Source: Lentisphaerota bacterium | GTDB taxonomy: Bacteria; Verrucomicrobiota; Kiritimatiellia; UBA8416; VGWJ01 | Assembly: GCA_016873635.1 (NCBI GenBank) | Contig: VGWJ01000005.1 | Location: 1-64,000, forward strand | Length of the DNA stretch: 64,000 nucleotides | Reading direction: 5' to 3' | In this document: positions 1-64,000 of the stretch, in pieces | How positions within the stretch are numbered: the stretch's first letter is position 1 | Layout: each line of letters starts with the position of its first letter | The notes under the pieces: generated by a model | Database searches by the model: none | Seen by the model: only the letters and a program-made list of their open reading frames with translations | What the model was told of the DNA's origin: nothing | Position numbers and translations under genes: made by a program

Positions 1-8
1 AATGGGGG

Positions 9-65
9 ATGGCGCGTAAGCTGCGAGTGGAGTATCCGAGATGGAAGAACACCGACGGGCGCTAA
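9..65 (+). pseudogene. remnant of a REP-associated tyrosine transposase
   Basis: A short open frame reads MARKLRVEYPRWKNTDGR then stops. MARKLRVEYP is the characteristic beginning of REP-associated (Y1/IS200-like) tyrosine transposases, which normally continue with a G-I-Y-H-V-type block and the catalytic HUH and Tyr motifs. Here the frame leaves the family after about ten residues and runs into the 56-bp repeat, so only the extreme N-terminus survives. No other part of the transposase is visible downstream. Confidence 0.55.
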
Positions 66-155
66 CTAGCAAATTAGAGACCTAACCCCGAGACCTGCGG
101 AAGAACACCGACGGGCGCTAACTAGCAAATTAGAGACCTAACCCCGAGACCTGCG
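44..155. repeat. two tandem copies of a 56-bp sequence
   Basis: Bases 44-99 and 100-155 are identical head-to-tail copies. Each ends in CCCCGAGACCTGCG, and partial echoes of this end (GAGACCTGCG, CCCCGAGACCCTG) continue to about 200. The first copy overlaps the end of the transposase remnant. Two adjacent copies with no spacer do not make a CRISPR. It may be a duplication associated with the truncated intron or transposase. Confidence 0.9.
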
Positions 156-282
156 TGCCGAGACCTGCGAGACCCTGTAACCCCGAGACCCTGTGGGAGT
201 TGTGGCGACAACGCCACCCCATCCCGCCGAGCCAACCGGCACCAAGCGGGCAGATGTTGCTCGCGTTGGCCTAACTCCTGAA

Positions 283-354
283 GAGCCGGATGTGTGGCCC
301 ACAAGTCCGGTTCTGTGAGAGGCGGGGAGGAGCAATCCTCCCTGCCTACTCGAC
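283..354 (+). mobile_element. group II intron 3' end (domains V and VI)
   Basis: Bases 283-314 fold as a domain V hairpin: GAGCCGGA pairs with TCCGGTTC, with a short upper stem TGTG/CACA and an AG bulge, and the catalytic AGC triad is at positions 2-4. Bases 321-346 form a domain VI hairpin with a GCAA loop, followed by the typical intron 3' end CCTACTCGAC at 345-354. No reverse-transcriptase ORF is present upstream, so this is a 5'-truncated, non-autonomous relic. Its 3' exon begins with the L'/R' half of an attC site (GGGCAACGTTCGGC, 357-370), matching the known preference of some group IIC introns for attC. Confidence 0.75.
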
Positions 355-441
355 AAGGGCAACGTTCGGCACGGCAAGATTGACCCGGCCGTGCAGGTGC
401 ACTACTCTATGGCACAGACGTTGATTGAAGGAGGAGCAGCG

Positions 442-630
442 ATGCCAACTGTAATTCAGAAAGAAGAGGCTCACAAGCTGGTCGACCGGCTCCCATCTAA
501 CGCGACATGGGATGACCTGATGCACGAGATCTACGTGCGTGAGGCCATCGACCGGGGGCTGGCGGACAGTCGGGCTGGCCGTACGAAGAGTGTGCAGGAT
601 GTCCGCGCGAAGTTTGGCCTCTCGGAATGA
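442..630 (+). CDS. antitoxin of a RelE/ParE-type module
   Basis: A 62-residue acidic and helical protein (MPTVIQKEEAHKLVDRLP...) resembling the small antitoxins encoded just upstream of RelE/ParE toxins; it would bind and neutralise the downstream toxin and probably autorepress. ATG 442 is chosen over the upstream ATG at 391 because GGAGGAG (430-436) sits at ideal distance and the extra 17 residues look non-coding. Its stop overlaps the toxin start as ATGA (627-630), so the two are translationally coupled. It is the first gene of an integron cassette; no DNA-binding fold could be assigned by eye. Confidence 0.8.
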   Translation: MPTVIQKEEAHKLVDRLPSNATWDDLMHEIYVREAIDRGLADSRAGRTKSVQDVRAKFGLSE

Positions 631-926
631 CCGTCCACTGGACAGACACCGCGCAGGCCCACCTCGACGCTATCTATGCGTACATCGCGCAGGATTCGCC
701 CGAGTATGCCTTGCGGATGGTCGACCGTCTCACGCGTCGTTCCCAACAGATTGCCGAGGCTCCCCTATCCGGTCGTCGTGTGCCCGAGTACGACATGGAT
801 CAGATTCGGGAAGTAATCGAGCGACCATACCGCATCATCTACCACATCAAGCCTGATCAGATCGACGTCATCGCTGTTCTGCACGGAGCCCGGAATGTGC
901 TGCGTGCCGCTGAAGAACAAGACTGA
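627..926 (+). CDS. RelE/ParE family toxin
   Basis: A 99-residue protein with the ParE/RelE plan: N-terminal helical hairpin (WTDTAQAHLDAIYAYIAQDSP), a central GRRVPEYD segment, then the strand block IREVIERPYRIIYHIKPDQI and a final VIAVLHGARNV. ParE members poison DNA gyrase and RelE members cut mRNA; the sequence alone does not settle which. The ERPYRIIYHI block is typical of ParE-like proteins paired with short antitoxins such as the one upstream. The gene is coupled to its antitoxin by ATGA and followed one base later by attC R''. Confidence 0.88.
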   Translation: MTVHWTDTAQAHLDAIYAYIAQDSPEYALRMVDRLTRRSQQIAEAPLSGRRVPEYDMDQIREVIERPYRIIYHIKPDQIDVIAVLHGARNVLRAAEEQD

Positions 927-996
927 GCCGAACAACGCCTCGCCAAGGTATTGCTCACCCTGGCGGGTTCGCAAACCTTGAAGGCGGGCGTTCGCG
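927..996 (+). other. attC recombination site 1
   Basis: The R'' box GCCGAAC (927-933) is followed by AACGCC, an imperfect hairpin with arms around 941-949 and 975-986 (AAGGT/ACCTT core with unpaired bases), and the 3' end GGGCGTTCGCG (986-996) containing the G^TT cleavage point at 990/991. This matches the architecture of attC: R''-L''-variable hairpin-L'-R'. It begins immediately after the toxin stop codon, as usual for cassettes. Confidence 0.72.
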
Positions 997-1085
997 CCGG
1001 AATGAATGGGAGATTGAATGGGCGGGGATGATCAAGTAGCCTATGGCTCTGTCGGTGGGCGACGGGCGATCCCGGAGGCCATTGC

Positions 1086-1376
1086 GTGGACTACGATTTT
1101 GAGTGGGACCCGAACAAGGCGCGGCGGAATCGCCGCAAGCATGGCGTAGCCTTTGAGCAGGCAGCGACCGTGTTTCGGGACCCCCGCGCAGTGTCCGTAT
1201 TCGATGATGCGCACAGCGGAAAGGAAGACCGTTGGATCACGCTGGGGCTATCAGCCAGCGGCGGGCTGCTTGTCGTCCATCATACGTTCGAGGAACTGAA
1301 CGCACAGACAATCAGGGTTCGGGTATTCTCAAGCCGAAAGGCGACGAAGCACGAAGCGGGGCAATACAAGGAATGA
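1086..1376 (+). CDS. brnT: BrnT family toxin
   Basis: A 96-residue protein of the BrnT/DUF497 family, RelE-fold ribonucleases that inhibit translation. Family hallmarks are visible in order: FEWDPNKARRNRRKHGVAFE at the N-terminus, the strand region RWITLGLSASGGLLVVHHTFEE, and the C-terminal IRVRVFSSRKATKHEAGQYKE. The start is GTG at 1086; no ATG gives a full-length family protein. The partner antitoxin begins four bases after the stop, the toxin-first order typical of brnTA. It sits inside an integron cassette. Confidence 0.9.
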   Translation: MDYDFEWDPNKARRNRRKHGVAFEQAATVFRDPRAVSVFDDAHSGKEDRWITLGLSASGGLLVVHHTFEELNAQTIRVRVFSSRKATKHEAGQYKE

Positions 1377-1380
1377 CGAC

Positions 1381-1581
1381 ATGAAGAAGGAATACGATTT
1401 CTCCAAAGGAGTCCGGGGCAAGTTCTACCGGCCGAATGCCACGTTCAACATGCCGGTCTACCTCGACAGCCGAGTGCGGCGGTTTGTGGAGCAGATCGCT
1501 GAGAACAAGCGGACCGATGTCTCCGCAGTCGTCAACCGCTTGCTGCGTTCGGACATGGAACTGGTGGAGGCGGCAAAATGA
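1381..1581 (+). CDS. BrnA-like ribbon-helix-helix antitoxin
   Basis: A 66-residue partner of the BrnT toxin. The opening MKKEYDFSKGVRGKFY is typical of antitoxins paired with DUF497 toxins, and residues 22-62 (FNMPVYLDSRVRRFVEQIAE and onward to AVVNRLLRSDME) have the strand-helix-helix spacing of a CopG/RHH DNA-binding domain. It would neutralise BrnT and repress the cassette promoter. The gene starts at ATG 1381 directly after brnT and ends two bases before the attC R'' box. Confidence 0.82.
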   Translation: MKKEYDFSKGVRGKFYRPNATFNMPVYLDSRVRRFVEQIAENKRTDVSAVVNRLLRSDMELVEAAK

Positions 1582-1582
1582 A

Positions 1583-1670
1583 GCGCGAACAACGGCACGG
1601 ACCGCGACAGTGAAAAGGCGCGCCAGCAGACGGCGCGCCTTTTCACTGCGGGTCATGCTGGGCGTTGGCC
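1583..1670 (+). other. attC recombination site 2 with a perfect 17-bp stem
   Basis: The R'' box GCGCGAAC (1583-1590) is followed by AACGGCA. A perfect 17-bp hairpin comes next (1608-1624 with 1632-1648, loop AGCAGAC), and then TGCTGGGCGTTGGCC (1656-1670) with cleavage at G1664^T1665. Reading inward, the two outer arms pair with a few unpaired bases, the extrahelical bases that orient attC for the integrase. The A-run and T-run flanking the stem could also make it a two-way transcription terminator. Confidence 0.75.
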
Positions 1671-1760
1671 GGAAGGAAACGATGCCGGAGAGGATCCCGA
1701 GGCGGGGCTACTTACCTGGCACCGTTCCCCGGATGACGATTACCACCGAGGGAAAAGCGC

Positions 1761-3737
1761 CTATGGCGTAAGCGCGAAGCGCAGACCGGGCGCCGTCTGG
1801 ATCTGGTAGGCCTGGCCGAAGCCGTCGTCGTCGTCGGACACGGTGGCGTTGAGGCCGAACTCCTCACCCGGTTTCAGGCCGAGGGCGGCCAGCGGGAGGC
1901 GGAGTTCGTAGCGGGTAACGCCGCCGGAGTCATCCCGCGTCACGGCAATCCCGGCGGTTTTCGCCAATTCATCGTTCGTGCCCTGCCACTGATGGAAGGC
2001 CACACCCGTCTTGGTCAGCGCCAACCCGATCTTCCAACGTGCCCCTTGCGCGGCGGACAGTCCCAGCGTGAGGCAGTCGCCGCGCTCGATGTCCTGCGAG
2101 GTGTACGCGTTGAAGTGCTTGTCGTCGGCGGCTTCGACGGCCATGCACAGCGCATCGCCGTCCCAGCCCAGATGCACCCTGGCGCCCAAGTCTTTGTCGC
2201 CCTGCCACGAAGCCGCGTCCTCGCCCGCCTCCTCGGGCGGGGGCTGACGAAAACGCTCGGGGTAGAGGTCTTCCGGGCCGCCCAGCGCGGCGAGGGGCTT
2301 GTCCCACTCGTCCAGCGCGCCGTCGGCGCGCATCGCGCGCGCCAGCCGCGCGACCGAACGGGTGACGACACGGTAGACCATGTCCGCTTTCACTCCCGTA
2401 TCGCCGGCCGCCGCGCCCTGAAGCGAGCTTTGCTCTGCTTCACGGGGAACCGAACGAACGGCGCGCCAGCCGCCAATTGTATGAATGGAGCGATCGGAGA
2501 ACACGCTGATCGCGGCGTGCCTGGCGGCCACGCTGCCGCCGTGAGTACCCCTCATGTCGCCGCGAAACACAACGCCGTCAAGGTCCTTCGGCCAGTCAGC
2601 CGGCAAGTCCGGCGTGCCGCGGCCGTGCGTCCCGGCAAACTTGCGCCCGCTGGCGCTGGCGATCGAAACCATCCGCTCGTTGAGACCGCCGACATTCATG
2701 TTTCGGAAGTCGCTGCCCGCCCCGGCCGCCTTTTCGTACTCGAGCTCCGTCATCGGGCGGAGCCCCGCCCAGGCGGCGAACGCCGCTCCGTCCGCCCAGG
2801 AAACGTACCGGCAGGGCTCGGCAGGCGACGATGCCGTGTAGGTGTAGTTGGAGGGAGTTCCGGAACGCTTGATATCGGGCCCGTGCCCGTCGGGATAGTA
2901 GCGCTTCCCGGCCTGCGCATCCGTAAGCGTGTTGAGGAAGGCGGCGTACTGCCCCTGGGAAAGCACATCCTTCATGCAGTAGAAGGCCGCGAAGCCGTTT
3001 GGAAAGGACGCCGGGATCTCTCCGCCGTCTTCCGGGGCGAGGCCCTGCGCCCAGAGTCTGCCCTGCTGCCGGCCGGTCGGTATCGCCCCCGGTCCCGTTA
3101 TCCGGTAGGGCGGGGTATTGTCGGCAAAATCGGAATAGTCGGTCTGAAAATGCCTCTCGGTCCGGCTAACGTCCTTGCCGGCGTATGCGAACAAACGGTT
3201 CATCAGTCCCCGCTGGGAGGAGCCCACTTCAAAGGGACCCTCGGGCACGTAGGCCATTTCGAGGGCGAAAACGCGGAGCTCGGTTGTCGGTTGCTGGTTG
3301 TCGGTTGTCGGCGTATCGACGGAGATGACCGCCGTGACGTTACTGGCAATGAGCGTGCCCCTGCAGTCCTGGGTGCGGCGCAGGAACATGCCGACGGAGC
3401 CGTCCGGGACGACAAACTCGAGCGCCGTGCCGCCGCTCTGTCCGAAACCCTTCGGGTTTACAACCGCCCCGTTGCTTGCCGCCAGGCGCACGTGGCGCCA
3501 CTGGGCACTGCCTTGGTCGCCTGCCTTGAAAAACACCCACAGCGCGACGTGATGCGTTCCCGGGCGCACGGCATCCGGCCAGGTCAGGTCGAAACGCACC
3601 TGCGCCGTCTGCCCGTCGCGCGGGACCACGGTGACATTGCTGACTTGCGGCGTGTCCGCGCCGGCCGCGCCGGCCGCCAGCAGCACGGCGCCTGTGACGG
3701 CGAGCGCCAAACGGCGGGCCGGCTTGTTCTCTGTCAT
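1761..3737 (-). CDS. secreted SUMF1-fold protein with C-terminal CBM9-like domain
   Basis: A 658-residue protein with an N-terminal signal peptide (to about residue 27, LLAAGAAGA). A beta-rich domain follows (about 30-145, with VALWVFFKAGDQGSAQWRHV and VGMFLRRTQD) that is shared with the next two genes. A SUMF1/FGE-like domain spans about 155-430 (EMAYVPEGPF, FPNGFAAFYCMKDVLSQGQY, LRPMTELEYEKAAGAG). Residues 445-658 resemble CBM9-like surface domains (DGALDEWDKPLAAL ... YELRLPLAALGLKPGEEFG). The Cys pair that makes formylglycine in true FGE is absent, so a binding or structural role is likely. A GGAAAGGA-type SD precedes ATG 3737. A heptamer repeat forms its inter-domain linker. Confidence 0.85.
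   Translation of the reverse strand: MTENKPARRLALAVTGAVLLAAGAAGADTPQVSNVTVVPRDGQTAQVRFDLTWPDAVRPGTHHVALWVFFKAGDQGSAQWRHVRLAASNGAVVNPKGFGQSGGTALEFVVPDGSVGMFLRRTQDCRGTLIASNVTAVISVDTPTTDNQQPTTELRVFALEMAYVPEGPFEVGSSQRGLMNRLFAYAGKDVSRTERHFQTDYSDFADNTPPYRITGPGAIPTGRQQGRLWAQGLAPEDGGEIPASFPNGFAAFYCMKDVLSQGQYAAFLNTLTDAQAGKRYYPDGHGPDIKRSGTPSNYTYTASSPAEPCRYVSWADGAAFAAWAGLRPMTELEYEKAAGAGSDFRNMNVGGLNERMVSIASASGRKFAGTHGRGTPDLPADWPKDLDGVVFRGDMRGTHGGSVAARHAAISVFSDRSIHTIGGWRAVRSVPREAEQSSLQGAAAGDTGVKADMVYRVVTRSVARLARAMRADGALDEWDKPLAALGGPEDLYPERFRQPPPEEAGEDAASWQGDKDLGARVHLGWDGDALCMAVEAADDKHFNAYTSQDIERGDCLTLGLSAAQGARWKIGLALTKTGVAFHQWQGTNDELAKTAGIAVTRDDSGGVTRYELRLPLAALGLKPGEEFGLNATVSDDDDGFGQAYQIQTAPGLRFALTP
3280..3311. 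repeat. heptanucleotide tandem repeat inside a coding region
   Basis: TCGGTTG is repeated at period 7 (3280-3286, 3287-3293, CTGGTTG 3294-3300, 3301-3307, then TCGG). On the coding strand it encodes the TTDNQQPTT linker between the first domain and the SUMF1 domain, showing that the repeat family can invade genes at inter-domain linkers. Confidence 0.85.
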
Positions 3738-3760
3738 GGGATTTCTCTGTCCTTTCCTCC

Positions 3761-3820
3761 GACTGCAGCCGGTTGCTGTCGACTGCTGCCGATTGCCATC
3801 GATTCCCGCCGATACCTGTC
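3761..3820. repeat. degenerate decamer tandem repeat
   Basis: Six consecutive 10-base units line up: GACTGCAGCC, GGTTGCTGTC, GACTGCTGCC, GATTGCCATC, GATTCCCGCC, GATACCTGTC. The same decamer recurs in the next spacer at 5945-5974. It occupies most of the gap between two SUMF genes. Confidence 0.8.
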
Positions 3821-3837
3821 GGGTAGTGTGTTGTGCT

Positions 3838-5925
3838 CTACTGCGGGGCCGTCCGCACGCACCTGAGGCCCACGGTCTTCCCGCCTTCCGCCCGGCCGTC
3901 TCCCCCGCCGCCGAAGTAGGCGGCGCGATCCGACGCGCGCAGCATCTGCTTCTGCTTGTCGCCCCAGGAGCCGAAGCCGCCCCCTCTGAGCCTGAAAGCG
4001 CGACCGTCCGGCAGGTGCCACGACGGGGACGGTTCCGGCGTGCCGTTCCCGTGCGTGCCCTCGAAGCGGCGTCCCGCCTTGCTGCCCACGGTGATCGTTT
4101 GCTCCCACAGATTGCCGCTCATCTCGAGGATTCCCCAGTAGGAAGCCCCGGCCGAGGCGCGCATGGAGTGTGGGCCGGCGAATACTTCGGCGCGTAACGG
4201 TCCGAAAAACTGCGTGGTCTCGTTGGTTTCCGCCGTCTCTTCCCCGATCAGCTCGTCGCCGGATTGGGCTTCTTTGATGGCGGGACGCTTCATACGGCCC
4301 ACGCCATCGTCGAGCGCCGCTTCGACATCGAGGTTTGTGGCGGCTTCATCCGCGTCCGTCGGCCCGGTCACGCGCGGGGGGCGGCCAAGAGTGCCCCACC
4401 AGACCGCGTTGCATGAGCCCTTGCCACGCACACAGACAACATGCTCATCCGGCTTGCCGATGTTCCGGACCTCGTACCACGCCGCGGGCTCGTTATCGTT
4501 GGCGACGTTCTTGTCACCCCAGGCGTATTCGTCCGGAACGGGCCTGACGGGGCCGCGGCACGCCTTCTCGTATTCCAGCTCGGTCATGGGCCGCAGACCC
4601 GCCCATCCGGCATAGGCGACGACGTCTTTCGAAATTATGTGGCCGCAGGCCGCGTCAGGTGCTTCGGTCCGGTACACCGCCGGCGTGTTCGGCCGGGTGA
4701 CCGTCGCGACAACGCCGTCGCTCCGGGTCACCCGTTCCTCAACCCGCGTGGTGCTTGAAACCGCAATCGCGATCGAGTTCCGGCAACGTTGCATGCGTCC
4801 TCCGTTACACAGAGAACGCGTGCCGGCGGGTGCCTCGGGAGGCGGCGTGGTATGAGCCTTCTGTTGCTCGTACGTGAGGGTGTTCAGGAAGTCCACGTAC
4901 TGCCCCTCCGTGAGTTCCGCTCGCATGCAGTAGAAAGCCGCCACGCCCTTCGGGAATTCCGCCGGAAGCTGCTGCGTCACCCAACTGCTGAAATCCTCGC
5001 CAAGTTGCAGCCCCCAACTGTTGTGGTTGCCCAGGTTGGCCACGCTCGTCCCGCCCAGCGTGAGGGCGTCTTCGGATTCGATCCGCAAGGGGTTGCTTGT
5101 GTCGCCGGCCTGGAACTGGGCGCAGATGTCCCAGGTCCGCCAGGCGCCGGTCCCGCGCAGGGGCCAGTGTTCGCCGCCGACGCCGGGGCCCGTCGGGTCC
5201 GGCAGGAACTTCGCGCCGGGATCCGGAACCGCGCCGTCGCCGGCCCAGAACGCGCCTTTCGGCACGTAGACCATCTTGATGCCGAAGACCCTGATCTCAG
5301 CGGCGGCCGGATCGCTGACCCCATCCGCGCCGCGCAGCCAGCGCAGCGAGAAACCCTTCCAGGCGTTCGGCCCGCTGCCGATACTGTCACGATAGACAAA
5401 CACCCCGAGGCCGCGCCCGGCGGCTGCTCCATCGGGAGCGGGGTTGTCGTCAAGGCCCACATCCAGGGCGGCGCCCGCCGGCTTTCCGTGATCAGAGACT
5501 ATCGGCGAAAGCGTCGCGTGCCGCCATTGACCGCCCGGCACGCGGAACTTGGCGAACACCCAGGCGGCGTCCCAGTTTTCCAGCTTGAGAGGCGGTTTCC
5601 CTTGCCATTTCTGATCCTGCGGCCGGTTGTACATCTCGTGGGGATAGAAAAGCACGCATTCCTGTTCCGGCACTTCCCATGCCTCGCGCCAGGAATGGTC
5701 CCAGGCCAGGTCGAGCGCAATGGCGCTCTGCCCGGCCGCCGGACTGTCCGCGAGGCGCACGTTCTCGATCCGGATGGGATCGGCCTTGCCGGAGCCCCTG
5801 AACCGCGCGTCGGCCGGTTTGTCCGCCGCGGGAGCGGAGAGGGACGCGAGCATCGCAACCGCACGGGCCACCCATGCCAGAAACGCGCGTGCGGCGATGG
5901 GGCACCGGCTTGTCTTTATTTTCAT
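3838..5925 (-). CDS. secreted SUMF1-fold protein
   Basis: A 695-residue paralogue of its neighbours. The signal peptide occupies about residues 1-34 (FLAWVARAVAMLASLSAPAA). The shared N-terminal beta domain follows (LDLAWDHSWREAWEV, NWDAAWVFAKFRVPGGQWRH, GLGVFVYRDS). A SUMF1-like domain runs from about residue 215 (IKMVYVPKGAFWAGDG, FPKGVAAFYCMRAELTEGQY, LRPMTELEYEKACRGP, MSGNLWEQTITVGS) to the terminal VGLRCVRT. It carries a long insert (about 470-560) relative to canonical FGE. The CxxxxC formylglycine-forming pair is missing. It probably acts outside the cytoplasm; function unknown. Confidence 0.85.
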   Translation of the reverse strand: MKIKTSRCPIAARAFLAWVARAVAMLASLSAPAADKPADARFRGSGKADPIRIENVRLADSPAAGQSAIALDLAWDHSWREAWEVPEQECVLFYPHEMYNRPQDQKWQGKPPLKLENWDAAWVFAKFRVPGGQWRHATLSPIVSDHGKPAGAALDVGLDDNPAPDGAAAGRGLGVFVYRDSIGSGPNAWKGFSLRWLRGADGVSDPAAAEIRVFGIKMVYVPKGAFWAGDGAVPDPGAKFLPDPTGPGVGGEHWPLRGTGAWRTWDICAQFQAGDTSNPLRIESEDALTLGGTSVANLGNHNSWGLQLGEDFSSWVTQQLPAEFPKGVAAFYCMRAELTEGQYVDFLNTLTYEQQKAHTTPPPEAPAGTRSLCNGGRMQRCRNSIAIAVSSTTRVEERVTRSDGVVATVTRPNTPAVYRTEAPDAACGHIISKDVVAYAGWAGLRPMTELEYEKACRGPVRPVPDEYAWGDKNVANDNEPAAWYEVRNIGKPDEHVVCVRGKGSCNAVWWGTLGRPPRVTGPTDADEAATNLDVEAALDDGVGRMKRPAIKEAQSGDELIGEETAETNETTQFFGPLRAEVFAGPHSMRASAGASYWGILEMSGNLWEQTITVGSKAGRRFEGTHGNGTPEPSPSWHLPDGRAFRLRGGGFGSWGDKQKQMLRASDRAAYFGGGGDGRAEGGKTVGLRCVRTAPQ

Positions 5926-5944
5926 AGTTTCCGTCCTGGGTCTC

Positions 5945-5974
5945 GATGGCTGTCGATGGCTGCCGATGGCAGTC
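5945..5974. repeat. decamer tandem repeat (second locus)
   Basis: Three decamers, GATGGCTGTC, GATGGCTGCC and GATGGCAGTC, stand directly before the SUMF gene at 5925 and belong to the same family as 3761-3820. Confidence 0.8.
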
Positions 5975-5990
5975 GCAAACTGAATTTCTC

Positions 5991-7490
5991 CTACTGCTCC
6001 TCCGCCGCTTCAAGCGGCGCCGTGCGGCCCCCGCGCCAGCGATGGTCCGGGCGCCGTTCCGGGTCGGCCAGGTTCGCGTTCAGCCGGTCCGACACGCGCG
6101 TTCGGTCCTGCTGACACTCGCCTTCGTGTCCCGGGATGTAGGTCGGGAAGTCCGACATGAGCGGGCGTGCCGCGTTGTTCACGCGGTTTCCGAACCCCCA
6201 CCAGCTCATGCGGATGCCGGACCCGACGGCGTCCTCCTGCGGCCAATCCGCCGGCAGGTCCGGCATGCCGCGTCCGTGCGTGCCTGCAAATACTCGCCCG
6301 GCGGCATTGCCGGCCGACACCGCGCGCTCGCTCTGGCGAGTCAGCTTCATCATGCCCCAGCAGTCGCCTCCAAGAACCTGCACTCCCCAGTACGAGTCCC
6401 TTCCCTCGTTGACAACCGGTTCACAAGGCCCCCGAATGGCCTTCTCGAGTTCCATCTCCGTGAGCGGGCGCAACCCAGCCCAGGCGGCGTAGGCCGCGCC
6501 GTCCCCCCAGGACAGGCCAACGCACGCGTTGCCGTAGCGGCCGTACCGGCACGGTCCATACGCGCGATAAAGGTAGTTCGGGCCAATTCCGGATCGAATG
6601 GCCATGCGGGGGTGGTAGTGCTTGTTCGCCTGTGCGGGGGGCAGCGAGTTCAGGAACTCCGCGTACTGCCGGCGCTGGATGGTGACCTTCATGCAATAGA
6701 AAGCCCCGTAGCCGTTCGGGAACGCCGCCGGGATTTCGCCGCCGTCCTGCGGCGTGGCGCCGCCCGCCCAGAGACATCCGTTCTTCCGGCCGGTCGGGAT
6801 CGGCCCGGCGTTTGTCACCCGGTACGGCTGGTCGTTGTGGACACCGTCGGTGTATTGGCAAAAGGCGTTGGCTTCCGTGCCGCCCGTGCCGAGATAGAAC
6901 GGCCCTTCGGGCACGTACACCATCTCGATTCCGTATCCCCGGACCTGTACCTTGGTGTTCTTTGTCAGCCCTTTGATGGCGGTGCGATCCCACAGGACCG
7001 TCACGCCGTTCGCCTCCACGTCCGTGGGCCTGCAATACTGGGCCCGCCGCAGGAACACGCCCATGAACCCGTCGGGACCGTTCGGCACGATGAACTCCAG
7101 CGGCGTGCTGTCCTTGCTCCGCGCATAGCCATCCGGGTTCAGGACACGGTTCGCGGCCAGCCGTACATGCTGCCACCGCTTCTCGCTCTCGGCCGGCGAC
7201 TTGGACGTTGTGCTCCCGGCGGCCGGCCTGGACCAGTGCGTCGGCAGTTCCGGCTCGCCTTCGACCAGCACCTTGAAGAACACCCAGGCCGCGTCGTGGT
7301 TGAATTCATTGCGCCAGGAATCCTGCCAAAAAATGTTGAACTGCAGAAACGCGGTCTTTTCGTCGCGCGGCGCCACCGACACGTCCGACACCCACAGCGT
7401 CGAATAATTGCCCGCGGCGTTAGTGGCCAGCAGCACGGCGCCGGCGGCCGCCGCGCAAATCCGGCCGAACCCTTGCCCGTCATCCCTCAT
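5991..7490 (-). CDS. secreted SUMF1-fold protein with aberrant C-terminus
   Basis: A 499-residue paralogue. ATG 7490 is preferred to an upstream TTG (7496) because GGAGG lies nine bases before it. The signal peptide ends near ATNAAG. The shared N-terminal domain is clear (FNIFWQDSWRNEFNHDAAWV, WQHVRLA, FMGVFLRRAQYCR), then the SUMF1-like part (IEMVYVPEGPFYLGTGG, FPNGYGAFYCMKVTIQRRQY, LRPLTEMELEKAIRGP). The last 60 residues (GHEGECQQDRTRVSDRLN to the end) do not show the GFR ending of the fold, suggesting frame loss or replacement near the 3' end. No FGE active-site cysteines. Confidence 0.8.
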   Translation of the reverse strand: MRDDGQGFGRICAAAAGAVLLATNAAGNYSTLWVSDVSVAPRDEKTAFLQFNIFWQDSWRNEFNHDAAWVFFKVLVEGEPELPTHWSRPAAGSTTSKSPAESEKRWQHVRLAANRVLNPDGYARSKDSTPLEFIVPNGPDGFMGVFLRRAQYCRPTDVEANGVTVLWDRTAIKGLTKNTKVQVRGYGIEMVYVPEGPFYLGTGGTEANAFCQYTDGVHNDQPYRVTNAGPIPTGRKNGCLWAGGATPQDGGEIPAAFPNGYGAFYCMKVTIQRRQYAEFLNSLPPAQANKHYHPRMAIRSGIGPNYLYRAYGPCRYGRYGNACVGLSWGDGAAYAAWAGLRPLTEMELEKAIRGPCEPVVNEGRDSYWGVQVLGGDCWGMMKLTRQSERAVSAGNAAGRVFAGTHGRGMPDLPADWPQEDAVGSGIRMSWWGFGNRVNNAARPLMSDFPTYIPGHEGECQQDRTRVSDRLNANLADPERRPDHRWRGGRTAPLEAAEEQ

Positions 7491-7519
7491 GACCAACCTC
7501 CGGATAAATCAGAAATGAA

Positions 7520-7572
7520 CACGCAGCATGCAACACGCAACGTCTCCGCGATTGAGCGTTGTGTGTTGCATG
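7520..7572. repeat. heptamer repeats forming an inverted pair
   Basis: CACGCAG, CATGCAA and CACGCAA (7520-7540) are period-7 units. Bases 7527-7542 are the inverted complement of 7557-7572 with a single mismatch (14-base loop), so the spacer can form a strong hairpin between two SUMF genes and may end transcription of the upstream one. A second heptad run (TCACTCA, CCGACCA, CCGATCA) occupies 7602-7622 and reaches the next stop codon. Confidence 0.7.
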
Positions 7573-7619
7573 TTTCCCTGGAACCTGAACACCTCTCTCT
7601 CTCACTCACCGACCACCGA

Positions 7620-8411
7620 TCACCTCTTCTTCTCCCCCTCCCCCGCCGGCAGTTCCAACACCACCCGGAAGCCGACCCTGATATCCGCGAAGTTCCACTC
7701 GGCTTTCTCTCGCGCCGACGACGCCAGGTGCCAGGGGGTCGCGTGGAACCACGACCCGCCGCGCAGCGTTCGGTCGCCGGGACCGGCCGAGAAAGATTCC
7801 TGCAACCACCCGTCCAGGCACCACTCCGAGACGTTGCCGCCCAGGTCGAAGATGCCGTGGCGGTTGGTCGAAAAACTGCCGACCGGCGCCGTGTACTGGT
7901 ACGTGTCCACCTCGCGGACCGGGGCGTAGTTTCCGGCGCCAGCCGGTGGCGGCCACGGGCCGTCCCACGGATAGAGGCCCTTGACTTCTCCGTTGCGCGC
8001 AAAGGGAGTCTTCCCCGTCTCGACGCCCAGTCCCCCGACGGCGACGCTCCATTCCAGGTCCGCGGGCAGGCGGTACCGGCACCCGGCGGGCAGGAACTCG
8101 ACCTGTTGCTCTCTCGCGGTCAGCCAGGCGCAGAAGGCCCGGGCATCCTCCCATGTGACGTTCACCGCCGGATGCGTCGGGCCCTGCTCGATTTGGGGCT
8201 TGGGCCATTTTCTCCCCACGCTGCGCACAAACGCCGAGTAGTCCTGCACGCGCGTTTCCCACTTGCAGAAGAGCAGACGCGTGCCCGGAATCGGAACGAA
8301 TTCCATGCCCAGCGAATTGCGCCACGGCTGCCCCGGCAGGGGCTCGGCCCCGGCAAGCCGCACCGCCGCCGCCAGAAGCAACGCCGCGGTCGCCGATTGT
8401 TCTGATCGCAT
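7620..8411 (-). CDS. small secreted SUMF1-fold protein
   Basis: A 263-residue protein consisting of a signal peptide (MRSEQSATAALLLAAAVRLA) and one SUMF1/FGE-like domain: NSLGMEFVPIPGTRLLFCKW, HPAVNVTWEDARAFCAWLTA, LPADLEWSVAVGGLG, FDLGGNVSEWCLDGW, LRGGSWFHATPWHLASSARE and the final GFRVVLELP. ATG 8411 is chosen because the frame upstream is non-coding in character and the signal peptide begins exactly here. It lacks the N-terminal domain of its three neighbours. Formylglycine-forming cysteines are absent after the RGGSW motif. Confidence 0.88.
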   Translation of the reverse strand: MRSEQSATAALLLAAAVRLAGAEPLPGQPWRNSLGMEFVPIPGTRLLFCKWETRVQDYSAFVRSVGRKWPKPQIEQGPTHPAVNVTWEDARAFCAWLTAREQQVEFLPAGCRYRLPADLEWSVAVGGLGVETGKTPFARNGEVKGLYPWDGPWPPPAGAGNYAPVREVDTYQYTAPVGSFSTNRHGIFDLGGNVSEWCLDGWLQESFSAGPGDRTLRGGSWFHATPWHLASSAREKAEWNFADIRVGFRVVLELPAGEGEKKR

Positions 8412-8610
8412 GAGTGAATGAACATAGTCCGATGAAGCGCCCCGCGCAACCGCGATCTCGCTCCCCGAGCCGATGACGGATTGCGCGCGCATCCGTTCCG
8501 TGTTAGCTTACTGCCGGAATGTCGGACCGGCATGACGGCGGATGCGATGCCGGACGGGCGCCTTGTCGACACTTGCTCAGCGCACGGCGCAACCGCGAAT
8601 TGACAGCGTC

Positions 8611-9054
8611 ATGAACGTCGCCGACCTCAAGAACATCACCGGCCGCGCTTATCCGGCGCGGCGCAGAACGCAGAACCTGGTAGGCGGGGCCTCGCCCGTG
8701 CAGGCCGAGCACTTTGCGATGGGGCTGGTCACGCTGGAGCCGCGCGGCGGACAGGTGCCGTGGCACAGCCAGGAGCAGGAGGAGGTCTACTTCATCCTGG
8801 AAGGGGTGGGGGAGATGTGCCTGGGGGACGAGGTCCGCGAGCTTTGCGCCGGCCAGATCGTGAAGATACCGCCGGGGGTGTACCACCAGCTTTCCAACAA
8901 GGGCGGCGCGCCGCTGCGGATGATCTACTGCTACGGGCCCGCCGGAGACGCGGCGCACTGGAGGCAGGAACTCGCGGGGACGCTTCCGCGGGCCGGCGTG
9001 GAGGCGCCGCCCCTGCCCGCGGGCGCGCAGTACCCGCAGCGCACGGAGGCGTGA
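8611..9054 (+). CDS. cupin-domain protein
   Basis: A 147-residue single-domain cupin. Motif 1 is seen as VPWHSQEQEEVYFILEGVGE (metal ligands H-x-x-x-x-E-E) and motif 2 as GQIVKIPPGVYHQLSNKG. Such proteins bind a metal and act as small isomerases, dioxygenases or sensors of sugars; the exact substrate is unknown. ATG 8611 begins the conserved part; the frame extends upstream without a good SD. It is followed one base after the stop by a Gfo/Idh/MocA gene, suggesting a shared role in sugar or polyol metabolism. Confidence 0.85.
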   Translation: MNVADLKNITGRAYPARRRTQNLVGGASPVQAEHFAMGLVTLEPRGGQVPWHSQEQEEVYFILEGVGEMCLGDEVRELCAGQIVKIPPGVYHQLSNKGGAPLRMIYCYGPAGDAAHWRQELAGTLPRAGVEAPPLPAGAQYPQRTEA

Positions 9055-9055
9055 T

Positions 9056-10234
9056 ATGCAGACCAGACGCATCGGAATCATCGTAAACGGCGTGACCGGG
9101 CGCATGGGCACGCACCAGCACCTGGACCGGTCGCTTTCGGCGATCATCAGACAGGGCGGAATCCGCGTGGGGACCGGCGCCGCGATCATGCCGGACCTGA
9201 TTTTGACCGGCCGCAACGAGGACAAGCTCGCGGCGCTGGCCCGCGCGCACGGCCCGCCCGCGATCGGGAAGCCCTACGCCTATACGACCGACGTGCAGGG
9301 GGCGCTGGACGGCAAGTACGGCGACTTCGAGGTGTTCTTTGACGCCTCGGCCACGCAGCAGCGCTCACGGTTTGTCGAAATGGCGGTCAAGGCCGGCAAG
9401 GCCGTGTACTGCGAGAAGCCCACGGCCACCGTCACGGCCGAAGCCGTGCGCCTGGCGAGGCTGGCGGGGGACGCGGGCCTCAAGAACGGCGTGGTGCAGG
9501 ACAAGCTGTGGCTTCCGGGTTTCCGCAAGCTCCGGATGCTCAAGGATCTCGGTTTCTTCGGCCGGATTCTCGCCGTGAAGGGCGATTTCGGCTACTGGGT
9601 GTTCAGCGGACTGGACTGCGACCAGCCGGCGCAGCGGCCGAGCTGGAACTACCGCGCGGAGGACGGCGGCGGCATGATGATCGACATGTTCTGCCATTGG
9701 CAGTACGTGATCAGCAACCTGTTCGGGCCCGTCAGGCGTCTCGTGGCCTGCGGGTACACGGGCCTGCCCCGGCGCCGGGACGAGGCAGGCAACGTCTTCG
9801 CGGCCACCGCGGATGACGCGGCCTACGCGATTTTCGTTCTGGACGACGGCACGGTGGCGCAGTTCAACAGCTCGTGGCACACGCGCGTGCGGCGGGACGA
9901 CCTGCTGACCGTGCAAGTCGACGGCGAGAAGGGGTCGGCGGTGGCGGGACTGCGCGAAGTGGTCGTGCAGAGCGCCGCCGGGACGCCGAAGCCGGTGTGG
10001 AACCCGGACGTTCCGCAGCCGGTTGACTTCTACGCGGGGTGGCAGACAGTCCCGGACAATATCGTCTACGACAACGCCTTCAAGATCCAGTGGGAGCTGT
10101 TCATCCGGCACGTGGCGCTCGATGAGCCCTGGAAATACACCCTGATGGAGGGGGCGCGGGGCGTTCAGCTTGCGGAGCTGGGCATGCGCTCGTGGAAGGA
10201 GCAGCGCTGGGTGGACGTCGAGCCGCTCCAATGA
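9056..10234 (+). CDS. Gfo/Idh/MocA family oxidoreductase
   Basis: A 392-residue NAD(P)-dependent oxidoreductase. The N-terminal Rossmann half begins RRIGIIVNGVTGRMGTHQHL, with the nucleotide-binding turn G-V-T-G-R-M-G, and contains VYCEKPTATV, the EKP motif whose Lys is catalytic in the family. The C-terminal beta-sheet half carries EDGGGMMIDMFCHWQYVISN, including the D-x-x-x-H pair. The family oxidises or reduces sugars and inositols. It is in one transcription unit with the cupin upstream. Confidence 0.9.
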   Translation: MQTRRIGIIVNGVTGRMGTHQHLDRSLSAIIRQGGIRVGTGAAIMPDLILTGRNEDKLAALARAHGPPAIGKPYAYTTDVQGALDGKYGDFEVFFDASATQQRSRFVEMAVKAGKAVYCEKPTATVTAEAVRLARLAGDAGLKNGVVQDKLWLPGFRKLRMLKDLGFFGRILAVKGDFGYWVFSGLDCDQPAQRPSWNYRAEDGGGMMIDMFCHWQYVISNLFGPVRRLVACGYTGLPRRRDEAGNVFAATADDAAYAIFVLDDGTVAQFNSSWHTRVRRDDLLTVQVDGEKGSAVAGLREVVVQSAAGTPKPVWNPDVPQPVDFYAGWQTVPDNIVYDNAFKIQWELFIRHVALDEPWKYTLMEGARGVQLAELGMRSWKEQRWVDVEPLQ

Positions 10235-10586
10235 AAGAGGACGCAACCGACGGCGAAGCCGTGGACGCCATCCTGATCGGCTACGGCCTGTGCAGCAACG
10301 GAATCGAGGGCATCGCGGCGCGGAAGCACCGCCTGGTCGCCGTCAGGGGCGAATGGCGCTAAGATTCGGGGACAACGATCACTACAGGCGGTACACCAGG
10401 GAATGCGCGGCGTGGCTGGGATGGCGATACGAGGAGCTGCCGGGCGACGCCCGGCTGATCATGAATCTCGTGGAAGGCAACTGGAGCGCGGGAGATTTTC
10501 TCGTCGTGGAGCCGGGCCGGAGGATCGTGGCCTCGCATGACGACGCGATCATCAGGGCGGAGGACGTTTTTCCGCCGCGCAACTGA
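10231..10586 (+). pseudogene. broken DUF1638-family gene
   Basis: Frame 1 from ATG 10231 encodes DAILIGYGLCSNGIEGIAAR, the core signature of DUF1638 proteins, then stops at 10362. Another frame picks up at about 10350 with WRYEELPGDARLIMNLVEGN and FLVVEPGRRIVASHDDAIIR, the C-terminal part of the same family. The N-terminal 50 or so residues and the whole middle (including the usual cysteine-rich and H-D-C region) are missing. The start overlaps the stop of the oxidoreductase as ATGA. It is a deletion plus frameshift relic. Confidence 0.75.
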
Positions 10587-10590
10587 CGCA

Positions 10591-10619
10591 TTGCCAGGGC
10601 CGGGGCCGCGGCGTATGCT
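10591..10619 (+). promoter_or_regulatory. sigma-70-type promoter for the GTPase gene
   Basis: TTGCCA (10591-10596), a 17-base spacer and TATGCT (10614-10619). Transcription would begin about 10626, only a few bases before ATG 10629, so the message would be nearly leaderless; no SD is visible. Confidence 0.5.
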
Positions 10620-10628
10620 TGATGCGTT

Positions 10629-11147
10629 ATGAAGAAGAAGGTGTGCATGCTGGGCGGATTCGGCGTGGGCAAGACCAGCCTCGTGCGCCGCTTCGTTTCC
10701 AGCATGTTTTCCGAGAAGTACCTGACCACGGTGGGGGTCAAGATCGACAAGAAGACGGTCGCCGTCGACGGCGGCGCGGTGGACCTGCTGATCTGGGATC
10801 TTCAGGGCGAGGACGAGGCGCGCGAGACGCCCGAAGCCTACCTGCGCGGGGCGGCCGGATGCGCGCTGGTGGCGGACGGCACGCGCGGCGCCACCATGGA
10901 CACGGCCCTGGCCATTCGCGAACGCGTGCGGGGCGTGCTGGGCGACGTCCCCTTCCTGTTCCTCCTGAACAAGTCCGACCTGGGCGCCGAATGGGATCTC
11001 GGCGCGGCGGACGTGGCGCGCCTCGACGGCAAGGCCTGCGCGGTCCTGCGCACAAGCGCCAAGACGGGTGAAGGCGTGGAAGAGGCGTTCGCGGCCCTGG
11101 CCCGCGCGGTGGCCGGAAACGTGAGCGGGACGCCAGCCCTTGAATAA
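10629..11147 (+). CDS. Ras/Rab-like small GTPase
   Basis: A 172-residue bacterial member of the Ras-like superfamily. All G motifs are visible: P-loop GGFGVGKTSL (G1), switch I region KYLTTVGVKID (G2 Thr), WDLQGED (G3, with Q-G-E in place of A-G-Q), LLNKSDLG (G4) and LRTSAKTGEG (G5). It should switch between GTP and GDP forms in the cytoplasm. Its stop overlaps the TTG start of a PAS/sigma-54 activator, implying that the GTPase state is coupled to transcription control. Confidence 0.92.
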   Translation: MKKKVCMLGGFGVGKTSLVRRFVSSMFSEKYLTTVGVKIDKKTVAVDGGAVDLLIWDLQGEDEARETPEAYLRGAAGCALVADGTRGATMDTALAIRERVRGVLGDVPFLFLLNKSDLGAEWDLGAADVARLDGKACAVLRTSAKTGEGVEEAFAALARAVAGNVSGTPALE

Positions 11148-12885
11148 GTTGAGCGAGCCATACCCGCATCCCGTCCTGGACGAGCTCCAGGCGCTGTGCG
11201 TCAAGGACCGCGCTCCCGCCTACGTGCTGGTCGGTCCGGACGGGTTGTTGCGCGACTGGGGCGGTTTCTGCGAAAACTACGGCCTGACAGACCTGTCCAG
11301 GGGGCGTTCCGCCGCGGATCAAATCGACTGCCTGGCCGGCGTGTTGCCGCTGGGCGGGGCTTCGATGCGTCTTTCGTTCGTGGAGCTGACGCCCGACGTC
11401 ACGGCGGACGTCTATTTCCTGTCGCGCCCCGAAGGCGACTGGGTGCTGTTCGTGGACTCCACGGTGGAAGCGCGGCGCCTGGAGCGGCTGCAGCAGAGCG
11501 GCAACGACCTGGCGCTGGCGCGGGCGAAGGAGAACCGTCTGCTGTCCGAGCTGCAGCGCAGCCACCGCAATCTGCTTGCCGTTCTGGACCAGCTACGGCT
11601 TGTCACGGCCATCATTGACGGGGAAGGGCGGGTCCTATTTCTCAGCAGCCTGGGCCGGCAGCTCCTGGCGCACGGCGGCGGCGACCCGGTCGGGCGCGTG
11701 TGGACCGAGGTCTTCCGCCTGTTGCCTGACGACGGCCGCGAACTCCGGGGAGCGATCGAGGCGCCCGCCGCGCGGCGCAGGCGCATGCTGGTGCAGACGC
11801 GTTCCGCGGAGCCCGAGCGGCGCTGGTTCGAGGTGGACGTCCGCGACGATCCTTCCGACCCGGCGCGGCACATCCTTTATCTTTACGATGTCACCGACGT
11901 GCAGAACCTCCGGCGGCAGCTCAAGGGCAAGACGCAGTTCTACGGCATCCTTGGCCGCTGTCCGGAGATGCGGCGCGTGTTCGGCCTGGTGCAGGAGCTG
12001 GCCGGCATGGATACGACCGTTCTGATCGAAGGCGAGACGGGCACGGGCAAGGAGCTTGTGGCGCGGGCCATCCACGAGGCAAGCCCCAGGCGCGACAAGC
12101 CTTTTGTGACCGTCAATTGCGGCGGCCTGAGCGATTCGCTCATCAACAGCCAGCTTTTCGGCCACCGCAAGGGGTCGTTCACCGACGCGGTGAACGACCA
12201 GGAAGGCGTTTTCGAAGCCGCGCACGGCGGCACGATTTTCCTGGACGAAATCGGCGATATCCCGCCCAACACGCAGACGCGCATCCTGCGCGTGCTTGAG
12301 CAGCGCGAGATCGTGCGCGTGGGCGACACCAGGCCGCGGCCCATCCAGATTCGCGTGCTCGCGGCGACGCACCGCGACCTTGACGAACAGGTCCGGCGCA
12401 ACGCTTTCCGTTCCGACCTCCTGTACCGCATCCGGGTGGCCCGGGTGCGCCTCCCGCCGCTGCGCGAACGGCGCGAGGACATACCGCCGCTGACGGAGTC
12501 GTTCCTGGAGACGGCCCGCGCCAGCACGGGCAAGCGCGTCGACGGTGTCGGCGCCGACGCCATGCGCGTTCTGATGCAGTACGCCTGGCCGGGAAACGTG
12601 CGGGAATTGCGCAACGCCGTGGAGTTCGCCGTGATCAGCTGCCGGGGAGGGACAATCACCGTGCGCGATCTGCCGCCGGAGGTCGCGGACCTGCGGCTGC
12701 CGCGGGCGGCGCGGCTGGGCTATGAGCCGGAAGGGGAGCGGGAGCGGATTCTGGAAGCCCTGCGGCGCGCGGGAGGCAGCCGCGCCGGGGCCGCGCGTCT
12801 GCTGGGCATCGGCCGCGCCACGCTTTACCGCCGCATGCGGGTATGCATGCTCGATCCGCGGGATCCGCAGGCCGGGGGGGGCTAG
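11140..12885 (+). CDS. PAS-domain sigma-54-dependent transcriptional activator
   Basis: A 581-residue enhancer-binding protein. An N-terminal sensory domain (about 20-120, YVLVGPDGLLRDWGGFCENY) and coiled coil precede a second PAS-like domain (145-260). The AAA+ domain (270-500) has Walker A GETGTGKE, Walker B GGTIFLDEIGD and an Arg-finger region RSDLLYRIRVARV. A Fis-type helix-turn-helix closes the protein (GSRAGAARLLGIGRATLYRR). The sigma-54 contact loop reads GSFTDA, not GAFTGA, keeping the key F-T. TTG 11140 starts inside the GTPase gene; no ATG lies nearby. Confidence 0.9.
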   Translation: MNKLSEPYPHPVLDELQALCVKDRAPAYVLVGPDGLLRDWGGFCENYGLTDLSRGRSAADQIDCLAGVLPLGGASMRLSFVELTPDVTADVYFLSRPEGDWVLFVDSTVEARRLERLQQSGNDLALARAKENRLLSELQRSHRNLLAVLDQLRLVTAIIDGEGRVLFLSSLGRQLLAHGGGDPVGRVWTEVFRLLPDDGRELRGAIEAPAARRRRMLVQTRSAEPERRWFEVDVRDDPSDPARHILYLYDVTDVQNLRRQLKGKTQFYGILGRCPEMRRVFGLVQELAGMDTTVLIEGETGTGKELVARAIHEASPRRDKPFVTVNCGGLSDSLINSQLFGHRKGSFTDAVNDQEGVFEAAHGGTIFLDEIGDIPPNTQTRILRVLEQREIVRVGDTRPRPIQIRVLAATHRDLDEQVRRNAFRSDLLYRIRVARVRLPPLRERREDIPPLTESFLETARASTGKRVDGVGADAMRVLMQYAWPGNVRELRNAVEFAVISCRGGTITVRDLPPEVADLRLPRAARLGYEPEGERERILEALRRAGGSRAGAARLLGIGRATLYRRMRVCMLDPRDPQAGGG

Positions 12886-12949
12886 CCCTGCGCGCGACCG
12901 GCATCCCGCGGGCCGCCCGGCATCGCGGCGCTTTTCGGCGCTTTGGCGG

Positions 12950-12977
12950 TTGCGGTCCGGGCGGCGGGTGCTATGAT
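12950..12977 (+). promoter_or_regulatory. possible promoter for the ACT-domain gene
   Basis: TTGCGG (12950-12955), 16 bases, TATGAT (12972-12977); start of transcription near 12984, then SD GGAGGAGG and GTG 13002. Confidence 0.4.
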
Positions 12978-13001
12978 TGGGCAGCCGGGAGGAGGTGCAC
13001 A

Positions 13002-13403
13002 GTGAGAAAGAAACAGTTTACGCTCTACCTGGAGAACAAGCCGGGCGTGCTGGCGGCCGTCACGCGGAAGCTTGCCGCGGCGAAGGTCAACATTGAAGGC
13101 ATGTCCGTCTCGGAGAGCACGGACGTGGGGCTGGTGCAGGTCGTGCCGGATGACGCCGCGACGGCGCGCCGGGTGCTCAAGGCGTCCGGAATTCCGTTCA
13201 CTTCGCAGGACGTGGCGCTGGTGACGCTCCGCAACCGTCCGGGCGAGCTCGCCCGCGTGACTTCGCGGCTCGCCAAGACGGGCGTCAACATCAACTACAT
13301 CTATGCCACCGGCTGCCAGTGCACCGCCGACTGCAGGTGCTACGCGGTGATCAGCGCTCCGGATCTCGACGCGGTGGAAAAGGTCTGGAAGGCGGTGCGC
13401 TGA
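13002..13403 (+). CDS. tandem ACT-domain protein
   Basis: A 133-residue protein made of two ACT domains: residues 1-65 (FTLYLENKPGVLAAVTRKLA, VNIEGMSVSES) and 70-133 (VALVTLRNRPGELARVTSRL, VNINYIYATG). ACT pairs bind amino acids and regulate enzymes of their metabolism; the ligand cannot be read here. The second domain has a small cysteine cluster (CQCTADCRC). GTG 13002 is preceded by a strong SD (GGGAGGAGG) and begins the first beta strand, so the longer upstream frame is rejected. Confidence 0.88.
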   Translation: MRKKQFTLYLENKPGVLAAVTRKLAAAKVNIEGMSVSESTDVGLVQVVPDDAATARRVLKASGIPFTSQDVALVTLRNRPGELARVTSRLAKTGVNINYIYATGCQCTADCRCYAVISAPDLDAVEKVWKAVR

Positions 13404-13416
13404 GCCGGGGCGGGCG

Positions 13417-15249
13417 TCATTCGGAGGACGTTTCCGCGACGCCCCAGAGCCGCGCGTTGGCCTCAACCAGGGCCTTCAGCAGGGGCACTTCCTCCAGCCA
13501 GCGGACCGGGCGATACAGCGCCGCGACGGCCGCCGGCCGGCCCGCGCCCAGGAAGCGCTTGGCGGGCGCGGCGCTGAAGACGTAGAGCGCGGCGGCCAGC
13601 ACGAACGCCGTCAGGATGCGCCGCGCGCGCTGCGCCCCGCGTCGAAGCCGCACCGCGCGCAGCAGGGCCAGCGTTTCTTCATCGCCCGCCCCGGTGGTAT
13701 CGAGCGTTTCGCGGCAGACGCGCGCGGCATAATCCCAGTCGCGTCCGCCGATCGCCTCGCGCGCGCGCTGCCGGTTGCGCTCGACGATGCGGGCGGGCAG
13801 TTCCTGCCGTTCGCGCTGGAAGCTCTCGTCGCCGCAGAGCGCGTCGTATTCGGCGATATACCTCTGCGCGCGCTCGTAGTTGGAGTCCAGGATGTCCTGC
13901 CGTATGAGCCGGCGGAGCTGTTCGAGGCGCGACACGGCGCGCCGGGCGCGGTCGCGCATGGCGGTGACGTCTTCGACGATCCGGCGGCCGCCGGCGCCGA
14001 TGGGCTGAAAGCCCGTGATGCGGCCCGCCTGTTCGACGACCGTGTCGTAGTCGCGGGCCGCCTCGAGGGCGCGCAGCCGATCGAGCAGCACGCGGGCCAG
14101 CTCGTACTCGCGCGCGTCGGCGCCGCACGTGCCGCAGAACTGGATGCCGAAGCGCGTGGCGGCGCCGCATTCGGCGCAGGTCTCGCCGCCGTCCCAGCCG
14201 CACTTGCCGCAGTAGCGCAGCATGACCGGGTTCACCGTGTCGCACCACTTGCAGCGCCACGTGGTTTTCACGGTGGGCAGTTCGATGGTGGTGGGCGCCT
14301 TGACCATGCGCAGGGCTTCGGCGAACTCCGCGACGCCCGGCCAGCGGGCATTGCGGTCCGTGGCCAGCGCCTTGGCGACGGGCATGCGCAGGGCCTCGGG
14401 CAGGTCGTTTTCGCGGAAATAGCGCGGGTTCTTGCCGGTGACGCTGAAGTAGAGCAGCGCGCCCAGGCCGTAAACGTCGGCGCGCTCGTCGGCGGCGCCG
14501 GCGTCGGCTTCCTGCTCCGGCGCGCCGTAGCCCAGCGAAAGCATCTTCTCGCCCGGCACGGTGAGACGCGAGTCATCGGCCGACAGGCGCCGCGCCAGGC
14601 CGAAGTCGACGACCTTGGGCTGCCCCATCTCGTTGAGGAGAATGTTGGAGGGCTTCAGGTCGCGGTGGATCACGCGGCAGCCGTGCGCGTAGCGCACGGC
14701 GTCGCAGACCTTGGCCATCAGGTCGAGCGTCGCCGTTACCGAGAGCGGCCCGTTGCGGTGCACCTTGTCGGCCAGGGTGAACGGGGAGGTCGGCGTCCGG
14801 TTCGGGGAGGCTTCGGGAGGCCCCGCGACGTATTCCATGACGATGTAGGGGCCTTCGCGGTCCTCCCCGAGGGCGTAGAGGTGCACGATGTGGATGTGGT
14901 TGAGGGCCGCGACGGCCTTGGCTTCGCCGAAGAAGCGGGCCTTGAGGTGCGGGTCGGCGAGGCTGGAGCGGTGCAGGCGTTTGATGGCCACGTAGCGGTC
15001 GAGCTGGTGGTCGCGCGCCAGGTATACCACGCCCATGCCGCCGTCGCCGATCTTCTCGATGATCTCGTACTTGGCGTCCAGGTGTTCGGAGGCGAAGGAG
15101 CGCGCGGCGGGGAGGGGGGCGGTTGCGGGCGCCTGGGGCGCCGGCAGGCGGGCCGTGTTCGCGTCGCCGGCCGCCGCGCCGGCCGGAGCCGGCGGAGCGG
15201 CATGCTCCGGCTCCACGCGTATCCGGGGGATAATCTCGGTTCGTTTCAT
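13417..15249 (-). CDS. membrane-anchored Ser/Thr protein kinase with zinc ribbons
   Basis: A 610-residue Hanks-type kinase. Residues 60-330 hold the glycine loop IGDGGMGVVYLARD, the ATP lysine in VAIKRL, the catalytic loop VIHRDLKPSNILLN, the DFG motif in VVDFGLARRL and YGAPEQE. Then come paired zinc ribbons (CKWCDTVNPVMLRYCGKCGW; CAECGAATRFGIQFCGTCGA), a helical domain with arginine-rich repeats, and one transmembrane segment near the C-terminus (ILTAFVLAAALYVFSA). ATG 15249 gives the natural start (MKRTEIIPRIRVEP); the upstream extension is low-quality. Likely autophosphorylated; targets unknown. Confidence 0.9.
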   Translation of the reverse strand: MKRTEIIPRIRVEPEHAAPPAPAGAAAGDANTARLPAPQAPATAPLPAARSFASEHLDAKYEIIEKIGDGGMGVVYLARDHQLDRYVAIKRLHRSSLADPHLKARFFGEAKAVAALNHIHIVHLYALGEDREGPYIVMEYVAGPPEASPNRTPTSPFTLADKVHRNGPLSVTATLDLMAKVCDAVRYAHGCRVIHRDLKPSNILLNEMGQPKVVDFGLARRLSADDSRLTVPGEKMLSLGYGAPEQEADAGAADERADVYGLGALLYFSVTGKNPRYFRENDLPEALRMPVAKALATDRNARWPGVAEFAEALRMVKAPTTIELPTVKTTWRCKWCDTVNPVMLRYCGKCGWDGGETCAECGAATRFGIQFCGTCGADAREYELARVLLDRLRALEAARDYDTVVEQAGRITGFQPIGAGGRRIVEDVTAMRDRARRAVSRLEQLRRLIRQDILDSNYERAQRYIAEYDALCGDESFQRERQELPARIVERNRQRAREAIGGRDWDYAARVCRETLDTTGAGDEETLALLRAVRLRRGAQRARRILTAFVLAAALYVFSAAPAKRFLGAGRPAAVAALYRPVRWLEEVPLLKALVEANARLWGVAETSSE

Positions 15250-15336
15250 CGGGGTCCCATCAAAGCCACTGCCAGGCAGGCTACCACGACAGAACGGGCG
15301 GAACCAGCACGAATTACGGCTTCCGGGCGTATCGGC

Positions 15337-15365
15337 TTGACGGGGGCGGGGCGGGCCGCTATGAA
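15337..15365 (+). promoter_or_regulatory. promoter candidate for ispD operon
   Basis: TTGACG (15337-15342), 17 bases, TATGAA (15360-15365), in the divergent gap between the kinase and ispD. Confidence 0.45.
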
Positions 15366-15430
15366 TAGCAGCGGTTTGTGTAACAACGGTACGGGTGCGC
15401 GGACCGTGCGCGCCGGCAGGGGAGACGGTC

Positions 15431-16108
15431 ATGAACTATGGCATAGTGGTCGCCGCCGGAAAGAGCGAACGCATGGGTGAGAAGGCGGACAAGGCCTTCC
15501 TGACGCTCGGTACGGAACCCGTGCTGGCATATTCGCTGCAGGCGTTTGAGCGCTGCCCCGATATCGACGGAGTCATTCTTGTCGTGCGCAAGGACCGCGT
15601 GGAGGCCGCCCGCGGGCTGGCGCGCGTTTTCGGCTGCTCCAAGGTCAAGCGCGTGGTGCCCGGCGGGAGCAAGCGGCAGGTCTCGGTCGGAAACGGCCTG
15701 GCCCAGTTGAACGACGACGTCAATATCGTGGCCGTGCACGACGGGGCGCGGCCCTGCGTCACGGCGGCATTGATATCCGAAACGGTCAATTCCGCCAGGC
15801 GCTACGGGTCGGGCGTGGCCGCCGTCAAGATTACCGACACGGTCAAGCACGTGGAACGCGGTCTTACCGTGAAAAAGACGCTGGACCGCACCAAGCTCTG
15901 GGCCGTGCAGACGCCCCAGACTTTCAAGGTCGAACTGCTCAGAGACGCCTTCGCGGCGGTGCGCAAGAAGGGAGTCACCGTCACCGACGAAGCGTCGGCG
16001 GTGGAGTTGATCGGCAAGGAAGTCCACCTCGTCCCTTCCTTCCTGTCAAACGTCAAGATAACCACGCCCGATGACCTCAACGTGGCCGCCGCGCTGTTGA
16101 AGATCTGA
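15431..16108 (+). CDS. ispD: 2-C-methyl-D-erythritol 4-phosphate cytidylyltransferase
   Basis: A 225-residue enzyme that joins CTP and MEP to CDP-ME in the non-mevalonate isoprenoid pathway. It shows the CTP-binding start NYGIVVAAGKSERMGEKADK, the V-H-D-G-A-R-P motif (IVAVHDGARPCV), WAVQTPQTFKVELLRDAF and TDEASAVELIGKEVHLVP. ATG 15431 begins the first strand; an in-frame ATG 36 bases upstream adds only a poor extension. It heads a run with a phosphoesterase two bases downstream. ispF is not in the window. Confidence 0.94.
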   Translation: MNYGIVVAAGKSERMGEKADKAFLTLGTEPVLAYSLQAFERCPDIDGVILVVRKDRVEAARGLARVFGCSKVKRVVPGGSKRQVSVGNGLAQLNDDVNIVAVHDGARPCVTAALISETVNSARRYGSGVAAVKITDTVKHVERGLTVKKTLDRTKLWAVQTPQTFKVELLRDAFAAVRKKGVTVTDEASAVELIGKEVHLVPSFLSNVKITTPDDLNVAAALLKI

Positions 16109-16110
16109 GA

Positions 16111-16851
16111 ATGGCCTCGATGAACGCCAGGAAATGCGCCATACTGGGGGATATCCACGGCAATCTGGAGGCGCTGGAGGCTGTTCTCGAGGACGCCCGG
16201 CAGCAGGGCGTGGAAGCCTACGTATGCGTGGGGGATATGGTGGGCTATAACGCCAACCCCGCCGAGTGCCTGGCGAAGGTCCGCGCGCTGGGCGCGGTCA
16301 CGGTGCGGGGAAATCACGACCACTACTGCGCGCACAACGAATCCCTTGATGATTTTCACCCTCTGGCGGCCAACGTTGTGGACTGGACGCGGCGCCAGCT
16401 TTCGGCCGACGAGATCGAATACCTCAGGAACCTGCGCCTGGTGTGCGCCGCCAACGGTTTCACGGTTGTGCACAGCACGTTGGACATGCCCGAGAAGTGG
16501 GGGTACGTGTTCGACTGCCTGGACGCCGACGCCAATTTCAACTACCAGCCCACCTCGGTCTGCTTTCACGGACACACGCACGTTCCCGTGGTGTACGAGA
16601 AGCAGAGCCGGGTGACCAGGCTTAAGGAGACCAAGGTCAGAGTCACGCTGGGCCGCAAGTACTTCGTCAACACCGGCAGCGTCGGCCAGCCGCGCGACGG
16701 CGATCCGCGGGCGTCCTACGTCACCTACGACATGGAACGGGGCGAGATCGATATCCGGCGCGTAGCCTACGACATCCAGGCCGCCCAGAAGAAGATCCGG
16801 GCCGTGGGCCTGCCCGACCGCCTGGCTCAGCGGCTGGAGATCGGCAGGTGA
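16111..16851 (+). CDS. calcineurin-like metallophosphoesterase
   Basis: A 246-residue protein with the dinuclear metal motifs in order: GDIHGN (D-x-H), CVGDMVGYNA (G-D), VRGNHDHY (G-N-H-D) and FHGHTHVPVV (G-H-x-H), plus FVNTGSVGQPRDGDPRASYV, typical of the YfcE/DUF2436-like predicted phosphoesterases. It probably hydrolyses a small phosphoester in the cytoplasm; substrate unknown. ATG 16111 directly follows ispD. Confidence 0.9.
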   Translation: MASMNARKCAILGDIHGNLEALEAVLEDARQQGVEAYVCVGDMVGYNANPAECLAKVRALGAVTVRGNHDHYCAHNESLDDFHPLAANVVDWTRRQLSADEIEYLRNLRLVCAANGFTVVHSTLDMPEKWGYVFDCLDADANFNYQPTSVCFHGHTHVPVVYEKQSRVTRLKETKVRVTLGRKYFVNTGSVGQPRDGDPRASYVTYDMERGEIDIRRVAYDIQAAQKKIRAVGLPDRLAQRLEIGR

Positions 16852-16872
16852 GGGGCGGGACGGGGCAATCCA

Positions 16873-17847
16873 GTGTCGCTGACCGGCAATCCTGACGTTT
16901 CCCGCGTCCCGGCGTACCGCTACCTCTTCGGGCCCGTGCCCTCGCGCCGCCTGGGCCGGTCGCTGGGCGTGGATCTGCTCGCGGGTAAGAGTTGCACCTT
17001 CAACTGCGTGTTCTGCCAGCTGGGCGCGGCGTCCCCCGTCCCGCCCGTGCGCCGGGCTTACGCGCCGGTGCGCGACGTGGCGTCCGAACTGGAGCGCTGG
17101 CTGGCGTCGGGCCGGGAAGCCGACGCCATAACGCTGTCCGGATCGGGCGAGCCCACGCTGCACACCGGCTTCGGCGAGTTCCTGGCCGCGGCGCGCGGCA
17201 TGACGACGATCCGGCGCGTGCTGCTTTCCAACGGCTCGCTGATGCATCTGCCCGAGGTGCGCCGCGACGCGTCCGCGGCGGATGTCGTCAAGGTCTCGCT
17301 CAGCGCCTGGGACCAGGCCTCGTTCGAGGCGGTCAACCGGCCGCACGCCGCGCTGAAGTTCGAAGTGTTGCTGGACGGCCTGCGGCGGCTGGCCGTCGAG
17401 TTCGCGGGCGAGTTGTGGGTCGAGGTGTTTGTCGTGCCGGGGCTGAACGCCGCCGAGGCGGACATGCGGCGCGTCGCGGAGCTTGCGGCCGGCCTCAGGC
17501 CGGCGAAGATCCATCTTAACACCGCCGTGCGGCCCGCGGCCGATGCGGGCGTGGCGGCGGAGGCGCGGGAGCGCCTGGAGCGTCTGGCCGCGCTGTTCAC
17601 CCCGCGGGCCGAGGTGATTGCCGACTTCCGGGGGATTCCCCGGGCCGGCGCGGGCGGGCGGGACGAATTGCTGGCCATGCTGTCGCGACGGCCTTGCGCC
17701 GCGGAAGACGTCGCCGCCGCGTTCGGCCTGGATGCCGCGGAGGCGCGGCGCAGGCTGGACGCCCTGGCGCGGGAATGCCTGGTCCGCGCGGAGTTGCGCG
17801 GCGGCAGAAAGTACTACGCGGCTCAGCCCGCGCCCGGCGCGCGTTGA
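16873..17847 (+). CDS. radical SAM protein with winged-helix C-terminus
   Basis: A 324-residue member of the COG0731-like radical SAM group. The SAM/[4Fe-4S] motif is CTFNCVFC (C-x3-C-x2-C), preceded by FGPVPSRRLGRSLGVDLL and followed by TLSGSGEPTLH (G-S-G-E-P SAM contact). The last 70 residues (SRRPCAAEDVAAAFGLDAAE, ARRRLDALARECLV) look like a winged helix. Its substrate is unknown; relatives include tRNA-modifying and cofactor-related enzymes. GTG 16873 gives the start. Confidence 0.87.
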   Translation: MSLTGNPDVSRVPAYRYLFGPVPSRRLGRSLGVDLLAGKSCTFNCVFCQLGAASPVPPVRRAYAPVRDVASELERWLASGREADAITLSGSGEPTLHTGFGEFLAAARGMTTIRRVLLSNGSLMHLPEVRRDASAADVVKVSLSAWDQASFEAVNRPHAALKFEVLLDGLRRLAVEFAGELWVEVFVVPGLNAAEADMRRVAELAAGLRPAKIHLNTAVRPAADAGVAAEARERLERLAALFTPRAEVIADFRGIPRAGAGGRDELLAMLSRRPCAAEDVAAAFGLDAAEARRRLDALARECLVRAELRGGRKYYAAQPAPGAR

Positions 17848-17853
17848 GCAGCC

Positions 17854-17876
17854 GGGCGGCGGAAGACGGTCCGCCC
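17854..17876. terminator. hairpin between convergent genes
   Basis: GGGCGG (17854-17859) pairs with CCGCCC (17871-17876) in the 32-base gap between two converging genes. The same GACGGTCCGCC core occurs after the GH2 gene near 44050, so it may be a repeated element. No T-run follows. Confidence 0.35.
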
Positions 17877-17879
17877 CGC

Positions 17880-20800
17880 CTATTCCAGCATCCACGTTCC
17901 CCACTGGTTCGGGTGGATGCGGATCTCAGAGGGGATATCGTTGTTGATCGAGACCTCGGGGCTCTTGTCGCTCCACATGTAGCGAATGGCGTTGCGGGTG
18001 CCGCCCTCGTTGCCGTAGATCACCCCGACGTCGCCCGCCAGGGCCAGGCCGGCGGCCGGCGTCACGCCCAGCGCGCTCCACGGCACCGCGGCTTCGACCA
18101 CGTAGCCGTCGGGCTCCAGCGCGGCGTGCATGGGCAGGTCGTTCCACGGCGCCACGTCGTCCAGCGTGTCCTTGCCCGAACTGGCGGTTTCGACGCTGAA
18201 GGCGTTGGGCTTGTCCTCGTCCGCCGTCACGTAGCGGTAACGGGTGGCCATGAGCTTGCCGTCCGGGGTGCGGGCAAGGATGAGACGGGTGTCGCCGACG
18301 CGCATCTGCTGCCGGTTCTGCCCGCGGAACTCGCGCCTGGCGGCGTCGGTGGCCAGGTTGATCTCCACGGCGTCGCCGGATTTGAAGAGCAGACGCTGGT
18401 CGGTGGGCGTATTGCGGAAAGGCGACTCGTCGCCCACCTGGAAACGGACGTACAGGTTGGCGTCGTCGTAGCCGAGCTGGGCCTGCGCCGTGCGGTTGCC
18501 CTCCATGCAGATCGTGAGCGGCTGGGCGGCGCCCCACTCGTCATACTTCCCGTCGGCCGCGGCGCCCTCGAGGCGCGGCAGCTTTGCCGTCTTCTTGCCG
18601 GCGGCCGACCGTGCGGCAAGCACGTTGTGCCGGACGGCTCTTTCGGCCAGGGCAACCTGCGCCGGCGTTACCTCGACGGCCACCGCGTCGCGCCGCATGG
18701 CATCCAGGCCGGTCAGCTCCCAGACGCGCAGGTCCGCATCGCCGCCCAGGAAGTAGTGTTTGCCGTTCCCGGGGTGCCGGAAGAGCGTTCCGTTGAAGTT
18801 CTCGGTGAGCACCATGTGCGGTCCGAGCTTGTAGGCGCTCCGCTGGTCTTCGCCCAGCGCGTCCACAAAGAGTCCCTCCTTCGCGTCGAGCAGGAAGTAC
18901 TGGCCGTAGTAGCCGGTAACGCCCACGAGGTCGTCCGCCACGCCGCGGGCGAAGATCATGGCGCCGACGACGTACCCCGGCGTATACGCGTCGCTGGTCC
19001 AGGCAAACGCGCAGTGAACATTGTGATACTCCCACAGCTTTTCCCCTTTGGCGGAAAACTTCACGACGCGGTGGCCGGATCCCTGGTGGCGCTGTCCGCG
19101 ATCCAGCGAGCCGCCGGAAACAAGCGCGAATACGCTTCCATCGCGGCCCGCGGTCACGGCGGCGACCGCGCCGCCGTCCGGATCGGTGGCCACCACCGTG
19201 GGCCTGGCCGGGTCCCCGTATTGCAACCCGCCCTGCTCGTTGAAGCCCAGGAAGTCCCAGCGTTCGATCGAGTACGGATGGGTCGTCTTGGCGCCGCCCT
19301 GCGACGCCCAACTGATCCCCGCCGCGCGGTACAGGTTCAACTTGTGATCCGCCACCGGGCCGAAATAGGAGATCCAGCTCTGGCCGCACGCCTGGAACTC
19401 GGTCGCGGGCTGGACCTTGCCGTCGTTGTTGGCGTCAATCCACAGTGTCTTCTGGCCGCCGTCCTTCTTGAAGTCGCAGAGCCGCGGCACGAATTCGCCG
19501 TTCACATCCTCGTAAACGGTCAATCCGTGCACGGTGCTGTGCCGGATGCCGCCCACCGCCAGGAACTTCCGCCCTTCGATGTTCGCGAACGACCCGCCGC
19601 AATGCCAGCTCGTCTCGGGAAACGGAACGCCTTCCTCGACGCGCGGCCGGAGGATCGTGGCGTCCGGCGCCCAGGCGCCCGACTCGAAATCCACGCGGTA
19701 GCGGACGCTCTGCGCGTAGACAAAGCCCGGCTCGGCCGGATCCGCGTACCCGGTGGTGGAGTAGTCCAGCGAACCGAAGAACTCCTTCCACAACTTGCCG
19801 TCAGGGTTCCAGACCGAGTAGCGCTTGGGCTGGTTGTCGGCTTCGACCACCCACAGGCGGCCGTTCCTGTCCACGGCGATGCCGTAGGGGTTGAGCAGGC
19901 CGCCGGCATTGAACTTGCCCAGGGCGGGCCGGCCGCCTGGAACGCCGTACTTGAGGAGAACATTCCCGTCCTTGCCGAGCTTCCAGACCTGCATGGTCCG
20001 GCCCTGCAGCGACACGTAGACGTTGCCGTCCGCGTCGCAGGCCACGTGCCGCGGCTCGTCGAGATCGCCCAGGATCGTGGTGAACTGCCGCGTTTGAAGA
20101 TCGCAGCGGCCCACACGGTTGCTGCTCACCGCGATCAGCGCGCCGTCCGGCGCGACGGCCAGCCCGAAAGGCCGCGGAAGCGGGACCTCGCCGCGCGCTT
20201 CGCCGGAGGCGAGGTCGAGCAAGTGCAGCCGGTCGCCGACAAGACTGCTGGCGACGATCCGGTCGTCCGCAACCGCGATGCCGTAGATCTGCCAGGAGCG
20301 GTTGCCCCACTGCGAGCCGTTCTCGTCCGATCGCCGGCTCGCTACCGCCGCGTCGGGACGGCCCGTGGCGAACGGCGCGAGCAGGCCGTTCGCGGCGTTG
20401 AACTTGGTGACCTTCGCGCCGCCCCGGCTGAGGGCGTAGCCGAAGCCCTTGTGCAGGGCCACGGCCACGCCGGGGATCGTGCCGTAGCGCTTCCGGCCGT
20501 CAAGGTCGGCGCCGATGCCGGCCGGCGCCGCCTCGGCGCTGCCGGTGCCGAGCACGACGGTATCGCCGTCGGCGGCGATCATCTGCGGAATCTGGTAGTC
20601 CCCCGCCCAGCCGCCCGTGCCGTCTTCGGTCTGGTAGGGGGGCGTGCCGCTGGCGCCGACGTCGCAAATGTATTTCTGCCCTATGCCGGCATGCATCAGC
20701 AGCGTGGCTGTATAGGCGGCGGCCGGCACCGGCCTGTCGCAGTCGTCCAAGCCGTCCCAAAGGTAGGTCTGCCGGCCGGCCGGATACGGCTGGGCGCCCA

Positions 20801-21731
20801 GGCACGTGCGAACGAGTTTCCCGTCGCCGTCGCGGATCGCGAGGCTCACCTTTCCGGGCCGGTCCAGCTCGAAGACAATGGGAATGTGCCCTTCGGCGCG
20901 CCCCAGGATGCTTCTCTCGGACAGCCGGAGGTTGCCGGCCTTCTCGAAGACCGCGATGCCCCATGACTTCGGCCCCATGTACCCGAGGTCGCCGCCGGTG
21001 GGATCCCGCACGTCGGTCATGCCGCAGCGGACGCCGGTGCCCTGTTGGTTTCCCCAGTGCAGTTGCCAGGAACACTGGATGGAGTCGCCGCCGGTCAGCG
21101 CACGCGGCGCCCGCAGTACGGGCCAGGGGATGCGGTATTCCATCCTGTATCCTTTGCCGTCCTCATCCTTGGCGTACGCGCCGTTCACGCCGGGCGGGTT
21201 CAACGTCGGGTCCTGGAAACCCAGGGTGTAGAACGAAAAATAGCCCGCCGCCTTGTCCTGGGTCGAATACCACATCCAGAGCAGGTTGACGAATTTCTGC
21301 TCCTCGGGAGGCATCTTGGGCCCGCCCTGGGTGGAAACCTGCGAGCGAATCTCCGGGTTCGCGATCAGCATGATCTGGATCGCGTCGGCGTTCCACGACA
21401 TGTTGACTTCGCCGCCGAACGCATAGTTGTTGATCATGGGCGTGGGGTCCTTGACGTGCGCGGCGATGTAGAGAGCGTTGGTGTCGTACATCATGGCGCC
21501 CCGGACCGAATACGTCGCCTTGCTCGCCTCATCCATGAACATCAGAATCGCGCCCGAGAGATCCCAGTCATCCAGATTGCCGTCGATCGTCACCTCGCCC
21601 GGCGCCGGGACCACGTGGATTGCCGTGTGGTCCGCCTTGTTGACGATCGCCACGTAGGCCCGCGCGGCGCCGGCCGCCAGCATAACCAGCGCCGTCAGCG
21701 CCGCCGTTTTCGCGGTCCGGTTTCCGGTCAT
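17880..21731 (-). CDS. giant secreted propeller protein with two CBM9-like domains
   Basis: A 1283-residue exported protein. After a signal peptide (TALVMLAAGAARA) comes a CBM9-like domain (about 45-290: VTIDGNLDDWDLSGAILMFM, NADAIQIMLIANPE). A FlgD-like fold follows (KVSLAIRDGDGKLVRTCLGA, TYLWDGLDDCDRPV). A long beta-propeller with NHL-like blades runs to about 1030 (GLAVAPDGALIAVSSNRVGR, GNVYVSLQGRTMQVWKLGKD, NPYGIAVDRNGRLWVVEADN). A final CBM9-like domain closes it (ADGKYDEWGAAQPLTICMEG ... VVEAAVPWSALGV). ATG 21731 has an AAAGGAG SD; the ORF's earlier ATG is rejected. Probably binds polysaccharide at the surface; no catalytic motif recognised. Confidence 0.85.
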   Translation of the reverse strand: MTGNRTAKTAALTALVMLAAGAARAYVAIVNKADHTAIHVVPAPGEVTIDGNLDDWDLSGAILMFMDEASKATYSVRGAMMYDTNALYIAAHVKDPTPMINNYAFGGEVNMSWNADAIQIMLIANPEIRSQVSTQGGPKMPPEEQKFVNLLWMWYSTQDKAAGYFSFYTLGFQDPTLNPPGVNGAYAKDEDGKGYRMEYRIPWPVLRAPRALTGGDSIQCSWQLHWGNQQGTGVRCGMTDVRDPTGGDLGYMGPKSWGIAVFEKAGNLRLSERSILGRAEGHIPIVFELDRPGKVSLAIRDGDGKLVRTCLGAQPYPAGRQTYLWDGLDDCDRPVPAAAYTATLLMHAGIGQKYICDVGASGTPPYQTEDGTGGWAGDYQIPQMIAADGDTVVLGTGSAEAAPAGIGADLDGRKRYGTIPGVAVALHKGFGYALSRGGAKVTKFNAANGLLAPFATGRPDAAVASRRSDENGSQWGNRSWQIYGIAVADDRIVASSLVGDRLHLLDLASGEARGEVPLPRPFGLAVAPDGALIAVSSNRVGRCDLQTRQFTTILGDLDEPRHVACDADGNVYVSLQGRTMQVWKLGKDGNVLLKYGVPGGRPALGKFNAGGLLNPYGIAVDRNGRLWVVEADNQPKRYSVWNPDGKLWKEFFGSLDYSTTGYADPAEPGFVYAQSVRYRVDFESGAWAPDATILRPRVEEGVPFPETSWHCGGSFANIEGRKFLAVGGIRHSTVHGLTVYEDVNGEFVPRLCDFKKDGGQKTLWIDANNDGKVQPATEFQACGQSWISYFGPVADHKLNLYRAAGISWASQGGAKTTHPYSIERWDFLGFNEQGGLQYGDPARPTVVATDPDGGAVAAVTAGRDGSVFALVSGGSLDRGQRHQGSGHRVVKFSAKGEKLWEYHNVHCAFAWTSDAYTPGYVVGAMIFARGVADDLVGVTGYYGQYFLLDAKEGLFVDALGEDQRSAYKLGPHMVLTENFNGTLFRHPGNGKHYFLGGDADLRVWELTGLDAMRRDAVAVEVTPAQVALAERAVRHNVLAARSAAGKKTAKLPRLEGAAADGKYDEWGAAQPLTICMEGNRTAQAQLGYDDANLYVRFQVGDESPFRNTPTDQRLLFKSGDAVEINLATDAARREFRGQNRQQMRVGDTRLILARTPDGKLMATRYRYVTADEDKPNAFSVETASSGKDTLDDVAPWNDLPMHAALEPDGYVVEAAVPWSALGVTPAAGLALAGDVGVIYGNEGGTRNAIRYMWSDKSPEVSINNDIPSEIRIHPNQWGTWMLE

Positions 21732-21793
21732 GGTGTCGCTCCTTTCAGCGCGCTTGATCGGCATCCGCTTCCCGCGGCGACGCGGGGCTCCGC

Positions 21794-22186
21794 CTACCCG
21801 TAGGACTTGCGGTACTTGGGGTCCTTCCGCTCGGCCTGTTCCGCGGCGGGCGGCCCGGGCTCGGGCGGCGGCGCGGTTTCCGGCGCGGCCTCCGGCGCGG
21901 GCTTTTCCGGCTCCGCGGCCGCGGTTTCAACGTAGTTCATCTGCAGCGAGGCCAGCGTGCTGTCGAGGATGTGCTGCTCGGCGTCGTCGAGGTTGCCGCG
22001 GGTCTTGCGCTGCAGCATGGCCAGCATGTCGATCGTGATCTGGGCGCCCGCGAGGTCGGTTTCGGCCTTGTTGGTGATCGGGTCCACGATCTTGCCGAGC
22101 TGCTGCATGGCGGAGGAGCCCAGCATCATCACGAGGTTCACGAGCAGCGCCTTGTCGCGCGCGGGTTCCTGCTTTTCGTCGGGCAT
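21794..22186 (-). CDS. DUF1844 protein
   Basis: A 130-residue protein of the DUF1844 family, found in many phyla without known function. The conserved part is residues 10-95 (ALLVNLVMMLGSSAMQQLGK, AGAQITIDMLAMLQRKTRGN, LDDAEQHILDSTLASLQMNY). A proline/alanine/glutamate-rich tail follows. It lies 12 bases downstream of the M16 protease in the same direction, likely in one operon. Confidence 0.88.
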   Translation of the reverse strand: MPDEKQEPARDKALLVNLVMMLGSSAMQQLGKIVDPITNKAETDLAGAQITIDMLAMLQRKTRGNLDDAEQHILDSTLASLQMNYVETAAAEPEKPAPEAAPETAPPPEPGPPAAEQAERKDPKYRKSYG

Positions 22187-22197
22187 GGCTTGTCTCC

Positions 22198-24819
22198 TTA
22201 TTCGGGCAGAACGACGGACACGGCCATGCGGTTCGTGGACAGCACCCGCTCGGCCGCGGCCCGGACGTCGTCGAGCGTCAGGGCCTCAAAGCGTTTTCGG
22301 ACGTTCAGGGCGTGATCATAGCCCAGTCCGTACAGCTCATCCAGGGCGCATTGCATGGCCAGGCCCATGTTGTCCTGGAGCGCCATGTCGTGGTCGGCGA
22401 CGATCTTGCGGCGCGCGCGCTCGAGCTCCTCGCCGCGCAGTCCCCCGGCGCGGATGCGCGCGGCCTCGGCCACGAGCAGCTTCTGCACCTCGGCGGCCGC
22501 GTCCTCCCGGGTGCCCGCGTAGAACACGAGGGATCCGGGATCCAGCCCCGGATCCTGGTAGCTCCCGACGTAGTAGGCCAGGCCGCGCGCCTCGCGCACG
22601 GCCGCGGAGAGATCCGATGAAAGCCCGCTGGCCGCGGTATCGAGGGCCGCGAGGGCGTCGGCGGCGGGATCGAACAGCGACACTCCCGGGAAGCCCACGA
22701 GCACGACGGCCTGCTCGCGCGGCTCGCGGCGCACCAGCGACGCCGGGAGCGAGGGCGCGGCCGGCGGGACGGCCGGCGCCCGGCGCCCGCCGGCGGGCAG
22801 GTTCCCGAACGCGCGCTCGACCAGGCAGCGCGCCGCGGCGGCGTCCAGGCTGCCGAAGAGCGAAACGACGAGATCTTCCGGCGCGAGCCGCGCGCGCAGG
22901 TAGTCGCGCAGATCGCCCGGCGCCAGCCGCAGCACGTTGGAAGACGTGCCGAGCGGGTCCCAGCGGTAGGGGTGCCCGGCAAAGAGCGTCTGCCGGAGCT
23001 GCTCCTGGGCCACGAAGAACGGCCGTTCGCGCTGCGCCCCGATGGCGGCAAGCTGCCTCTGCCGCTGGCGTTCGAGTTCGCCGGCGCTGAAAGCGGGTTC
23101 GCGCAGGCATTCCGCCAGGATATCCATGAAAAGCGGCGCGTCCTGGGCGAGGCACCTGGCCTGCAGCCCGAAGGCGTTGCGGCCGGAGAAGGCCGAAAGG
23201 CTGCCGCCGCGCGATTCCACGGCGCCGGCGATTTCGTCGGCGGAGCGCCTGCGCGTGCCGCGCAGGAGCGTTTCGGACATCAGGCGGGTAATGCCGTTGT
23301 TGTCCGCCGTTTCCGTGAGCAGCCCGCCGCGCAGGGCCGCGCACACATGGACGAACGGCAGGCGCGCGTCCCGCCGCAGCAGGACGCGCACGCCGTTGGC
23401 AAGCGCGATGCGCGCGACGGTCGCCGGCGGCGCCGCCGCGTCGGCGGCCGCGGCGGGCGGGGCGGCTTCCTGCGGGGCGACCACGGCCAGGGTGCCGTTC
23501 GCGGGGCGCAGGTAGCGGCCGGCCGCCGCGCGCAGGTCGGCGGCCGTAACGGCCTGCAGGCGGCGCACGTAGAGCGAGGCGAAGCCGGGGTCGCCGGCGT
23601 AGAACTCTCCGGACGCGAAGGCGGACGCCTGGCCGTGCGCGGACTGCAGGCCCGAAAGCTCGCCCACCAGGAGCTGCCGCACGGCGCGGGCGATCTCGGC
23701 GGCGGTGAAACGCGTCTCCGGCCAGGCCTCCGCCTCGGCGCGCAGCGCGGCGATCACGGCCTCCTCGCGCTCCGGATCGAACTCGGCGTCGATTCCGAAC
23801 ACGCCCGCCTCGCGCGGCGTGAAGGACCAGGCGCTGATGTCGTGGACCAGGCCCAGCTTCTCGCGCACGCGGCCCACCAGGCGCGAGCTGCGGCCGTGTC
23901 CGACGATCTGCGCCAGAACGTCGAGCGCGACCGCGTCGGGATGCGTGAGCGGCACGGTGTGAAACATCCAGACCAGGCGCGACAGCTCGTAGGCGCCGGT
24001 CTTGCGCGCGAAGCGCGGCGCGAGCTGGGCCGGCTCCCCGGCAAGGATGACCGGCTCCGCGGGCCGCCGCTTGAACGCGGCGAACTGCCGCCGCAACTCG
24101 GCCTCGACCTCTTCCGGGTCGACGTCGCCCACCACGGCCACGATCATGTTGTCGGGCGCGTAGCGGCGCGCGAAATGCGCCGCGAGGTCGTCGCGGGAGA
24201 CGGTCTCGAAGATCTCGAGGAGGCCGATGACGGGGAAGCGGTAGGGGTGGGCGCGGAAGGCCTGGTCCCATGCCAGCTTCGAAAGCACGCGATCGGGGTT
24301 GTCGTTGCCCATGCTGATCTCGCGCATGATGACCTGCCGTTCCTTTTCCCATTCGCCCTCCGGGAAGGAGGCGTGCATCACGGCGTCGGCCAGGACGTCC
24401 AGGCCCGTCTTCCAGGCCGCGGAAGGCAGGTCGGTGTGGAAGACGGTGCGGTCGAGGGAAGTGTAGGCGTTGATGTCGCCGCCGGCGTCGTCGATTTCGC
24501 GGCTGATCGCCCCGACCGCGCGGCGCGCGGTGCCCTTGAAGATCATGTGTTCGATGGCGTGGGTAATGCCCGCGCCCAGGAAGCGGTCCTCGTGCGCGGA
24601 ACCGGTTGCGACCCAGATCTGGACGGCCGCAACCGGCGCGGAGCGGTCGCTGCGGATCAGGCCGATCGTGCCGTTGTCGAGCACAACGCGCCGCAATCCG
24701 GCGCGCGATGTCTCCAGCGCCTCCAGCGCGGCGTCCGACGCGGACCCGGCGGCCGCGCGCGCAGCGGCCGCGCCCAGCGCCAGCGCCAGCACAAGAAAAT
24801 GCGCCGGACGCGGTCTCAC
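22198..24819 (-). CDS. M16 family zinc metalloprotease, two-repeat
   Basis: An 873-residue exported pitrilysin/insulinase-type peptidase. A signal peptide (HFLVLALALGAAAARA) precedes two M16 repeats. The first (40-440) carries the inverted zinc motif GITHAIEHMIFKGT (H-x-x-E-H) and the distal glutamate region NAYTSLDRTVFHTDLP. The second (455-873) is the inactive half with RLMSETLLRGTRRRSADEIA and the R/Y substrate region AYYVGSYQDPG. GTG 24819 overlaps the stop of the upstream gene as GTGA. It should cleave peptides in the periplasm. Confidence 0.92.
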   Translation of the reverse strand: MRPRPAHFLVLALALGAAAARAAAGSASDAALEALETSRAGLRRVVLDNGTIGLIRSDRSAPVAAVQIWVATGSAHEDRFLGAGITHAIEHMIFKGTARRAVGAISREIDDAGGDINAYTSLDRTVFHTDLPSAAWKTGLDVLADAVMHASFPEGEWEKERQVIMREISMGNDNPDRVLSKLAWDQAFRAHPYRFPVIGLLEIFETVSRDDLAAHFARRYAPDNMIVAVVGDVDPEEVEAELRRQFAAFKRRPAEPVILAGEPAQLAPRFARKTGAYELSRLVWMFHTVPLTHPDAVALDVLAQIVGHGRSSRLVGRVREKLGLVHDISAWSFTPREAGVFGIDAEFDPEREEAVIAALRAEAEAWPETRFTAAEIARAVRQLLVGELSGLQSAHGQASAFASGEFYAGDPGFASLYVRRLQAVTAADLRAAAGRYLRPANGTLAVVAPQEAAPPAAAADAAAPPATVARIALANGVRVLLRRDARLPFVHVCAALRGGLLTETADNNGITRLMSETLLRGTRRRSADEIAGAVESRGGSLSAFSGRNAFGLQARCLAQDAPLFMDILAECLREPAFSAGELERQRQRQLAAIGAQRERPFFVAQEQLRQTLFAGHPYRWDPLGTSSNVLRLAPGDLRDYLRARLAPEDLVVSLFGSLDAAAARCLVERAFGNLPAGGRRAPAVPPAAPSLPASLVRREPREQAVVLVGFPGVSLFDPAADALAALDTAASGLSSDLSAAVREARGLAYYVGSYQDPGLDPGSLVFYAGTREDAAAEVQKLLVAEAARIRAGGLRGEELERARRKIVADHDMALQDNMGLAMQCALDELYGLGYDHALNVRKRFEALTLDDVRAAAERVLSTNRMAVSVVLPE

Positions 24820-25217
24820 CTGGCCTCCTCCGCGGAACGGGGCTGAAACGGCTTGGCGAAGGCCTCGTGGAAATCGTATCCGCCGGCGAAATCCTCGCGG
24901 CGGTCCTCGTCGGTCTTGCCCAGGATGCCGGCGTTGACGAGGTTGAAGACCATCTCGCCGATGTCCGCCGTGCAGGTCACGCCCCAGCTCTTGAGCACGG
25001 TCAGGGCCATGGGCCCGAACTCGTTCACGGCGTACTCGCGAATGCCTTCCAGGAGCTCCTGGCCGGAAACGTGCCGGCCCGGCTCGGTGGCGGGCTTGTC
25101 GAGCATCTTGACGGTGTAGTCCAGCGCTTCGCGCACGAAGAGGTAGGCCTCGGGATCGTAGCGGGGATCCTGTTCGTGGATTTTCCTGACGGCCTCGAAG
25201 AACTGCGACTGCTGCAT
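24816..25217 (-). CDS. Minf_1886 family protein
   Basis: A 133-residue protein of a small family conserved in Verrucomicrobia, Planctomycetes and relatives (named for Methylacidiphilum Minf_1886). Recognisable blocks are FFEAVRKIHEQDPRYDPEAY, FVREALDYTVKMLDK, HVSGQELLEGIREYAVNEFG and VLKSWGVTCTADIGEMVFNL. Function unknown. ATG 25217 is the first residue of the conserved part. It overlaps the protease gene by four bases and follows the HIT gene by one. Confidence 0.9.
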   Translation of the reverse strand: MQQSQFFEAVRKIHEQDPRYDPEAYLFVREALDYTVKMLDKPATEPGRHVSGQELLEGIREYAVNEFGPMALTVLKSWGVTCTADIGEMVFNLVNAGILGKTDEDRREDFAGGYDFHEAFAKPFQPRSAEEAR

Positions 25218-25218
25218 C

Positions 25219-25641
25219 TCAGTCTTCCATCGCCGCGCGGAGGCTTTCGGCCGTTTGCCGCATTTCCTCCGGCGAAGCGTAGCTGCCGCCGGTCCATTTG
25301 CCGCGGTCCCCGCGCGCTTCCGAACGCGGAATGACGTGGAAATGAATGTGCGGCACGATCTGTCCGGCCACGGCGCCGTTGGCCTGGGTAACGTTGGCGC
25401 CGTCGGCCTGAAGGGCCCGCGCCTGGGCCCGCACAACGCGGCGGGCGGCGGCGATCAGCCTCGCCAGGACGTCGTCCGGCGTGTCCGTTATGCGGCTCGA
25501 GTGCCGCTTGGGTATGACCAGCGTGTGGCCCTTGACCACCGGCGCGATGTCCAGTATGGCCAGCGTGTCCTGATCCTCGTAGACCCTGGCGCAGGGCAGC
25601 TCCCCGGCAATGATTCTGCAGAATACGCAATCCCGGCTCAT
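25219..25641 (-). CDS. HIT family hydrolase
   Basis: A 140-residue histidine-triad nucleotide-binding protein. The N-terminus DCVFCRIIAGELPCARVYED has the zinc-type C-x-x-C, and the catalytic triad is in IVPHIHFHVIPR (H-x-H-x-H). These proteins hydrolyse adenosine phosphoramidates or dinucleotides. ATG 25641 (MSRDCVFC) has a GGAAGGG SD; the upstream extension of the frame is rejected. It sits in an operon-like series with leuS. Confidence 0.93.
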   Translation of the reverse strand: MSRDCVFCRIIAGELPCARVYEDQDTLAILDIAPVVKGHTLVIPKRHSSRITDTPDDVLARLIAAARRVVRAQARALQADGANVTQANGAVAGQIVPHIHFHVIPRSEARGDRGKWTGGSYASPEEMRQTAESLRAAMED

Positions 25642-25684
25642 GTCTGGCCCTTCCTTGGAAAAAGCCGCCTCCGCAAACGCCTTC

Positions 25685-25954
25685 TCACTGGCCCTCAGGC
25701 GCGGCCCGCGGCCGGCCGGCCGCTGCCGCATTCCGCGAGACCTCCGCGCTCGCGGCCGTCCGCTCCGCCGCGCGCCACTCCGCGCGGCCGCGCCAGGCGC
25801 GCACGGCCATGCCGACGATCAGCAGGCCCAGGACGATCAGCGCCGCCGTCTGCTCCTCGGCCGTCAGCGTGAACCACAGCCGCGCCGCCGGGCCCGGCGC
25901 GCGCTTTTCCGGGCCGCCCGCATGCGCCCGTCGTTCATCCGGCGCGCCGCTCAT
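25685..25954 (-). CDS. small single-pass membrane protein
   Basis: An 89-residue protein with a charged N-terminus, one hydrophobic segment at about residues 33-48 (TAALIVLGLLIVGMAV) after LWFTLTAEEQ, and an alanine/arginine-rich tail. I do not recognise a family with certainty; the LWFTLTAEEQ-TM arrangement recalls membrane-anchoring N-termini of competence-type helix-hairpin-helix proteins, but the HhH part is absent. ATG 25954 starts four bases after the leuS stop. Confidence 0.55.
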   Translation of the reverse strand: MSGAPDERRAHAGGPEKRAPGPAARLWFTLTAEEQTAALIVLGLLIVGMAVRAWRGRAEWRAAERTAASAEVSRNAAAAGRPRAAPEGQ

Positions 25955-25958
25955 GCAT

Positions 25959-28487
25959 TCAACCCGTCGCAATGCTGACCAGTCTGCCCGGAACAACCAC
26001 CACCTTGCGCACGGTCCTGCCTTCGAGGTGCTTCCGCACGCCGGGCACATCCAGCGCGGCGCGCTCCACGGCCGCGCGCCCGGCGTCGGCGGGGAGGGTC
26101 ACGCGGCCGCGGACTTTCCCGTTGACCTGCACCACGATCTCGACTTCGTCCCGGCTGAGCGCGGCGTGATCCGCCGCGGGCCAGTCCGCGGCGAGGATGC
26201 CGGGCGCGTGGCCGAGCTGGACCCACAGCTCCTCGGCCACGTGCGGCGCGAACGGGGAAATCAGGAGCACGACCGTCTCGGCCGCGGCGCGATAGACGGC
26301 CTTGCGCTGCGCGCCGCCGTCCGCGGCCGGGCCGCAGGCGTCCATGGCGTTGACCAGCTCCATGATGCGGGCGATGGCGGAGTTGAAGTGGAAGGCCCCC
26401 TCCATGTCGCGGGTCACCTGCCGGATGGTCTCGTGGGTCTTGCGATGCAGATCGCGCTCGGCCGCGTCCATGGCGTCCGGATCGGGCCGCAGGCCCCGCG
26501 CCGCCCGCAGGGCGTCGCGGTTCTCGTACACGCGGCGCCACACGCGGCGCAGGAAGCGGTGCGCGCCTTCGATGCCGCGGTCGTCCCATTCCGCGTCCTT
26601 CTCCGGCGGCCCCAGGAAAAGCGTATAGAGGCGCACGGTGTCGGCTCCGTACTGCGCGATGAGGCGGTCGGGGCTGACGACGTTGCCCTTGGACTTGGAC
26701 ATCTTGTAGAGCAGGCCGTCCTTCTCGCTGCGCTTGCAGATCATGCCCTGCGTGAAAAGGTGCGCGAAGGGCTCGCTGAAGCCGATCAGCCCCATGTCGC
26801 ACAGCACCTTGGTGAAGAAGCGCGCGTAGAGCAGGTGCAGGATGGCGTGCTCGATGCCGCCGATGTACTGGTCCACGGGCATCCACGCGTCGCACACGCG
26901 CCGGTCCAGCGGCGCGTTCTCCAGGCGCGGGGTGAGGTAGCGGAGGAAGTACCAGCTGGAGTCGACGAACGTGTCCATGGTGTCGCTCTCGCGCCGGGCG
27001 GGGCGGCCGCAGCGCGGGCAGGGGACGTTCATGAACGCCGGGCAGCGCGCGAGGGGCGATTCGCCCGTGGGCCTGAACTCCACGTTTTCGGGCAGCAGCA
27101 CCGGCAAATCCTTCTCGGGCACGGGCACGACGCCGCACGCTTGGCAATGGATCACGGGGATGGGGGCGCCCCAGTAGCGCTGCCGGCTGATGAGCCAGTC
27201 GCGGAGGCGGTAGTGCACCATCGGGCCGCCGAAGCCCTTTTCCGCCGCCCAGGCGGTCATGCGGGGGATGGCCTCGCGGTTGTGCAGCCCGGAGAACGGC
27301 CCGGAGTCGACGACGACGCCGTCCTCCGCGTAGGCGTCGGTCATGTCCTCCAGGCGCAGGGAGCGGGCGGGGTTCTGGATCGAGATGCTGATCGGCAGGC
27401 CGTATTTCTTCGCGAAGGCCCAGTCGCGCGTATCGTGCGCGGGCACGGCCATGACCGCGCCGGTGCCGTACTCCATGAGTACGTAGTCGCTCACCCACAG
27501 GGGGATCGCCGCGCCGTTGTAGGGGTTGATCACGCGGCGGCCGGTGAAGACGCCCCGCTTCTCGAGGGACTCGGAGGCGCGCTCCAGGGAGCTTTCCGTG
27601 GAGGCGCGGGCAATGAACTCCCGCACTTCGCGCTCCTGGGGCAGATTCGCGACCAGCGCCTTCAGGTGGGGATGTTCCGGCGCCATGACCATGTACGTGC
27701 ACCCGTAGATCGTGTCCACGCGCGTGGTGAAGCAGGGAACGCCGGCGCAGGGGTCCGCCGCGCCGTCCTCGCGCGGAACGAGCGCGAAGTCCATGCGGGT
27801 CCCCTCGCTGCGGCCGATCCAGTTGGCCTGCATGGTGCGGACGCGTTCCGGCCAGCCGTCCAGCAGGGACAGGTCGTCGAGCAGGCGCTGCGCGTATTGC
27901 GTGGTGCGGAAGAACCACTGCTCGAGCTGCCGCGCGACGACGCGGCTGTCGCAGCGTTCGCAGAGGCCGTTGACGACCTGCTCGTTGGCCAGGACCGTGG
28001 CGCACGAAGGGCACCAGTTCACCGCGGCTTTGCCCTTGTAGGCCAGGCCGCGTTCCAGGAACTTGAGGAAGAACCACTGCGTCCACCTGTAATAGTCCGG
28101 CTTGCACGAGGTCACCTCGCGGTCCCAGTCGTAGCACACGCCCCACGCCTCGAGCTGGCGCTTCATGGTGGCGATATTGCGGAACGTGCTGTCGCGCGGC
28201 GGGACGCCGGACTTGATGGCGGCGTTTTCCGCGGGCAGCCCGAAGGCGTCCCATCCCATGGGCGTGAGCACGTTGGCGCCGCGCATCTTCTTGTAGCGGG
28301 CCACCGCGTCGCCGATGATGTAGTTGCGCCCGTGGCCGACGTGCAGGGCCGAGGAAGGGTAGGGGAACATCATCAGGCAGTAGAACTTGCGGGACGTGTC
28401 GCCGGCGTCGGCCCGGAACGCGCCGGCCTCGCGCCAGTGCCGCTGCCAGCGCGGCTCGATGTCCCTGAAGGGATACTCCTCTTGCAT
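25959..28487 (-). CDS. leuS: leucyl-tRNA synthetase
   Basis: An 842-residue class I synthetase that charges tRNA-Leu. The signatures are the HIGH equivalent in [20 protein letters not shown] and the KMSKS loop in [14 protein letters not shown]. The CP1 editing domain is present ([40 protein letters not shown]), as are the zinc finger ([20 protein letters not shown]) and a leucine-specific CxxC segment ([12 protein letters not shown]). ATG 28487 ([12 protein letters not shown]) begins the conserved start; 47 upstream residues of open frame are non-coding. Confidence 0.97.
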
Positions 28488-28512
28488 GCTTCGTTCCGTT
28501 TGCCGGGCCGTC

Positions 28513-29634
28513 TCACGGCGCGGGGCCGACGAAACGGTTGGCTTCCCAGAAGCCGTCGAACGTGCGCCCGTCCGCCGTCGTATACTTGCCCTTGCCCCAC
28601 ATCCGGTCCTTGCGCCACTGGCCGTCATACGAATCGCCGTCGGCGAACACGACTGCGCCCGTTCCGTTGATCAGGCGGCCGTCCTTCCATTCGCCGGCCA
28701 GCCGGCCGCCGTTGGCGAAGCGGTAGACCCCCTGGCCCCGCATGCGGTTCCTGGACCACATGCCGTCATACTCCTCGCCGTCCGGGAAGCGGTACACGCC
28801 CCTGCCCTGCCGGAGGCCGTGGACCAGTTCGCCGGTGTAGACCTCGCCCGTGACCAGGTACAGGGTGCCGGTGCCGTGCATGCGGCCTTCAAGCAGCTCG
28901 CCCTCGTAGCGGCTGCCGTCGGGAAACGCGAGCGTTCCGATCCCGGTGACCGGTACGGCGGGCGCGGCGGGCGCGGCGGGCGGCGGGCGCGCGGCCGTCG
29001 CGCGCAGGATGATCTGCTCCAGCTTTTCGCGCTCCTCGCGGCTGGACACCCAGGAAAGGGGCGTGGAGCCGTCGTCGGCCTTGGCTTCCATGTCCGCCCC
29101 GCGCATTACCAGGAGTTCCGCCATGTCCCAGTTCTTCTTCCGGATGGCCCAGTGGAGCGGGGTGACGCCGTCGCTGGTCCGGGCGTTGATCGCGGCCCCG
29201 GCGTCCAGGAGCAGGCGCGCCGCGCGCACGGAATTGCCGATCGCGGCCCAGTGCAGGGGGGTGAAGCCGCGCGCGGAGCGCGCGTCGCGGGCGGCGCCCG
29301 CGTCGAGCAGAAGCTCCACGATTTCCGCGCCGTCCTTGTGCGCGGCCCAGTGCAGGGGCGCGGAGCCGTTGTCGGTGACGGCGTTGACGTCCGCGCCGGC
29401 TTTCAGCAGCAGCCGCGCGGCTTCGGGGAAGGCGTAGACGGCGGCCCAGTGCAGAGGGGTCGAACCGCCCTTGTCGACCGCGGCGACCTGCTTGGCGGCG
29501 TCCGTTGCCAGCAGGCGGCGCACCGCCTCGATGTCGCGGGCGGCAATGGCATCGTGGATTTCCGCCGCCCGGGCGGCGCCGATGGAAAGCGCCGCGGCGA
29601 GCGCCGCGATGGCCTTGAGCGAAGCGCGCTGCAT
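28513..29634 (-). CDS. exported ankyrin-repeat and MORN-repeat protein
   Basis: A 373-residue protein with a signal peptide ([18 protein letters not shown]), five to six ankyrin repeats at about 25-225 ([60 protein letters not shown]), an Ala/Pro linker, and six MORN repeats at 245-370 ([56 protein letters not shown]). Such proteins mediate binding, often to membranes or partners. An AAAGGAG SD precedes ATG 29634. It lies 25 bases upstream of leuS in the same direction. Confidence 0.88.
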
Positions 29635-29728
29635 GGTCGTTCCGGCTCCTTTCGTCCCGGCCGCGATGGGGATCCTCTTCCTTGCGCGGGCATCGAGCGC
29701 GGGGACAGACTCTAGACTCTGCTGCCGG

Positions 29729-29816
29729 CAATGGCAATTCCCATTTCCGGCGTCACATTCGGAATGCGGGCTTCGCCATTCCTTCGTGCTTGGGTATTTC
29801 GTCATTCGTCATTCAT
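29729..29816. repeat. degenerate heptamer repeat array
   Basis: On the minus strand the run GAATGAC GAATGAC GAAATAC CCAAGCA CGAAGGA continues as period-7 units through about 29729. It fills the leader between the c-di-GMP gene and the ankyrin-MORN gene and creates a spurious open extension of the latter. Confidence 0.65.
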
Positions 29817-29898
29817 CCACAACGATCCGCGGAATCGGAGGAATTGGCCGTGACGGCAGGGCGCCGTCGGGCAGGGACGGTCCGCGGGGCGAGCGGCT

Positions 29899-32445
29899 TC
29901 AGAGGCTCGCGTTCGGCAGATTGAGCAGGCGGTCGAGTTCCGGCTGGCAGCGCAGGAAAGCCGCGACCACGTCGGGGTCGAACTGGGTGCCGCTGCAGCG
30001 GCAGATATCGGCGACGGCCTCGTCGGGGCCGACGGGGTCCCGGTACACGCGCTGGGACCGCATGGCGTCGTAGGCGTCAACGACGGCGAAGATGCGGGCG
30101 CCCATGCAGATCTGCCGGCCCTTGAGGCCGCGCGGGTAGCCCGAGCCGTCGTAGAACTCCTGGTGCGCCCACACGATCTCCGCGGCCTCGCGCAGGTAGG
30201 GGCTCGATCTGACGATGCGGTAGCCGATCTCGCAGTGCTCCTGCATGACCTTCCACTCGTCGGGCTGCAGCGGGCCGGGGCGGAACAGGATCGAGTCCGG
30301 AATGCCGATCTTGCCGATATCGTGCAGCAGGGCGCCGGTGGCCACGCTCTGCAGATCTTCGCCGTCGAGGCCCATCTCGCGGGCCAGGGTGACGGCGAGT
30401 TCGCGCACGCGCAGGCTGTGCCGGCCGGTCTGATGCTCGCGCGCGTCAAGCATGGCCACCAGCGCCTCGAGCGTGAACTCGTAGGATTTCTTGATCTCCT
30501 CGAAGGAATTGGCGAGCTGGGCGCTGCGGTCGCGCACCATCTGTTCGAGGTGGCTGTGGTAGCGCTCGTTCTCGACTTTCAGGCGGCGATACTCCATGGC
30601 GCGGCGCATGAGGGCCACCAGCGAATCATGCTCGACGGGCTTCTGGATGAAGTCGTACGCGCCTTCCCGCAGACAGCTCACGGCGTTGGAGACGGTGGCA
30701 AAACCGGTCATCACCACCTTGACCAGCAGCGTGTCGTCGGCCAGTTCGTGCAGCAGCTCGATGCCGCTCTTCTCCGGCAGGCTGATGTCCGTGAGCAGCA
30801 GGTCGAATTCGCCGCGGCGCGAGCGCAAGGCATGCAGGGCCGCGTCGGCCGAGACGAAAGGCTCCACGCTGAAGCCGTCGCCGCGCAGGATGGCGGAGAT
30901 GACGTCCAGAATGGCGCGTTCGTCGTCGACCAGCGCGACGCGGCCCCCGCGCGACGGGTGGGGCGGGGCGCCCGGCGCGGCGCGGCCGGGTTCGGCGGGC
31001 GCGGGCGGCACGGCGAATTCCGCCGGCCAGGCGCAGACGCGGTCGCGCCCGGCGCGCTTGGCCATGTAAAGGGCGCGGTCGGCCTGGCTCAGCAGCTCGG
31101 CGCTGGTGGCCGGCGAGGTGGGATTGTCGCTGGTGGCAATGCCCGCGGAGATCGTGAGACGCAGCCGGTGCGTGGAATGGCAGAACACGTGCTGGCGCGC
31201 GCCGTTGACCAGGCGCTGGGCAAAGGCGGCGGCATCCTCCTCGGTGGCGCGCGGCAGAATCGTGACGAACTCGTCGCCGCCGTAGCGGGCGATCACGTCG
31301 GAAGCGCGGGCCACGCCGGACATGATCGCGGTGAACTCGCGCAGGATTGCATCGCCCGCCGAGTGGCCGTAGGAGTCGTTTAAGGTCTTGAAGTTGTCAA
31401 CGTCCACGATCACCACCGCCATGGAGGTGTCGTAGCGGCGGCTGTAGAGCCAGGCGCGTTCGAGCTCCTCCTGCAGCCGGATGCGGTTGAACGCGCCGGT
31501 GAGGGGGTCCTTGGCGCTGAGCTGGTGCATCGTGCGCAGGGCGCTGTAGATCGCGACAACGTGATGCACGGCGTGGTACAGGAGCGAAACGTCGGACGCG
31601 CCGTACTCGCGCGGCTCGGCGCTGGCCATGGCGAGCACGCCGTCGACGCGGTTGCCGACGATCAGCGGCACGACCACCGACGCGGCGGGATACGCGGCCC
31701 CCGCGGGGCCGGGCTCCGGGCCCTCGCGGCGCTCGCTCACGGCCTCGCGGCTGACGGCCCTGCCGCTCAGGGCTTCGAGCCGCGCGAACATCGTCTGGCG
31801 CATCTGCGCGAGGAAAGTCTCGGCAACGGGGACGAAAGGCGCCAGCAGCAGCGACTGCTCGTCGTCGCGCACGACCAGGACTCCCAGGGCGGAGCACGGA
31901 ATCGTGCGGGCGAGGCTGCGCCCGAAATCGCGCAGGGTGGCCGCCAGCGTCTCGACGCTGCGGCTGTCGCCCAGCCGCGTCAGCAGCCGGAGATGGTCGC
32001 GCATGAGAGCGACCGTGGCCTGCGCTTCCGTCCCGGCCCTCCCGGCCGCAAGGCGGCCCCGCGCCTCGTTGAGAACCGCGTCGCAGAGATGCCGCCGGTC
32101 GACCGGTTTCTGGAGCACGCGGCGCACGCCCAGCGCGGCGGCGCGGGCCACGGCCTTGTCGTTGACATAGCCGGAGACAATCACCACCCCGAGATGCGGC
32201 CACATGCGCAGGGCCTCTTCGAGGAAAACCAGGCCGTCCATGCCTTCCATGCGCAGGTCAACGACGAGGACGTCGAAAGGATGCTGCATGAGAATGCTCA
32301 GCGCCCGGTGGCCGCTGGCCGCCGCCTCGACCACCCAGCCGGCGTCGCTGAGAACCGACATGTAGGTCTGGCGCACGAGGTGCTCGTCGTCCACCACGAG
32401 TGCCCGCGGCATCGGGGCGCGGGGCACTGTCGCAACGGCTGTCAT
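29899..32445 (-). CDS. REC-GAF-GGDEF-REC-HD-GYP cyclic-di-GMP protein
   Basis: An 848-residue protein with opposite c-di-GMP activities in one chain. Receiver 1 (15-130: VVDDEHLVRQTY, VLVVDLRMEGMDG, QKPVD). A GAF-like region follows (150-310). The diguanylate cyclase domain (320-480) has SAKDPLTGAFNRIRLQEEL and the intact signature RYGGDEF. Receiver 2 (505-620) has LVDDERAILD, LLLTDISLPEKSGIELL and IQKPVE. The C-terminal HD-GYP phosphodiesterase (660-848) has HSLRVRELAVTLA, LLHDIGKIGIPDSIL and DGSGYPRGLKG. Both receivers keep their phospho-Asp. Separate histidine kinases may tip the balance between synthesis and breakdown. Confidence 0.93.
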   Translation of the reverse strand: MTAVATVPRAPMPRALVVDDEHLVRQTYMSVLSDAGWVVEAAASGHRALSILMQHPFDVLVVDLRMEGMDGLVFLEEALRMWPHLGVVIVSGYVNDKAVARAAALGVRRVLQKPVDRRHLCDAVLNEARGRLAAGRAGTEAQATVALMRDHLRLLTRLGDSRSVETLAATLRDFGRSLARTIPCSALGVLVVRDDEQSLLLAPFVPVAETFLAQMRQTMFARLEALSGRAVSREAVSERREGPEPGPAGAAYPAASVVVPLIVGNRVDGVLAMASAEPREYGASDVSLLYHAVHHVVAIYSALRTMHQLSAKDPLTGAFNRIRLQEELERAWLYSRRYDTSMAVVIVDVDNFKTLNDSYGHSAGDAILREFTAIMSGVARASDVIARYGGDEFVTILPRATEEDAAAFAQRLVNGARQHVFCHSTHRLRLTISAGIATSDNPTSPATSAELLSQADRALYMAKRAGRDRVCAWPAEFAVPPAPAEPGRAAPGAPPHPSRGGRVALVDDERAILDVISAILRGDGFSVEPFVSADAALHALRSRRGEFDLLLTDISLPEKSGIELLHELADDTLLVKVVMTGFATVSNAVSCLREGAYDFIQKPVEHDSLVALMRRAMEYRRLKVENERYHSHLEQMVRDRSAQLANSFEEIKKSYEFTLEALVAMLDAREHQTGRHSLRVRELAVTLAREMGLDGEDLQSVATGALLHDIGKIGIPDSILFRPGPLQPDEWKVMQEHCEIGYRIVRSSPYLREAAEIVWAHQEFYDGSGYPRGLKGRQICMGARIFAVVDAYDAMRSQRVYRDPVGPDEAVADICRCSGTQFDPDVVAAFLRCQPELDRLLNLPNASL

Positions 32446-32517
32446 ACGCGTCGCCGGATAGAAACGTGTCTTTTTCCTAAATAGTCGAGGGTGTTGTGAT
32501 CCGCAAGGCTTTTGTAT

Positions 32518-33153
32518 TCAGCGGCGCGCCAGCGCCGCGCGCACGTAGGGGTTGTCGCGCTTTTCGGCGCCGAGGGTGGTGCGCGGGCCGTGGCCGCAGT
32601 GCAGGCGCGTGGCGTCGGGCAGACCGGCCAGCTTGCGCAGGGAGGCCGCCAGCGCGGCCGCGTCGCCGCCGGGAAGATCGGTGCGCCCCGCCGAGCCCGC
32701 GAAGAGGGTATCGCCCGTGAACAGCAGTCCCTCGTCCGGCAGGTGGTAGCAGACGGAGCCCGGCGTGTGACCCGGCGTATGGATTGCGGTCCAGCGCATG
32801 CCCGCGTCGGTGAACTCCTCGCCGCCCCGCAGCAGTCGCGCGATGGCATCCGGCCGCGCGGGGGAGGGGTGGAAGGGGAGCACGGGGTTGGGACGCTCGA
32901 AGGCCCAGGCCGCGTCCGCCGCGTGCAGGGCCACGGGCGCGGGCCGCGCCCGGGCCAGCTCCGCCAGGGCCATTGCGTGGTCCGCGTGGCCGTGCGTCAG
33001 CAGGTAGCAGGCGACGGTGAGCTTCTCGGCGTCCAGCAGCTCGATGATGCGCCGCGGCTCGTCGCCGGGATCGATCACAAGCGCCTGCGCGTTTTTCCAC
33101 GCCACGAGGCAGTTGGCCAGAAAGTCGCCGACGGCAATGGTTCTGACGGTCAT
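32518..33153 (-). CDS. metallo-beta-lactamase fold hydrolase (glyoxalase II-like)
   Basis: A 211-residue MBL-fold enzyme. The metal motif THGHADH (H-x-H-x-D-H), the HTPGHTPGSVCYH segment, FTGDTLFAGSAGRTDLPGG and the final CGHGPRTTLGAEKRDNPYVR match the small glyoxalase II-like/YcbL group. It likely hydrolyses a thioester or related substrate in the cytoplasm. ATG 33153 directly starts the first strand (MTVRTIAVGDFLANC). The gene is divergent from coaB. Confidence 0.92.
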   Translation of the reverse strand: MTVRTIAVGDFLANCLVAWKNAQALVIDPGDEPRRIIELLDAEKLTVACYLLTHGHADHAMALAELARARPAPVALHAADAAWAFERPNPVLPFHPSPARPDAIARLLRGGEEFTDAGMRWTAIHTPGHTPGSVCYHLPDEGLLFTGDTLFAGSAGRTDLPGGDAAALAASLRKLAGLPDATRLHCGHGPRTTLGAEKRDNPYVRAALARR

Positions 33154-33250
33154 GGCGGCGTTTCATAGCAGCGCGCGCGGGGAAGTCAAGCGGGCGTGCA
33201 ACGCGCGCTGCCCGCTTGCCATTGTCGGGACGGCCTGCCACACTCGGGGC

Positions 33251-33910
33251 ATGCATGTTCTGGTCACGGCCGGGCCGACGCGCGAGCCGATCGATCCGGT
33301 GCGGTTCATAAGCAACCGTTCCAGCGGCAAGATGGGCTATGCCGTGGCGGCCGCGTTCGCCGCGCGCGGACACGAGGTCGTGCTGGTTTCCGGACCGGTG
33401 GCGCTCGCCGCGCCGGCGGGGGTCAGCCGCGTGCAAGTGCAGACGGCGGACGAAATGCTGGCCGCCGTCAGCGCGCGGCTGGAATGGTGCGGGGCGCTGG
33501 TCATGGCCGCGGCGGTGGCCGACTGGCGGCCGCGGCGGGCGGCGGCCGCTAAGCTCAAGAAAGCCGCCATGCCCGTCGCGCTCGAGCTGGAGGCGGCGCC
33601 CGATATCCTGCGCGCGCTGGCGGAGCGCAAGGGCGGCCGCGTCTTTGTGGGTTTCGCCGCGGAAACCGGGGACCCTTTGCCCGAGGCGCGCCGCAAGCTG
33701 CGCGAGAAGAAGCTGGACCTGATCGTGGCCAACGACGTGAGCCGGGCCGGCTCCGGTTTCGAGGCGGACACGAACAAGGTCACGCTGCTGCCGGCGGGAG
33801 GCGCGCCGATAGACCTGCCTCTGATGTCCAAGCGCGGGGTGGCGGAGCGGATCGCGGAGTGGGTGCTGGACCGGGCGGCGGGCGCGTCGGCCGCAGCGGC
33901 CGAGACGTGA
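33251..33910 (+). CDS. coaB: phosphopantothenoylcysteine synthetase domain (CoaB-type)
   Basis: A 219-residue stand-alone synthetase domain for coenzyme A synthesis (4'-phosphopantothenate plus cysteine, NTP-dependent). It starts HVLVTAGPTREPIDPVRFIS and NRSSGKMGYAVAAAF, continues with the A-A-V-A-D-W block, GFAAETGDPL and NDVSRAGSGFEADTNKVTLL. Most bacteria fuse this to a CoaC decarboxylase; here the CoaC half is absent from the window. ATG 33251 gives exactly the family start. Confidence 0.9.
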   Translation: MHVLVTAGPTREPIDPVRFISNRSSGKMGYAVAAAFAARGHEVVLVSGPVALAAPAGVSRVQVQTADEMLAAVSARLEWCGALVMAAAVADWRPRRAAAAKLKKAAMPVALELEAAPDILRALAERKGGRVFVGFAAETGDPLPEARRKLREKKLDLIVANDVSRAGSGFEADTNKVTLLPAGGAPIDLPLMSKRGVAERIAEWVLDRAAGASAAAAET

Positions 33911-33961
33911 ATTCGCGGCGCATCGCATGCGCGCGGCGGCCCTGATCGCCGCCCGGCGCCC

Positions 33962-36046
33962 TCAGATGCGCTCGCCGGCCGCGTCTTCGCGCGCGCCCGC
34001 CGTTACCGCGCGGTACAGGGACCAGGCCAGGCCGCCGAAGACCAGCACGCCGATGGCGGCGATGATGCCGTAGGCCGCGGCGGAGAGTCCTTCGGCCGGC
34101 GCGGACGGAGCCGCGGCGGTGGCCGCGACGGAGGTGCGCAGGGCCAGGAAGAATCCGCAGGCCGCGCCGAGCGCCACGGTGCCGAGGATGCCGGCCCAGC
34201 GCGCCGACCAGGCCGGGTCCGCGCCCGAAGCCGCGGCGCGCCGGATATGGCGGTAGGCGGCGGCGGCGGCAACCGCGCCCGCCAGCGCGGCGGCGGCCAG
34301 TGCGGCCAGCGCCGCCGGATCGCCCGGCCGTCCGCCGCGGCAGGCGGCCAGCACGGCCGCGAAGCCGCAAACCGCGGCCGCGACGGACGCCACGGCCGCG
34401 ACCAACGCGGGCAGGCCGGAGGCGAACGGGGCCGCGGGCCGCGCCGGGTGGGGGGCGGCTTCGCGCGCCCCGCGCAGGGAGCTGAATGCCAGGGCGAGCA
34501 GGGGCGCGAGGGTCACGACGGCCAGGCCCGCGACGTTGCCGGCGTGCCAGCGCCCTTGCGCGTCCCGCAGGAAACCGGAGGGCGAGGCAAAGTCGTCGAA
34601 CATGCTCCACCACACCAGCGTGCCCAGCGTGACGGGCGCGAGAAAACGAATCAGGCCGTTCCACCAGGCGCCCAGGCGCCAGTCGCTGCGCTCGTTGGCG
34701 TGCCGGCGCAGGCGATCGATGCGGTACAGCCATCCCAGCACGAGGCATTGCAGCAGGCCCATGAACGCGATGCCCCACGTTCCGTTGACGAAGCCGTCAA
34801 CGATGCCCAGCCAGTTCAGTCCGCCCGCGGTCGCGTAGACGAGGCTGAACGCAAGCCCTACCAGGCTCATGACGATCAACACCGGGCCGCGGCGCCAGCC
34901 GGTCTTGTCCACGATGGCCGCGAGAATCGACTCCGTGATGGAGAAGGCGGAGTCGATGCCGAGCGTGACGAGCGTGATGAAGAACACCGCGCTGAACAGG
35001 GCGGGGTAGGGCAGTTGGGCCAGGGCATAGGGAAAGGCCACGAATGCCAGTCCGGGCCCGCCCTTCACCACCTCCTGCACCGGCACGGGGTGTCCGGCCT
35101 GCTGCGTGGCGAAAGCCATGCCGCCCAGCGTGGCGAAGACCGCCAGGCCGGCCACGAAACTCGTGGCCGTATCGGCCAGGCCCACCAGCGCGGCGTTGTT
35201 GTTCAGGTCGCTGCGCCGGTGCAGAAAGCTGGCATAGGTGATCATCACCCCGAAGGCCAGGCTCAGCGAGAAGAACATCTGGCCGAACGCGAAGCGCCAG
35301 GTGGACGGCTTGGCGAGCTGCGACCAGTCCGGGTTGAGGTAGAAGGCGAGGCCCTGCGGGCTGCCGGGAAGCGTCAGGCCGCGCGCGGCGAGGATCAGCA
35401 GCATGATCCAGGGCAGAGGCACGGTGAGCCACACGATCTTGCCCACGAAACGCACGCCGCGGAAAATGCACAGGTACATGGCCAGCCAGGTCAGAGCCAG
35501 GGGGACGGCGATGTTGAGACGCAGGCCGCCCAGGGCCAGATCTTCCGAGTAGCCGAGGTAGGTCTTGTAGAAGAAGTCGCCGGCGTTGGTCACGCCCGCG
35601 AGGCCTTCGCCGGCCCATGGCAGGTTCGCGCCCGTGGCCAGCGCCTTGAGGCTGAACCAGAGATAGCTGAAGCAGTAGGCCAGGATTACGGGATAGTAGG
35701 TGATGATCACGAAGCTGAGCAGGATGCCCCACCAGCCGACCATCTCGAAGCGCCGGTGAAGGCGGCCGAAGGCGTCGGGCGCCGCGCGCTGCGTGCTGTG
35801 TCCCAGCGTGAATTCGAGGATGAGCATGGGTACGCCGACCGCGATCAGCGCCACCAGATAGGGAATAAGGAAAGCGCCGCCGCCGTAGGAATAGAGCTTG
35901 TAGGGGAAGCCCCACAGGTTGCCCAGGCCGACGGCCGAGCCTATGGCGGCCAGCACGAAGCCTGCGCGCGTGCCCCATGTTTCGCGCTGCTCTTCCCTGA
36001 TTTCCACGGTCCCGTTCCTCTGGAAGCCCGCGCGGGGCGCGTTCAT
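33962..36046 (-). CDS. neurotransmitter:sodium symporter family transporter
   Basis: A 694-residue NSS/SLC6 transporter. TM1 carries the unwound signature FVLAAIGSAVGLGNLWGFPY and the family motif continues in GGGAFLIPYLVALIAVGVPM and LEFTLGHSTQRAAPDAFGRL. About twelve core membrane segments are followed by an Ala-rich C-terminal extension with further hydrophobic stretches (LPALVAAVASVAAAVCGFAA, YGIIAAIGVLVFGGLAWSLY), longer than usual bacterial NSS proteins. It should import an amino acid or amine with Na+. ATG 36046 overlaps the previous stop as ATGA. Confidence 0.9.
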   Translation of the reverse strand: MNAPRAGFQRNGTVEIREEQRETWGTRAGFVLAAIGSAVGLGNLWGFPYKLYSYGGGAFLIPYLVALIAVGVPMLILEFTLGHSTQRAAPDAFGRLHRRFEMVGWWGILLSFVIITYYPVILAYCFSYLWFSLKALATGANLPWAGEGLAGVTNAGDFFYKTYLGYSEDLALGGLRLNIAVPLALTWLAMYLCIFRGVRFVGKIVWLTVPLPWIMLLILAARGLTLPGSPQGLAFYLNPDWSQLAKPSTWRFAFGQMFFSLSLAFGVMITYASFLHRRSDLNNNAALVGLADTATSFVAGLAVFATLGGMAFATQQAGHPVPVQEVVKGGPGLAFVAFPYALAQLPYPALFSAVFFITLVTLGIDSAFSITESILAAIVDKTGWRRGPVLIVMSLVGLAFSLVYATAGGLNWLGIVDGFVNGTWGIAFMGLLQCLVLGWLYRIDRLRRHANERSDWRLGAWWNGLIRFLAPVTLGTLVWWSMFDDFASPSGFLRDAQGRWHAGNVAGLAVVTLAPLLALAFSSLRGAREAAPHPARPAAPFASGLPALVAAVASVAAAVCGFAAVLAACRGGRPGDPAALAALAAAALAGAVAAAAAYRHIRRAAASGADPAWSARWAGILGTVALGAACGFFLALRTSVAATAAAPSAPAEGLSAAAYGIIAAIGVLVFGGLAWSLYRAVTAGAREDAAGERI

Positions 36047-36720
36047 CCGCCCGAGGCGATCCAGGCGTTCACGGCCACGATCGTCTCGTTGGCGTATTTC
36101 TGCAGGACGATGGCGCTGTCCTGCCCGATGCCGACCAGCAGGCCGGCCACGATGCCGCGCAGAACGAAGTCGTCCGAGACGGCGAGCAGGTAGTAGAGCG
36201 AATAGAAAGGCACGAGCAGGCAAAGCACGCCCTGGAAGATGGAATCGCTGAAGGCTTTGAGCAGGATCAACAGGTGCAGCGCCAGAAGCGCCAGCGGCCC
36301 GACGCGCGGAATGTATTCAAGGTATTCCCGGGAAAGCAGGCCCGCGTAGCGGGCCAGGCCGCAGATCGAGCCGAGAGCTATGAACAGCACCCATCCGCCC
36401 AGCGCGCCGCTCCAACGCAGGCGCGGCTTGCTGAGCCGCCGGGCGGCATCCTCGCGCGCCGCCTTGATGATGTCGGGCTGCGAGAGGATCTCGGTCGCCG
36501 CCTCGCGCTGGCGCCGTTTCGCGGGGCGTTTCCCGGGCGACGCCTCGGCCGGCGCCGTCCGTGGCACTTCCTTCAGGCGGAGTCGTCCGCTGACCTTGGG
36601 GATATGCGCGCGCGTCAGCTTCGCGCCGCAGCCGTGGCACAGAAGCGCGTCGGCGTGCGCGTCGGCGGGCAGGCTGGCCGTCTTGCCGCAATTCGTACAA
36701 CGGATCTGAACGTGGCCCAT
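36043..36720 (-). CDS. zinc-ribbon multi-pass membrane protein
   Basis: A 225-residue protein with an N-terminal zinc ribbon (IRCTNCGKTASLPADAHADA then LCHGCGAKLTR, C-x2-C ... C-x2-C), a basic linker (GKRPAKRRQREAATE), and three or four hydrophobic segments (ALGGWVLFIALGSICGLA, VGPLALLALHLLILLKAF, GVLCLLVPFYSLYYLLAV, GIVAGLLVGIG). I do not recognise the family. It overlaps the NSS transporter start by four bases, so the two are translationally coupled and may work together. Confidence 0.8.
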   Translation of the reverse strand: MGHVQIRCTNCGKTASLPADAHADALLCHGCGAKLTRAHIPKVSGRLRLKEVPRTAPAEASPGKRPAKRRQREAATEILSQPDIIKAAREDAARRLSKPRLRWSGALGGWVLFIALGSICGLARYAGLLSREYLEYIPRVGPLALLALHLLILLKAFSDSIFQGVLCLLVPFYSLYYLLAVSDDFVLRGIVAGLLVGIGQDSAIVLQKYANETIVAVNAWIASGG

Positions 36721-36744
36721 GGCTCTCCATGCTTCCCGCGGGCT

Positions 36745-36774
36745 ACGCTAGAACGCCGCGCCGTTGAAGGGCAA
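36745..36774 (-). promoter_or_regulatory. possible promoter of the zinc-ribbon/NSS operon
   Basis: On the minus strand TTGCCC (36774-36769), 18 bases, TAGCGT (36750-36745), 25 bases before ATG 36720. The same TTGnnn-18-TAGCGT layout precedes the gene at 39402. Confidence 0.35.
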
Positions 36775-36884
36775 GCGAAAAAGAGAGGCCACATTTTCCC
36801 TTGCGGACGCCGGGGCGAAATGGCACCATTCCCCGTTTTCGCGGCGCGAAAAGGGCGCGAAACGACACGGGAGACGCAGAAGAA

Positions 36885-37127
36885 ATGGCGGTTTCAGTAA
36901 GGTTGAGAAGAACCGGCGGCAAGAACGAAGTGAGCTATCGCGTGGTGGCCGCCGACAGGCGCAGCCCGCGCGACGGCCGCTTTGTCGAGATCCTGGGGTG
37001 GTACGATCCCAAGCGGCAGGGCGTGAACTTCGAGCTGAAGCGCGACCGCATCGAGTACTGGCGACAGCGCGGGGCGCAGATCAGCGACACCGTGCGCAGC
37101 CTGCTCGCCCGCGCGCCCAAGGCATAG
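36885..37127 (+). CDS. rpsP: 30S ribosomal protein bS16
   Basis: An 80-residue ribosomal protein with the family pattern VRLRRTGGKNEVSYRVVAAD, RRSPRDGRFVEILGWYDP and WRQRGAQISDTVRSLL. ATG 36885 (MAVSVRLRR) is used; the 28 upstream residues are not part of the family. It heads the rpsP-trmD-rplS cluster. A GC-rich inverted repeat (CCGTTTTCGC ... GCGAAAAGGG, about 36833-36854) lies about 30 bases upstream and may be a leader hairpin. Confidence 0.96.
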   Translation: MAVSVRLRRTGGKNEVSYRVVAADRRSPRDGRFVEILGWYDPKRQGVNFELKRDRIEYWRQRGAQISDTVRSLLARAPKA

Positions 37128-37164
37128 CGCGGCGGCGGGCGCCGGACCGGCGTACGAGACCGGC

Positions 37165-37869
37165 ATGAACGAGCCGCTCGCGATTGACGTGGTGACGATC
37201 TTCCCCCGCATGCTGGATGGGTTCCTGGGGGAGAGCATGCTCCGCCGGGCAGTCGCCCGGGGCGCGGCGCGGATCCGGGCGATTGACCTGCGTGAGTTCA
37301 CGCGGGACGCGCACCGCACGACCGACGATCGCCCCTACGGGGGCGGGCCGGGCATGATCATGAAGCCCGAGCCGATCGTCGAAGCGGTGGAATCGGTTCG
37401 GACGGAAGCCGCGCGGGTGGTGCTGATGACCCCCCAGGGGCGGCGCTTCGACCAGGCGGTCGCGGCGGAGATGGCGGGCGCGCGGCACCTGGTGTTCGTC
37501 TGCGGGCACTACGAGGGCGTGGACGAGCGGGTGCGGCAGTATTTCGGGGCCGAGGAACTGTCCGTCGGCGATTTCGTGCTGACGAACGGGGTTGTTGCCG
37601 CCGCGGTGGTGATTGACGCCGTGGTCAGGCTTCTGCCGGGCGTGCTGGGCGCCGGAGACGGCGCCGTGGCGGAAGAGTCATTCAGCGGCGGGCTGCTCGA
37701 ATACCCGCAGTACACGCGGCCGGAGGTTTACCGGGGCATGCGCGTGCCGGAGGTCCTGCTCTCCGGCAACCACGAGCGGATCGCGCGCTGGCGCCGGGAA
37801 CAGGCGGAGCAGCGAACGATGGCGCGGCGGCCGGACTTGATGGCGCCGTCCGCGGGATCCGGCGATTGA
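37165..37869 (+). CDS. trmD: tRNA (guanine-N1)-methyltransferase
   Basis: A 234-residue SPOUT enzyme that makes m1G37 in tRNAs. Visible motifs are IDVVTIFPRMLDGFLGESML, RTTDDRPYGGGPGMIMKPEP, MTPQGRRFDQ, CGHYEGVDERV, and the knot region SVGDFVLTNGVVAAAVVIDA followed by VRLLPGVLG. The knot motif usually reads TGGE; here it is TNGV, a change reported by eye only. It starts 37 bases after rpsP, where rimM normally sits. Confidence 0.96.
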   Translation: MNEPLAIDVVTIFPRMLDGFLGESMLRRAVARGAARIRAIDLREFTRDAHRTTDDRPYGGGPGMIMKPEPIVEAVESVRTEAARVVLMTPQGRRFDQAVAAEMAGARHLVFVCGHYEGVDERVRQYFGAEELSVGDFVLTNGVVAAAVVIDAVVRLLPGVLGAGDGAVAEESFSGGLLEYPQYTRPEVYRGMRVPEVLLSGNHERIARWRREQAEQRTMARRPDLMAPSAGSGD

Positions 37870-37895
37870 CGCGCCGGCGGGAAAGGAAGACGGTC

Positions 37896-38249
37896 ATGAT
37901 CGCTAAGGTGATGGAAAAGATCGCGGGCGAGCAGAAGAAGGCGGAAGTTCCGGTCTTCGCCGTGGGCGACAACGTGCGCGTGCACGCGCGGATCAGCGAG
38001 GGCGGCAAGGAGCGCATACAGGTGTTTGCCGGGCGGGTAATCGCCCGCGACGGCGCGGGACACACCGAGACGTTCACGGTGCGCCGCGTCTCGCACGGGG
38101 TGGGCGTGGAGCGCGTGTTTCCCGTGCACTCGCCGCACGTGGCGCGCATCGAGATCGAATCCTCGGGGCACGCCCGGCGCGCCAAGCTCTACTATCTGCG
38201 GGGGCGCGCGGGCAAGCAGACGCGTCTGCGCGAAAGGACCCGCAAGTAG
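37896..38249 (+). CDS. rplS: 50S ribosomal protein bL19
   Basis: A 117-residue ribosomal protein at the interface of the subunits. The family core is FAVGDNVRVHARISEGGKER, IQVFAGRVIARDGAGHTETF, VRRVSHGVGVERVFPVHSPH and RRAKLYYLRGRAGKQTRLRE. ATG 37896 (MIAKVMEK) has an upstream GAAAGGAAG SD and fits the family length; the ten earlier residues are rejected. It follows trmD by 26 bases. Confidence 0.96.
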   Translation: MIAKVMEKIAGEQKKAEVPVFAVGDNVRVHARISEGGKERIQVFAGRVIARDGAGHTETFTVRRVSHGVGVERVFPVHSPHVARIEIESSGHARRAKLYYLRGRAGKQTRLRERTRK

Positions 38250-38281
38250 CCGGGCGCCCCGCGGCAAGGGAAGCAGCGCAC

Positions 38282-38923
38282 TTGCTCTCCTACGAACGTC
38301 AGCTCTGGCAGCGGAACGTGCGCGCGGTGGCCGGCGTTGACGAGGTCGGCCGCGGCCCGCTGGCGGGGCCCGTAATGGCCGCGGCGGTGGTCTTCGACCC
38401 GCAGTTCGCCGCGGCCGAAGAACACGGCCTGCTCGAAGGGCTCACCGATTCCAAGCTCCTCACCGCGCGACGGCGCGAGGAGTTCTTCCGCCTGCTCGCG
38501 GACGCGCCCGGCGTGCGCGTGGGCCTGGGCGTGGCCGACGTGGCGGAGATCGACGAGCTCAACATCATGCGCGCCACGCACCTGGCCATGCTGCGCGCCG
38601 TCGCCGACCTGGTCCCGCCCCCCGAGCACGCGCTGATCGACGGGTGCGCCGTGCCCGGCATGCCCTGTCCCTGCACGGCGATCGTGGGCGGCGACTCCAA
38701 GAGCCTTTCCGTGGCCGCCGCCAGCGTCGTGGCCAAGGTCGTCCGCGACCACCGCATGCGGGAGTACGATGCCGTGTACCCGCAATACGGATTCGCGCGG
38801 CACAAGGGCTACGGATCGGCCACGCACATCCAGGCCCTGTTCGAGTACGGGCCCTGCCCGATTCACCGGCGCTCGTTCCGCCCGGTGCGCGAGGCGGCGG
38901 CCATCCTGGGGCGGGACCGCTGA
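38282..38923 (+). CDS. rnhB: ribonuclease HII
   Basis: A 213-residue enzyme that cuts RNA in RNA/DNA hybrids at single ribonucleotides. The catalytic Asp-Glu motif is in VAGVDEVGRGPLAGPVMAAA, with the later acidic site in ALIDGCAVPG and the tail YPQYGFARHKGYGSATHIQA. The likely start is TTG 38282 with AAGGGAAG upstream; no in-frame ATG exists before the conserved part. It is 32 bases after rplS, a common gene order. Confidence 0.94.
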   Translation: MLSYERQLWQRNVRAVAGVDEVGRGPLAGPVMAAAVVFDPQFAAAEEHGLLEGLTDSKLLTARRREEFFRLLADAPGVRVGLGVADVAEIDELNIMRATHLAMLRAVADLVPPPEHALIDGCAVPGMPCPCTAIVGGDSKSLSVAAASVVAKVVRDHRMREYDAVYPQYGFARHKGYGSATHIQALFEYGPCPIHRRSFRPVREAAAILGRDR

Positions 38924-38928
38924 AAGCG

Positions 38929-39318
38929 ATGCGCGCCCACCTGGAAAGCGGCCTGTGGGGCGAGGCGGTCGCGGCGCGGGCCCTGCGCCGCAAGGGCTGG
39001 CGGATCCTGGGGCGGCGCGTGCGCGTCGACGCCCGCGACGAGATCGACATCGTGGCGCGGGACGGGAAGGCGCTCGTGTTCGTCGAAGTCAAGACGCGCG
39101 CGCGCGAGGAATTCGGGCGGCCGCTGGAAGCCGTCGACCGCAAGAAGCGGCGCGTCCTTTCGCGGGCGGCGCTGCGCTACCTGAACCGCCTGGGCGATCC
39201 GCGTGTGTGTTTCCGCTTCGACGTCGTGGAGGTCGTGGGGGCCCCGGGCGACAAACGCCCCGAAGTCAGGCATTTCGACAACGCTTTCGTCCTCGACCGG
39301 CGCTACGACCTGCCGTGA
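38929..39318 (+). CDS. YraN/UPF0102 family endonuclease-like protein
   Basis: A 129-residue protein of the UPF0102 family, restriction-endonuclease-like fold. Signature: LWGEAVAARALRRKGWRILG, RDEIDIVARDGKALVFVEVK (the D-x-[ED]-x-V-K core) and RKKRRVLSRAALRYLNR. Its role is unknown, with links to DNA repair and conjugation proposed. ATG 38929 lies five bases after the rnhB stop, in the classical rnhB-yraN order. Confidence 0.92.
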   Translation: MRAHLESGLWGEAVAARALRRKGWRILGRRVRVDARDEIDIVARDGKALVFVEVKTRAREEFGRPLEAVDRKKRRVLSRAALRYLNRLGDPRVCFRFDVVEVVGAPGDKRPEVRHFDNAFVLDRRYDLP

Positions 39319-39345
39319 GGCCCCGCTGGCAAACCGCGAACGGCA

Positions 39346-39375
39346 TTGAGGCGCGGCGGGGCGCTGTGCTAGCGT
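39346..39375 (+). promoter_or_regulatory. promoter candidate for the SUMF gene
   Basis: TTGAGG (39346-39351), 18 bases, TAGCGT (39370-39375); the SD AAGGAGGAGG follows and ATG is at 39402. Confidence 0.4.
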
Positions 39376-39401
39376 AGTCCGCGACAAGGAGGAGGACCGT
39401 T

Positions 39402-41255
39402 ATGCAAGCAAGACCGTCGAGCTTTGCCGCCCTGGGCGTGACTCTGGCGCTCGGCCTGGCGACCGCGTGCCTGGCGCTGGAATACGCCCAGCTTTCCGAG
39501 GAAGCCAGGAAACTCGTGCCCGAGGCCAAAATGGTCCAGGTCACGGACGCGGACGGCGCCGTCTATGAAGGCGCCGTGGTCAGCGACGACCCGGAGAAGA
39601 TCGTGATCCGCGTGCGCAAGTCCGGCGCGGCCACGATGTCGAAGCTCTTCAGGAAAGCGGCGGTGCGCGGCGTGCGGCCCATGCCCGTGGACGACGCGTT
39701 CGCCGCCAAGCTGCTGGAGATCGAGATCGATCCGCCGGAGGCGCTTCCCGCGGCGGAATACCGGCGCCTGGAGGCGCTGCACGCCGAGTTTCTGAAGCTT
39801 TCCCCCCAGCACGCGCAAACGGGGCCGGTCGCGGAACGGCTGGCCTCGATCCGGGAATGCATCACGATGCTGGACCGGGGCATGGAGCGCATCAGGGGCC
39901 AGTGGCTGGCGCCGGTGCAGGCGGCCGTAATGAAGTTCGCCGTGTACACGGAGCAGATCGCGCAGGTGGAAGGGCAGGGCGACTGGGCCTCGAACGCCAG
40001 GCTCAAGGCCACCCGCGACGAGCTGGTCGAGAAGCGGGCGGCCACGGCGCGCAGCCTGCCCGGACTCATGCAGGCCCACGTGCCCAAGCTGCTGACCGAA
40101 AAGGCGTTCAAGGACGCCGTGGACGAGTGCATGGCGTTCCTGCGGTTCTGGATGGACCAGGTGGTGGCGAAGCGCGGGCCGGCGGCCGAAGCCATCCGCG
40201 AGATGGATTTCGGCTATATCCTGCGCATGGAACGCAGCGTCATGGAGGCGTACCGCGCGGCGGGCAAGGGCGCCGAGCCTCCGCCGCGCGGCCTCGGCGT
40301 GCCGCCGGACATGGTCTACATCCCCGGCGGATACTTCCTCATGGGGAGCGCCGTCGAGGATCCCAACGCCGACGACTTCCCGCTGCACATCGTGTTCGTG
40401 AGTCCCTTCCTGCTCGACCGGCGCGAAGTCTCCAACGCCGCGTACCGCAAATTCGTCGAGCACGTCAAAGCCACCGGCGACTACTCCACGGCGCACCCGG
40501 ACGCCCCGCCGCTGAAGAAGCACGACGCCGACGGCTGGAGCCGTCCGGAGCTCGGCGGCGACAAGCAGCCCGTCGTGGGCGTGGACTGGTACGACGCCTA
40601 CGCCTACGCGAAATGGGTCGGCAAACGCCTGCCCACCGAAGCGGAGTGGGAGAAGGCGGCGCGCGGCATGGACGGCCGCCTGTACACCTGGGGCGACGGC
40701 GACCCCGCCTCGACGTGCGGCGTGAACTGGCAGGGCGGCCGCGATTTCATCGCCTCGGAGATGGATCGCCAGAACCCGGCGGAGCCGCCGCAGGACCGGT
40801 TCGGCTGCGGCTGCGTCAAGGAGATCGAGACGACCCCGCCGCCGCCGACGCGGCTGCCCGCCGTGACCTGGGACACGGACAAGACGCTTCCGGAGCGCGC
40901 GCTGGTCGCCATCGAGAACGATCTCATGGAATGGACGAAGGAATGCGCGTCGCCCTTCCCCCTGCTGCACATGGCCGGCAACGCCGCCGAATGGGTGAGC
41001 GACGCGTACGCGCGCGACTACTACCGGTCGTCGCCCGTGTACGATCCGGCCGGACCGGAGGCGCCCGCCGCCGGCGCCGGCGCGCCGGCGCCTCACGTTT
41101 TCCGGGGCGGATCATACCTGACCGCGGATCCGCGCGAGCTGGCGACCTTCTGGCGCGGCAACGCGTCGAACCGGACCGTCGCGGACGGCAACGACGGCGG
41201 CGGCAACCCCATGATCGGCTTCCGCTGCGCCAGGTCGCTCGATATCGTGCGGTAA
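39402..41255 (+). CDS. exported protein with C-terminal SUMF1-like domain
   Basis: A 617-residue protein. The signal peptide is residues 1-25 (ALGVTLALGLATACLA). A small beta segment (VQVTDADGAVYEGAVVSDDP) and an alpha-helical middle (120-290, tryptophan- and lysine-rich, TARSLPGLMQAHVPKLL) precede a SUMF1 domain (305-617: DMVYIPGGYFLMGSAVEDPN, RREVSNAAYRKFVEHVKATG, GVDWYDAYAYAKWVGKRLPT, EAEWEKAARGMDGRLYTWGD, HMAGNAAEWVSDAY, VFRGGSY, MIGFRCARS). This copy is closest to canonical FGE folds, but the active-site cysteine pair after RGGSY is missing. A strong SD precedes ATG 39402. Confidence 0.88.
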   Translation: MQARPSSFAALGVTLALGLATACLALEYAQLSEEARKLVPEAKMVQVTDADGAVYEGAVVSDDPEKIVIRVRKSGAATMSKLFRKAAVRGVRPMPVDDAFAAKLLEIEIDPPEALPAAEYRRLEALHAEFLKLSPQHAQTGPVAERLASIRECITMLDRGMERIRGQWLAPVQAAVMKFAVYTEQIAQVEGQGDWASNARLKATRDELVEKRAATARSLPGLMQAHVPKLLTEKAFKDAVDECMAFLRFWMDQVVAKRGPAAEAIREMDFGYILRMERSVMEAYRAAGKGAEPPPRGLGVPPDMVYIPGGYFLMGSAVEDPNADDFPLHIVFVSPFLLDRREVSNAAYRKFVEHVKATGDYSTAHPDAPPLKKHDADGWSRPELGGDKQPVVGVDWYDAYAYAKWVGKRLPTEAEWEKAARGMDGRLYTWGDGDPASTCGVNWQGGRDFIASEMDRQNPAEPPQDRFGCGCVKEIETTPPPPTRLPAVTWDTDKTLPERALVAIENDLMEWTKECASPFPLLHMAGNAAEWVSDAYARDYYRSSPVYDPAGPEAPAAGAGAPAPHVFRGGSYLTADPRELATFWRGNASNRTVADGNDGGGNPMIGFRCARSLDIVR

Positions 41256-41263
41256 AGGCCGTT

Positions 41264-42050
41264 CTATACGAACAGCGTCATGTTCGCTTCGTCGGCTTCG
41301 GCCAGGAACGCGGCAACGCCGCCGAATTCGATTCCGTCGCGCAGCTCCGCCCTGGTGAGGCCCATCACGCCCATGGACATGGTGCAGGCCACGAGGCGCA
41401 CGCCGGACGCCACGGCCTGATCGATGAGGCTGGCGAGGCTGTCCACGTTCTTCCTGCGCATGACGTGCTTCATCATGGCCGTGCCCATGCCCAGCATGCT
41501 CATCCTGGACAAGCCGAGGCGGCCGGGCCCCTTGGGCATCATCATTCCGAACATGCGGTCAAGAAAGCCCTTGCCCGGAGCCTGCGGCCCGGTCCGGCGC
41601 AACACGTTCAGGCCCCAGAAGGTGAAGAACATGGTCACCTGCTGCGGGGGACGGCCGGGGCGCCTGCCTGTCCTCCGCGTAGGAGACAACGGGCGGCTCG
41701 GGCTCGGCCGGGCACACGCCGGCGCCGTGCCAGGCGCAGAACGTCATGGTGCCGCCCGACAGCGATGCGGCGCGGAAGCCCTTCTGACGCAGGACGCGGT
41801 AGGCGAGGTAGCTGCGGAAGCCCACCTTGCAGTAGACGAAAACCGGCCGCTCGCGATCGAGCTTTTCCAGCGAACGCCGCAGCCGTCCCAGCGGAATGTT
41901 CACCGCTCCCGGTATGTGCCAGAGCTCGTACTCCTGGGGCGTGCGCACGTCCAGCACGACGCCGCGCGCGGTCTGCTCCGGGTAGTCTTCCGGGTTCCAC
42001 GTTTCCAGATGAGCGAGAGGTGGCTGGAAACCTACAAATATGTCAAATAT
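41264..42050 (-). pseudogene. decayed rhodanese/DsrE2 part of a CoA-disulfide reductase
   Basis: Reading leftwards from 42050, one frame encodes a rhodanese domain (VVLDVRTPQEYELWHIPGAV, VFVYCKVGFRSYLAYRVL, SLSGGTMTFCAWHG) including the active-site Cys. Near 41650 a frame shift and deletion join it to another frame (to 41264) encoding the C-terminal part of DsrE2 (VTMFFTFWGLNVLRR, MMKHVMRRKNVDSLASLIDQ, VACTMSMGVMGLTRAELRDG). In intact proteins these belong to one enzyme: FAD reductase-rhodanese-TusA-DsrE2. Here the FAD part, TusA and the DsrE2 N-terminus are gone. Confidence 0.75.
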
Positions 42051-42167
42051 TTAATATCACGCATGCGAACATGCCCGCCGCCGGAGAGGGCCGCGGGGCG
42101 GAAGGGCCGGCGGGCGGCGCCGACCGGATGCCGCGGAAGCGCCGCGGCGCGGCGCTCCAATACGCGC

Positions 42168-42196
42168 TTGCGCGCCGCGGGGGCGGCGGCTAGATT
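42168..42196 (+). promoter_or_regulatory. promoter candidate for the GH2 gene
   Basis: TTGCGC (42168-42173), 17 bases, TAGATT (42191-42196), then SD GGAAGGAAA and ATG 42219. Confidence 0.45.
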
Positions 42197-42218
42197 CGCG
42201 CTTCGTCGGAAGGAAACG

Positions 42219-44030
42219 ATGAAAGGCATGAATAGAAAGCGCTCGAAAACCGCGAGTCCCCGGCGGATCCCGCGTCCCGAATATCCGCGGCCCCAGTTTG
42301 AACGCGCCGAGTGGATCAACCTCAACGGGCCCTGGAGCTACTGCTTCGATTTCGGCGTTTCGGGAATGGACCGCCGCCTCTTCGAGCGCAAGGGGTTCGA
42401 CGGGCGCATCATCGTGCCGTTCTGTCCGGAGAGCGAACTGTCCGGGGTGGGGCACAGGGATTTCATCCAGGCCATGTGGTATCACCGGCGGATCGCGGTG
42501 CCGGCGGGCTGGGCCGGCAGGGACGTGCTCCTGAATTTCGGCGGCGTGGACTACGAGTGCGAGCTGTTTGTCGACGGCAAGCCGGCGGGCGCGCACTTCG
42601 GCGGCACCGTCTCGTTCAGTTTCGACATCACGGCGTTTGTGCGGCCCGGCGGCGCGCACGACATTGTGCTGCGCGTGGCCGACAACATGCGCGCCGCCAG
42701 GCAGCCTTGCGGCAAACAGAACTGGTGGGGCTATTGGTCGTCCGGATGCGTGTATACCCGCACGACCGGAATCTGGCAGACGGTCTGGCTGGAGCCGGTG
42801 GACAGGCGCGGCCTGAAGGACGTTCACATTGTGCCCGACCTGGACGCCGGGCGGTTTGTCGTCACGCCCCGCTTCCGCGGCGTCGAGCGCGGCCAGACTT
42901 TGCGCGCCGCGGCCCTGGCCGGCGGGAAGGCGGTGGCGCGGGCGGAAGGGCCGGCCCTGGACGGCGCGCCGCTGATCCTGCCCCTGAAGAAGCCCAGAAC
43001 ATGGTCGCCGGGAAGCCCCTTCCTGTACGACCTGGCCCTCGAGGTGGCCGACGGATCGGGCCGGGTCGTGGATGCCGTTCGCAGCTACGCCGGAATGCGC
43101 AAGATCCACGTTGAGGGGGACCGGGTCTACCTCAACAACAAGGAGCTCTACCAGCGCCTGGTGCTGGACCAGGGGTTCTATCCGGAAGGGATCTGGACGG
43201 CGCCGTCGGATGAGGCGCTGAAGCGCGACATCGAACTCGCGATGCGGGCCGGATTCAACGGCGCCCGGCTGCATCAGAAAGTCTTCGAGGAGCGCTTCCA
43301 CTACTGGGCCGACCGCCTGGGCTACCTGACCTGGGGCGAATCGTCGAGCTGGGGCAGCGATCCGAATGACCTTGCCTCGGCGCGCCTGTTTCTGAGCGAG
43401 TGGCAGGCCATCGTCGTCCGCGACCGCAACCACCCGTCCCTCATCGCCTGGACGCCGCTGAACGAGACGGGGCAGGTCACCCATCCGGCCGAGCATCGTC
43501 GTTTCCACCGGGATCTGTACGCGCTCTGCAAGGACCTCGACCCGACGCGCCCCGTCAACGACGCCAGCGGTTACATTCACGCGCAGACCGATCTGTGGAC
43601 CGTGCACAACTACGAGCAGGACCCCGGCAAGCTGGCGGCGCAGCTCACCCCGGACCGCGAGAAAGGCGTCTGGCGCAACTGCCCGGAGCGCGAAGCGGCC
43701 TACGGCGGCCAGCCGTACCTGGTAGACGAGTTCGGGGGCATCAAGTGGATTCCGGGAAACCGCCGTGCGTACGCTTCCGACTCCTGGGGCTACGGCGACA
43801 CGCCGCGCAGCGAGGAGGAGTTCTACGGGCGGCTGAAAGGCCAGGTTGACGCGATTCTGGCCCGCGAGCACGTTCGGGGCTATTGCTACACGCAGCTTAC
43901 CGACGTGGAACAGGAGCAGAACGGCGTCTACAACTACGACCGCAGCGACAAGCTCGACGTCCGGCGGATCGCCGCCATCTTCGGCCGGAACCCCGCCGCG
44001 CCGCGGCGGACCGGGCTTGCCCGCCCCTAG
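42219..44030 (+). CDS. glycoside hydrolase family 2 protein
   Basis: A 603-residue retaining glycosidase of the GH2 type (beta-galactosidase/glucuronidase relatives). The sugar-binding N-terminal domain begins RPQFERAEWINLNGPWSYCF and has WYHRRIAVPAGWAGRDVLLN; an Ig-like domain follows; the TIM barrel has SLIAWTPLNETG with the acid/base Glu (N-E) and YLVDEFGGIKW with the nucleophile Glu. No signal peptide is seen, so it acts in the cytoplasm on imported oligosaccharides. ATG 42219 has a GGAAGG SD; the upstream open frame is not coding. Confidence 0.93.
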   Translation: MKGMNRKRSKTASPRRIPRPEYPRPQFERAEWINLNGPWSYCFDFGVSGMDRRLFERKGFDGRIIVPFCPESELSGVGHRDFIQAMWYHRRIAVPAGWAGRDVLLNFGGVDYECELFVDGKPAGAHFGGTVSFSFDITAFVRPGGAHDIVLRVADNMRAARQPCGKQNWWGYWSSGCVYTRTTGIWQTVWLEPVDRRGLKDVHIVPDLDAGRFVVTPRFRGVERGQTLRAAALAGGKAVARAEGPALDGAPLILPLKKPRTWSPGSPFLYDLALEVADGSGRVVDAVRSYAGMRKIHVEGDRVYLNNKELYQRLVLDQGFYPEGIWTAPSDEALKRDIELAMRAGFNGARLHQKVFEERFHYWADRLGYLTWGESSSWGSDPNDLASARLFLSEWQAIVVRDRNHPSLIAWTPLNETGQVTHPAEHRRFHRDLYALCKDLDPTRPVNDASGYIHAQTDLWTVHNYEQDPGKLAAQLTPDREKGVWRNCPEREAAYGGQPYLVDEFGGIKWIPGNRRAYASDSWGYGDTPRSEEEFYGRLKGQVDAILAREHVRGYCYTQLTDVEQEQNGVYNYDRSDKLDVRRIAAIFGRNPAAPRRTGLARP

Positions 44031-44111
44031 CCCGCAGGGCGACGGCGGGACGGTCCGCCCTACCTCGCCTCCCTGCATAACTGCGGTTACGCGCGTTTCG
44101 TCTTTGCGCTC

Positions 44112-44139
44112 TTGCGCCGCGGCGCTTAAGTGGTAGAAT
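44112..44139 (+). promoter_or_regulatory. promoter candidate for the ParB-like pair
   Basis: TTGCGC (44112-44117), 16 bases, TAGAAT (44134-44139). No other gene lies in the 185-base spacer 44031-44215, which also holds a hairpin after the GH2 gene (AGGGCG 44036-44041 with CGCCCT 44056-44061). Confidence 0.45.
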
Positions 44140-44215
44140 AGCACCCCGTGTTGGTTTGTCGATTTGCGCCCCGGCGCGGGAGCCGGCCGTCGCGCGGCCG
44201 GACAACGTGGCAAAC

Positions 44216-44674
44216 ATGCAGGTTGCGGTAAATTCGATCATCGTGACGGACCGCGTGCGGCAGGAGGTGGGCGACGTGGGGCCGCTCACGGACAGCATGA
44301 AGCTGCGCGGCCAGCTCAATCCCATCACGATCACGCGCGGCAACGAGCTGGTGGCCGGCTACCGGCGTCTGCTTGCGGCGCGCAAGCTGGGCTGGGAGCA
44401 TATCGACGCCAACATCGTGCACCGCGATTCCGAGATCGAGAAGCTGGAGATGCAGCTCGAGGAGAACGTCCACCGGAAGGATTTTTCGCCCCAGGAGCTG
44501 CTGGAAGGCTACCGCCGGCTCGAAAGACTGCGCCGCCCGAATATCTTCCGCCGCATCGGGCGGTTTCTGGGAGGGATTTTCACGCGCCTTTTCCGTCGCC
44601 GGACCGGGCGCGACAAGCTCAAGCCGGAGCCGCGCGGCCCCGCGGCCGGGTACGACGACTGGGGAGCGCCATGA
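44216..44674 (+). CDS. stand-alone ParB/Srx-like domain protein
   Basis: A 152-residue protein. Residues 5-90 are a ParB-type nucleotide-binding fold: VNSIIVTDRVRQEVGDVGPL, SMKLRGQLNPITITRGNELV, GYRRLLAARKLGWEHIDANI, LQLEENVHRKDFSPQELLEG with the E-N-x-x-R-K-D-x-x-x-x-E block. The HTH domain of chromosomal ParB is missing; a short very basic tail (RRIGRFLGGIFTRLFRRRTG) follows, which could bind nucleic acid or membrane. ATG 44216 is chosen; no good SD is visible. It overlaps the next gene (ATGA). Confidence 0.82.
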   Translation: MQVAVNSIIVTDRVRQEVGDVGPLTDSMKLRGQLNPITITRGNELVAGYRRLLAARKLGWEHIDANIVHRDSEIEKLEMQLEENVHRKDFSPQELLEGYRRLERLRRPNIFRRIGRFLGGIFTRLFRRRTGRDKLKPEPRGPAAGYDDWGAP

Positions 44675-44892
44675 CCATGACGCTCCACGAGTACCTCGAA
44701 CACGAGATGGAAGAAATCCGGCGCCACAAGTGGATTGAGTCCGAGAAGGCCGGCCGCGACCTCGGACAGGCGGCGGTGCTTGACTGGATCGAGCGCTACG
44801 CCGGTCTGTTCCACGAGCGGATGCGGCCGCACTTGCATCCCGGGGGAAAAGTTGCCGTCTGCGCCGGGCCGGATGCTCCGCGCCTGGCATGA
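44671..44892 (+). CDS. small conserved protein coupled to the ParB-like gene
   Basis: A 73-residue protein (MTMTLHEYLEHEMEEIRRHK...). The segment HKWIESEKAGRDLGQAAVLD is a short motif seen in the tails of several unrelated bacterial families and probably an independent helical module. No enzyme motif is visible. Its start overlaps the ParB-like stop by four bases (ATGA), so the two are co-translated. Function unknown. Confidence 0.65.
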   Translation: MTMTLHEYLEHEMEEIRRHKWIESEKAGRDLGQAAVLDWIERYAGLFHERMRPHLHPGGKVAVCAGPDAPRLA

Positions 44893-44906
44893 TGCACCTG
44901 ACCGGG

Positions 44907-44939
44907 CTTGAAAAGCCGTGCGAAGCGCGGCTTTTCAAG
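44907..44939 (+). terminator. rho-independent terminator, bidirectional
   Basis: CTTGAAAAGCCG (44907-44918) and CGGCTTTTCAAG (44928-44939) form a perfect 12-bp stem with a nine-base loop. It follows the ParB-like operon and lies 20 bases before the start of a group II intron fragment, in line with the habit of group IIC introns to insert after terminator stems. Confidence 0.75.
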
Positions 44940-44959
44940 GTACGGGTCGAGGTGCTGGT

Positions 44960-45040
44960 GTGCGCCCATCATGGGCGCGTTGTAAATGGAGTGCAAGTCT
45001 CCTGTAGGAGGAACCGCATGGTGACATGACGGACCTGCTA
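44960..45040 (+). mobile_element. group II intron 5' end fragment
   Basis: GTGCG at 44960-44964 fits the 5' consensus GUGYG, and GCGCCCATCATGGGCGC folds as the first hairpin of domain I, followed by AGTGCAAGTCTCCTGTAGGAGG, typical of bacterial introns. The intron stops abruptly around 45040 where the reversed toxin-antitoxin cassette begins; the rest, including the reverse transcriptase, is missing. The right limit is uncertain. Confidence 0.6.
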
Positions 45041-45095
45041 CGCGACCCGTGACTGGCTGATCCCCTCAGTCAGTGACGGGGACCCGCTTCGATCA
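45041..45095 (-). other. attC-like site 3
   Basis: Minus strand: R'' TGATCGAAG (45095-45087), overlapping the toxin stop, then a stem of 15 bp with two mismatches (45066-45080 with 45046-45060, loop GGGGA) and CGCG near 45044-45041. The usual G^TT is not clear (GTA at 45042-45040), so the site may be damaged or cut by the intron junction. Confidence 0.5.
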
Positions 45096-45347
45096 TCTTT
45101 CGTGGATTTCTCTCCGGTGTCCGATCCGAAGCACGAGTACCTGTGCACCAATAATGGCGAAGACGACGCGGTAGTCTCCGACCCGGAGCTTGCGAAGACC
45201 CGAGAACTGACCTTTCAGCGCGGGATACGATTCGGCTCTCGCTGGGAGTTCCTTCTCGATCTTGTCGAGAATGCGCCGGGCTTCGGCTTTGCCGATACCG
45301 GCAAGGTCCTTACCCACGCTCCTCTTGTAGGCGATTTCAAAGGCCAA
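45093..45347 (-). CDS. RelE family toxin
   Basis: An 84-residue mRNA interferase-type toxin. Sequence order matches RelE: FEIAYKRSVGKDLAGIGKAE, RILDKIEKELPARAESYPAL, KGQFSGLRKLRVGDYRVVFA and VLVLRIGHRREIHER, with the G-L-R-K-L-R-V-G-D-Y-R-V core and C-terminal GHRR. It should cleave mRNA on the ribosome when free. The gene overlaps its antitoxin by 11 bases; its stop codon overlaps the R'' box of the cassette's attC-like site. Confidence 0.93.
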   Translation of the reverse strand: MAFEIAYKRSVGKDLAGIGKAEARRILDKIEKELPARAESYPALKGQFSGLRKLRVGDYRVVFAIIGAQVLVLRIGHRREIHER

Positions 45348-45555
45348 GGGACTTCCTCAGTTCGCGGCTAGACACGACCGCGTCCTTCTGATCGCGCAGG
45401 CGATCCAAGGCGATCTGGACGTCAGCGAAGTCCTCGATGTAGGACTCCACGGCTTTCCGGATATGGAAGGACCGAGGCCGTTCCGTCTCGTCTGCAATGT
45501 GGTCAATCTCTCTCGCCAGCGCGTCAGGCAAGCGGATGGATATCGCCGTGCTCAT
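45337..45555 (-). CDS. ribbon-helix-helix antitoxin
   Basis: A 72-residue CopG/RHH antitoxin: STAISIRLPDALAREIDHIA gives the DNA-binding strand and first helix, DETERPRSFHIRKAVESYIE the second, and the C-terminal third (ALDRLRDQKDAVVSSRELRK) is the toxin-binding tail. It would repress its own promoter and neutralise the RelE toxin that follows. An AAGGAGGCGGC SD precedes ATG 45555. Confidence 0.92.
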   Translation of the reverse strand: MSTAISIRLPDALAREIDHIADETERPRSFHIRKAVESYIEDFADVQIALDRLRDQKDAVVSSRELRKSLGL

Positions 45556-45640
45556 GCCGCCTCCTTCTGTATTGTTCTGTCATACAAAGTACACAGCGCA
45601 GACATTTCCGTCAATCCCTCTTTTACCATCTCTGATCGAA

Positions 45641-45703
45641 TCGTCGGCGCTCAGGATCGAGCGGCCACCGGGCCGCGAGGATCCTGCGGCGCATTGTTCT
45701 GCC
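45641..45703 (-). other. attC-like site 4
   Basis: Minus strand: R'' GGCAGAAC (45703-45696), then a long imperfect stem (45692-45671 with 45666-45646, loop CGGT) with a few unpaired bases, ending in CCGACGATT where the G^TT of a perfect site is replaced by A-TT. It starts three bases after the hicA stop. Confidence 0.6.
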
Positions 45704-45706
45704 GGT

Positions 45707-45895
45707 TCATTTCGGGTCCGGGACGGCAAGGCATCGGCAGATCTTGGCAGCCAACCGATCGGGGATCTCGGTATGACGAGGCACGGCTTCAATCCGGCCC
45801 GTGTTGGGGCTTGCCCACAGCGAGTGCGAACCACCCTCCCGCTTAAGGTAGCACCCATGTCGGCGGAGGTGCCGCAGGAGTTCGTTGCGTTTCAT
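45707..45895 (-). CDS. hicA: HicA toxin
   Basis: A 62-residue double-stranded-RNA-binding-like ribonuclease toxin. Family features are MKRNELLRHLRRHGCYLKRE, GGSHSLWASP with the catalytic His, and VPRHTEIPDRLAAKICRCLA. It would cleave mRNA and tmRNA when HicB is lost. Its start overlaps the hicB stop (ATGA), and the gene is followed directly by an attC-like site. Confidence 0.92.
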   Translation of the reverse strand: MKRNELLRHLRRHGCYLKREGGSHSLWASPNTGRIEAVPRHTEIPDRLAAKICRCLAVPDPK

Positions 45896-46107
45896 CCCAC
45901 GGCCACCAGTTCCCGCATGGCATTGGCTGGCAGCCCGCGCAGGGCGTCATCCCGGCGGTCTTCCAGAATCAAGTCAATGGCTTCCGACAGGCTCTTGAGG
46001 CATTCCGCCTTGGTCTTGCCTTGCCCATTCGCACCGGGAATCTCCGGGCAGTACGCCACAAACCACTTTCCGTCCCGCTCCACGACAGCCGTGAATTCGT
46101 TGTGCAT
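45892..46107 (-). CDS. hicB: HicB antitoxin
   Basis: A 71-residue HicB with the partial RNase H-like fold: FTAVVERDGKWFVAYCPEIP, GANGQGKTKAECLKSLSEAI and DLILEDRRDDALRGLP. No separate DNA-binding domain is attached, as in the short HicB class. It should neutralise HicA. A GAGGTGAGAAT stretch before ATG 46107 gives a plausible SD. Here the antitoxin gene precedes the toxin, unlike the brnTA cassette. Confidence 0.9.
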   Translation of the reverse strand: MHNEFTAVVERDGKWFVAYCPEIPGANGQGKTKAECLKSLSEAIDLILEDRRDDALRGLPANAMRELVAVG

Positions 46108-46242
46108 ATTCTCACCTCGCTTCGGAAATCAATGTACCACGGGTCACTTCCCATCTCAATCTCATTTCGGGGCAGAACGTCCGGCGTCATGATGGCGAGC
46201 GGGCGAGCCTATCATGAACGCCGTGGTTGGCCTTTGCTTTCG

Positions 46243-46497
46243 GGTTCACCACGGAGGCACAGAGACACGGAGCCGGAAGGCCACGGAGACTCGCGAATGC
46301 CGACAGCCCGCTGGCGCGGTCTGCCGCCATTCGCTCGCCGGTCGTTTTGGGAGGAAGAGGAGTCCGAACACGTTCTCCTCCCCCTCCCATTACAGACGCG
46401 AGAGAACGGCGGCCTCGTTCGGCCCCGCCGGACAGGCCGCCGTTGTCGAGCCTCCGTGTCCTTCTGCTCCGTGCTTCCGTGTCTCCGTGGTTCAATT
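46243..46497. repeat. 255-bp imperfect palindrome built on octamer repeats
   Basis: The two arms (about 46243-46362 and 46375-46497) are inverted copies around a 12-base centre (46363-46374). The outer parts are period-8 units such as CCACGGAG, GCACAGAG, ACACGGAG on the left and their complements on the right; the inner parts (GAGGAAGAGGAG with CTCCTCCCCCTC) continue the pairing. Such DNA gives spurious ORFs with H-G-G-T-E / H-G-D-T-E strings on both strands, so no gene is called here. It adjoins the HicBA cassette. Confidence 0.75.
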
Positions 46498-46500
46498 CCG

Positions 46501-46862
46501 GATCCCCTTCTTGTCCTGGCCAACGCCGCGCCGCCCCGCGCAGTCCCTTTGACACGCTTTGACCGCCGCCGCGACGGAAAATGGCATTCCGGGCGCGGCT
46601 CCGCAAGCACATTCGCGGCGCATGCGGACGGCGCGGAGGTCGTACCTTTCCGCATTTCCGGTGGACGACTGCGGCGACGACTACGGATCACGATTGCCTC
46701 CGGCGTTTCCTTTCTCTCCACTCGCCAACAACCCGTTTTCTGCGCATCCTGTCCCGGCCGGTCGAAGCGGATGCCTTCATTCTTCCGGGCGGCGGCCGTC
46801 CTTGACACCGCGGTCGCCTCGTGCAAGTAATCGCCTGCGCGGCGGACAGGCGATCGTGGCGG
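46501..46862. other. 362-base intergenic stretch without recognisable features
   Basis: Between the palindrome and the FemAB-like gene I see no credible gene, RNA or repeat; the overlapping frames here are short and unsupported. Confidence 0.5.
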
Positions 46863-47927
46863 ATGAGCGACAACGACAGCGCATCGGTTCGGAGGGTTGA
46901 TCCTTGTCTGATTCCTGACTGGGATCGGATTGTGGGAGACATCCCCGGCGCCACCGCCTTCCATTCGCGCGGCTGGGCGGCCGTCCTCGCGGCCGCCTAC
47001 GGGCACGTGCCGGCGTACCTGGCGCTGGGCGCGCCTGAGCGGCCCTCGGCGGTTTTCCCGTTGATGTCGGTGCGCAGCCGGCTTACGGGATCGCGCGGCG
47101 TATGCCTGCCTTTCGCGGACTTCTGCGCGCCTCTGCTGAAGCCGGACGTCCGGCTGCCGGAGTTCTGGGAGGCCGTGTGGGCGACGGGCCGGGCGGAGGC
47201 GTGGCGCCACGTCGAGTGGCGCGGGCCTGCGCCCCTGGACGGAGCTCAGCCGGCCGCCACGTACCGCGCGCATGTCCTTGACTTGCGGCCCGGGCGCGAG
47301 GGCGTCGCGCGCGGACTTGACAGCGCGGTGCGCCGGACCGTCCGCAAGGCCGAGGCCGGCGGCGTACAGGTGCGCTTCGGCGCCGGCGAATCCGACGTCG
47401 AGGAGTACTACAGGCTGCATTGCATGACGCGGCAGCGGCACGGACTGCCTCCGCAGCCGAGTCTGTTCTTCCGCAAGATCCGGGAACATATGCTGGGCGA
47501 GGGGCGCGGCTTCATCGCCCTCGCCTCGGCTCCGCGGCCCGACGGATCCGGCCTGCCCGTGGCCGGCGCCGTGTTCTTCCGTTTCGGGCGGCATGCGATC
47601 TTCAAGTTCGGGGCGTCGGATCTGCGGCGACAGGAGTTGCGCGCGGTCAACCTCGTGATGTGGCGTTCGATTGTGCGATGCATCGAGCTCGGGGCGGAGG
47701 AACTGCACCTGGGACGCACCGACATGTCACAGGAGGGATTGCGGCGCTTCAAGCTGAGTTGGGGGGCGCGGGAGGAGCCGCTGCATTACTACCGTTATGG
47801 ATTGGCCGACGGAAGCTGGCTGCGGAGCCGCGACCTGGTCAGCGGATGGCACAACCCGGTTTTCCGTTGCCTGCCGCGGGCGGTCAACCGCCGGCTGGGA
47901 GCGCTGCTTTACCGGCACCTGGACTAG
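46863..47927 (+). CDS. FemAB-like GNAT acyltransferase (exosortase-associated)
   Basis: A 354-residue FemAB/CelD-type acyltransferase of the kind often linked to PEP-CTERM/exosortase exopolysaccharide loci. Features: IPGATAFHSRGWAAVLAAAY near the N-terminus, DSAVRRTVRKAEAGGVQVRF (the conserved R-x-x-x-R-K-A block), a central CMTRQRHGLPPQPSLFFRKI, AGAVFFRFGRHAIFKFGASD and LGAEELHLGRTDMSQEGLRR. It probably transfers an acyl or aminoacyl group to a polysaccharide precursor. ATG 46863 (MSDNDSAS) is chosen; the SD is weak. It is convergent with the TPR lipoprotein. Confidence 0.85.
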   Translation: MSDNDSASVRRVDPCLIPDWDRIVGDIPGATAFHSRGWAAVLAAAYGHVPAYLALGAPERPSAVFPLMSVRSRLTGSRGVCLPFADFCAPLLKPDVRLPEFWEAVWATGRAEAWRHVEWRGPAPLDGAQPAATYRAHVLDLRPGREGVARGLDSAVRRTVRKAEAGGVQVRFGAGESDVEEYYRLHCMTRQRHGLPPQPSLFFRKIREHMLGEGRGFIALASAPRPDGSGLPVAGAVFFRFGRHAIFKFGASDLRRQELRAVNLVMWRSIVRCIELGAEELHLGRTDMSQEGLRRFKLSWGAREEPLHYYRYGLADGSWLRSRDLVSGWHNPVFRCLPRAVNRRLGALLYRHLD

Positions 47928-47935
47928 CCTGGGGG

Positions 47936-50900
47936 CTAGCGCGGTTCAGCCAGGATGTCGCGCGCGCGATCGATTTCGGGGAAGTCGGCGCGGGCGGCCA
48001 GGGCCTGTTCGAGCAGGCGCCGGGCCTCGTCCTTGTCGCCCAACTGGTATTGCGACAGGCCGAGGTAGAAGGCCGCTTCGGCATCCCGCGGGTCGGCCTT
48101 CAGCGCTTCGGCCAGCAACTGGCCGGCCCAGCGCGCGTCTTTCCGCCCGTAGGCCAGCCTGCCGAGCAAACGCGCGGCCGCGGGGTCGGCGGGCAGCATC
48201 TCGCGGGCCCTGACGGCCAGCTTGTAGGCCTGCGCCTCGTCCCGCGGCCGGGCGGCATAGAGTCCGGCCAGCCGCAGCATGCCGGGCGCGAAGTCCGGGG
48301 CGACGGCCAGGACGCGCTCCAGGGCGGCGCGCTCCCCGGCGGCGTCCTTGCGCAGGGCCTGGCCGCGGGCCCGCAGCAGCAGGGCCGGAAGCCAGTCGGC
48401 CCCGGCGGACCGTTCGGCTTCGGACGCCTTGCCCGCGAGCGCCTCCTCCGCGGCTTCCGGATCGAGCCAGAGCGTCACGGCCGCGGCGAACAGCCCGGCC
48501 TCGGCGCGGGCGCCGAACGGTTCGGATGAGGCCAGCGCGCGCTGCGCCAGGCCGCGGGCCTCGGCGATCTGTCCGGCGTAGAATCGCGCCGCCGCCAGCC
48601 GGTATTGCGCCTCGGGGTTGTCCTCCATTCGCACGCCGACGTCGCGCAGGACGGCGAGCGCCCAGCGCGCGTCGCCGTTGCGCAGGGCAAGGCGGCCGGC
48701 CTCCAGCCCGGTCGCGGGATCGTCGGGCGCCGCTTCGCGCGCCTTGCGCGCGAGGTCCAGGACCGCGGCGGCGGCGCCCTCCGCGGCGCGCAGCCGCGCC
48801 ATGCCGAGCAACGCCGCCGGGTGATCGGGGTTCAGCGCCAGGGCTTTGCCGTACGCCTCGCGCGCCGCCGCGGCCCCGTCCTCCAGTTCGGCAACGATTC
48901 CCAGGCGGGCCAGGGCCGGAATCGCCAGCAGCGGGTTGCCGGACGCGTCGGCCAGCGTCCGCCGCCCCTCGTCGTCGAGCGCCGCCGGATCGACGTCCAG
49001 CACGGCCGCCAGCCGCGCGGCGTCCGGGAACTCCGGCCGCGCCAGGAGGGCGCGGCCGATGTGCGCGCGCGCCCCGGTCTCGTCGCCCAGCGCCGCCCGG
49101 CAAACCGCCGCGTGGTAGAGCACGTCGGGCTGCTTGTCGAGCCGCGCGGCGCTCTCGCGCAGGGCCAGGAGGCCGGGTTTCCATTCGCCGCGCCGGCAGA
49201 GTATCCAGCCGAACGTGTCGGCCACGTAGGGGTCGTGGGGGGCCAGCGCGCGCGCGCGCGCGGCCAGCGGGTAGGCGCGTTCCAGGTCATTGCGCATGTC
49301 GGCGTAGACGTAGGCCAGGTTGTTGGCGGCCACGACCGATTTCGGGTCCAGCGCCAGAAGCCGCTCGAGGCGCGCCTGCGCCTCGTCGACCCGCTCCTTC
49401 CGCAGGAGCAGGGAGGACGACATGGCCAGGGCCGGAAGGTGGTTGGAGTTCACGGCCAGGGCGCGGTCGAGGCTGGCCAGAGCTTCGTCCTGTTTCGCGG
49501 AGCCGCTGTAGACCCGGCTGAGCGCCATCAGCGTGCCGACGGAATCGGGGCGCAGCTCCAGCGACTTCTTCAGGGCGGTTTCCGCGCCGTCCGGGTCGCG
49601 GGCGGCCAGTCGCACGCGGCCGAGCAGGTCGTAGAGTCGCGGCTCGTCGGGCGCGAGCCGGATCTGGCGTTCCACGCGCTGCGTCGCGGCGTCGAAGTCC
49701 TTGCGTTGTTCCATGTCCCGGTCCGCCAGCATGGCCAGCGGATCGACAAAACCGGGCTGGAGCCCGAGCGCCGCCGCGAACTGCGCTTCGGCTTCCGCCT
49801 CCCGCCCGGCCGCGAGCAGGCTTGCGCCCAGCAGGTGCAGGCTGCGCGCGTCATCCGGAAATGCCTCGACCATGCTCCGGAAGAGGGCGATTTCCTCGTC
49901 CGCCTTTCCGGCCGCCCGGTACGCGGCGCCCAGCGTGACATAGGGCCGCGGCAGGCGCGGGTATCTGGCGATGAACGCGGGCAGGAGGGCCATGACTTCA
50001 TCGGGCCGGCCGGCTTGCAGCTGGAGCTCGGCCAGCAGGATCACCGCGGCGGCGTAGTCCGGGTTATCGGACGCCGCCTGCGACAGGAGCGCGATTGCCT
50101 TGGGCGTGCTGCCCGTGCGGAGGTTCGTCAGCGCCAGCACGTACAGGGCGTCGGCGGCTCCGGGCTGCGCGTCGAGCACCCTTCGGCACTCCGCGGCGGC
50201 GGCCTCGGTCTCGTTCCTGGCCAGATGGATTCGCGCGCGCAGCAGACGGGCCTGCAGGTTGCCGGAATTCCTTTTTAAAACGGTGGCGCAGATCGTCAGC
50301 GCGTCGTCCAGGCGGCCTTCCTGGATCGCCAGGCCGGCCAGTCCGAGCCTTCCGGCCTCGAAATCGGGGGCCGCGGCCACGGCTTCTTCCAGCATGCGTC
50401 GCGACTCTTCGGGCTGCCCGCGGCCGGCTTTGAAAGAGGCCCGCCGCAGGAGCACGATGGGGTCGTCCGGCGCCAGTTCCGCGGCCCGGGCGAAGGCGGT
50501 TTCGGCGCGGTTGGTGTCGCCCCGCGCGTCGTAGAGGCCGGCCATGCGCATGTGGCCCTCGGCCGATTGGGGGTCGGTCGCCACGGCCGCCTCGTAGGCG
50601 CGCGCGGCGCCGTCCAGGTCCCCCGAGCGCACTTCGAGCATTCCCAGCGCGATGTGATACGCGGCCCGGTCGCCGAATTCTCCGGCGTGCGCCCGGATCA
50701 TTCGGCGCGCGTCCTGGATCTCGTCAGGCGCGCGCGAGGCGTCGGCGAGCAACGACAGGGCGTTGATATCGGCCGGTCCCTGTTCCAGGGCCGCGACGAT
50801 TTCGCGGCGCGCCTCGGCGGGCCGCGCGCCCCAGAGGTAGAGGGCGCCCAGTTTCAGGGACATCTCCCGCGACTGCGCGCCGCACGCGCGGGCGCGCAGC

Positions 50901-51175
50901 AGCGCGGAAAAAGCCTGTCGGGCTTCGCCCAGCTCGAAGCAGGACAGGCCCAGCCGCAGGAGCGCCGTGGCGTTCGTGGGCTGCGCCCGCACGACATTCA
51001 TGTACTCGACGGCCGCCTTGTCGAAGCGGCCCGCCTCGAAGTGCCGGTTGCCGCGTCGCATGTGCTCCTCCGGGCCGCGAAACAGGCCGCAGCCCGCCCC
51101 GGCCGCGATTGCCAGGAGGAGCCCGGCCGCGCAGCCGGCCGCCTGTTTGCAGGTGCGCTTGCCGTGCATGTTCAT
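47936..51175 (-). CDS. large TPR lipoprotein, PrsT-like
   Basis: A 1079-residue protein with a lipoprotein-type signal (AAGCAAGLLLAIAAGAGC, Cys as anchor) followed by some twenty tetratricopeptide repeats that fill the chain (for example VEYMNVVRAQPTNATALLRL, AARAYEAAVATDPQSAEGHM, EAQFAAALGLQPGFVDPLAM, ALASLDRALAVNSNHLPALA). It matches the PEP-CTERM-system TPR lipoprotein type (PrsT). The start is ATG 51175, overlapping the exosortase stop (ATGA); the open frame continues to 52102 but there it is only a shadow of the exosortase. Confidence 0.88.
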   Translation of the reverse strand: MNMHGKRTCKQAAGCAAGLLLAIAAGAGCGLFRGPEEHMRRGNRHFEAGRFDKAAVEYMNVVRAQPTNATALLRLGLSCFELGEARQAFSALLRARACGAQSREMSLKLGALYLWGARPAEARREIVAALEQGPADINALSLLADASRAPDEIQDARRMIRAHAGEFGDRAAYHIALGMLEVRSGDLDGAARAYEAAVATDPQSAEGHMRMAGLYDARGDTNRAETAFARAAELAPDDPIVLLRRASFKAGRGQPEESRRMLEEAVAAAPDFEAGRLGLAGLAIQEGRLDDALTICATVLKRNSGNLQARLLRARIHLARNETEAAAAECRRVLDAQPGAADALYVLALTNLRTGSTPKAIALLSQAASDNPDYAAAVILLAELQLQAGRPDEVMALLPAFIARYPRLPRPYVTLGAAYRAAGKADEEIALFRSMVEAFPDDARSLHLLGASLLAAGREAEAEAQFAAALGLQPGFVDPLAMLADRDMEQRKDFDAATQRVERQIRLAPDEPRLYDLLGRVRLAARDPDGAETALKKSLELRPDSVGTLMALSRVYSGSAKQDEALASLDRALAVNSNHLPALAMSSSLLLRKERVDEAQARLERLLALDPKSVVAANNLAYVYADMRNDLERAYPLAARARALAPHDPYVADTFGWILCRRGEWKPGLLALRESAARLDKQPDVLYHAAVCRAALGDETGARAHIGRALLARPEFPDAARLAAVLDVDPAALDDEGRRTLADASGNPLLAIPALARLGIVAELEDGAAAAREAYGKALALNPDHPAALLGMARLRAAEGAAAAVLDLARKAREAAPDDPATGLEAGRLALRNGDARWALAVLRDVGVRMEDNPEAQYRLAAARFYAGQIAEARGLAQRALASSEPFGARAEAGLFAAAVTLWLDPEAAEEALAGKASEAERSAGADWLPALLLRARGQALRKDAAGERAALERVLAVAPDFAPGMLRLAGLYAARPRDEAQAYKLAVRAREMLPADPAAARLLGRLAYGRKDARWAGQLLAEALKADPRDAEAAFYLGLSQYQLGDKDEARRLLEQALAARADFPEIDRARDILAEPR

Positions 51176-52065
51176 GTGTCCCGCCTGTTCCCCTTTCGGT
51201 CGCGTTGTCCGTTGCGGACCCGCTCCCGCCGGCGCAGCAGCAGCAACAGCGCAAACAGCGGCGCCAGCGAGAGCGCGAAGTAGATCGGCCCTCCCTGGTG
51301 GTGCAGGGGGCTGTCCAGAACGCGCGCATCCACTTTCAGGGTCAGGACCGCCAGGGAGACGATGCGGAAAGAGTTGCGCAGGATCCCGAGGGGAATGACC
51401 GCGCCCGCGAACAGGATCCGGTTCGGCCCGGCATTCAGCAGCATGCGGCCCGCCAGCACGCCGGTGATGAACAGGGCGTAGGTCGAGTTGATCCCGCTGC
51501 ACTCTTCGGCCACTTCCAGCGACAGGCCGGGCACGGTCAGGACGTATTCCGAGCGGTACACGGGCCAGCCCATGGCCGCGAAAGTCCAGTGCGCCAGCGC
51601 CGCCGAACCGTCCCGCAGCGCCGCGTTCAGAAGGCGCTCCAGCGGGGTCGGCAGAGGCACGATGAACAGCAGGAAGAGAAGGGGAAAGAGCAGGGCGCGG
51701 AAGGCGGGCCGGCCCAGGAACAGCATCCATCCGCCGGCCAGCGCGGAGAGCATCGCGAGGATACGCAACCCCAACGCGTCGCTCGTCCCTGGGGGGCAGA
51801 GCGCGGCGGCCGCCGCCAGGGCCGCCGCCGCGGACAGCAGCGCGGCGCCGGCCCGGGCCGAGGTGACGAATGCCGGAAGGGGCCGGCGGCCGCGCCACGC
51901 CAGCCAGGCGCTGATGGCCGGCACGATCAGCGCGTGGGAATAGAGCCGCGAATTCAGGGCCAGCCTGATCAGGGCCGCGAGCGGACCGGCGAAGGCCAGG
52001 ATGACCGCGGCCGAGAAGGCCGCGAAACGGGCGAGACGGGCGCGGGGCGTTGGCCAAGCCGGCAT
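51172..52065 (-). CDS. exosortase
   Basis: A 297-residue multi-pass membrane transpeptidase that would process C-terminal PEP-CTERM-type signals or assist exopolysaccharide export. The catalytic residues are in place: Cys in EVAEECSGINSTYALFITGV, Arg in GILRNSFRIVSLAVL, and His in SPLHHQGGPIYF. About eight hydrophobic segments are seen. No protein in the window ends with an obvious PEP-CTERM sorting signal. It lies between the kinase (11 bases upstream) and the TPR gene. Confidence 0.93.
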   Translation of the reverse strand: MPAWPTPRARLARFAAFSAAVILAFAGPLAALIRLALNSRLYSHALIVPAISAWLAWRGRRPLPAFVTSARAGAALLSAAAALAAAAALCPPGTSDALGLRILAMLSALAGGWMLFLGRPAFRALLFPLLFLLFIVPLPTPLERLLNAALRDGSAALAHWTFAAMGWPVYRSEYVLTVPGLSLEVAEECSGINSTYALFITGVLAGRMLLNAGPNRILFAGAVIPLGILRNSFRIVSLAVLTLKVDARVLDSPLHHQGGPIYFALSLAPLFALLLLLRRRERVRNGQRDRKGNRRDT

Positions 52066-52076
52066 GGAACGGGACT

Positions 52077-54185
52077 TTAGGCGCCGGCGGCGGGAAAGAC
52101 AACCCGGAACACGCTGCCGCGGCCCTCCTCGCTTTCCACCTCGATCCGTCCGCCGTGGCTTTCCACGAGCATGCGGCTCTGGAAGAGGCCGATGCCCATG
52201 CCTCCGCTCTTGGTCGTGCGGAAGGGGTGGAACAGCGAATTCTCGACGAACTCGCGCGGCATGCCGCGGCCGTTGTCCCGCACGGCGATGATCGTCTGCC
52301 GCTCCCGGGTTGCCGTCGAGACGCTTATTTCGCCGCCTTCGGGCGGCAAGGCCTGCAAAGCGTTCAACACGAGATTGGTGACGACCGAAGCGATCTGGCG
52401 GCGGTCGGCCGTTATGGGCGGCGGCGGGGCGCCCTCGCGCAGCAGGCGGACGCCGCGCGGGATGGCGATCTGCGCCAGCGCTTCATCCACGACTTCCGCG
52501 ACCTGGCACGGCTGCTTGTTCGTCTCCGGCGTTTCCCGCAGGCGCCCCAGGCGGCCGATGAGGTCGCGCAGCCGCGTGACGCTGGCCTCGATTGACTTCA
52601 GCGCGTCCTGGCGGAACGCGGGATTTTCCGAATGAACGCGGAAGTTCTCCAGCAGCAGCGAAAGCGACGAAGCCGTGTTCTTCAGGTCGTGGATGAAGAA
52701 CGCGGACATTTTCTGGAAGGCCTCCATCTCGCGCGACTCGAGCAGGCGCTCGGAAAGGCGCAGGTTCAGAAGGCTGGCGCCGAGGTGATCGCCGATGGTG
52801 CGCAGCAGCCGCCGGTCCTCGTTCGTGAAGGGGCGGCCGCGCACGCGGTCGCCGACCACGGCCACGCCCAGCAGGTGTCCGCCCGCGCACAGGGGCATGG
52901 CCATTCGGTCGCCGCCGTGCGGGAAGGTGGCGGGCGCGGCGGCGCGGAGCGCTTCGGCCCAGGGCGCCGGAACGGCTTCAAGGTTGAAGGGCTGCGCATC
53001 CTCCGCCAGCCGCCGCGCGGCGGCGGCGTCAAGCACGGGCCCGGCGATGCCGTCCTTGTGCGGGAGCGAGGTGGATGCGGCGAGCGCGAGCTGTCCGCGT
53101 GTTCCGTCCATGCGCCAGACCGTGACCGAGAGCGCCTCAAGCGCCGTTGAAAGCAGTTCGGCCATTTCCCGGCACAGGCGCGCCGGGGCCACGATCGAGC
53201 CCGTTTTTTCGGCGCATTCCCGCCAGATGCGCCCGTAGTCGTAGCGCGGCCGGTGGAGATAGCGCATGGCGAACTCGCCCCACCACAGCTTCACGCGGTC
53301 CGAAAGCAGCACCGCGCTGGCGGCCAGCAGCGCCACCATGATCAGGAAGCTCTTGAGCGGCATGGTGTCGATCCCGCCGACGGCGAGCGAGAGCTGCGCA
53401 ACCACGCCCGCGAGCACCAGGTAAAGCCCCGTCACCAGGATCGTCAGCGAACCGCGCATTCCGCCGGGCGAAGGGTAGAGGTCCACGGTGGCGCGCCGCG
53501 TCCGCTCCATGCCCACGACGGCCGTCAGGCCGCCCACCAGCAGGGCCAGGGTATTGAGCGCTTCCGCGCGCCAGCTCACGGACGAGTAGAGCAGGGCCTG
53601 TCCGGCGGAGAAGATACCCATGACCAGGATGGCGCCCAGCCCGATGACCATGAACTTGACCCGCCAGCGCATCGTGCCGACGGCGGCGCGCAGGGTCCGC
53701 TCCAGGTTTTCCAGGGCCGCCGCAAGGCCGAACACGATCAGGATCTGCAACAGCAGACCGGCGGGTCCGACGGGCGTCGCGGGGGCGACCTCTTCCGCGC
53801 CCCGCGCGTCGACGGCAACCAGCAGGTGCTTCCAGCCCGCCGCGGCGATGGCCGCCCACAGGGCGAAGATCGCGATTGCGGCCGCGCGCCAGCGGCGGAA
53901 GGATTCGGCGGCGTTTCCGCGCGCGTAGCCCAGGCTGAAGAGCAGCCAGACGCCGGGCCGCAATCCCGCCAGCACGAGCCGCCACCGTTCCAGGTCGAAG
54001 GCCGCCGCCGGGGCAGCGAAGGAAGCGAGCGCCGCGCGGAGCGCCTCGTCCGCCGCGAGCAGAAGCATGCCGGCGGAAAACGCGAGCCAGCTCGGGGACT
54101 GCCGGGTTCGCAGCCCGCCCCAGACGGCCAGCGCCAGGGCCACGAGCGTCGCGCCGGCGGGCAGAAGTATGTGCATGTCGGTCAC
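52077..54185 (-). CDS. membrane histidine kinase, PrsK-like (PEP-CTERM system)
   Basis: A 702-residue sensor kinase. About eight N-terminal transmembrane segments (residues 5-300), a GAF-like domain (about 340-480), then the kinase core: phospho-His in MSAFFIHDLKNTASSLSLLL, N-box VVTNLVLNALQALP, G1 IAVRDNGRGMPREF and G2 GGMGIGLFQSRM. This arrangement and its place beside an exosortase fit PrsK. Its usual partner PrsR is not in the window. GTG 54185 is used; ATG 54176, three codons on, is equally possible. Confidence 0.9.
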   Translation of the reverse strand: MTDMHILLPAGATLVALALAVWGGLRTRQSPSWLAFSAGMLLLAADEALRAALASFAAPAAAFDLERWRLVLAGLRPGVWLLFSLGYARGNAAESFRRWRAAAIAIFALWAAIAAAGWKHLLVAVDARGAEEVAPATPVGPAGLLLQILIVFGLAAALENLERTLRAAVGTMRWRVKFMVIGLGAILVMGIFSAGQALLYSSVSWRAEALNTLALLVGGLTAVVGMERTRRATVDLYPSPGGMRGSLTILVTGLYLVLAGVVAQLSLAVGGIDTMPLKSFLIMVALLAASAVLLSDRVKLWWGEFAMRYLHRPRYDYGRIWRECAEKTGSIVAPARLCREMAELLSTALEALSVTVWRMDGTRGQLALAASTSLPHKDGIAGPVLDAAAARRLAEDAQPFNLEAVPAPWAEALRAAAPATFPHGGDRMAMPLCAGGHLLGVAVVGDRVRGRPFTNEDRRLLRTIGDHLGASLLNLRLSERLLESREMEAFQKMSAFFIHDLKNTASSLSLLLENFRVHSENPAFRQDALKSIEASVTRLRDLIGRLGRLRETPETNKQPCQVAEVVDEALAQIAIPRGVRLLREGAPPPPITADRRQIASVVTNLVLNALQALPPEGGEISVSTATRERQTIIAVRDNGRGMPREFVENSLFHPFRTTKSGGMGIGLFQSRMLVESHGGRIEVESEEGRGSVFRVVFPAAGA

Positions 54186-54246
54186 GACCGGTTGCCGCGT
54201 TTCCTTCCGGATGCGGCGCGCAAACGTTGCGAGGGGACTGTAACGG

Positions 54247-54323
54247 AAAATTGAAAATTGAAAATTGAAAATTGAAAATTGAAAATTGGGAATCGAAAAT
54301 TGGGAATCGAGAATTGAAAATCG
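54247..54323. repeat. eleven heptamer tandem repeats
   Basis: AAAATTG is repeated six times exactly (54247-54288), then GGAATCG, AAAATTG, GGAATCG, AGAATTG, AAAATCG to 54323, all in register at period 7. It fills the gap between the PrsK gene and the divergent acyl-CoA ligase gene and is far more AT-rich than its surroundings. Confidence 0.95.
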
Positions 54324-54426
54324 AACGCCGATGTTCGCGCTTGTCTTTTGTTCGTTTTCCGTCCTATTTTTTGTTCCAAACGCCCCACGGACCTTTCAAG
54401 GGACTGGCGAACGGAGTTTTTCAGCC

Positions 54427-56649
54427 ATGCTCGAGCCCCTGCTTCAGCCCGCCGGCATAGCGGTGATCGGCGCTTCGCGCACGCCCGGCAAGGTCGGGCA
54501 CGAGATCCTCGCGAACCTCATCGCGAGCGGTTACGGCGGCACGCTTCTGCCGGTGAATCCCGGCGCCGACGAAATCCTGGGCCTGAAATGCTGCCGCGAT
54601 CTGAAGTCCTGCGCCGTCAAGATCGACCTGAGCGTTATCGCCGTGCCCGCGGCGCGCGTCCCGGATGCCGCGCGGGCCTCGCTTGACGCCGGCGCGGGCG
54701 CGCTGTGCGTGATTTCCGCGGGCTTTAAGGAAGTAGGCGAGGAGGGCGCGCGGATCGAGCGCGAAGTCGTGGATTTGTGCCGGGCGCGCCACGCCCGCCT
54801 GCTCGGTCCCAACTGCCTGGGCCTGATCAACACGCATCACGCCATGAACGCCTCGTTCGCCCGGCAGATGCCGGCGGCCGGCGCGATTTCGGTCATCTCG
54901 CAATCCGGCGCGCTGTGCACGGCCCTGCTGGACTGGGCCGCGGGTCGGCGCGTGGGCCTGGCCAAGCTGATCAGCATGGGCAACAAGGCCGACCTGAACG
55001 AGGCGGATTTCCTCGCCGCCCTGGCGTCGGACCCGCGCACGAAGGTCATCGCCGGCTACCTTGAAAGCATCGCCTCCGGCGGCGACTTTGTGCGCGCGGC
55101 CGAAGATGCGGCGGCGATCAAGCCGGTGGTCATGCTCAAGGCCGGCATCACCTCCGCCGGGGCGCGGGCGGCCTCTTCGCACACCGGCAGCCTGGCCGGG
55201 GCCGACATCGCCTACGGCGCCGCCTTCCGGCGGTCGGGCGTAATCCGGGCCGACACGTTCGAGGAGCTGTGCGACTTCGCCACGGCCTTCGCCATGCAGC
55301 CGCTGCCGGCCGGCAACCGCGTGGCCATCATCACCAACGCCGGCGGCCCGGGAATCATGGCGGCCGACGCCGTGGAGCAGGCCGGCATGCGCGTGGGCGC
55401 CCTGGCCGGCGGCACGGCCACGGCCCTGCGCGAGAGACTGCCCCCGGCCGCCAGCGTGGGCAACCCCATCGACGTTCTCGGCGACGCCGATCCCGAACGC
55501 TACGCCACGGCCGTCAACGCGGCCCAGGACGACCCCTCCGTGGACGCCATCATCGTCATCCTTACCCCGCAGGCCATGACGCGGCCGGCGGATACGGCGC
55601 GGCGCGTGGCGGCCTGCGTGCGCGGGGCCAAGCCGGTTCTGGCCTCGTTCATGGGGGGGGCCGACGTGATGCCCGGCCGCGACGAGCTGGTGGCCGCGAA
55701 CCTGCCCGACTACCCGGCCCCTGAACGGGCCGTGGCCGCGCTGCGCGCCATGTGCGACTATGCCGAATGGCTGCGCCGCGCGCCGCGCGTGCTCACGCGC
55801 TTCCCCGTCAACCGCCCGCGCGTGACGCGCATCATCCGCCGGCACCAGCGCGCGGGCCGCATGCAGATGGGCGAGCCGCAGGCCAAGGCCGTGCTGCGGG
55901 CCTACGACTTCATCGTGCCCGACGGCCAGACCGCGGCGGACGCCGCGTCGGCCGTGGAAGCCGCCGAGAAGATCGGCTACCCGGTGGCCATGAAGATCGT
56001 GTCGCCGGACATCATCCACAAGTCCGACATGGGCGGCGTGCGGCTGCGCCTGGCATCGGCCCAGGACGTGCGCGACGCGTTCGACCTGATGATGCTGCGC
56101 ATCCGCCAGCGCGTGCCCGAGGCGCGCATCGAGGGCGTATACGTGGAGAAGATGTGCGGCCAGGGCAGGGAAGTGATCCTGGGCATGAGCCGCGACCCCC
56201 AGTTCGGCCCCATGCTCATGTTCGGGCTGGGCGGGATCTTCGTGGAAGTGATGAAGGACGTCACCTTTCACATCGCGCCGATCACGTACCGCGAAGCGAT
56301 GTTCATGCTGGAGGGCACCAAGTCCTTCGCGCTGCTCAAGGGCGTGCGCGGACAGGCCAGCGTGGACCTTTCCGCCATCGCCGTGGGATTGCAGCGCGTG
56401 AGCCAGCTGGCGACCGATTTTCCGGAGATACTGGAAATGGATATCAACCCTTTCATTGTCGGCCGCGAAGGCGCCGAGTCCGTGGCCGCGGACGCGCGCA
56501 TCACGCTCAGGCCGGCGGGAGACGGTGTCGCGGGGGCGGCGGAGGACCGCCGGCCTCCGCGGGCCGCTGCGCGGCCCGGAATGCCGGCCGCCGGAGGCGG
56601 CGCCGAAACGGCGGCGAACGGAGAAAGGCAAGATGACTTTCGATCCTGA
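54427..56649 (+). CDS. ADP-forming acyl-CoA synthetase
   Basis: A 740-residue fused alpha-beta acyl-CoA ligase (NDP-forming), making acetate or another acid plus ATP from acyl-CoA in energy metabolism. Order: CoA-binding domain (IAVIGASRTPGKVGHEILAN), ligase domains with the phospho-His loop ARAASSHTGSLAGADIAYGA and NAGGPGIMAADAVEQ, then an ATP-grasp domain (PVAMKIVSPDIIHKSDMGGV, MLMFGLGGIFVEVMKDVTFH, EILEMDINPFIVG). A low-complexity tail follows. ATG 54427 begins the conserved part; upstream open frame crosses repeats. It overlaps the next gene by 17 bases. Confidence 0.93.
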   Translation: MLEPLLQPAGIAVIGASRTPGKVGHEILANLIASGYGGTLLPVNPGADEILGLKCCRDLKSCAVKIDLSVIAVPAARVPDAARASLDAGAGALCVISAGFKEVGEEGARIEREVVDLCRARHARLLGPNCLGLINTHHAMNASFARQMPAAGAISVISQSGALCTALLDWAAGRRVGLAKLISMGNKADLNEADFLAALASDPRTKVIAGYLESIASGGDFVRAAEDAAAIKPVVMLKAGITSAGARAASSHTGSLAGADIAYGAAFRRSGVIRADTFEELCDFATAFAMQPLPAGNRVAIITNAGGPGIMAADAVEQAGMRVGALAGGTATALRERLPPAASVGNPIDVLGDADPERYATAVNAAQDDPSVDAIIVILTPQAMTRPADTARRVAACVRGAKPVLASFMGGADVMPGRDELVAANLPDYPAPERAVAALRAMCDYAEWLRRAPRVLTRFPVNRPRVTRIIRRHQRAGRMQMGEPQAKAVLRAYDFIVPDGQTAADAASAVEAAEKIGYPVAMKIVSPDIIHKSDMGGVRLRLASAQDVRDAFDLMMLRIRQRVPEARIEGVYVEKMCGQGREVILGMSRDPQFGPMLMFGLGGIFVEVMKDVTFHIAPITYREAMFMLEGTKSFALLKGVRGQASVDLSAIAVGLQRVSQLATDFPEILEMDINPFIVGREGAESVAADARITLRPAGDGVAGAAEDRRPPRAAARPGMPAAGGGAETAANGERQDDFRS

Positions 56650-58492
56650 CTGGAAAGCGGCGTACGCGGACATGCTGGCCACGCCGGCCGAGGCGGTGGC
56701 GCGCATCCGGCCGGGCCAGCGCGTGTTCGTGGGCACCGGCTGTGCCCAGCCGCAGGAACTCGTGCGCGCCCTGACCGCGCGGGGCGCGGAGCTGGCGGAC
56801 CTGGAGATCGTGCACCTGCTAACCCTGGGCGAGGCGCCCTACGCCACGCGCGAGCTGGCGGAATGCTTCCGCATCAACAGCTTCTTCATCGCCGAAAACG
56901 TGCGCGGCATCATCCAGGAGGGGCTGGGGGACTATACGCCGGTCTTTCTGTCGGACATCCCGCGGCTTTTCACTTCGGCCCAGCTTCCCCTGGACGTGGC
57001 CCTGATCCAGGTGTCGCCGCCCGACGCGCAGGGCCTGTGCAGCCTCGGCATCTCGGTGGACATCGTCAAGAGCGCGGCCGAGAACGCCCGCCTGGTGATC
57101 GCGCAGGTCAACAAGCGCATGCCGCGCACCCTGGGCGACAGCTTCCTGCACGTGCTGGATATCGACGTGCTCGTGCCCGTTGAGGCCGAGCTGCTCGAGG
57201 TGCGGCCGCCGCCGCCGGACGACGTCACGCGCAACATCGGCCGGCACGTGGCCTCGCTGGTGGACGACGGCGCCACCGTGGAGATGGGCATCGGGACCAT
57301 TCCGCAGGCCGTGCTGGAGTTTCTCAGGGAAAAGCGCGACCTCGGCATCCACACGGAGATGTTCACCGACGCCGTCATCGAGATGATCGAGAGCGGCGCG
57401 ATCAACGGCCGCCGCAAGTCCCTTGACCGGGGCAAGGTCGTGGCCAGTTTCTGCATGGGAACGCGGCGCCTGTACGACTACGTCGACAACAATCCGGCTT
57501 TCGCGTTTCACCCCACGGAGTACGTCAACGACCCCTTCGTGATCAGCCGCCAGGAGCGCCAGGTGGCGATCAACGTGGCCCTGGAAGTGGACCTGACCGG
57601 ACAGGTCTGCGCCGACTCGCTGGGCACGCGCTTCTACTCCGGCATCGGCGGGCAGGTGGACTTCAACCGCGGCGCGGCGCGCTCGCGCGGCGGCAAGGCC
57701 ATCATCGCCCTGCCCGCGACGGCCCGCAACGGCGCCGTGTCGCGCATCGTGTGCAGCCTCAGCCCGGGCGCCGGCGTCGTCACCACGCGCGGCGACGTGC
57801 ACTACGTGGTCACCGAGTACGGCGTGGCCTACCTGCACGGCAAGAGCGTGCCCGAGCGGGCCATGGCGCTGATCTCCATCGCGCATCCCGACTTCCGGGG
57901 CCGGCTTCTGCAGGACGCCATCGCGGCGCGCTACCTCAGCCCGGGCCTGGCCGAGTTCGAGGGCAAGCTGGTGATCGGTCCGCCCGAGACGCGGACCACG
58001 ATGCTGCTGGACGACGGCACGGAGATCGGCTTCCGGTCGATCCGGCCCACGGATGAGCCGTTGATGAAGGACTTGTTCTACGCGCTCTCGCAGCAGACCG
58101 TCTACTACCGCTTCATGTCGCGCATGAAGCGCATCCCGCGCAAGGAGATCCAGCAGTTCGTGTACATCGACCACCGCACCGACGTGGCGATCGTGGGCAC
58201 CGTGCCTGAAGCCAGCGGAGAGGAGATCGTGGCCATCGGGCGGTACTACCTGGATGCCGCGTCCAACCGGGCGGAAGTGGCGTTCGTGGTGCGCGATCAG
58301 TGGCAGGGCAGGGGAATCGGCACGTACCTGCTGCGGCACCTGATCGTGATCGCCAAGCGCCACGGCATCGCGGGTTTCACGGCGGAGGTTCTGCGCGAGA
58401 ACCGCGCCATGCAGCGCGTGCTGCACAAGAGCGACTGCAAGGTCGTCAGCCGCATGCAGGGGGAAGTCTACAGCTTCCGCCTGGATTTCTAG
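56633..58492 (+). CDS. CoA-transferase/acetyl-CoA hydrolase fused to GNAT acetyltransferase
   Basis: A 619-residue fusion. Residues 1-435 are a 4-hydroxybutyrate/acetyl-CoA transferase-hydrolase type protein: VFVGTGCAQPQELVRALTAR, ENARLVIAQVNKRMPRTLGD, GIGTIPQAVLEFL, DLGIHTEMFTDAVIEMIESG containing the catalytic Glu region, and GQVDFNRGAARSRGGKAIIA. Residues 460-619 are a GNAT domain (IGFRSIRPTDEPLMKDLFYA, FVVRDQWQGRGIGTYLLRHL with the acetyl-CoA P-loop Q-G-x-G-x). The SD GGAGAAAGG precedes ATG 56633. The pair probably handles acyl-CoA during fermentation, with the GNAT perhaps controlling it by acylation. Confidence 0.9.
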   Translation: MTFDPDWKAAYADMLATPAEAVARIRPGQRVFVGTGCAQPQELVRALTARGAELADLEIVHLLTLGEAPYATRELAECFRINSFFIAENVRGIIQEGLGDYTPVFLSDIPRLFTSAQLPLDVALIQVSPPDAQGLCSLGISVDIVKSAAENARLVIAQVNKRMPRTLGDSFLHVLDIDVLVPVEAELLEVRPPPPDDVTRNIGRHVASLVDDGATVEMGIGTIPQAVLEFLREKRDLGIHTEMFTDAVIEMIESGAINGRRKSLDRGKVVASFCMGTRRLYDYVDNNPAFAFHPTEYVNDPFVISRQERQVAINVALEVDLTGQVCADSLGTRFYSGIGGQVDFNRGAARSRGGKAIIALPATARNGAVSRIVCSLSPGAGVVTTRGDVHYVVTEYGVAYLHGKSVPERAMALISIAHPDFRGRLLQDAIAARYLSPGLAEFEGKLVIGPPETRTTMLLDDGTEIGFRSIRPTDEPLMKDLFYALSQQTVYYRFMSRMKRIPRKEIQQFVYIDHRTDVAIVGTVPEASGEEIVAIGRYYLDAASNRAEVAFVVRDQWQGRGIGTYLLRHLIVIAKRHGIAGFTAEVLRENRAMQRVLHKSDCKVVSRMQGEVYSFRLDF

Positions 58493-58571
58493 GGTCGGAA
58501 GGCGCTTGCTTCCGTCGGACGTTTGGGCAATACTCCGCCGCTTTCGTGGATTCCTAGCGGAGGTGACGATC

Positions 58572-58766
58572 ATGGGCAAGGGGCGCAAGTTCGCGAAGAA
58601 ACCGATGACGAGGCCGAAGAAGACCGGCGCCGCGCGCCGCCGGCGCGACGCGGTGCAGCGCCGCCGGCTGGCCGCGCGCGGGGTGCCGGCGGATAAGCTG
58701 CGCAAGCTTACCGGCGAAGACGTGAGAAATCTTCTGAAACGGCCGGCCGGGCCCGCCGCCGGTTGA
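58572..58766 (+). CDS. small highly basic conserved protein
   Basis: A 64-residue protein, MGKGRKFAKKPMTRPKKTGA at the start, then an arginine-rich helix (RRRRDAVQRRRLAARGVPAD) and a C-terminal KLRKLTGEDVRNLLKRP. I have seen this pattern in PVC-group genomes but know no function. The charge suggests RNA or ribosome contact. ATG 58572 with GGAGGTGACGATC upstream (SD) is convincing; the frame before it is not. Confidence 0.75.
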   Translation: MGKGRKFAKKPMTRPKKTGAARRRRDAVQRRRLAARGVPADKLRKLTGEDVRNLLKRPAGPAAG

Positions 58767-58833
58767 TCCCGCCTTCGCACGCGGCGCGGCCCCGGGCCGC
58801 GGCGCAAGGCGCCCCGGGGCGGAAGCCCGGGCC

Positions 58834-60879
58834 TTACTCCCACATGCTCCTGATCTCGGCGGCGATGTCCCGGCGTGCGGCGAGGCCGGAGGACTCGTCT
58901 TCCCTTTCCATCTCTCCGGCGCTCTCGCCCTCCATCCGCGCGACGACCTCGGGCGTCAGGAAGCGGGAAGGCTGCGCGTAGCTGTGGCGGTCCGTGTGGG
59001 GATGCCAGGTATGGTAGTAGCGCAGCGGCCAGGTCACGTAGAGATGGTCCTTCGCGCGCGTCATGGCCACGTAGGCCAGGCGCAGCTCCTCCTCGATCTC
59101 CTCCGGCGTGTCGGTGGCCATGTCCGACGGCAGGCAGCCGTCGGAGGCGTGGATCAGGAAGACCGCGTCCCACTCGCAGCCCTTGGCCGAGTGGATGGTT
59201 GAGAGCACCAGCCAGTCTTCGTCCTTGAGCGGCGGGCCGGCCAGGTCGCCCGTGGAGCGCGGCGGGTCGAGCTGCAGATCGGACAGGAACTTGCGGCGCG
59301 ACCGGTAGCGCCCGGCAATCTGTTCCAGGCTTTCCAGGTCGCGCTCGCGCGCGCGGGGGTTCTCGTAGCGCTTCTTCAGCAGCGGCGCGTAGAAGCGGCG
59401 CACGCGTTCCACCTGGCTGGCGGGCGGCAGCCCGCCCGGCGCCAGGATATCCGCGGCCATGGCCCCGAAGGCGCGGAGCTGGTCCTGCGCGGCGGGCGCG
59501 CCCGTGAAGCCGGACGCGGCGCGCGGGTCGTTGCCCGCGGCCTGGACGTGGTCGATGACGCGCTGCGCGGTCGCCGGGCCCACGCCGTCCATGAGCTGCA
59601 GCAGGCGGAACCAGGCGATGCGGTCGCGGGGATTCTCCATCACCCGCAGGACGGCCACCAGGTCTTTCACGTGCGCGGCCTCCAGGAAACGCAGGCCGCC
59701 GTATTTCTGGTAGCGGATGTTGCGCTTGCCCAGTTCGACTTCCAGCGTGGCGGAAAGGTAGGCCGCGCGGAACAGCACGGCCTGGCGGCGCAGCGGGATG
59801 CCCTGCTCGTAGTGCTCGAGCACGCGGCCGATGACGTAGGCGTTCTGGGCGTCCTCGTCGCGGCAGGTCACCAGGCGCGGCTTCGCGCCCCCCGGGCGCG
59901 CGGACCACAGGTCCTTGGTGTAGCGCTCGCGGGACTGGGCGATGAGGCGGTTGGTCGTCTCCAGAATCGGCTGCACGGAGCGGTAGTTCTGCTCCAGGGC
60001 GGCGATGGCGGTTCCGGGAAAATGCCTGGGGAAGTCCAGCATGTTGCGGACCGTCGCGCCGCGGAAGCTGTAGATGCTCTGGGCGTCGTCGCCGACGACG
60101 GTGATATTGTCGTTGCCGCGCCGCATGCCGCGCAGGATTTCGGCCTGCACGCGGTTCGTGTCCTGGTACTCGTCCACCAGCACGTGGTCGAAGCGGCCGC
60201 TGATCTGCCGCGCGACGCGCTCGTCGCCGAGCAGTCTCATCCAGTAGAGCAGCAGGTCGTCGTAGTCCAGGACGTTCTGTTCCTGCTTGCGGGCCACGTA
60301 GCGCCTGAACAGTTCCTTGAGGTCCTGCTCCCAGTCCGCGCACCAGGGAAAGAAGCGCTTCAGGACTTCGGGGAGGCTTTCCACGCCGTTCACGCAGCGC
60401 GAGTAGACGGCCAGGCAGGTGCGCTTGCGCGGGAAACGCTTTTCGCGGCCGTGCAGGCCCATGTCGTGCCGGATGACGTTCAGCAGGTCTTCGGCGTCGC
60501 CCTCGTCCATCACGGTGAACTCCGCGTTGAGCCCGGCGGCCTTGGCGTAGATGCGCAGGAGGCGGTTGCCGATGGCGTGGAACGTGCCGCCCCAGGCGCG
60601 GGCGGTCGCGCCGGTGCCGCGCTCGATGACGGCCGCGGCGCGGCTGAGCATTTCCTGCGCGGCGCGCCGCGTGAAGGTCAGCAGGAGGATGCGGCCGGGG
60701 TCCGTGCCGCGGGCGATCAGGTAGGCCACCCGGCAGGCCAGGGTGCGGGTCTTGCCGGTCCCGGCGCCGGCCACGATCAGGAGCGGTCCGGCGCCGTGCG
60801 TGACCGCGCGGCGCTGGGCCGGATTGAGTTCGTCCAGCCACGCGTACTTTTCCGCGCCGTTCCGCGAGTCCGTACCCAT
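58834..60879 (-). CDS. UvrD/PcrA/Rep-type DNA helicase
   Basis: A 681-residue superfamily 1 helicase. Motifs: Q region LDELNPAQRRAVTHGAGPLL, Walker A AGAGTGKTRTL, Ia LLTFTRRAAQEML, II VLVDEYQDTNRVQ, III VVGDDAQSIYSFRGA, IV ALEQNYRS, V STIHSAKGCEWDAVFLIHA, VI EELRLAYVAMTRAKDHLYVT. It unwinds DNA in repair or restarts forks. No nuclease domain is attached, and the protein is of normal length. ATG 60879 begins 17 codons before the Q motif. Confidence 0.94.
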   Translation of the reverse strand: MGTDSRNGAEKYAWLDELNPAQRRAVTHGAGPLLIVAGAGTGKTRTLACRVAYLIARGTDPGRILLLTFTRRAAQEMLSRAAAVIERGTGATARAWGGTFHAIGNRLLRIYAKAAGLNAEFTVMDEGDAEDLLNVIRHDMGLHGREKRFPRKRTCLAVYSRCVNGVESLPEVLKRFFPWCADWEQDLKELFRRYVARKQEQNVLDYDDLLLYWMRLLGDERVARQISGRFDHVLVDEYQDTNRVQAEILRGMRRGNDNITVVGDDAQSIYSFRGATVRNMLDFPRHFPGTAIAALEQNYRSVQPILETTNRLIAQSRERYTKDLWSARPGGAKPRLVTCRDEDAQNAYVIGRVLEHYEQGIPLRRQAVLFRAAYLSATLEVELGKRNIRYQKYGGLRFLEAAHVKDLVAVLRVMENPRDRIAWFRLLQLMDGVGPATAQRVIDHVQAAGNDPRAASGFTGAPAAQDQLRAFGAMAADILAPGGLPPASQVERVRRFYAPLLKKRYENPRARERDLESLEQIAGRYRSRRKFLSDLQLDPPRSTGDLAGPPLKDEDWLVLSTIHSAKGCEWDAVFLIHASDGCLPSDMATDTPEEIEEELRLAYVAMTRAKDHLYVTWPLRYYHTWHPHTDRHSYAQPSRFLTPEVVARMEGESAGEMEREDESSGLAARRDIAAEIRSMWE

Positions 60880-60932
60880 GCCCCGGTGTCTATCACAGCG
60901 CCGCGGCCCTTGGAAGCGCGAATGGTTGCCGC

Positions 60933-60961
60933 GGTTTGGAATTGCCGCCGGTTTGGAATTG
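60933..60961. repeat. direct repeat overlapping the tRNA promoter
   Basis: GGTTTGGAATTG occurs at 60933-60944 and again at 60950-60961, at period 17. The second copy contains the first bases of the -35 element, so the duplication could affect expression of the tRNA gene. Confidence 0.7.
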
Positions 60962-60987
60962 ACGGCGTCCGGCCGAGGCCGTAGGCT
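60959..60987 (+). promoter_or_regulatory. promoter of the tRNA-Met gene
   Basis: TTGACG (60959-60964), a 17-base gap, TAGGCT (60982-60987); the tRNA begins 22 bases further on at 61010. Confidence 0.6.
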
Positions 60988-61009
60988 TTACTCCTTCGCA
61001 GTGCAGTCG

Positions 61010-61082
61010 GGCGGCGTAGCTCAGTCGGCAGAGCAGAGGAATCATAATCCTTGTGTCCGGGGTTCGAATCCCTGCGCCGCCA
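61010..61082 (+). tRNA. tRNA-Met (anticodon CAT)
   Basis: A full cloverleaf of 73 bases: acceptor GGCGGCG (61010-61016) with CGCCGCC (61075-61081) and discriminator A61082; D stem GCTC/GAGC; anticodon stem GAGGA/TCCTT with loop ATCATAA (CAT at 61043-61045); T arm CGGGG/CCCTG with TTCGAAT. The first pair is G-C and there is no initiator-type mismatch, so elongator Met is preferred; lysidine-modified tRNA-Ile2 also carries CAT and cannot be fully excluded. CCA is not encoded. Confidence 0.93.
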
Positions 61083-61092
61083 CTCAACCGTC

Positions 61093-62037
61093 ATGACCGC
61101 CACCGGATTGGCATACGACCCCGTGTACAAGGCGCACGTGCCGGGACGCTGGCATCCCGAGGCGCCGTGGCGCTGCGACGCGGCCCTGGCCGGGATCGAG
61201 GCGAGCGTGGGACTGGCCAATCTGGAAAGGATCGCGCCGCGGGCGGCGACGGACGACGAGCTGGCGCTGTGCCACACGCGGCGTTACATCGGCATCGCGC
61301 GGCGCGACGTGGCCTCGGGCATCGGCTGCCTGAGCACCGGCGATACGGACGTATGCGAGCGCTCGCTGGAGGCGGCCCTGTTCGCGGCGGGCGGCGTTCT
61401 GGCGGCGGTCGACGCGGTCGCGGCGGGCCGGGTCCGCAACGCGTTTTGCGCCGTGCGGCCGCCGGGCCACCACGCGACCCCCGACCGCGGGATGGGTTTC
61501 TGCATCTTCAACAACCTGGCCGTGGGCGTCCGGTACGCGCAGAGGAGGCACGGGGCGGGGAACGCGCTCATCGTGGACTGGGACGTGCACCACGGCAACG
61601 GCACGCAGGAGATCTTCTACGACGATCCGACCGTGCTGTACTTCAGCACGCACCAGTGGCCGCACTATCCCGGCACGGGCACGGCCGCCGAGACCGGGAG
61701 CGGCGCGGGGAAGGGACTGAACGTGAACTGCCCGCTGGGCGCCGGGGCGGGGCGTCGCGAAATCGAAGCCGCGTTCCGCGACCGCCTGCTTCCGCGCCTG
61801 AAGGATTTCAAGCCGGAGTTCGTGTTCGTATCGGCCGGGTTCGACGGCTTGCGCGGCGATCCGCTGGGTGGCCTGGATCTGACGGCGGAGGATTTCGGAT
61901 GGCTGACGCGCCTGGTGACGCACGTCGCGGAGGAATACGCGGGCGGAAGGCTTGTCTCAACGCTGGAGGGCGGCTACGATCGCGAAGGCTTGGGCCCGGC
62001 CGTGGGCGCGCACGTGAAGGCGCTGGCGGAAGGCTGA
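61093..62037 (+). CDS. histone deacetylase family hydrolase
   Basis: A 314-residue zinc hydrolase of the arginase/deacetylase fold (acetoin-utilisation, acetylpolyamine amidohydrolase or bacterial HDAC group). Signature residues: AVRPPGHHATPDRGMGFCIF with the catalytic His pair, zinc site IVDWDVHHGNGTQEIFYDDP (D-x-H), FVSAGFDGLRGDPLGGLDLT (the second Asp) and STLEGGYDREGL with the catalytic Tyr-loop. It should remove acyl groups from a small amine or protein lysine. ATG 61093 is 11 bases after the tRNA. Confidence 0.92.
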   Translation: MTATGLAYDPVYKAHVPGRWHPEAPWRCDAALAGIEASVGLANLERIAPRAATDDELALCHTRRYIGIARRDVASGIGCLSTGDTDVCERSLEAALFAAGGVLAAVDAVAAGRVRNAFCAVRPPGHHATPDRGMGFCIFNNLAVGVRYAQRRHGAGNALIVDWDVHHGNGTQEIFYDDPTVLYFSTHQWPHYPGTGTAAETGSGAGKGLNVNCPLGAGAGRREIEAAFRDRLLPRLKDFKPEFVFVSAGFDGLRGDPLGGLDLTAEDFGWLTRLVTHVAEEYAGGRLVSTLEGGYDREGLGPAVGAHVKALAEG

Positions 62038-62146
62038 ATGATTGTATAGAGGCACTTGACCGGATTGGGGTCGGTCTATAGACTTCATGAGCGGGTTGGG
62101 CAGAGGGAATCCACGAACAAGCTGCAGTTGAGCGGAGGGCAGTAGC

Positions 62147-62710
62147 GTGGCTGATAGTGAGAATCAGGAAGCAGTAGAGGCTGGCGAACAAGGGACGACC
62201 GGCGGGGACAGACCGGGGACAGGCGACCAACGTATCGCAGAAGTCGGCTTTCACCACGTTGGCTTCTTGTCATGGATGCACTTCAATGCTTTCCAGGTGC
62301 GGGATGTGGGTGGCGTTCGTCTAGTTCAATTCGTTTTGGACGACGGGGGCCGCGACTTAGCCGTTCTCACCTGCTCAATCAGTTTGGGCGATTTGGAGAA
62401 GAACAGGGAACGGATTATGGCGTACGTTGGTGCCGTAGACCATCTTGCGGAGCCTGTCACCATGCGGTCTTCGTTCTCTGAGACGGCGCAGGTCTATGCT
62501 GTTCACTTCGTTCATGCTGCCCGCGTTGACAGCGATGCAGAGATTTCACTTTATGCCTTCTCGAAGGGCGCGCTCATACAGGCAACGAGAGGAAAAGTGG
62601 AGCCGTGCCGTGTTGAGACGCAGCCGGTTGTGTGCGCGTCGTCCAAGCTCTCAGTGCACGTTGGATGTCTGATGGCTCTGTTTGAACCGACGGGAGGAAA
62701 CAGCAAGTGA
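62147..62710 (+). CDS. hypothetical protein, first gene of an HNH-nuclease unit
   Basis: A 187-residue protein without a family I recognise. A charged, Gly/Glu-rich N-terminus (about 30 residues) precedes a compact beta-rich part: FHHVGFLSWMHFNAFQVRDV, VRLVQFVLDDGGRDLAVLTC, AQVYAVHFVHAARVDSDAEI, SLYAFSKGALIQATRG. GTG 62147 follows GGAGGG by nine bases, a good SD. Base use is less GC-rich than the neighbours. Its stop overlaps the next start (GTGA), so the unit is polycistronic. Confidence 0.6.
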   Translation: MADSENQEAVEAGEQGTTGGDRPGTGDQRIAEVGFHHVGFLSWMHFNAFQVRDVGGVRLVQFVLDDGGRDLAVLTCSISLGDLEKNRERIMAYVGAVDHLAEPVTMRSSFSETAQVYAVHFVHAARVDSDAEISLYAFSKGALIQATRGKVEPCRVETQPVVCASSKLSVHVGCLMALFEPTGGNSK

Positions 62711-63150
62711 TATCAATCAGCGCAGGCAGCGTCATGGAGGAAGTCGGCCCCGCCACATGCAATGCCGCCTACGTGGCAGCAAGCGAGGCGGCTGGGAGGG
62801 TGTGGCCTTGCGCGCGGTCGGCGGCGAGCGGACGTCCCACTGTGACGGGCAGGGCAACGAGCACTCCCGACAGATTGCGGATTCCCGTACCGGTATCGGG
62901 GTGGACTTGCAAGGATGAGGACCACCTTCAGGTTCTTGAGAGGCAGTATATCTTGGGGACTCTTCCCGATGACGACGAAGAGACCTACGAGAAGATGAAA
63001 GAACGGCGACGTCAGTTCATGTTTCGCCGCACAACTGCAGAGGTCGTAACGGAGTACAAGCAGCGAGCAGTACTGAAGCTCTTGAGTGAGGCGTTGTTGG
63101 AATATGTCAGGTTTTCCGAGTCCGAGAATCAGACGGGTCAACCGGCCTAA
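62707..63150 (+). CDS. hypothetical protein, second gene of the HNH-nuclease unit
   Basis: A 147-residue frame from GTG 62707 (or ATG 62734). The first 70 residues are low in structure and may be mis-read; the C-terminal part is convincing and helical: DEDHLQVLERQYILGTLPDD, DEETYEKMKERRRQFMFRRT, EYKQRAVLKLLSEALLEYVR. No family recognised. It overlaps the first gene by four bases and the HNH gene by 47, so either a frame problem or tight coupling exists here. Confidence 0.5.
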   Translation: MISISAGSVMEEVGPATCNAAYVAASEAAGRVWPCARSAASGRPTVTGRATSTPDRLRIPVPVSGWTCKDEDHLQVLERQYILGTLPDDDEETYEKMKERRRQFMFRRTTAEVVTEYKQRAVLKLLSEALLEYVRFSESENQTGQPA

Positions 63151-63697
63151 GTTCAAGCTTTGGAAGAGCACCTACCGCAAGGCCTATCCATTTCTTCTGT
63201 TGGATTTCGGTCGGCGTTGCGCCTATTCGCTGCAGCACATTTCGCGGGTGGGGGGCATGTTGGAGATTGACCATTTTGACCCCAGGGAGAAGAGGCGGAA
63301 AAGGCAGCACTACGACAACCTTTTTCCCGCGACGCCCCACTGCAATAGGGCGAAGTCGGCGACATGGCCTTCACGCTCGGAACGAATAAGGGACCTCAGG
63401 TTTCTGAACTGCTGCAAGGAAGGGGACTACGACCACGTGATTTTTGAAGATCCCGGCACACACCGTCTGGTGGGACTAACGGTATCGGCGAGATACCACA
63501 TCGCGAAACTGGAGCTCAATGCAGCGCACCTCGTCCGCGAAAGACAGGATCGCGCCAACTACCGCAGGCAGTTGTCATCGACCGAGGTTGGGTTTAGGCC
63601 TACGGCTTCGTTCGGCGCTCTGCTGGGCGTTGTCTCTGGTTTTCGGAGATTGGTTGAGCAGATGATCCCGCCAATCTTGCCGCCTCCATCGAGTTGA
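63104..63697 (+). CDS. HNH endonuclease-like protein
   Basis: A 197-residue protein with an HNH fold. The core runs CAYSLQHISRVGGMLEIDHF then YDNLFPATPHCNRAKSATWP: the catalytic H of I-D-H-F, the N of N-L-F and the C-N-x-x-K ending. It further carries FLNCCKEGDYDHVIFEDPGT and ARYHIAKLELNAAHLVRERQ, blocks typical of this uncharacterised HNH group. ATG 63104 is the first in-frame ATG before the conserved part. It may be a defence or mobile nuclease; function unproven. Confidence 0.78.
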   Translation: MSGFPSPRIRRVNRPKFKLWKSTYRKAYPFLLLDFGRRCAYSLQHISRVGGMLEIDHFDPREKRRKRQHYDNLFPATPHCNRAKSATWPSRSERIRDLRFLNCCKEGDYDHVIFEDPGTHRLVGLTVSARYHIAKLELNAAHLVRERQDRANYRRQLSSTEVGFRPTASFGALLGVVSGFRRLVEQMIPPILPPPSS

Positions 63698-63856
63698 GTA
63701 TTCCAGTTCAGTACGCTGCCGGGAGCGTGAGCCAGCGGCGCACTGAGCGGCGCGCTTCACTGCGTGGCATTGCAGAGACTGCGGAGCGGTCCTTGTTCTC
63801 GTGCTCGGGAGATCGGTTTCGAGGACGAGGACGATGGAGAGGATGGGTCAAGGGCA

Positions 63857-64000
63857 ATGCTGGTGAAAAGAAAGAAAAAGCGAAGCGTGCTGGGCGTGCA
63901 GCTGTCGCACGACTACGCCGCCTGCCTGGTGCAGGACGGGGCGGTGGTCGCCGCCGTGGCCGAAGAGCGCCTCAACCGCCGCAAGCATTGCCACTGGACC
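63857..64000 (+). CDS. carbamoyltransferase (NodU/CmcH family), 5' part
   Basis: From ATG 63857 the frame encodes 48 residues and runs off the window: a lysine/arginine-rich start, then SVLGVQLSHDYAACLVQDGA and VVAAVAEERLNRRKHCHW. This is the N-terminus of the NodU/HypF-related carbamoyltransferase family, where the first H-D belongs to the active site of the Kae1-like domain. These enzymes carbamoylate sugars, antibiotics or nodulation factors. The spacer 63698-63856 holds no gene. Confidence 0.85.
   Translation, partial: MLVKRKKKRSVLGVQLSHDYAACLVQDGAVVAAVAEERLNRRKHCHWT

Follow-up and report, generated by a model that had tools for sequence, protein, structure and literature searches.

Septu systems consist of the ATPase PtuA and the HNH nuclease PtuB, and type I-A retrons such as Ec78/Eco7 also carry PtuAB. 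According to published reports, PtuB alone is non-toxic in retron-Eco7, where only PtuA together with PtuB is toxic (PMC11555353), the PtuAB of this retron depletes tRNA-Tyr (PMC11555353), and Septu Ec-B88 is an example of a PtuAB system that can cut tRNA (PMC13096335). Here we describe a cassette of three small genes, gene 1, gene 2 and an HNH gene, in a 64,000-nt stretch of contig VGWJ01000005.1 from a Lentisphaerota bacterium (the window). As in Septu, the nuclease is of the PtuB type, since all 26 HNH relatives matched the PADLOC PtuB profile PDLC00337. Unlike Septu, the cassette has no ATPase, and two small proteins of unmatched families (187 and 147 aa) stand in place of PtuA. It shares with type I-A retrons a PtuB-type nuclease under further components, but no reverse transcriptase or PtuA was recognised beside it; a reverse transcriptase was recognised neither in the ORFs of the window nor among the PADLOC matches listed (25 of 78 families) for 109 neighbours of the loci.

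Other known arrangements resemble the cassette in part. Toxin-antitoxin-chaperone (TAC) systems such as CmdTAC also have three small genes, an effector and two dedicated controllers, but their effector is a different one, and a likeness of gene 1 to SecB is a candidate only. With type II toxin-antitoxin systems the cassette shares layout only, namely a small antitoxin-like gene overlapping a toxin-like gene, with a Phd-type partner present in relatives. Phd-HNH pairs of Poribacteria, described below, likewise place a small regulator gene immediately before a relative of this HNH gene, but this regulator has a Phd/YefM domain and gene 1 is absent. No description of the three-gene cassette was recognised among the papers listed in searches of the open-licence PMC literature. 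Judged by sequence comparison, the nuclease is of a known kind and the two partner genes belong to unmatched families, and the cassette is probably an undescribed module of the anti-virus or toxin-antitoxin type.

Layout and setting of the cassette

As shown in Table 1, the three genes lie on the same strand, and the overlaps reported in the preliminary description were present, GTGA (4 nt) between gene 1 and gene 2 and 47 nt between gene 2 and the HNH gene. ATG 63104 was taken as the start of the HNH gene because it matches the relatives beginning MS.. and yields the exact 47-nt overlap. Upstream of gene 1, one promoter-like match was found, while 0.4 were expected by shuffling. The atypical base composition that had been noted was also borne out, as the two kilobases of the cassette (62001-63000, 58.1% GC; 63001-64000, 58.3% GC) are the two lowest of the 64 1-kb windows.

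Table 1. Coordinates of the cassette, of its surroundings in the window and of cassettes with other partners of the nuclease.
Feature	Sequence	Position	Strand	Remarks
Gene 1	window	62147..62710	+	ORF, 187 aa, GTG start; candidate sensor or stabiliser
Gene 2	window	62707..63150	+	ORF, 147 aa, GTG start; candidate nuclease inhibitor or adaptor
HNH gene, PtuB-like	window	63104..63697	+	197 aa from ATG; 203 aa from first GTG at 63086
Sigma-70-like promoter match	window	62056..62084	+	directly 5' of gene 1; weak, 9/12, consensus match only
UvrD-like helicase gene	window	58834-60879	-	read from translation
tRNA-Met	window	61010-61083		
Histone-deacetylase-like gene	window	61094-62037	+	read from translation; 5' neighbour of cassette
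Carbamoyltransferase-like gene	window	start near 63860		read from translation; 3' neighbour of cassette
Phd/YefM-type + HNH pairs	Poribacteria	L036:364-1457; L037:7570-8633; L038:7570-8633; L039:7567-8627; L043:7654-8621		
Kinase + receiver-like + PtuB-like HNH cassette		L010:56-3342; L042:4955-10137; L061:1985-7173; L062:594-5561		often with N6-methyltransferase
Receiver-like + PtuB-like HNH		L063:3264-6101		same recurring cassette type; kinase gene not listed
Kinase/receiver/HNH cassette		L041:4799-8576; L044:4752-8570		no methyltransferase read

The suggestion that the cassette is an inserted island held in part. The foreign base composition agrees with it, but the histone-deacetylase-like gene separates tRNA-Met from the cassette, and neither a long flanking direct repeat nor an integrase was seen beside the cassette in the window. 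A tRNA-linked insertion was rejected because no long direct repeat flanks the cassette. No further defence gene was seen beside the cassette in the window.

The nuclease and its two partner proteins

The HNH motifs CAYSLQH, IDHF and CNRAK were all found in the third gene. The window protein matched Pfam PF01844 with an E-value of 2.6e-5 and 24.7 bits (cut-off 21.4) and the PADLOC PtuB profile with an E-value of 5.3e-11. D62, H63, N78, N87 and K90 (counted from the GTG at 63086) were invariant in the alignment of the 26 HNH relatives, and by PF01844 and this alignment the third gene has an HNH domain with the catalytic H, N and N/H. The family profile reached 18 PDB sequences at E ≤ 0.1, PtuB chains included, and Cas9-like and other HNH domains outranked the PtuB chains in this search. 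The HNH protein, whose type had been called uncharacterised, is thus related to PtuB, which serves as the nuclease in Septu and type I-A retrons, and we assign the third gene product by sequence as a PtuB-like HNH nuclease. Single-protein scans of the genome-contig and viral-contig collections found nothing. A second HNH-like frame (L030:9995-10468, minus strand, E 7e-14) was observed less than 2 kb from the cassette of L030.

Genes 1 and 2 were convincingly matched by no family in Pfam, NCBIfam, PADLOC or PDB sequences, in agreement with the preliminary description. For gene 1, a convincing Pfam match was lacking in all 17 family members, PDB sequences gave no match, and tblastn against plasmids returned nothing. 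The predicted model of gene 1 (mean pLDDT 86.3, pTM 0.77) is alpha/beta, with the order bbbb-a followed by bbb-a-bb-a. Foldseek searches of this model found nothing at E < 0.001 in the PDB, where the top rows were Pur-alpha, or among viral predicted structures. With VIA-align, PURA repeats I-II ranked first, with 101 residues aligned at Z 6.3 and rmsd 3.5, a middling fold match. The scores of a DNA deaminase and of two uncharacterised cyanobacterial proteins came within 1 of PURA, and several of the lower rows were PUR, PC4 and MRP1/2 proteins and a CdiI immunity protein of Enterobacter. Many of these matches we take to share a PUR/Whirly-type arrangement, and at Z < 8 the likeness may reflect this common arrangement only. 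An internal repeat (two bbbba units of the PUR type) was not significant, with an E-value of about 0.2.

Several candidate assignments were rejected. DUF3467 repeats in gene 1 had been suspected by eye; DUF3467 was not among the Pfam matches of the members, a search of 29 relatives turned up no DUF3467 protein for comparison, and the internal repeat stayed at the E-value given above. Gene 1 also matched an NDM lactamase (E 0.0023) with 17 bits where the cut-off is 580, and single members of the gene 1 or gene 2 families gave four weak matches in PADLOC, the best at E 0.0015; all of these were regarded as chance. A SecB-like chaperone, the first idea for gene 1, had no sequence or fold match among those listed and was kept as a rival explanation.

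The 20 members of the gene 2 family gave no convincing Pfam match, and a search of PDB structures returned nothing (best E 2.5). In the predicted model of gene 2, about the first 65 residues are disordered and are followed by three helices, most of whose length is modelled at pLDDT > 90. The disordered N-terminal part (window 62707-62900) changes fast, and in most of 19 members it contains a small/hydrophobic stretch reminiscent of a signal peptide or of a segment bound by a chaperone.

Recurrence of the cassette and other partners of the nuclease

The HNH alignment search returned 23 loci from genome contigs (15 with the label of Verrucomicrobiota or of one of its subgroups, 5 from Poribacteria and 3 others) and 4 loci from IMG/VR viral contigs. 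Leave-one-out profiles recovered the window genes with E-values of 1.8e-30 (gene 1), 3.6e-16 (gene 2) and 5.7e-70 (HNH). With these profiles, 16 of the 19 Verrucomicrobiota/viral loci showed an intact gene 1, gene 2 and the HNH gene, arranged as in the window; gene 2 was upstream of the HNH gene on the same strand in 18 of these 19 loci, and an intact gene 1 stood farther upstream in 16. Two loci carried a broken gene 1, frameshifted in L027 and both frameshifted and without its middle in L034, and in both the gene 2 and HNH frames remain open. L023 contained an intact HNH gene alone, with neither gene 1 nor gene 2 detectable, and the HNH gene of L040 was truncated by the contig end. Gene 1 and gene 2 were found by the same profiles in none of the 8 loci outside the Verrucomicrobiota/viral set. 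The overlap of gene 1 and gene 2 was 4 nt in 14 of 17 loci; the overlap of gene 2 and the HNH gene was computed in 15 of 17 loci and read from the DNA in the other two.

Among 387 sampled genomes of the phylum, gene 1 was detected in 5, gene 2 in 6 and HNH in 12, five of them strongly (E < 1e-49). The five genomes with strong HNH matches were the same five for gene 1 and gene 2, some rows of the query alignments deriving from these positive genomes and G332 being independent for gene 1. One of the six gene 2 genomes (G413) had a weak match over 31 positions (E 3e-4). Locus L009, in genome G281, has the same genes 1 and 2 as the Kiritimatiellae locus L032, and the window probably belongs to Kiritimatiellia within the Verrucomicrobiota. 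Pairwise distances of the three proteins correlated across 16 loci (Mantel r 0.64, 0.70 and 0.57), a correlation reached by at most 4 of 5000 permutations. In three pairs of relatives, none of the seven gene comparisons reached a dN/dS of 0.45, with L040/L048 saturated at synonymous sites. In the two closer pairs, L022 with L024 and L034 with L035, gene 2 evolved fastest, with a dN/dS of 0.22-0.25 compared with 0.07-0.08 for HNH and about 0.09 for gene 1 (L022/L024 only). The three genes therefore occur together elsewhere, in the 16 loci and the five shared genomes, and form one real conserved unit, more than expected by chance, as had been proposed.

Relatives of the nuclease were also found with other partners. 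At L036-L039, four of the five loci from Poribacteria, the HNH gene shares 4 nt with the gene immediately before it; this upstream gene matched Phd/YefM PF02604 over the cut-off in L037 (E 6.3e-8) and just under it in L036 and L039. The Poribacteria HNH proteins are 33-34% identical to that of the window, and the HNH gene of L043 is split across two frames. We know of no name for these pairs. A receiver-like gene was located upstream of the HNH gene and after a kinase gene in L041, L042, L044 and on Salipiger and Deinococcus plasmids; in L010 the receiver is preceded by a kinase-like gene, and for Ensifer a receiver was read upstream of the HNH gene. Pfam matched the receiver only below its cut-off in L042 and L044 and gave no such match in L010 or L041. 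An N6-methyltransferase-like gene accompanies L010, L042, Salipiger, Deinococcus and Ensifer. This kinase-receiver-HNH(-N6-methyltransferase) cassette, to our knowledge unnamed, recurs across several phyla and plasmids. Of the weaker HNH loci of the phylum genomes, L010 was read, and L011-L014 and L017-L021 were left out.

The C-terminal hairpins of gene 2 and of the Phd-type and receiver-type partners aligned in the same register, with a score reached by 0 or 1 of 100 shuffles. The hairpin is short, and its hhalign probability was 2-18%, or 0.2% with the full receiver alignment, giving a weak hint in the sequences of a common nuclease-binding element in the three partner types.

Proposed mechanism, rival explanations and genomic context

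We tentatively propose, with a probability of roughly 0.4, that a PtuB-like effector is silenced by gene 2 and that gene 1 is a sensor or stabiliser, the cassette acting in abortive-infection defence or in element maintenance. The HNH protein would be the effector, and gene 2, in the manner of an antitoxin or inhibitory adaptor, would use its C-terminal helices to bind and silence it. We infer this inhibition from the slot of gene 2, its overlap with the nuclease gene and the hairpin common to other regulators found there. Gene 1, with its predicted PUR/Whirly-like arrangement, may sense an infection signal, perhaps nucleic acid, or may stabilise gene 2. A change in gene 1 would then release the HNH protein, which would cut DNA or tRNA and so stop phage growth. 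Since L027 and L034 keep gene 2 and HNH without an intact gene 1, gene 2 alone may suffice to hold the nuclease. The lone intact HNH gene of L023, odd for a toxin, was counted against gene 2 as an inhibitor.

That same lone gene would suit a Septu-like activation, in which genes 1 and 2 replace PtuA and activate or scaffold the PtuB-like HNH protein, being required for cutting, with no antitoxin involved. This is possible but less probable than silencing by gene 2. The HNH protein is PtuB-like, and because PtuB requires PtuA for toxicity in retron-Eco7, as stated in that report (PMC11555353), it may need an activator and not an inhibitor. However, neither gene 1 nor gene 2 matched an ATPase, the loci with a broken gene 1 retain intact gene 2 and HNH, and a Phd-type antitoxin occupies the slot of gene 2 in Poribacteria. 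We consider it unlikely that gene 1 is instead a SecB-like chaperone that holds the hydrophobic N-terminus of gene 2 until phage proteins titrate it away. The three-gene layout, the CmdTAC precedent (PMC11618068) and the disordered gene 2 N-terminus with its small/hydrophobic stretch are consistent with such a role, but no SecB sequence or fold appeared among the gene 1 matches listed, and the strand/helix order of the gene 1 model differs from that of SecB. The order in SecB is bbbb-aa.

A still less probable reading is that the cassette persists through its own spread, with no role in defence, as a selfish element, a homing element or a phage moron. An HNH domain, foreign base composition and the four viral contigs would agree with this, but the nuclease matches PtuB profiles, tblastn of the window HNH protein found no relative in 50,697 phage records, and two conserved partner genes accompany the HNH gene. 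A broader idea, which we hold to be doubtful, is that the PtuB-like HNH protein is a plug-in effector whose partners combine a common binding hairpin with an exchangeable sensor; the sensor would be a Phd domain, a receiver under the control of a GHKL kinase, or a disordered tail that a PUR-like gene 1 would read, and the window cassette would be an undescribed system sensing phage nucleic acid. If control of the nuclease by genes 1 and 2 is true, two protein families without known relatives are added, in Verrucomicrobiota, to those that control a known defence nuclease, and one nuclease family is under at least four unrelated controls, namely the PtuA ATPase, the Phd antitoxin, the kinase-receiver pair and genes 1 and 2. 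The rule for holding or releasing PtuB-type enzymes would then become directly testable.

The defence role raised in the preliminary description is plausible in view of the nuclease family, the patchy distribution, the four viral contigs and the likely defence island in L035. In L035, a C5-methyltransferase-like gene (1055-2260) is followed by the cassette and by IetS and IetA (9859-12647), and L035:1055-12647 is likely a defence island. Against a defence role, the neighbour families listed for the loci mostly belong to ordinary metabolism. Among the four IMG/VR contigs, L047 has an integrase match directly after the HNH gene, and L048 encodes a protein read as a large terminase, for which PHROGs gives no function. 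PADLOC matches to SNF2-type helicases (DpdE, ZorD) were not counted, as they probably represent one long SNF2/SWIM-like helicase in L026, judged by reading. The neighbouring genes of the loci also gave a match to a type II restriction enzyme, which may belong to the L035 gene at 2260-3336. In L022, an ORF with an NPPY methyltransferase motif (8639-11035) starts 11 bases 3' of the HNH stop and was not seen there in the close relative L024.
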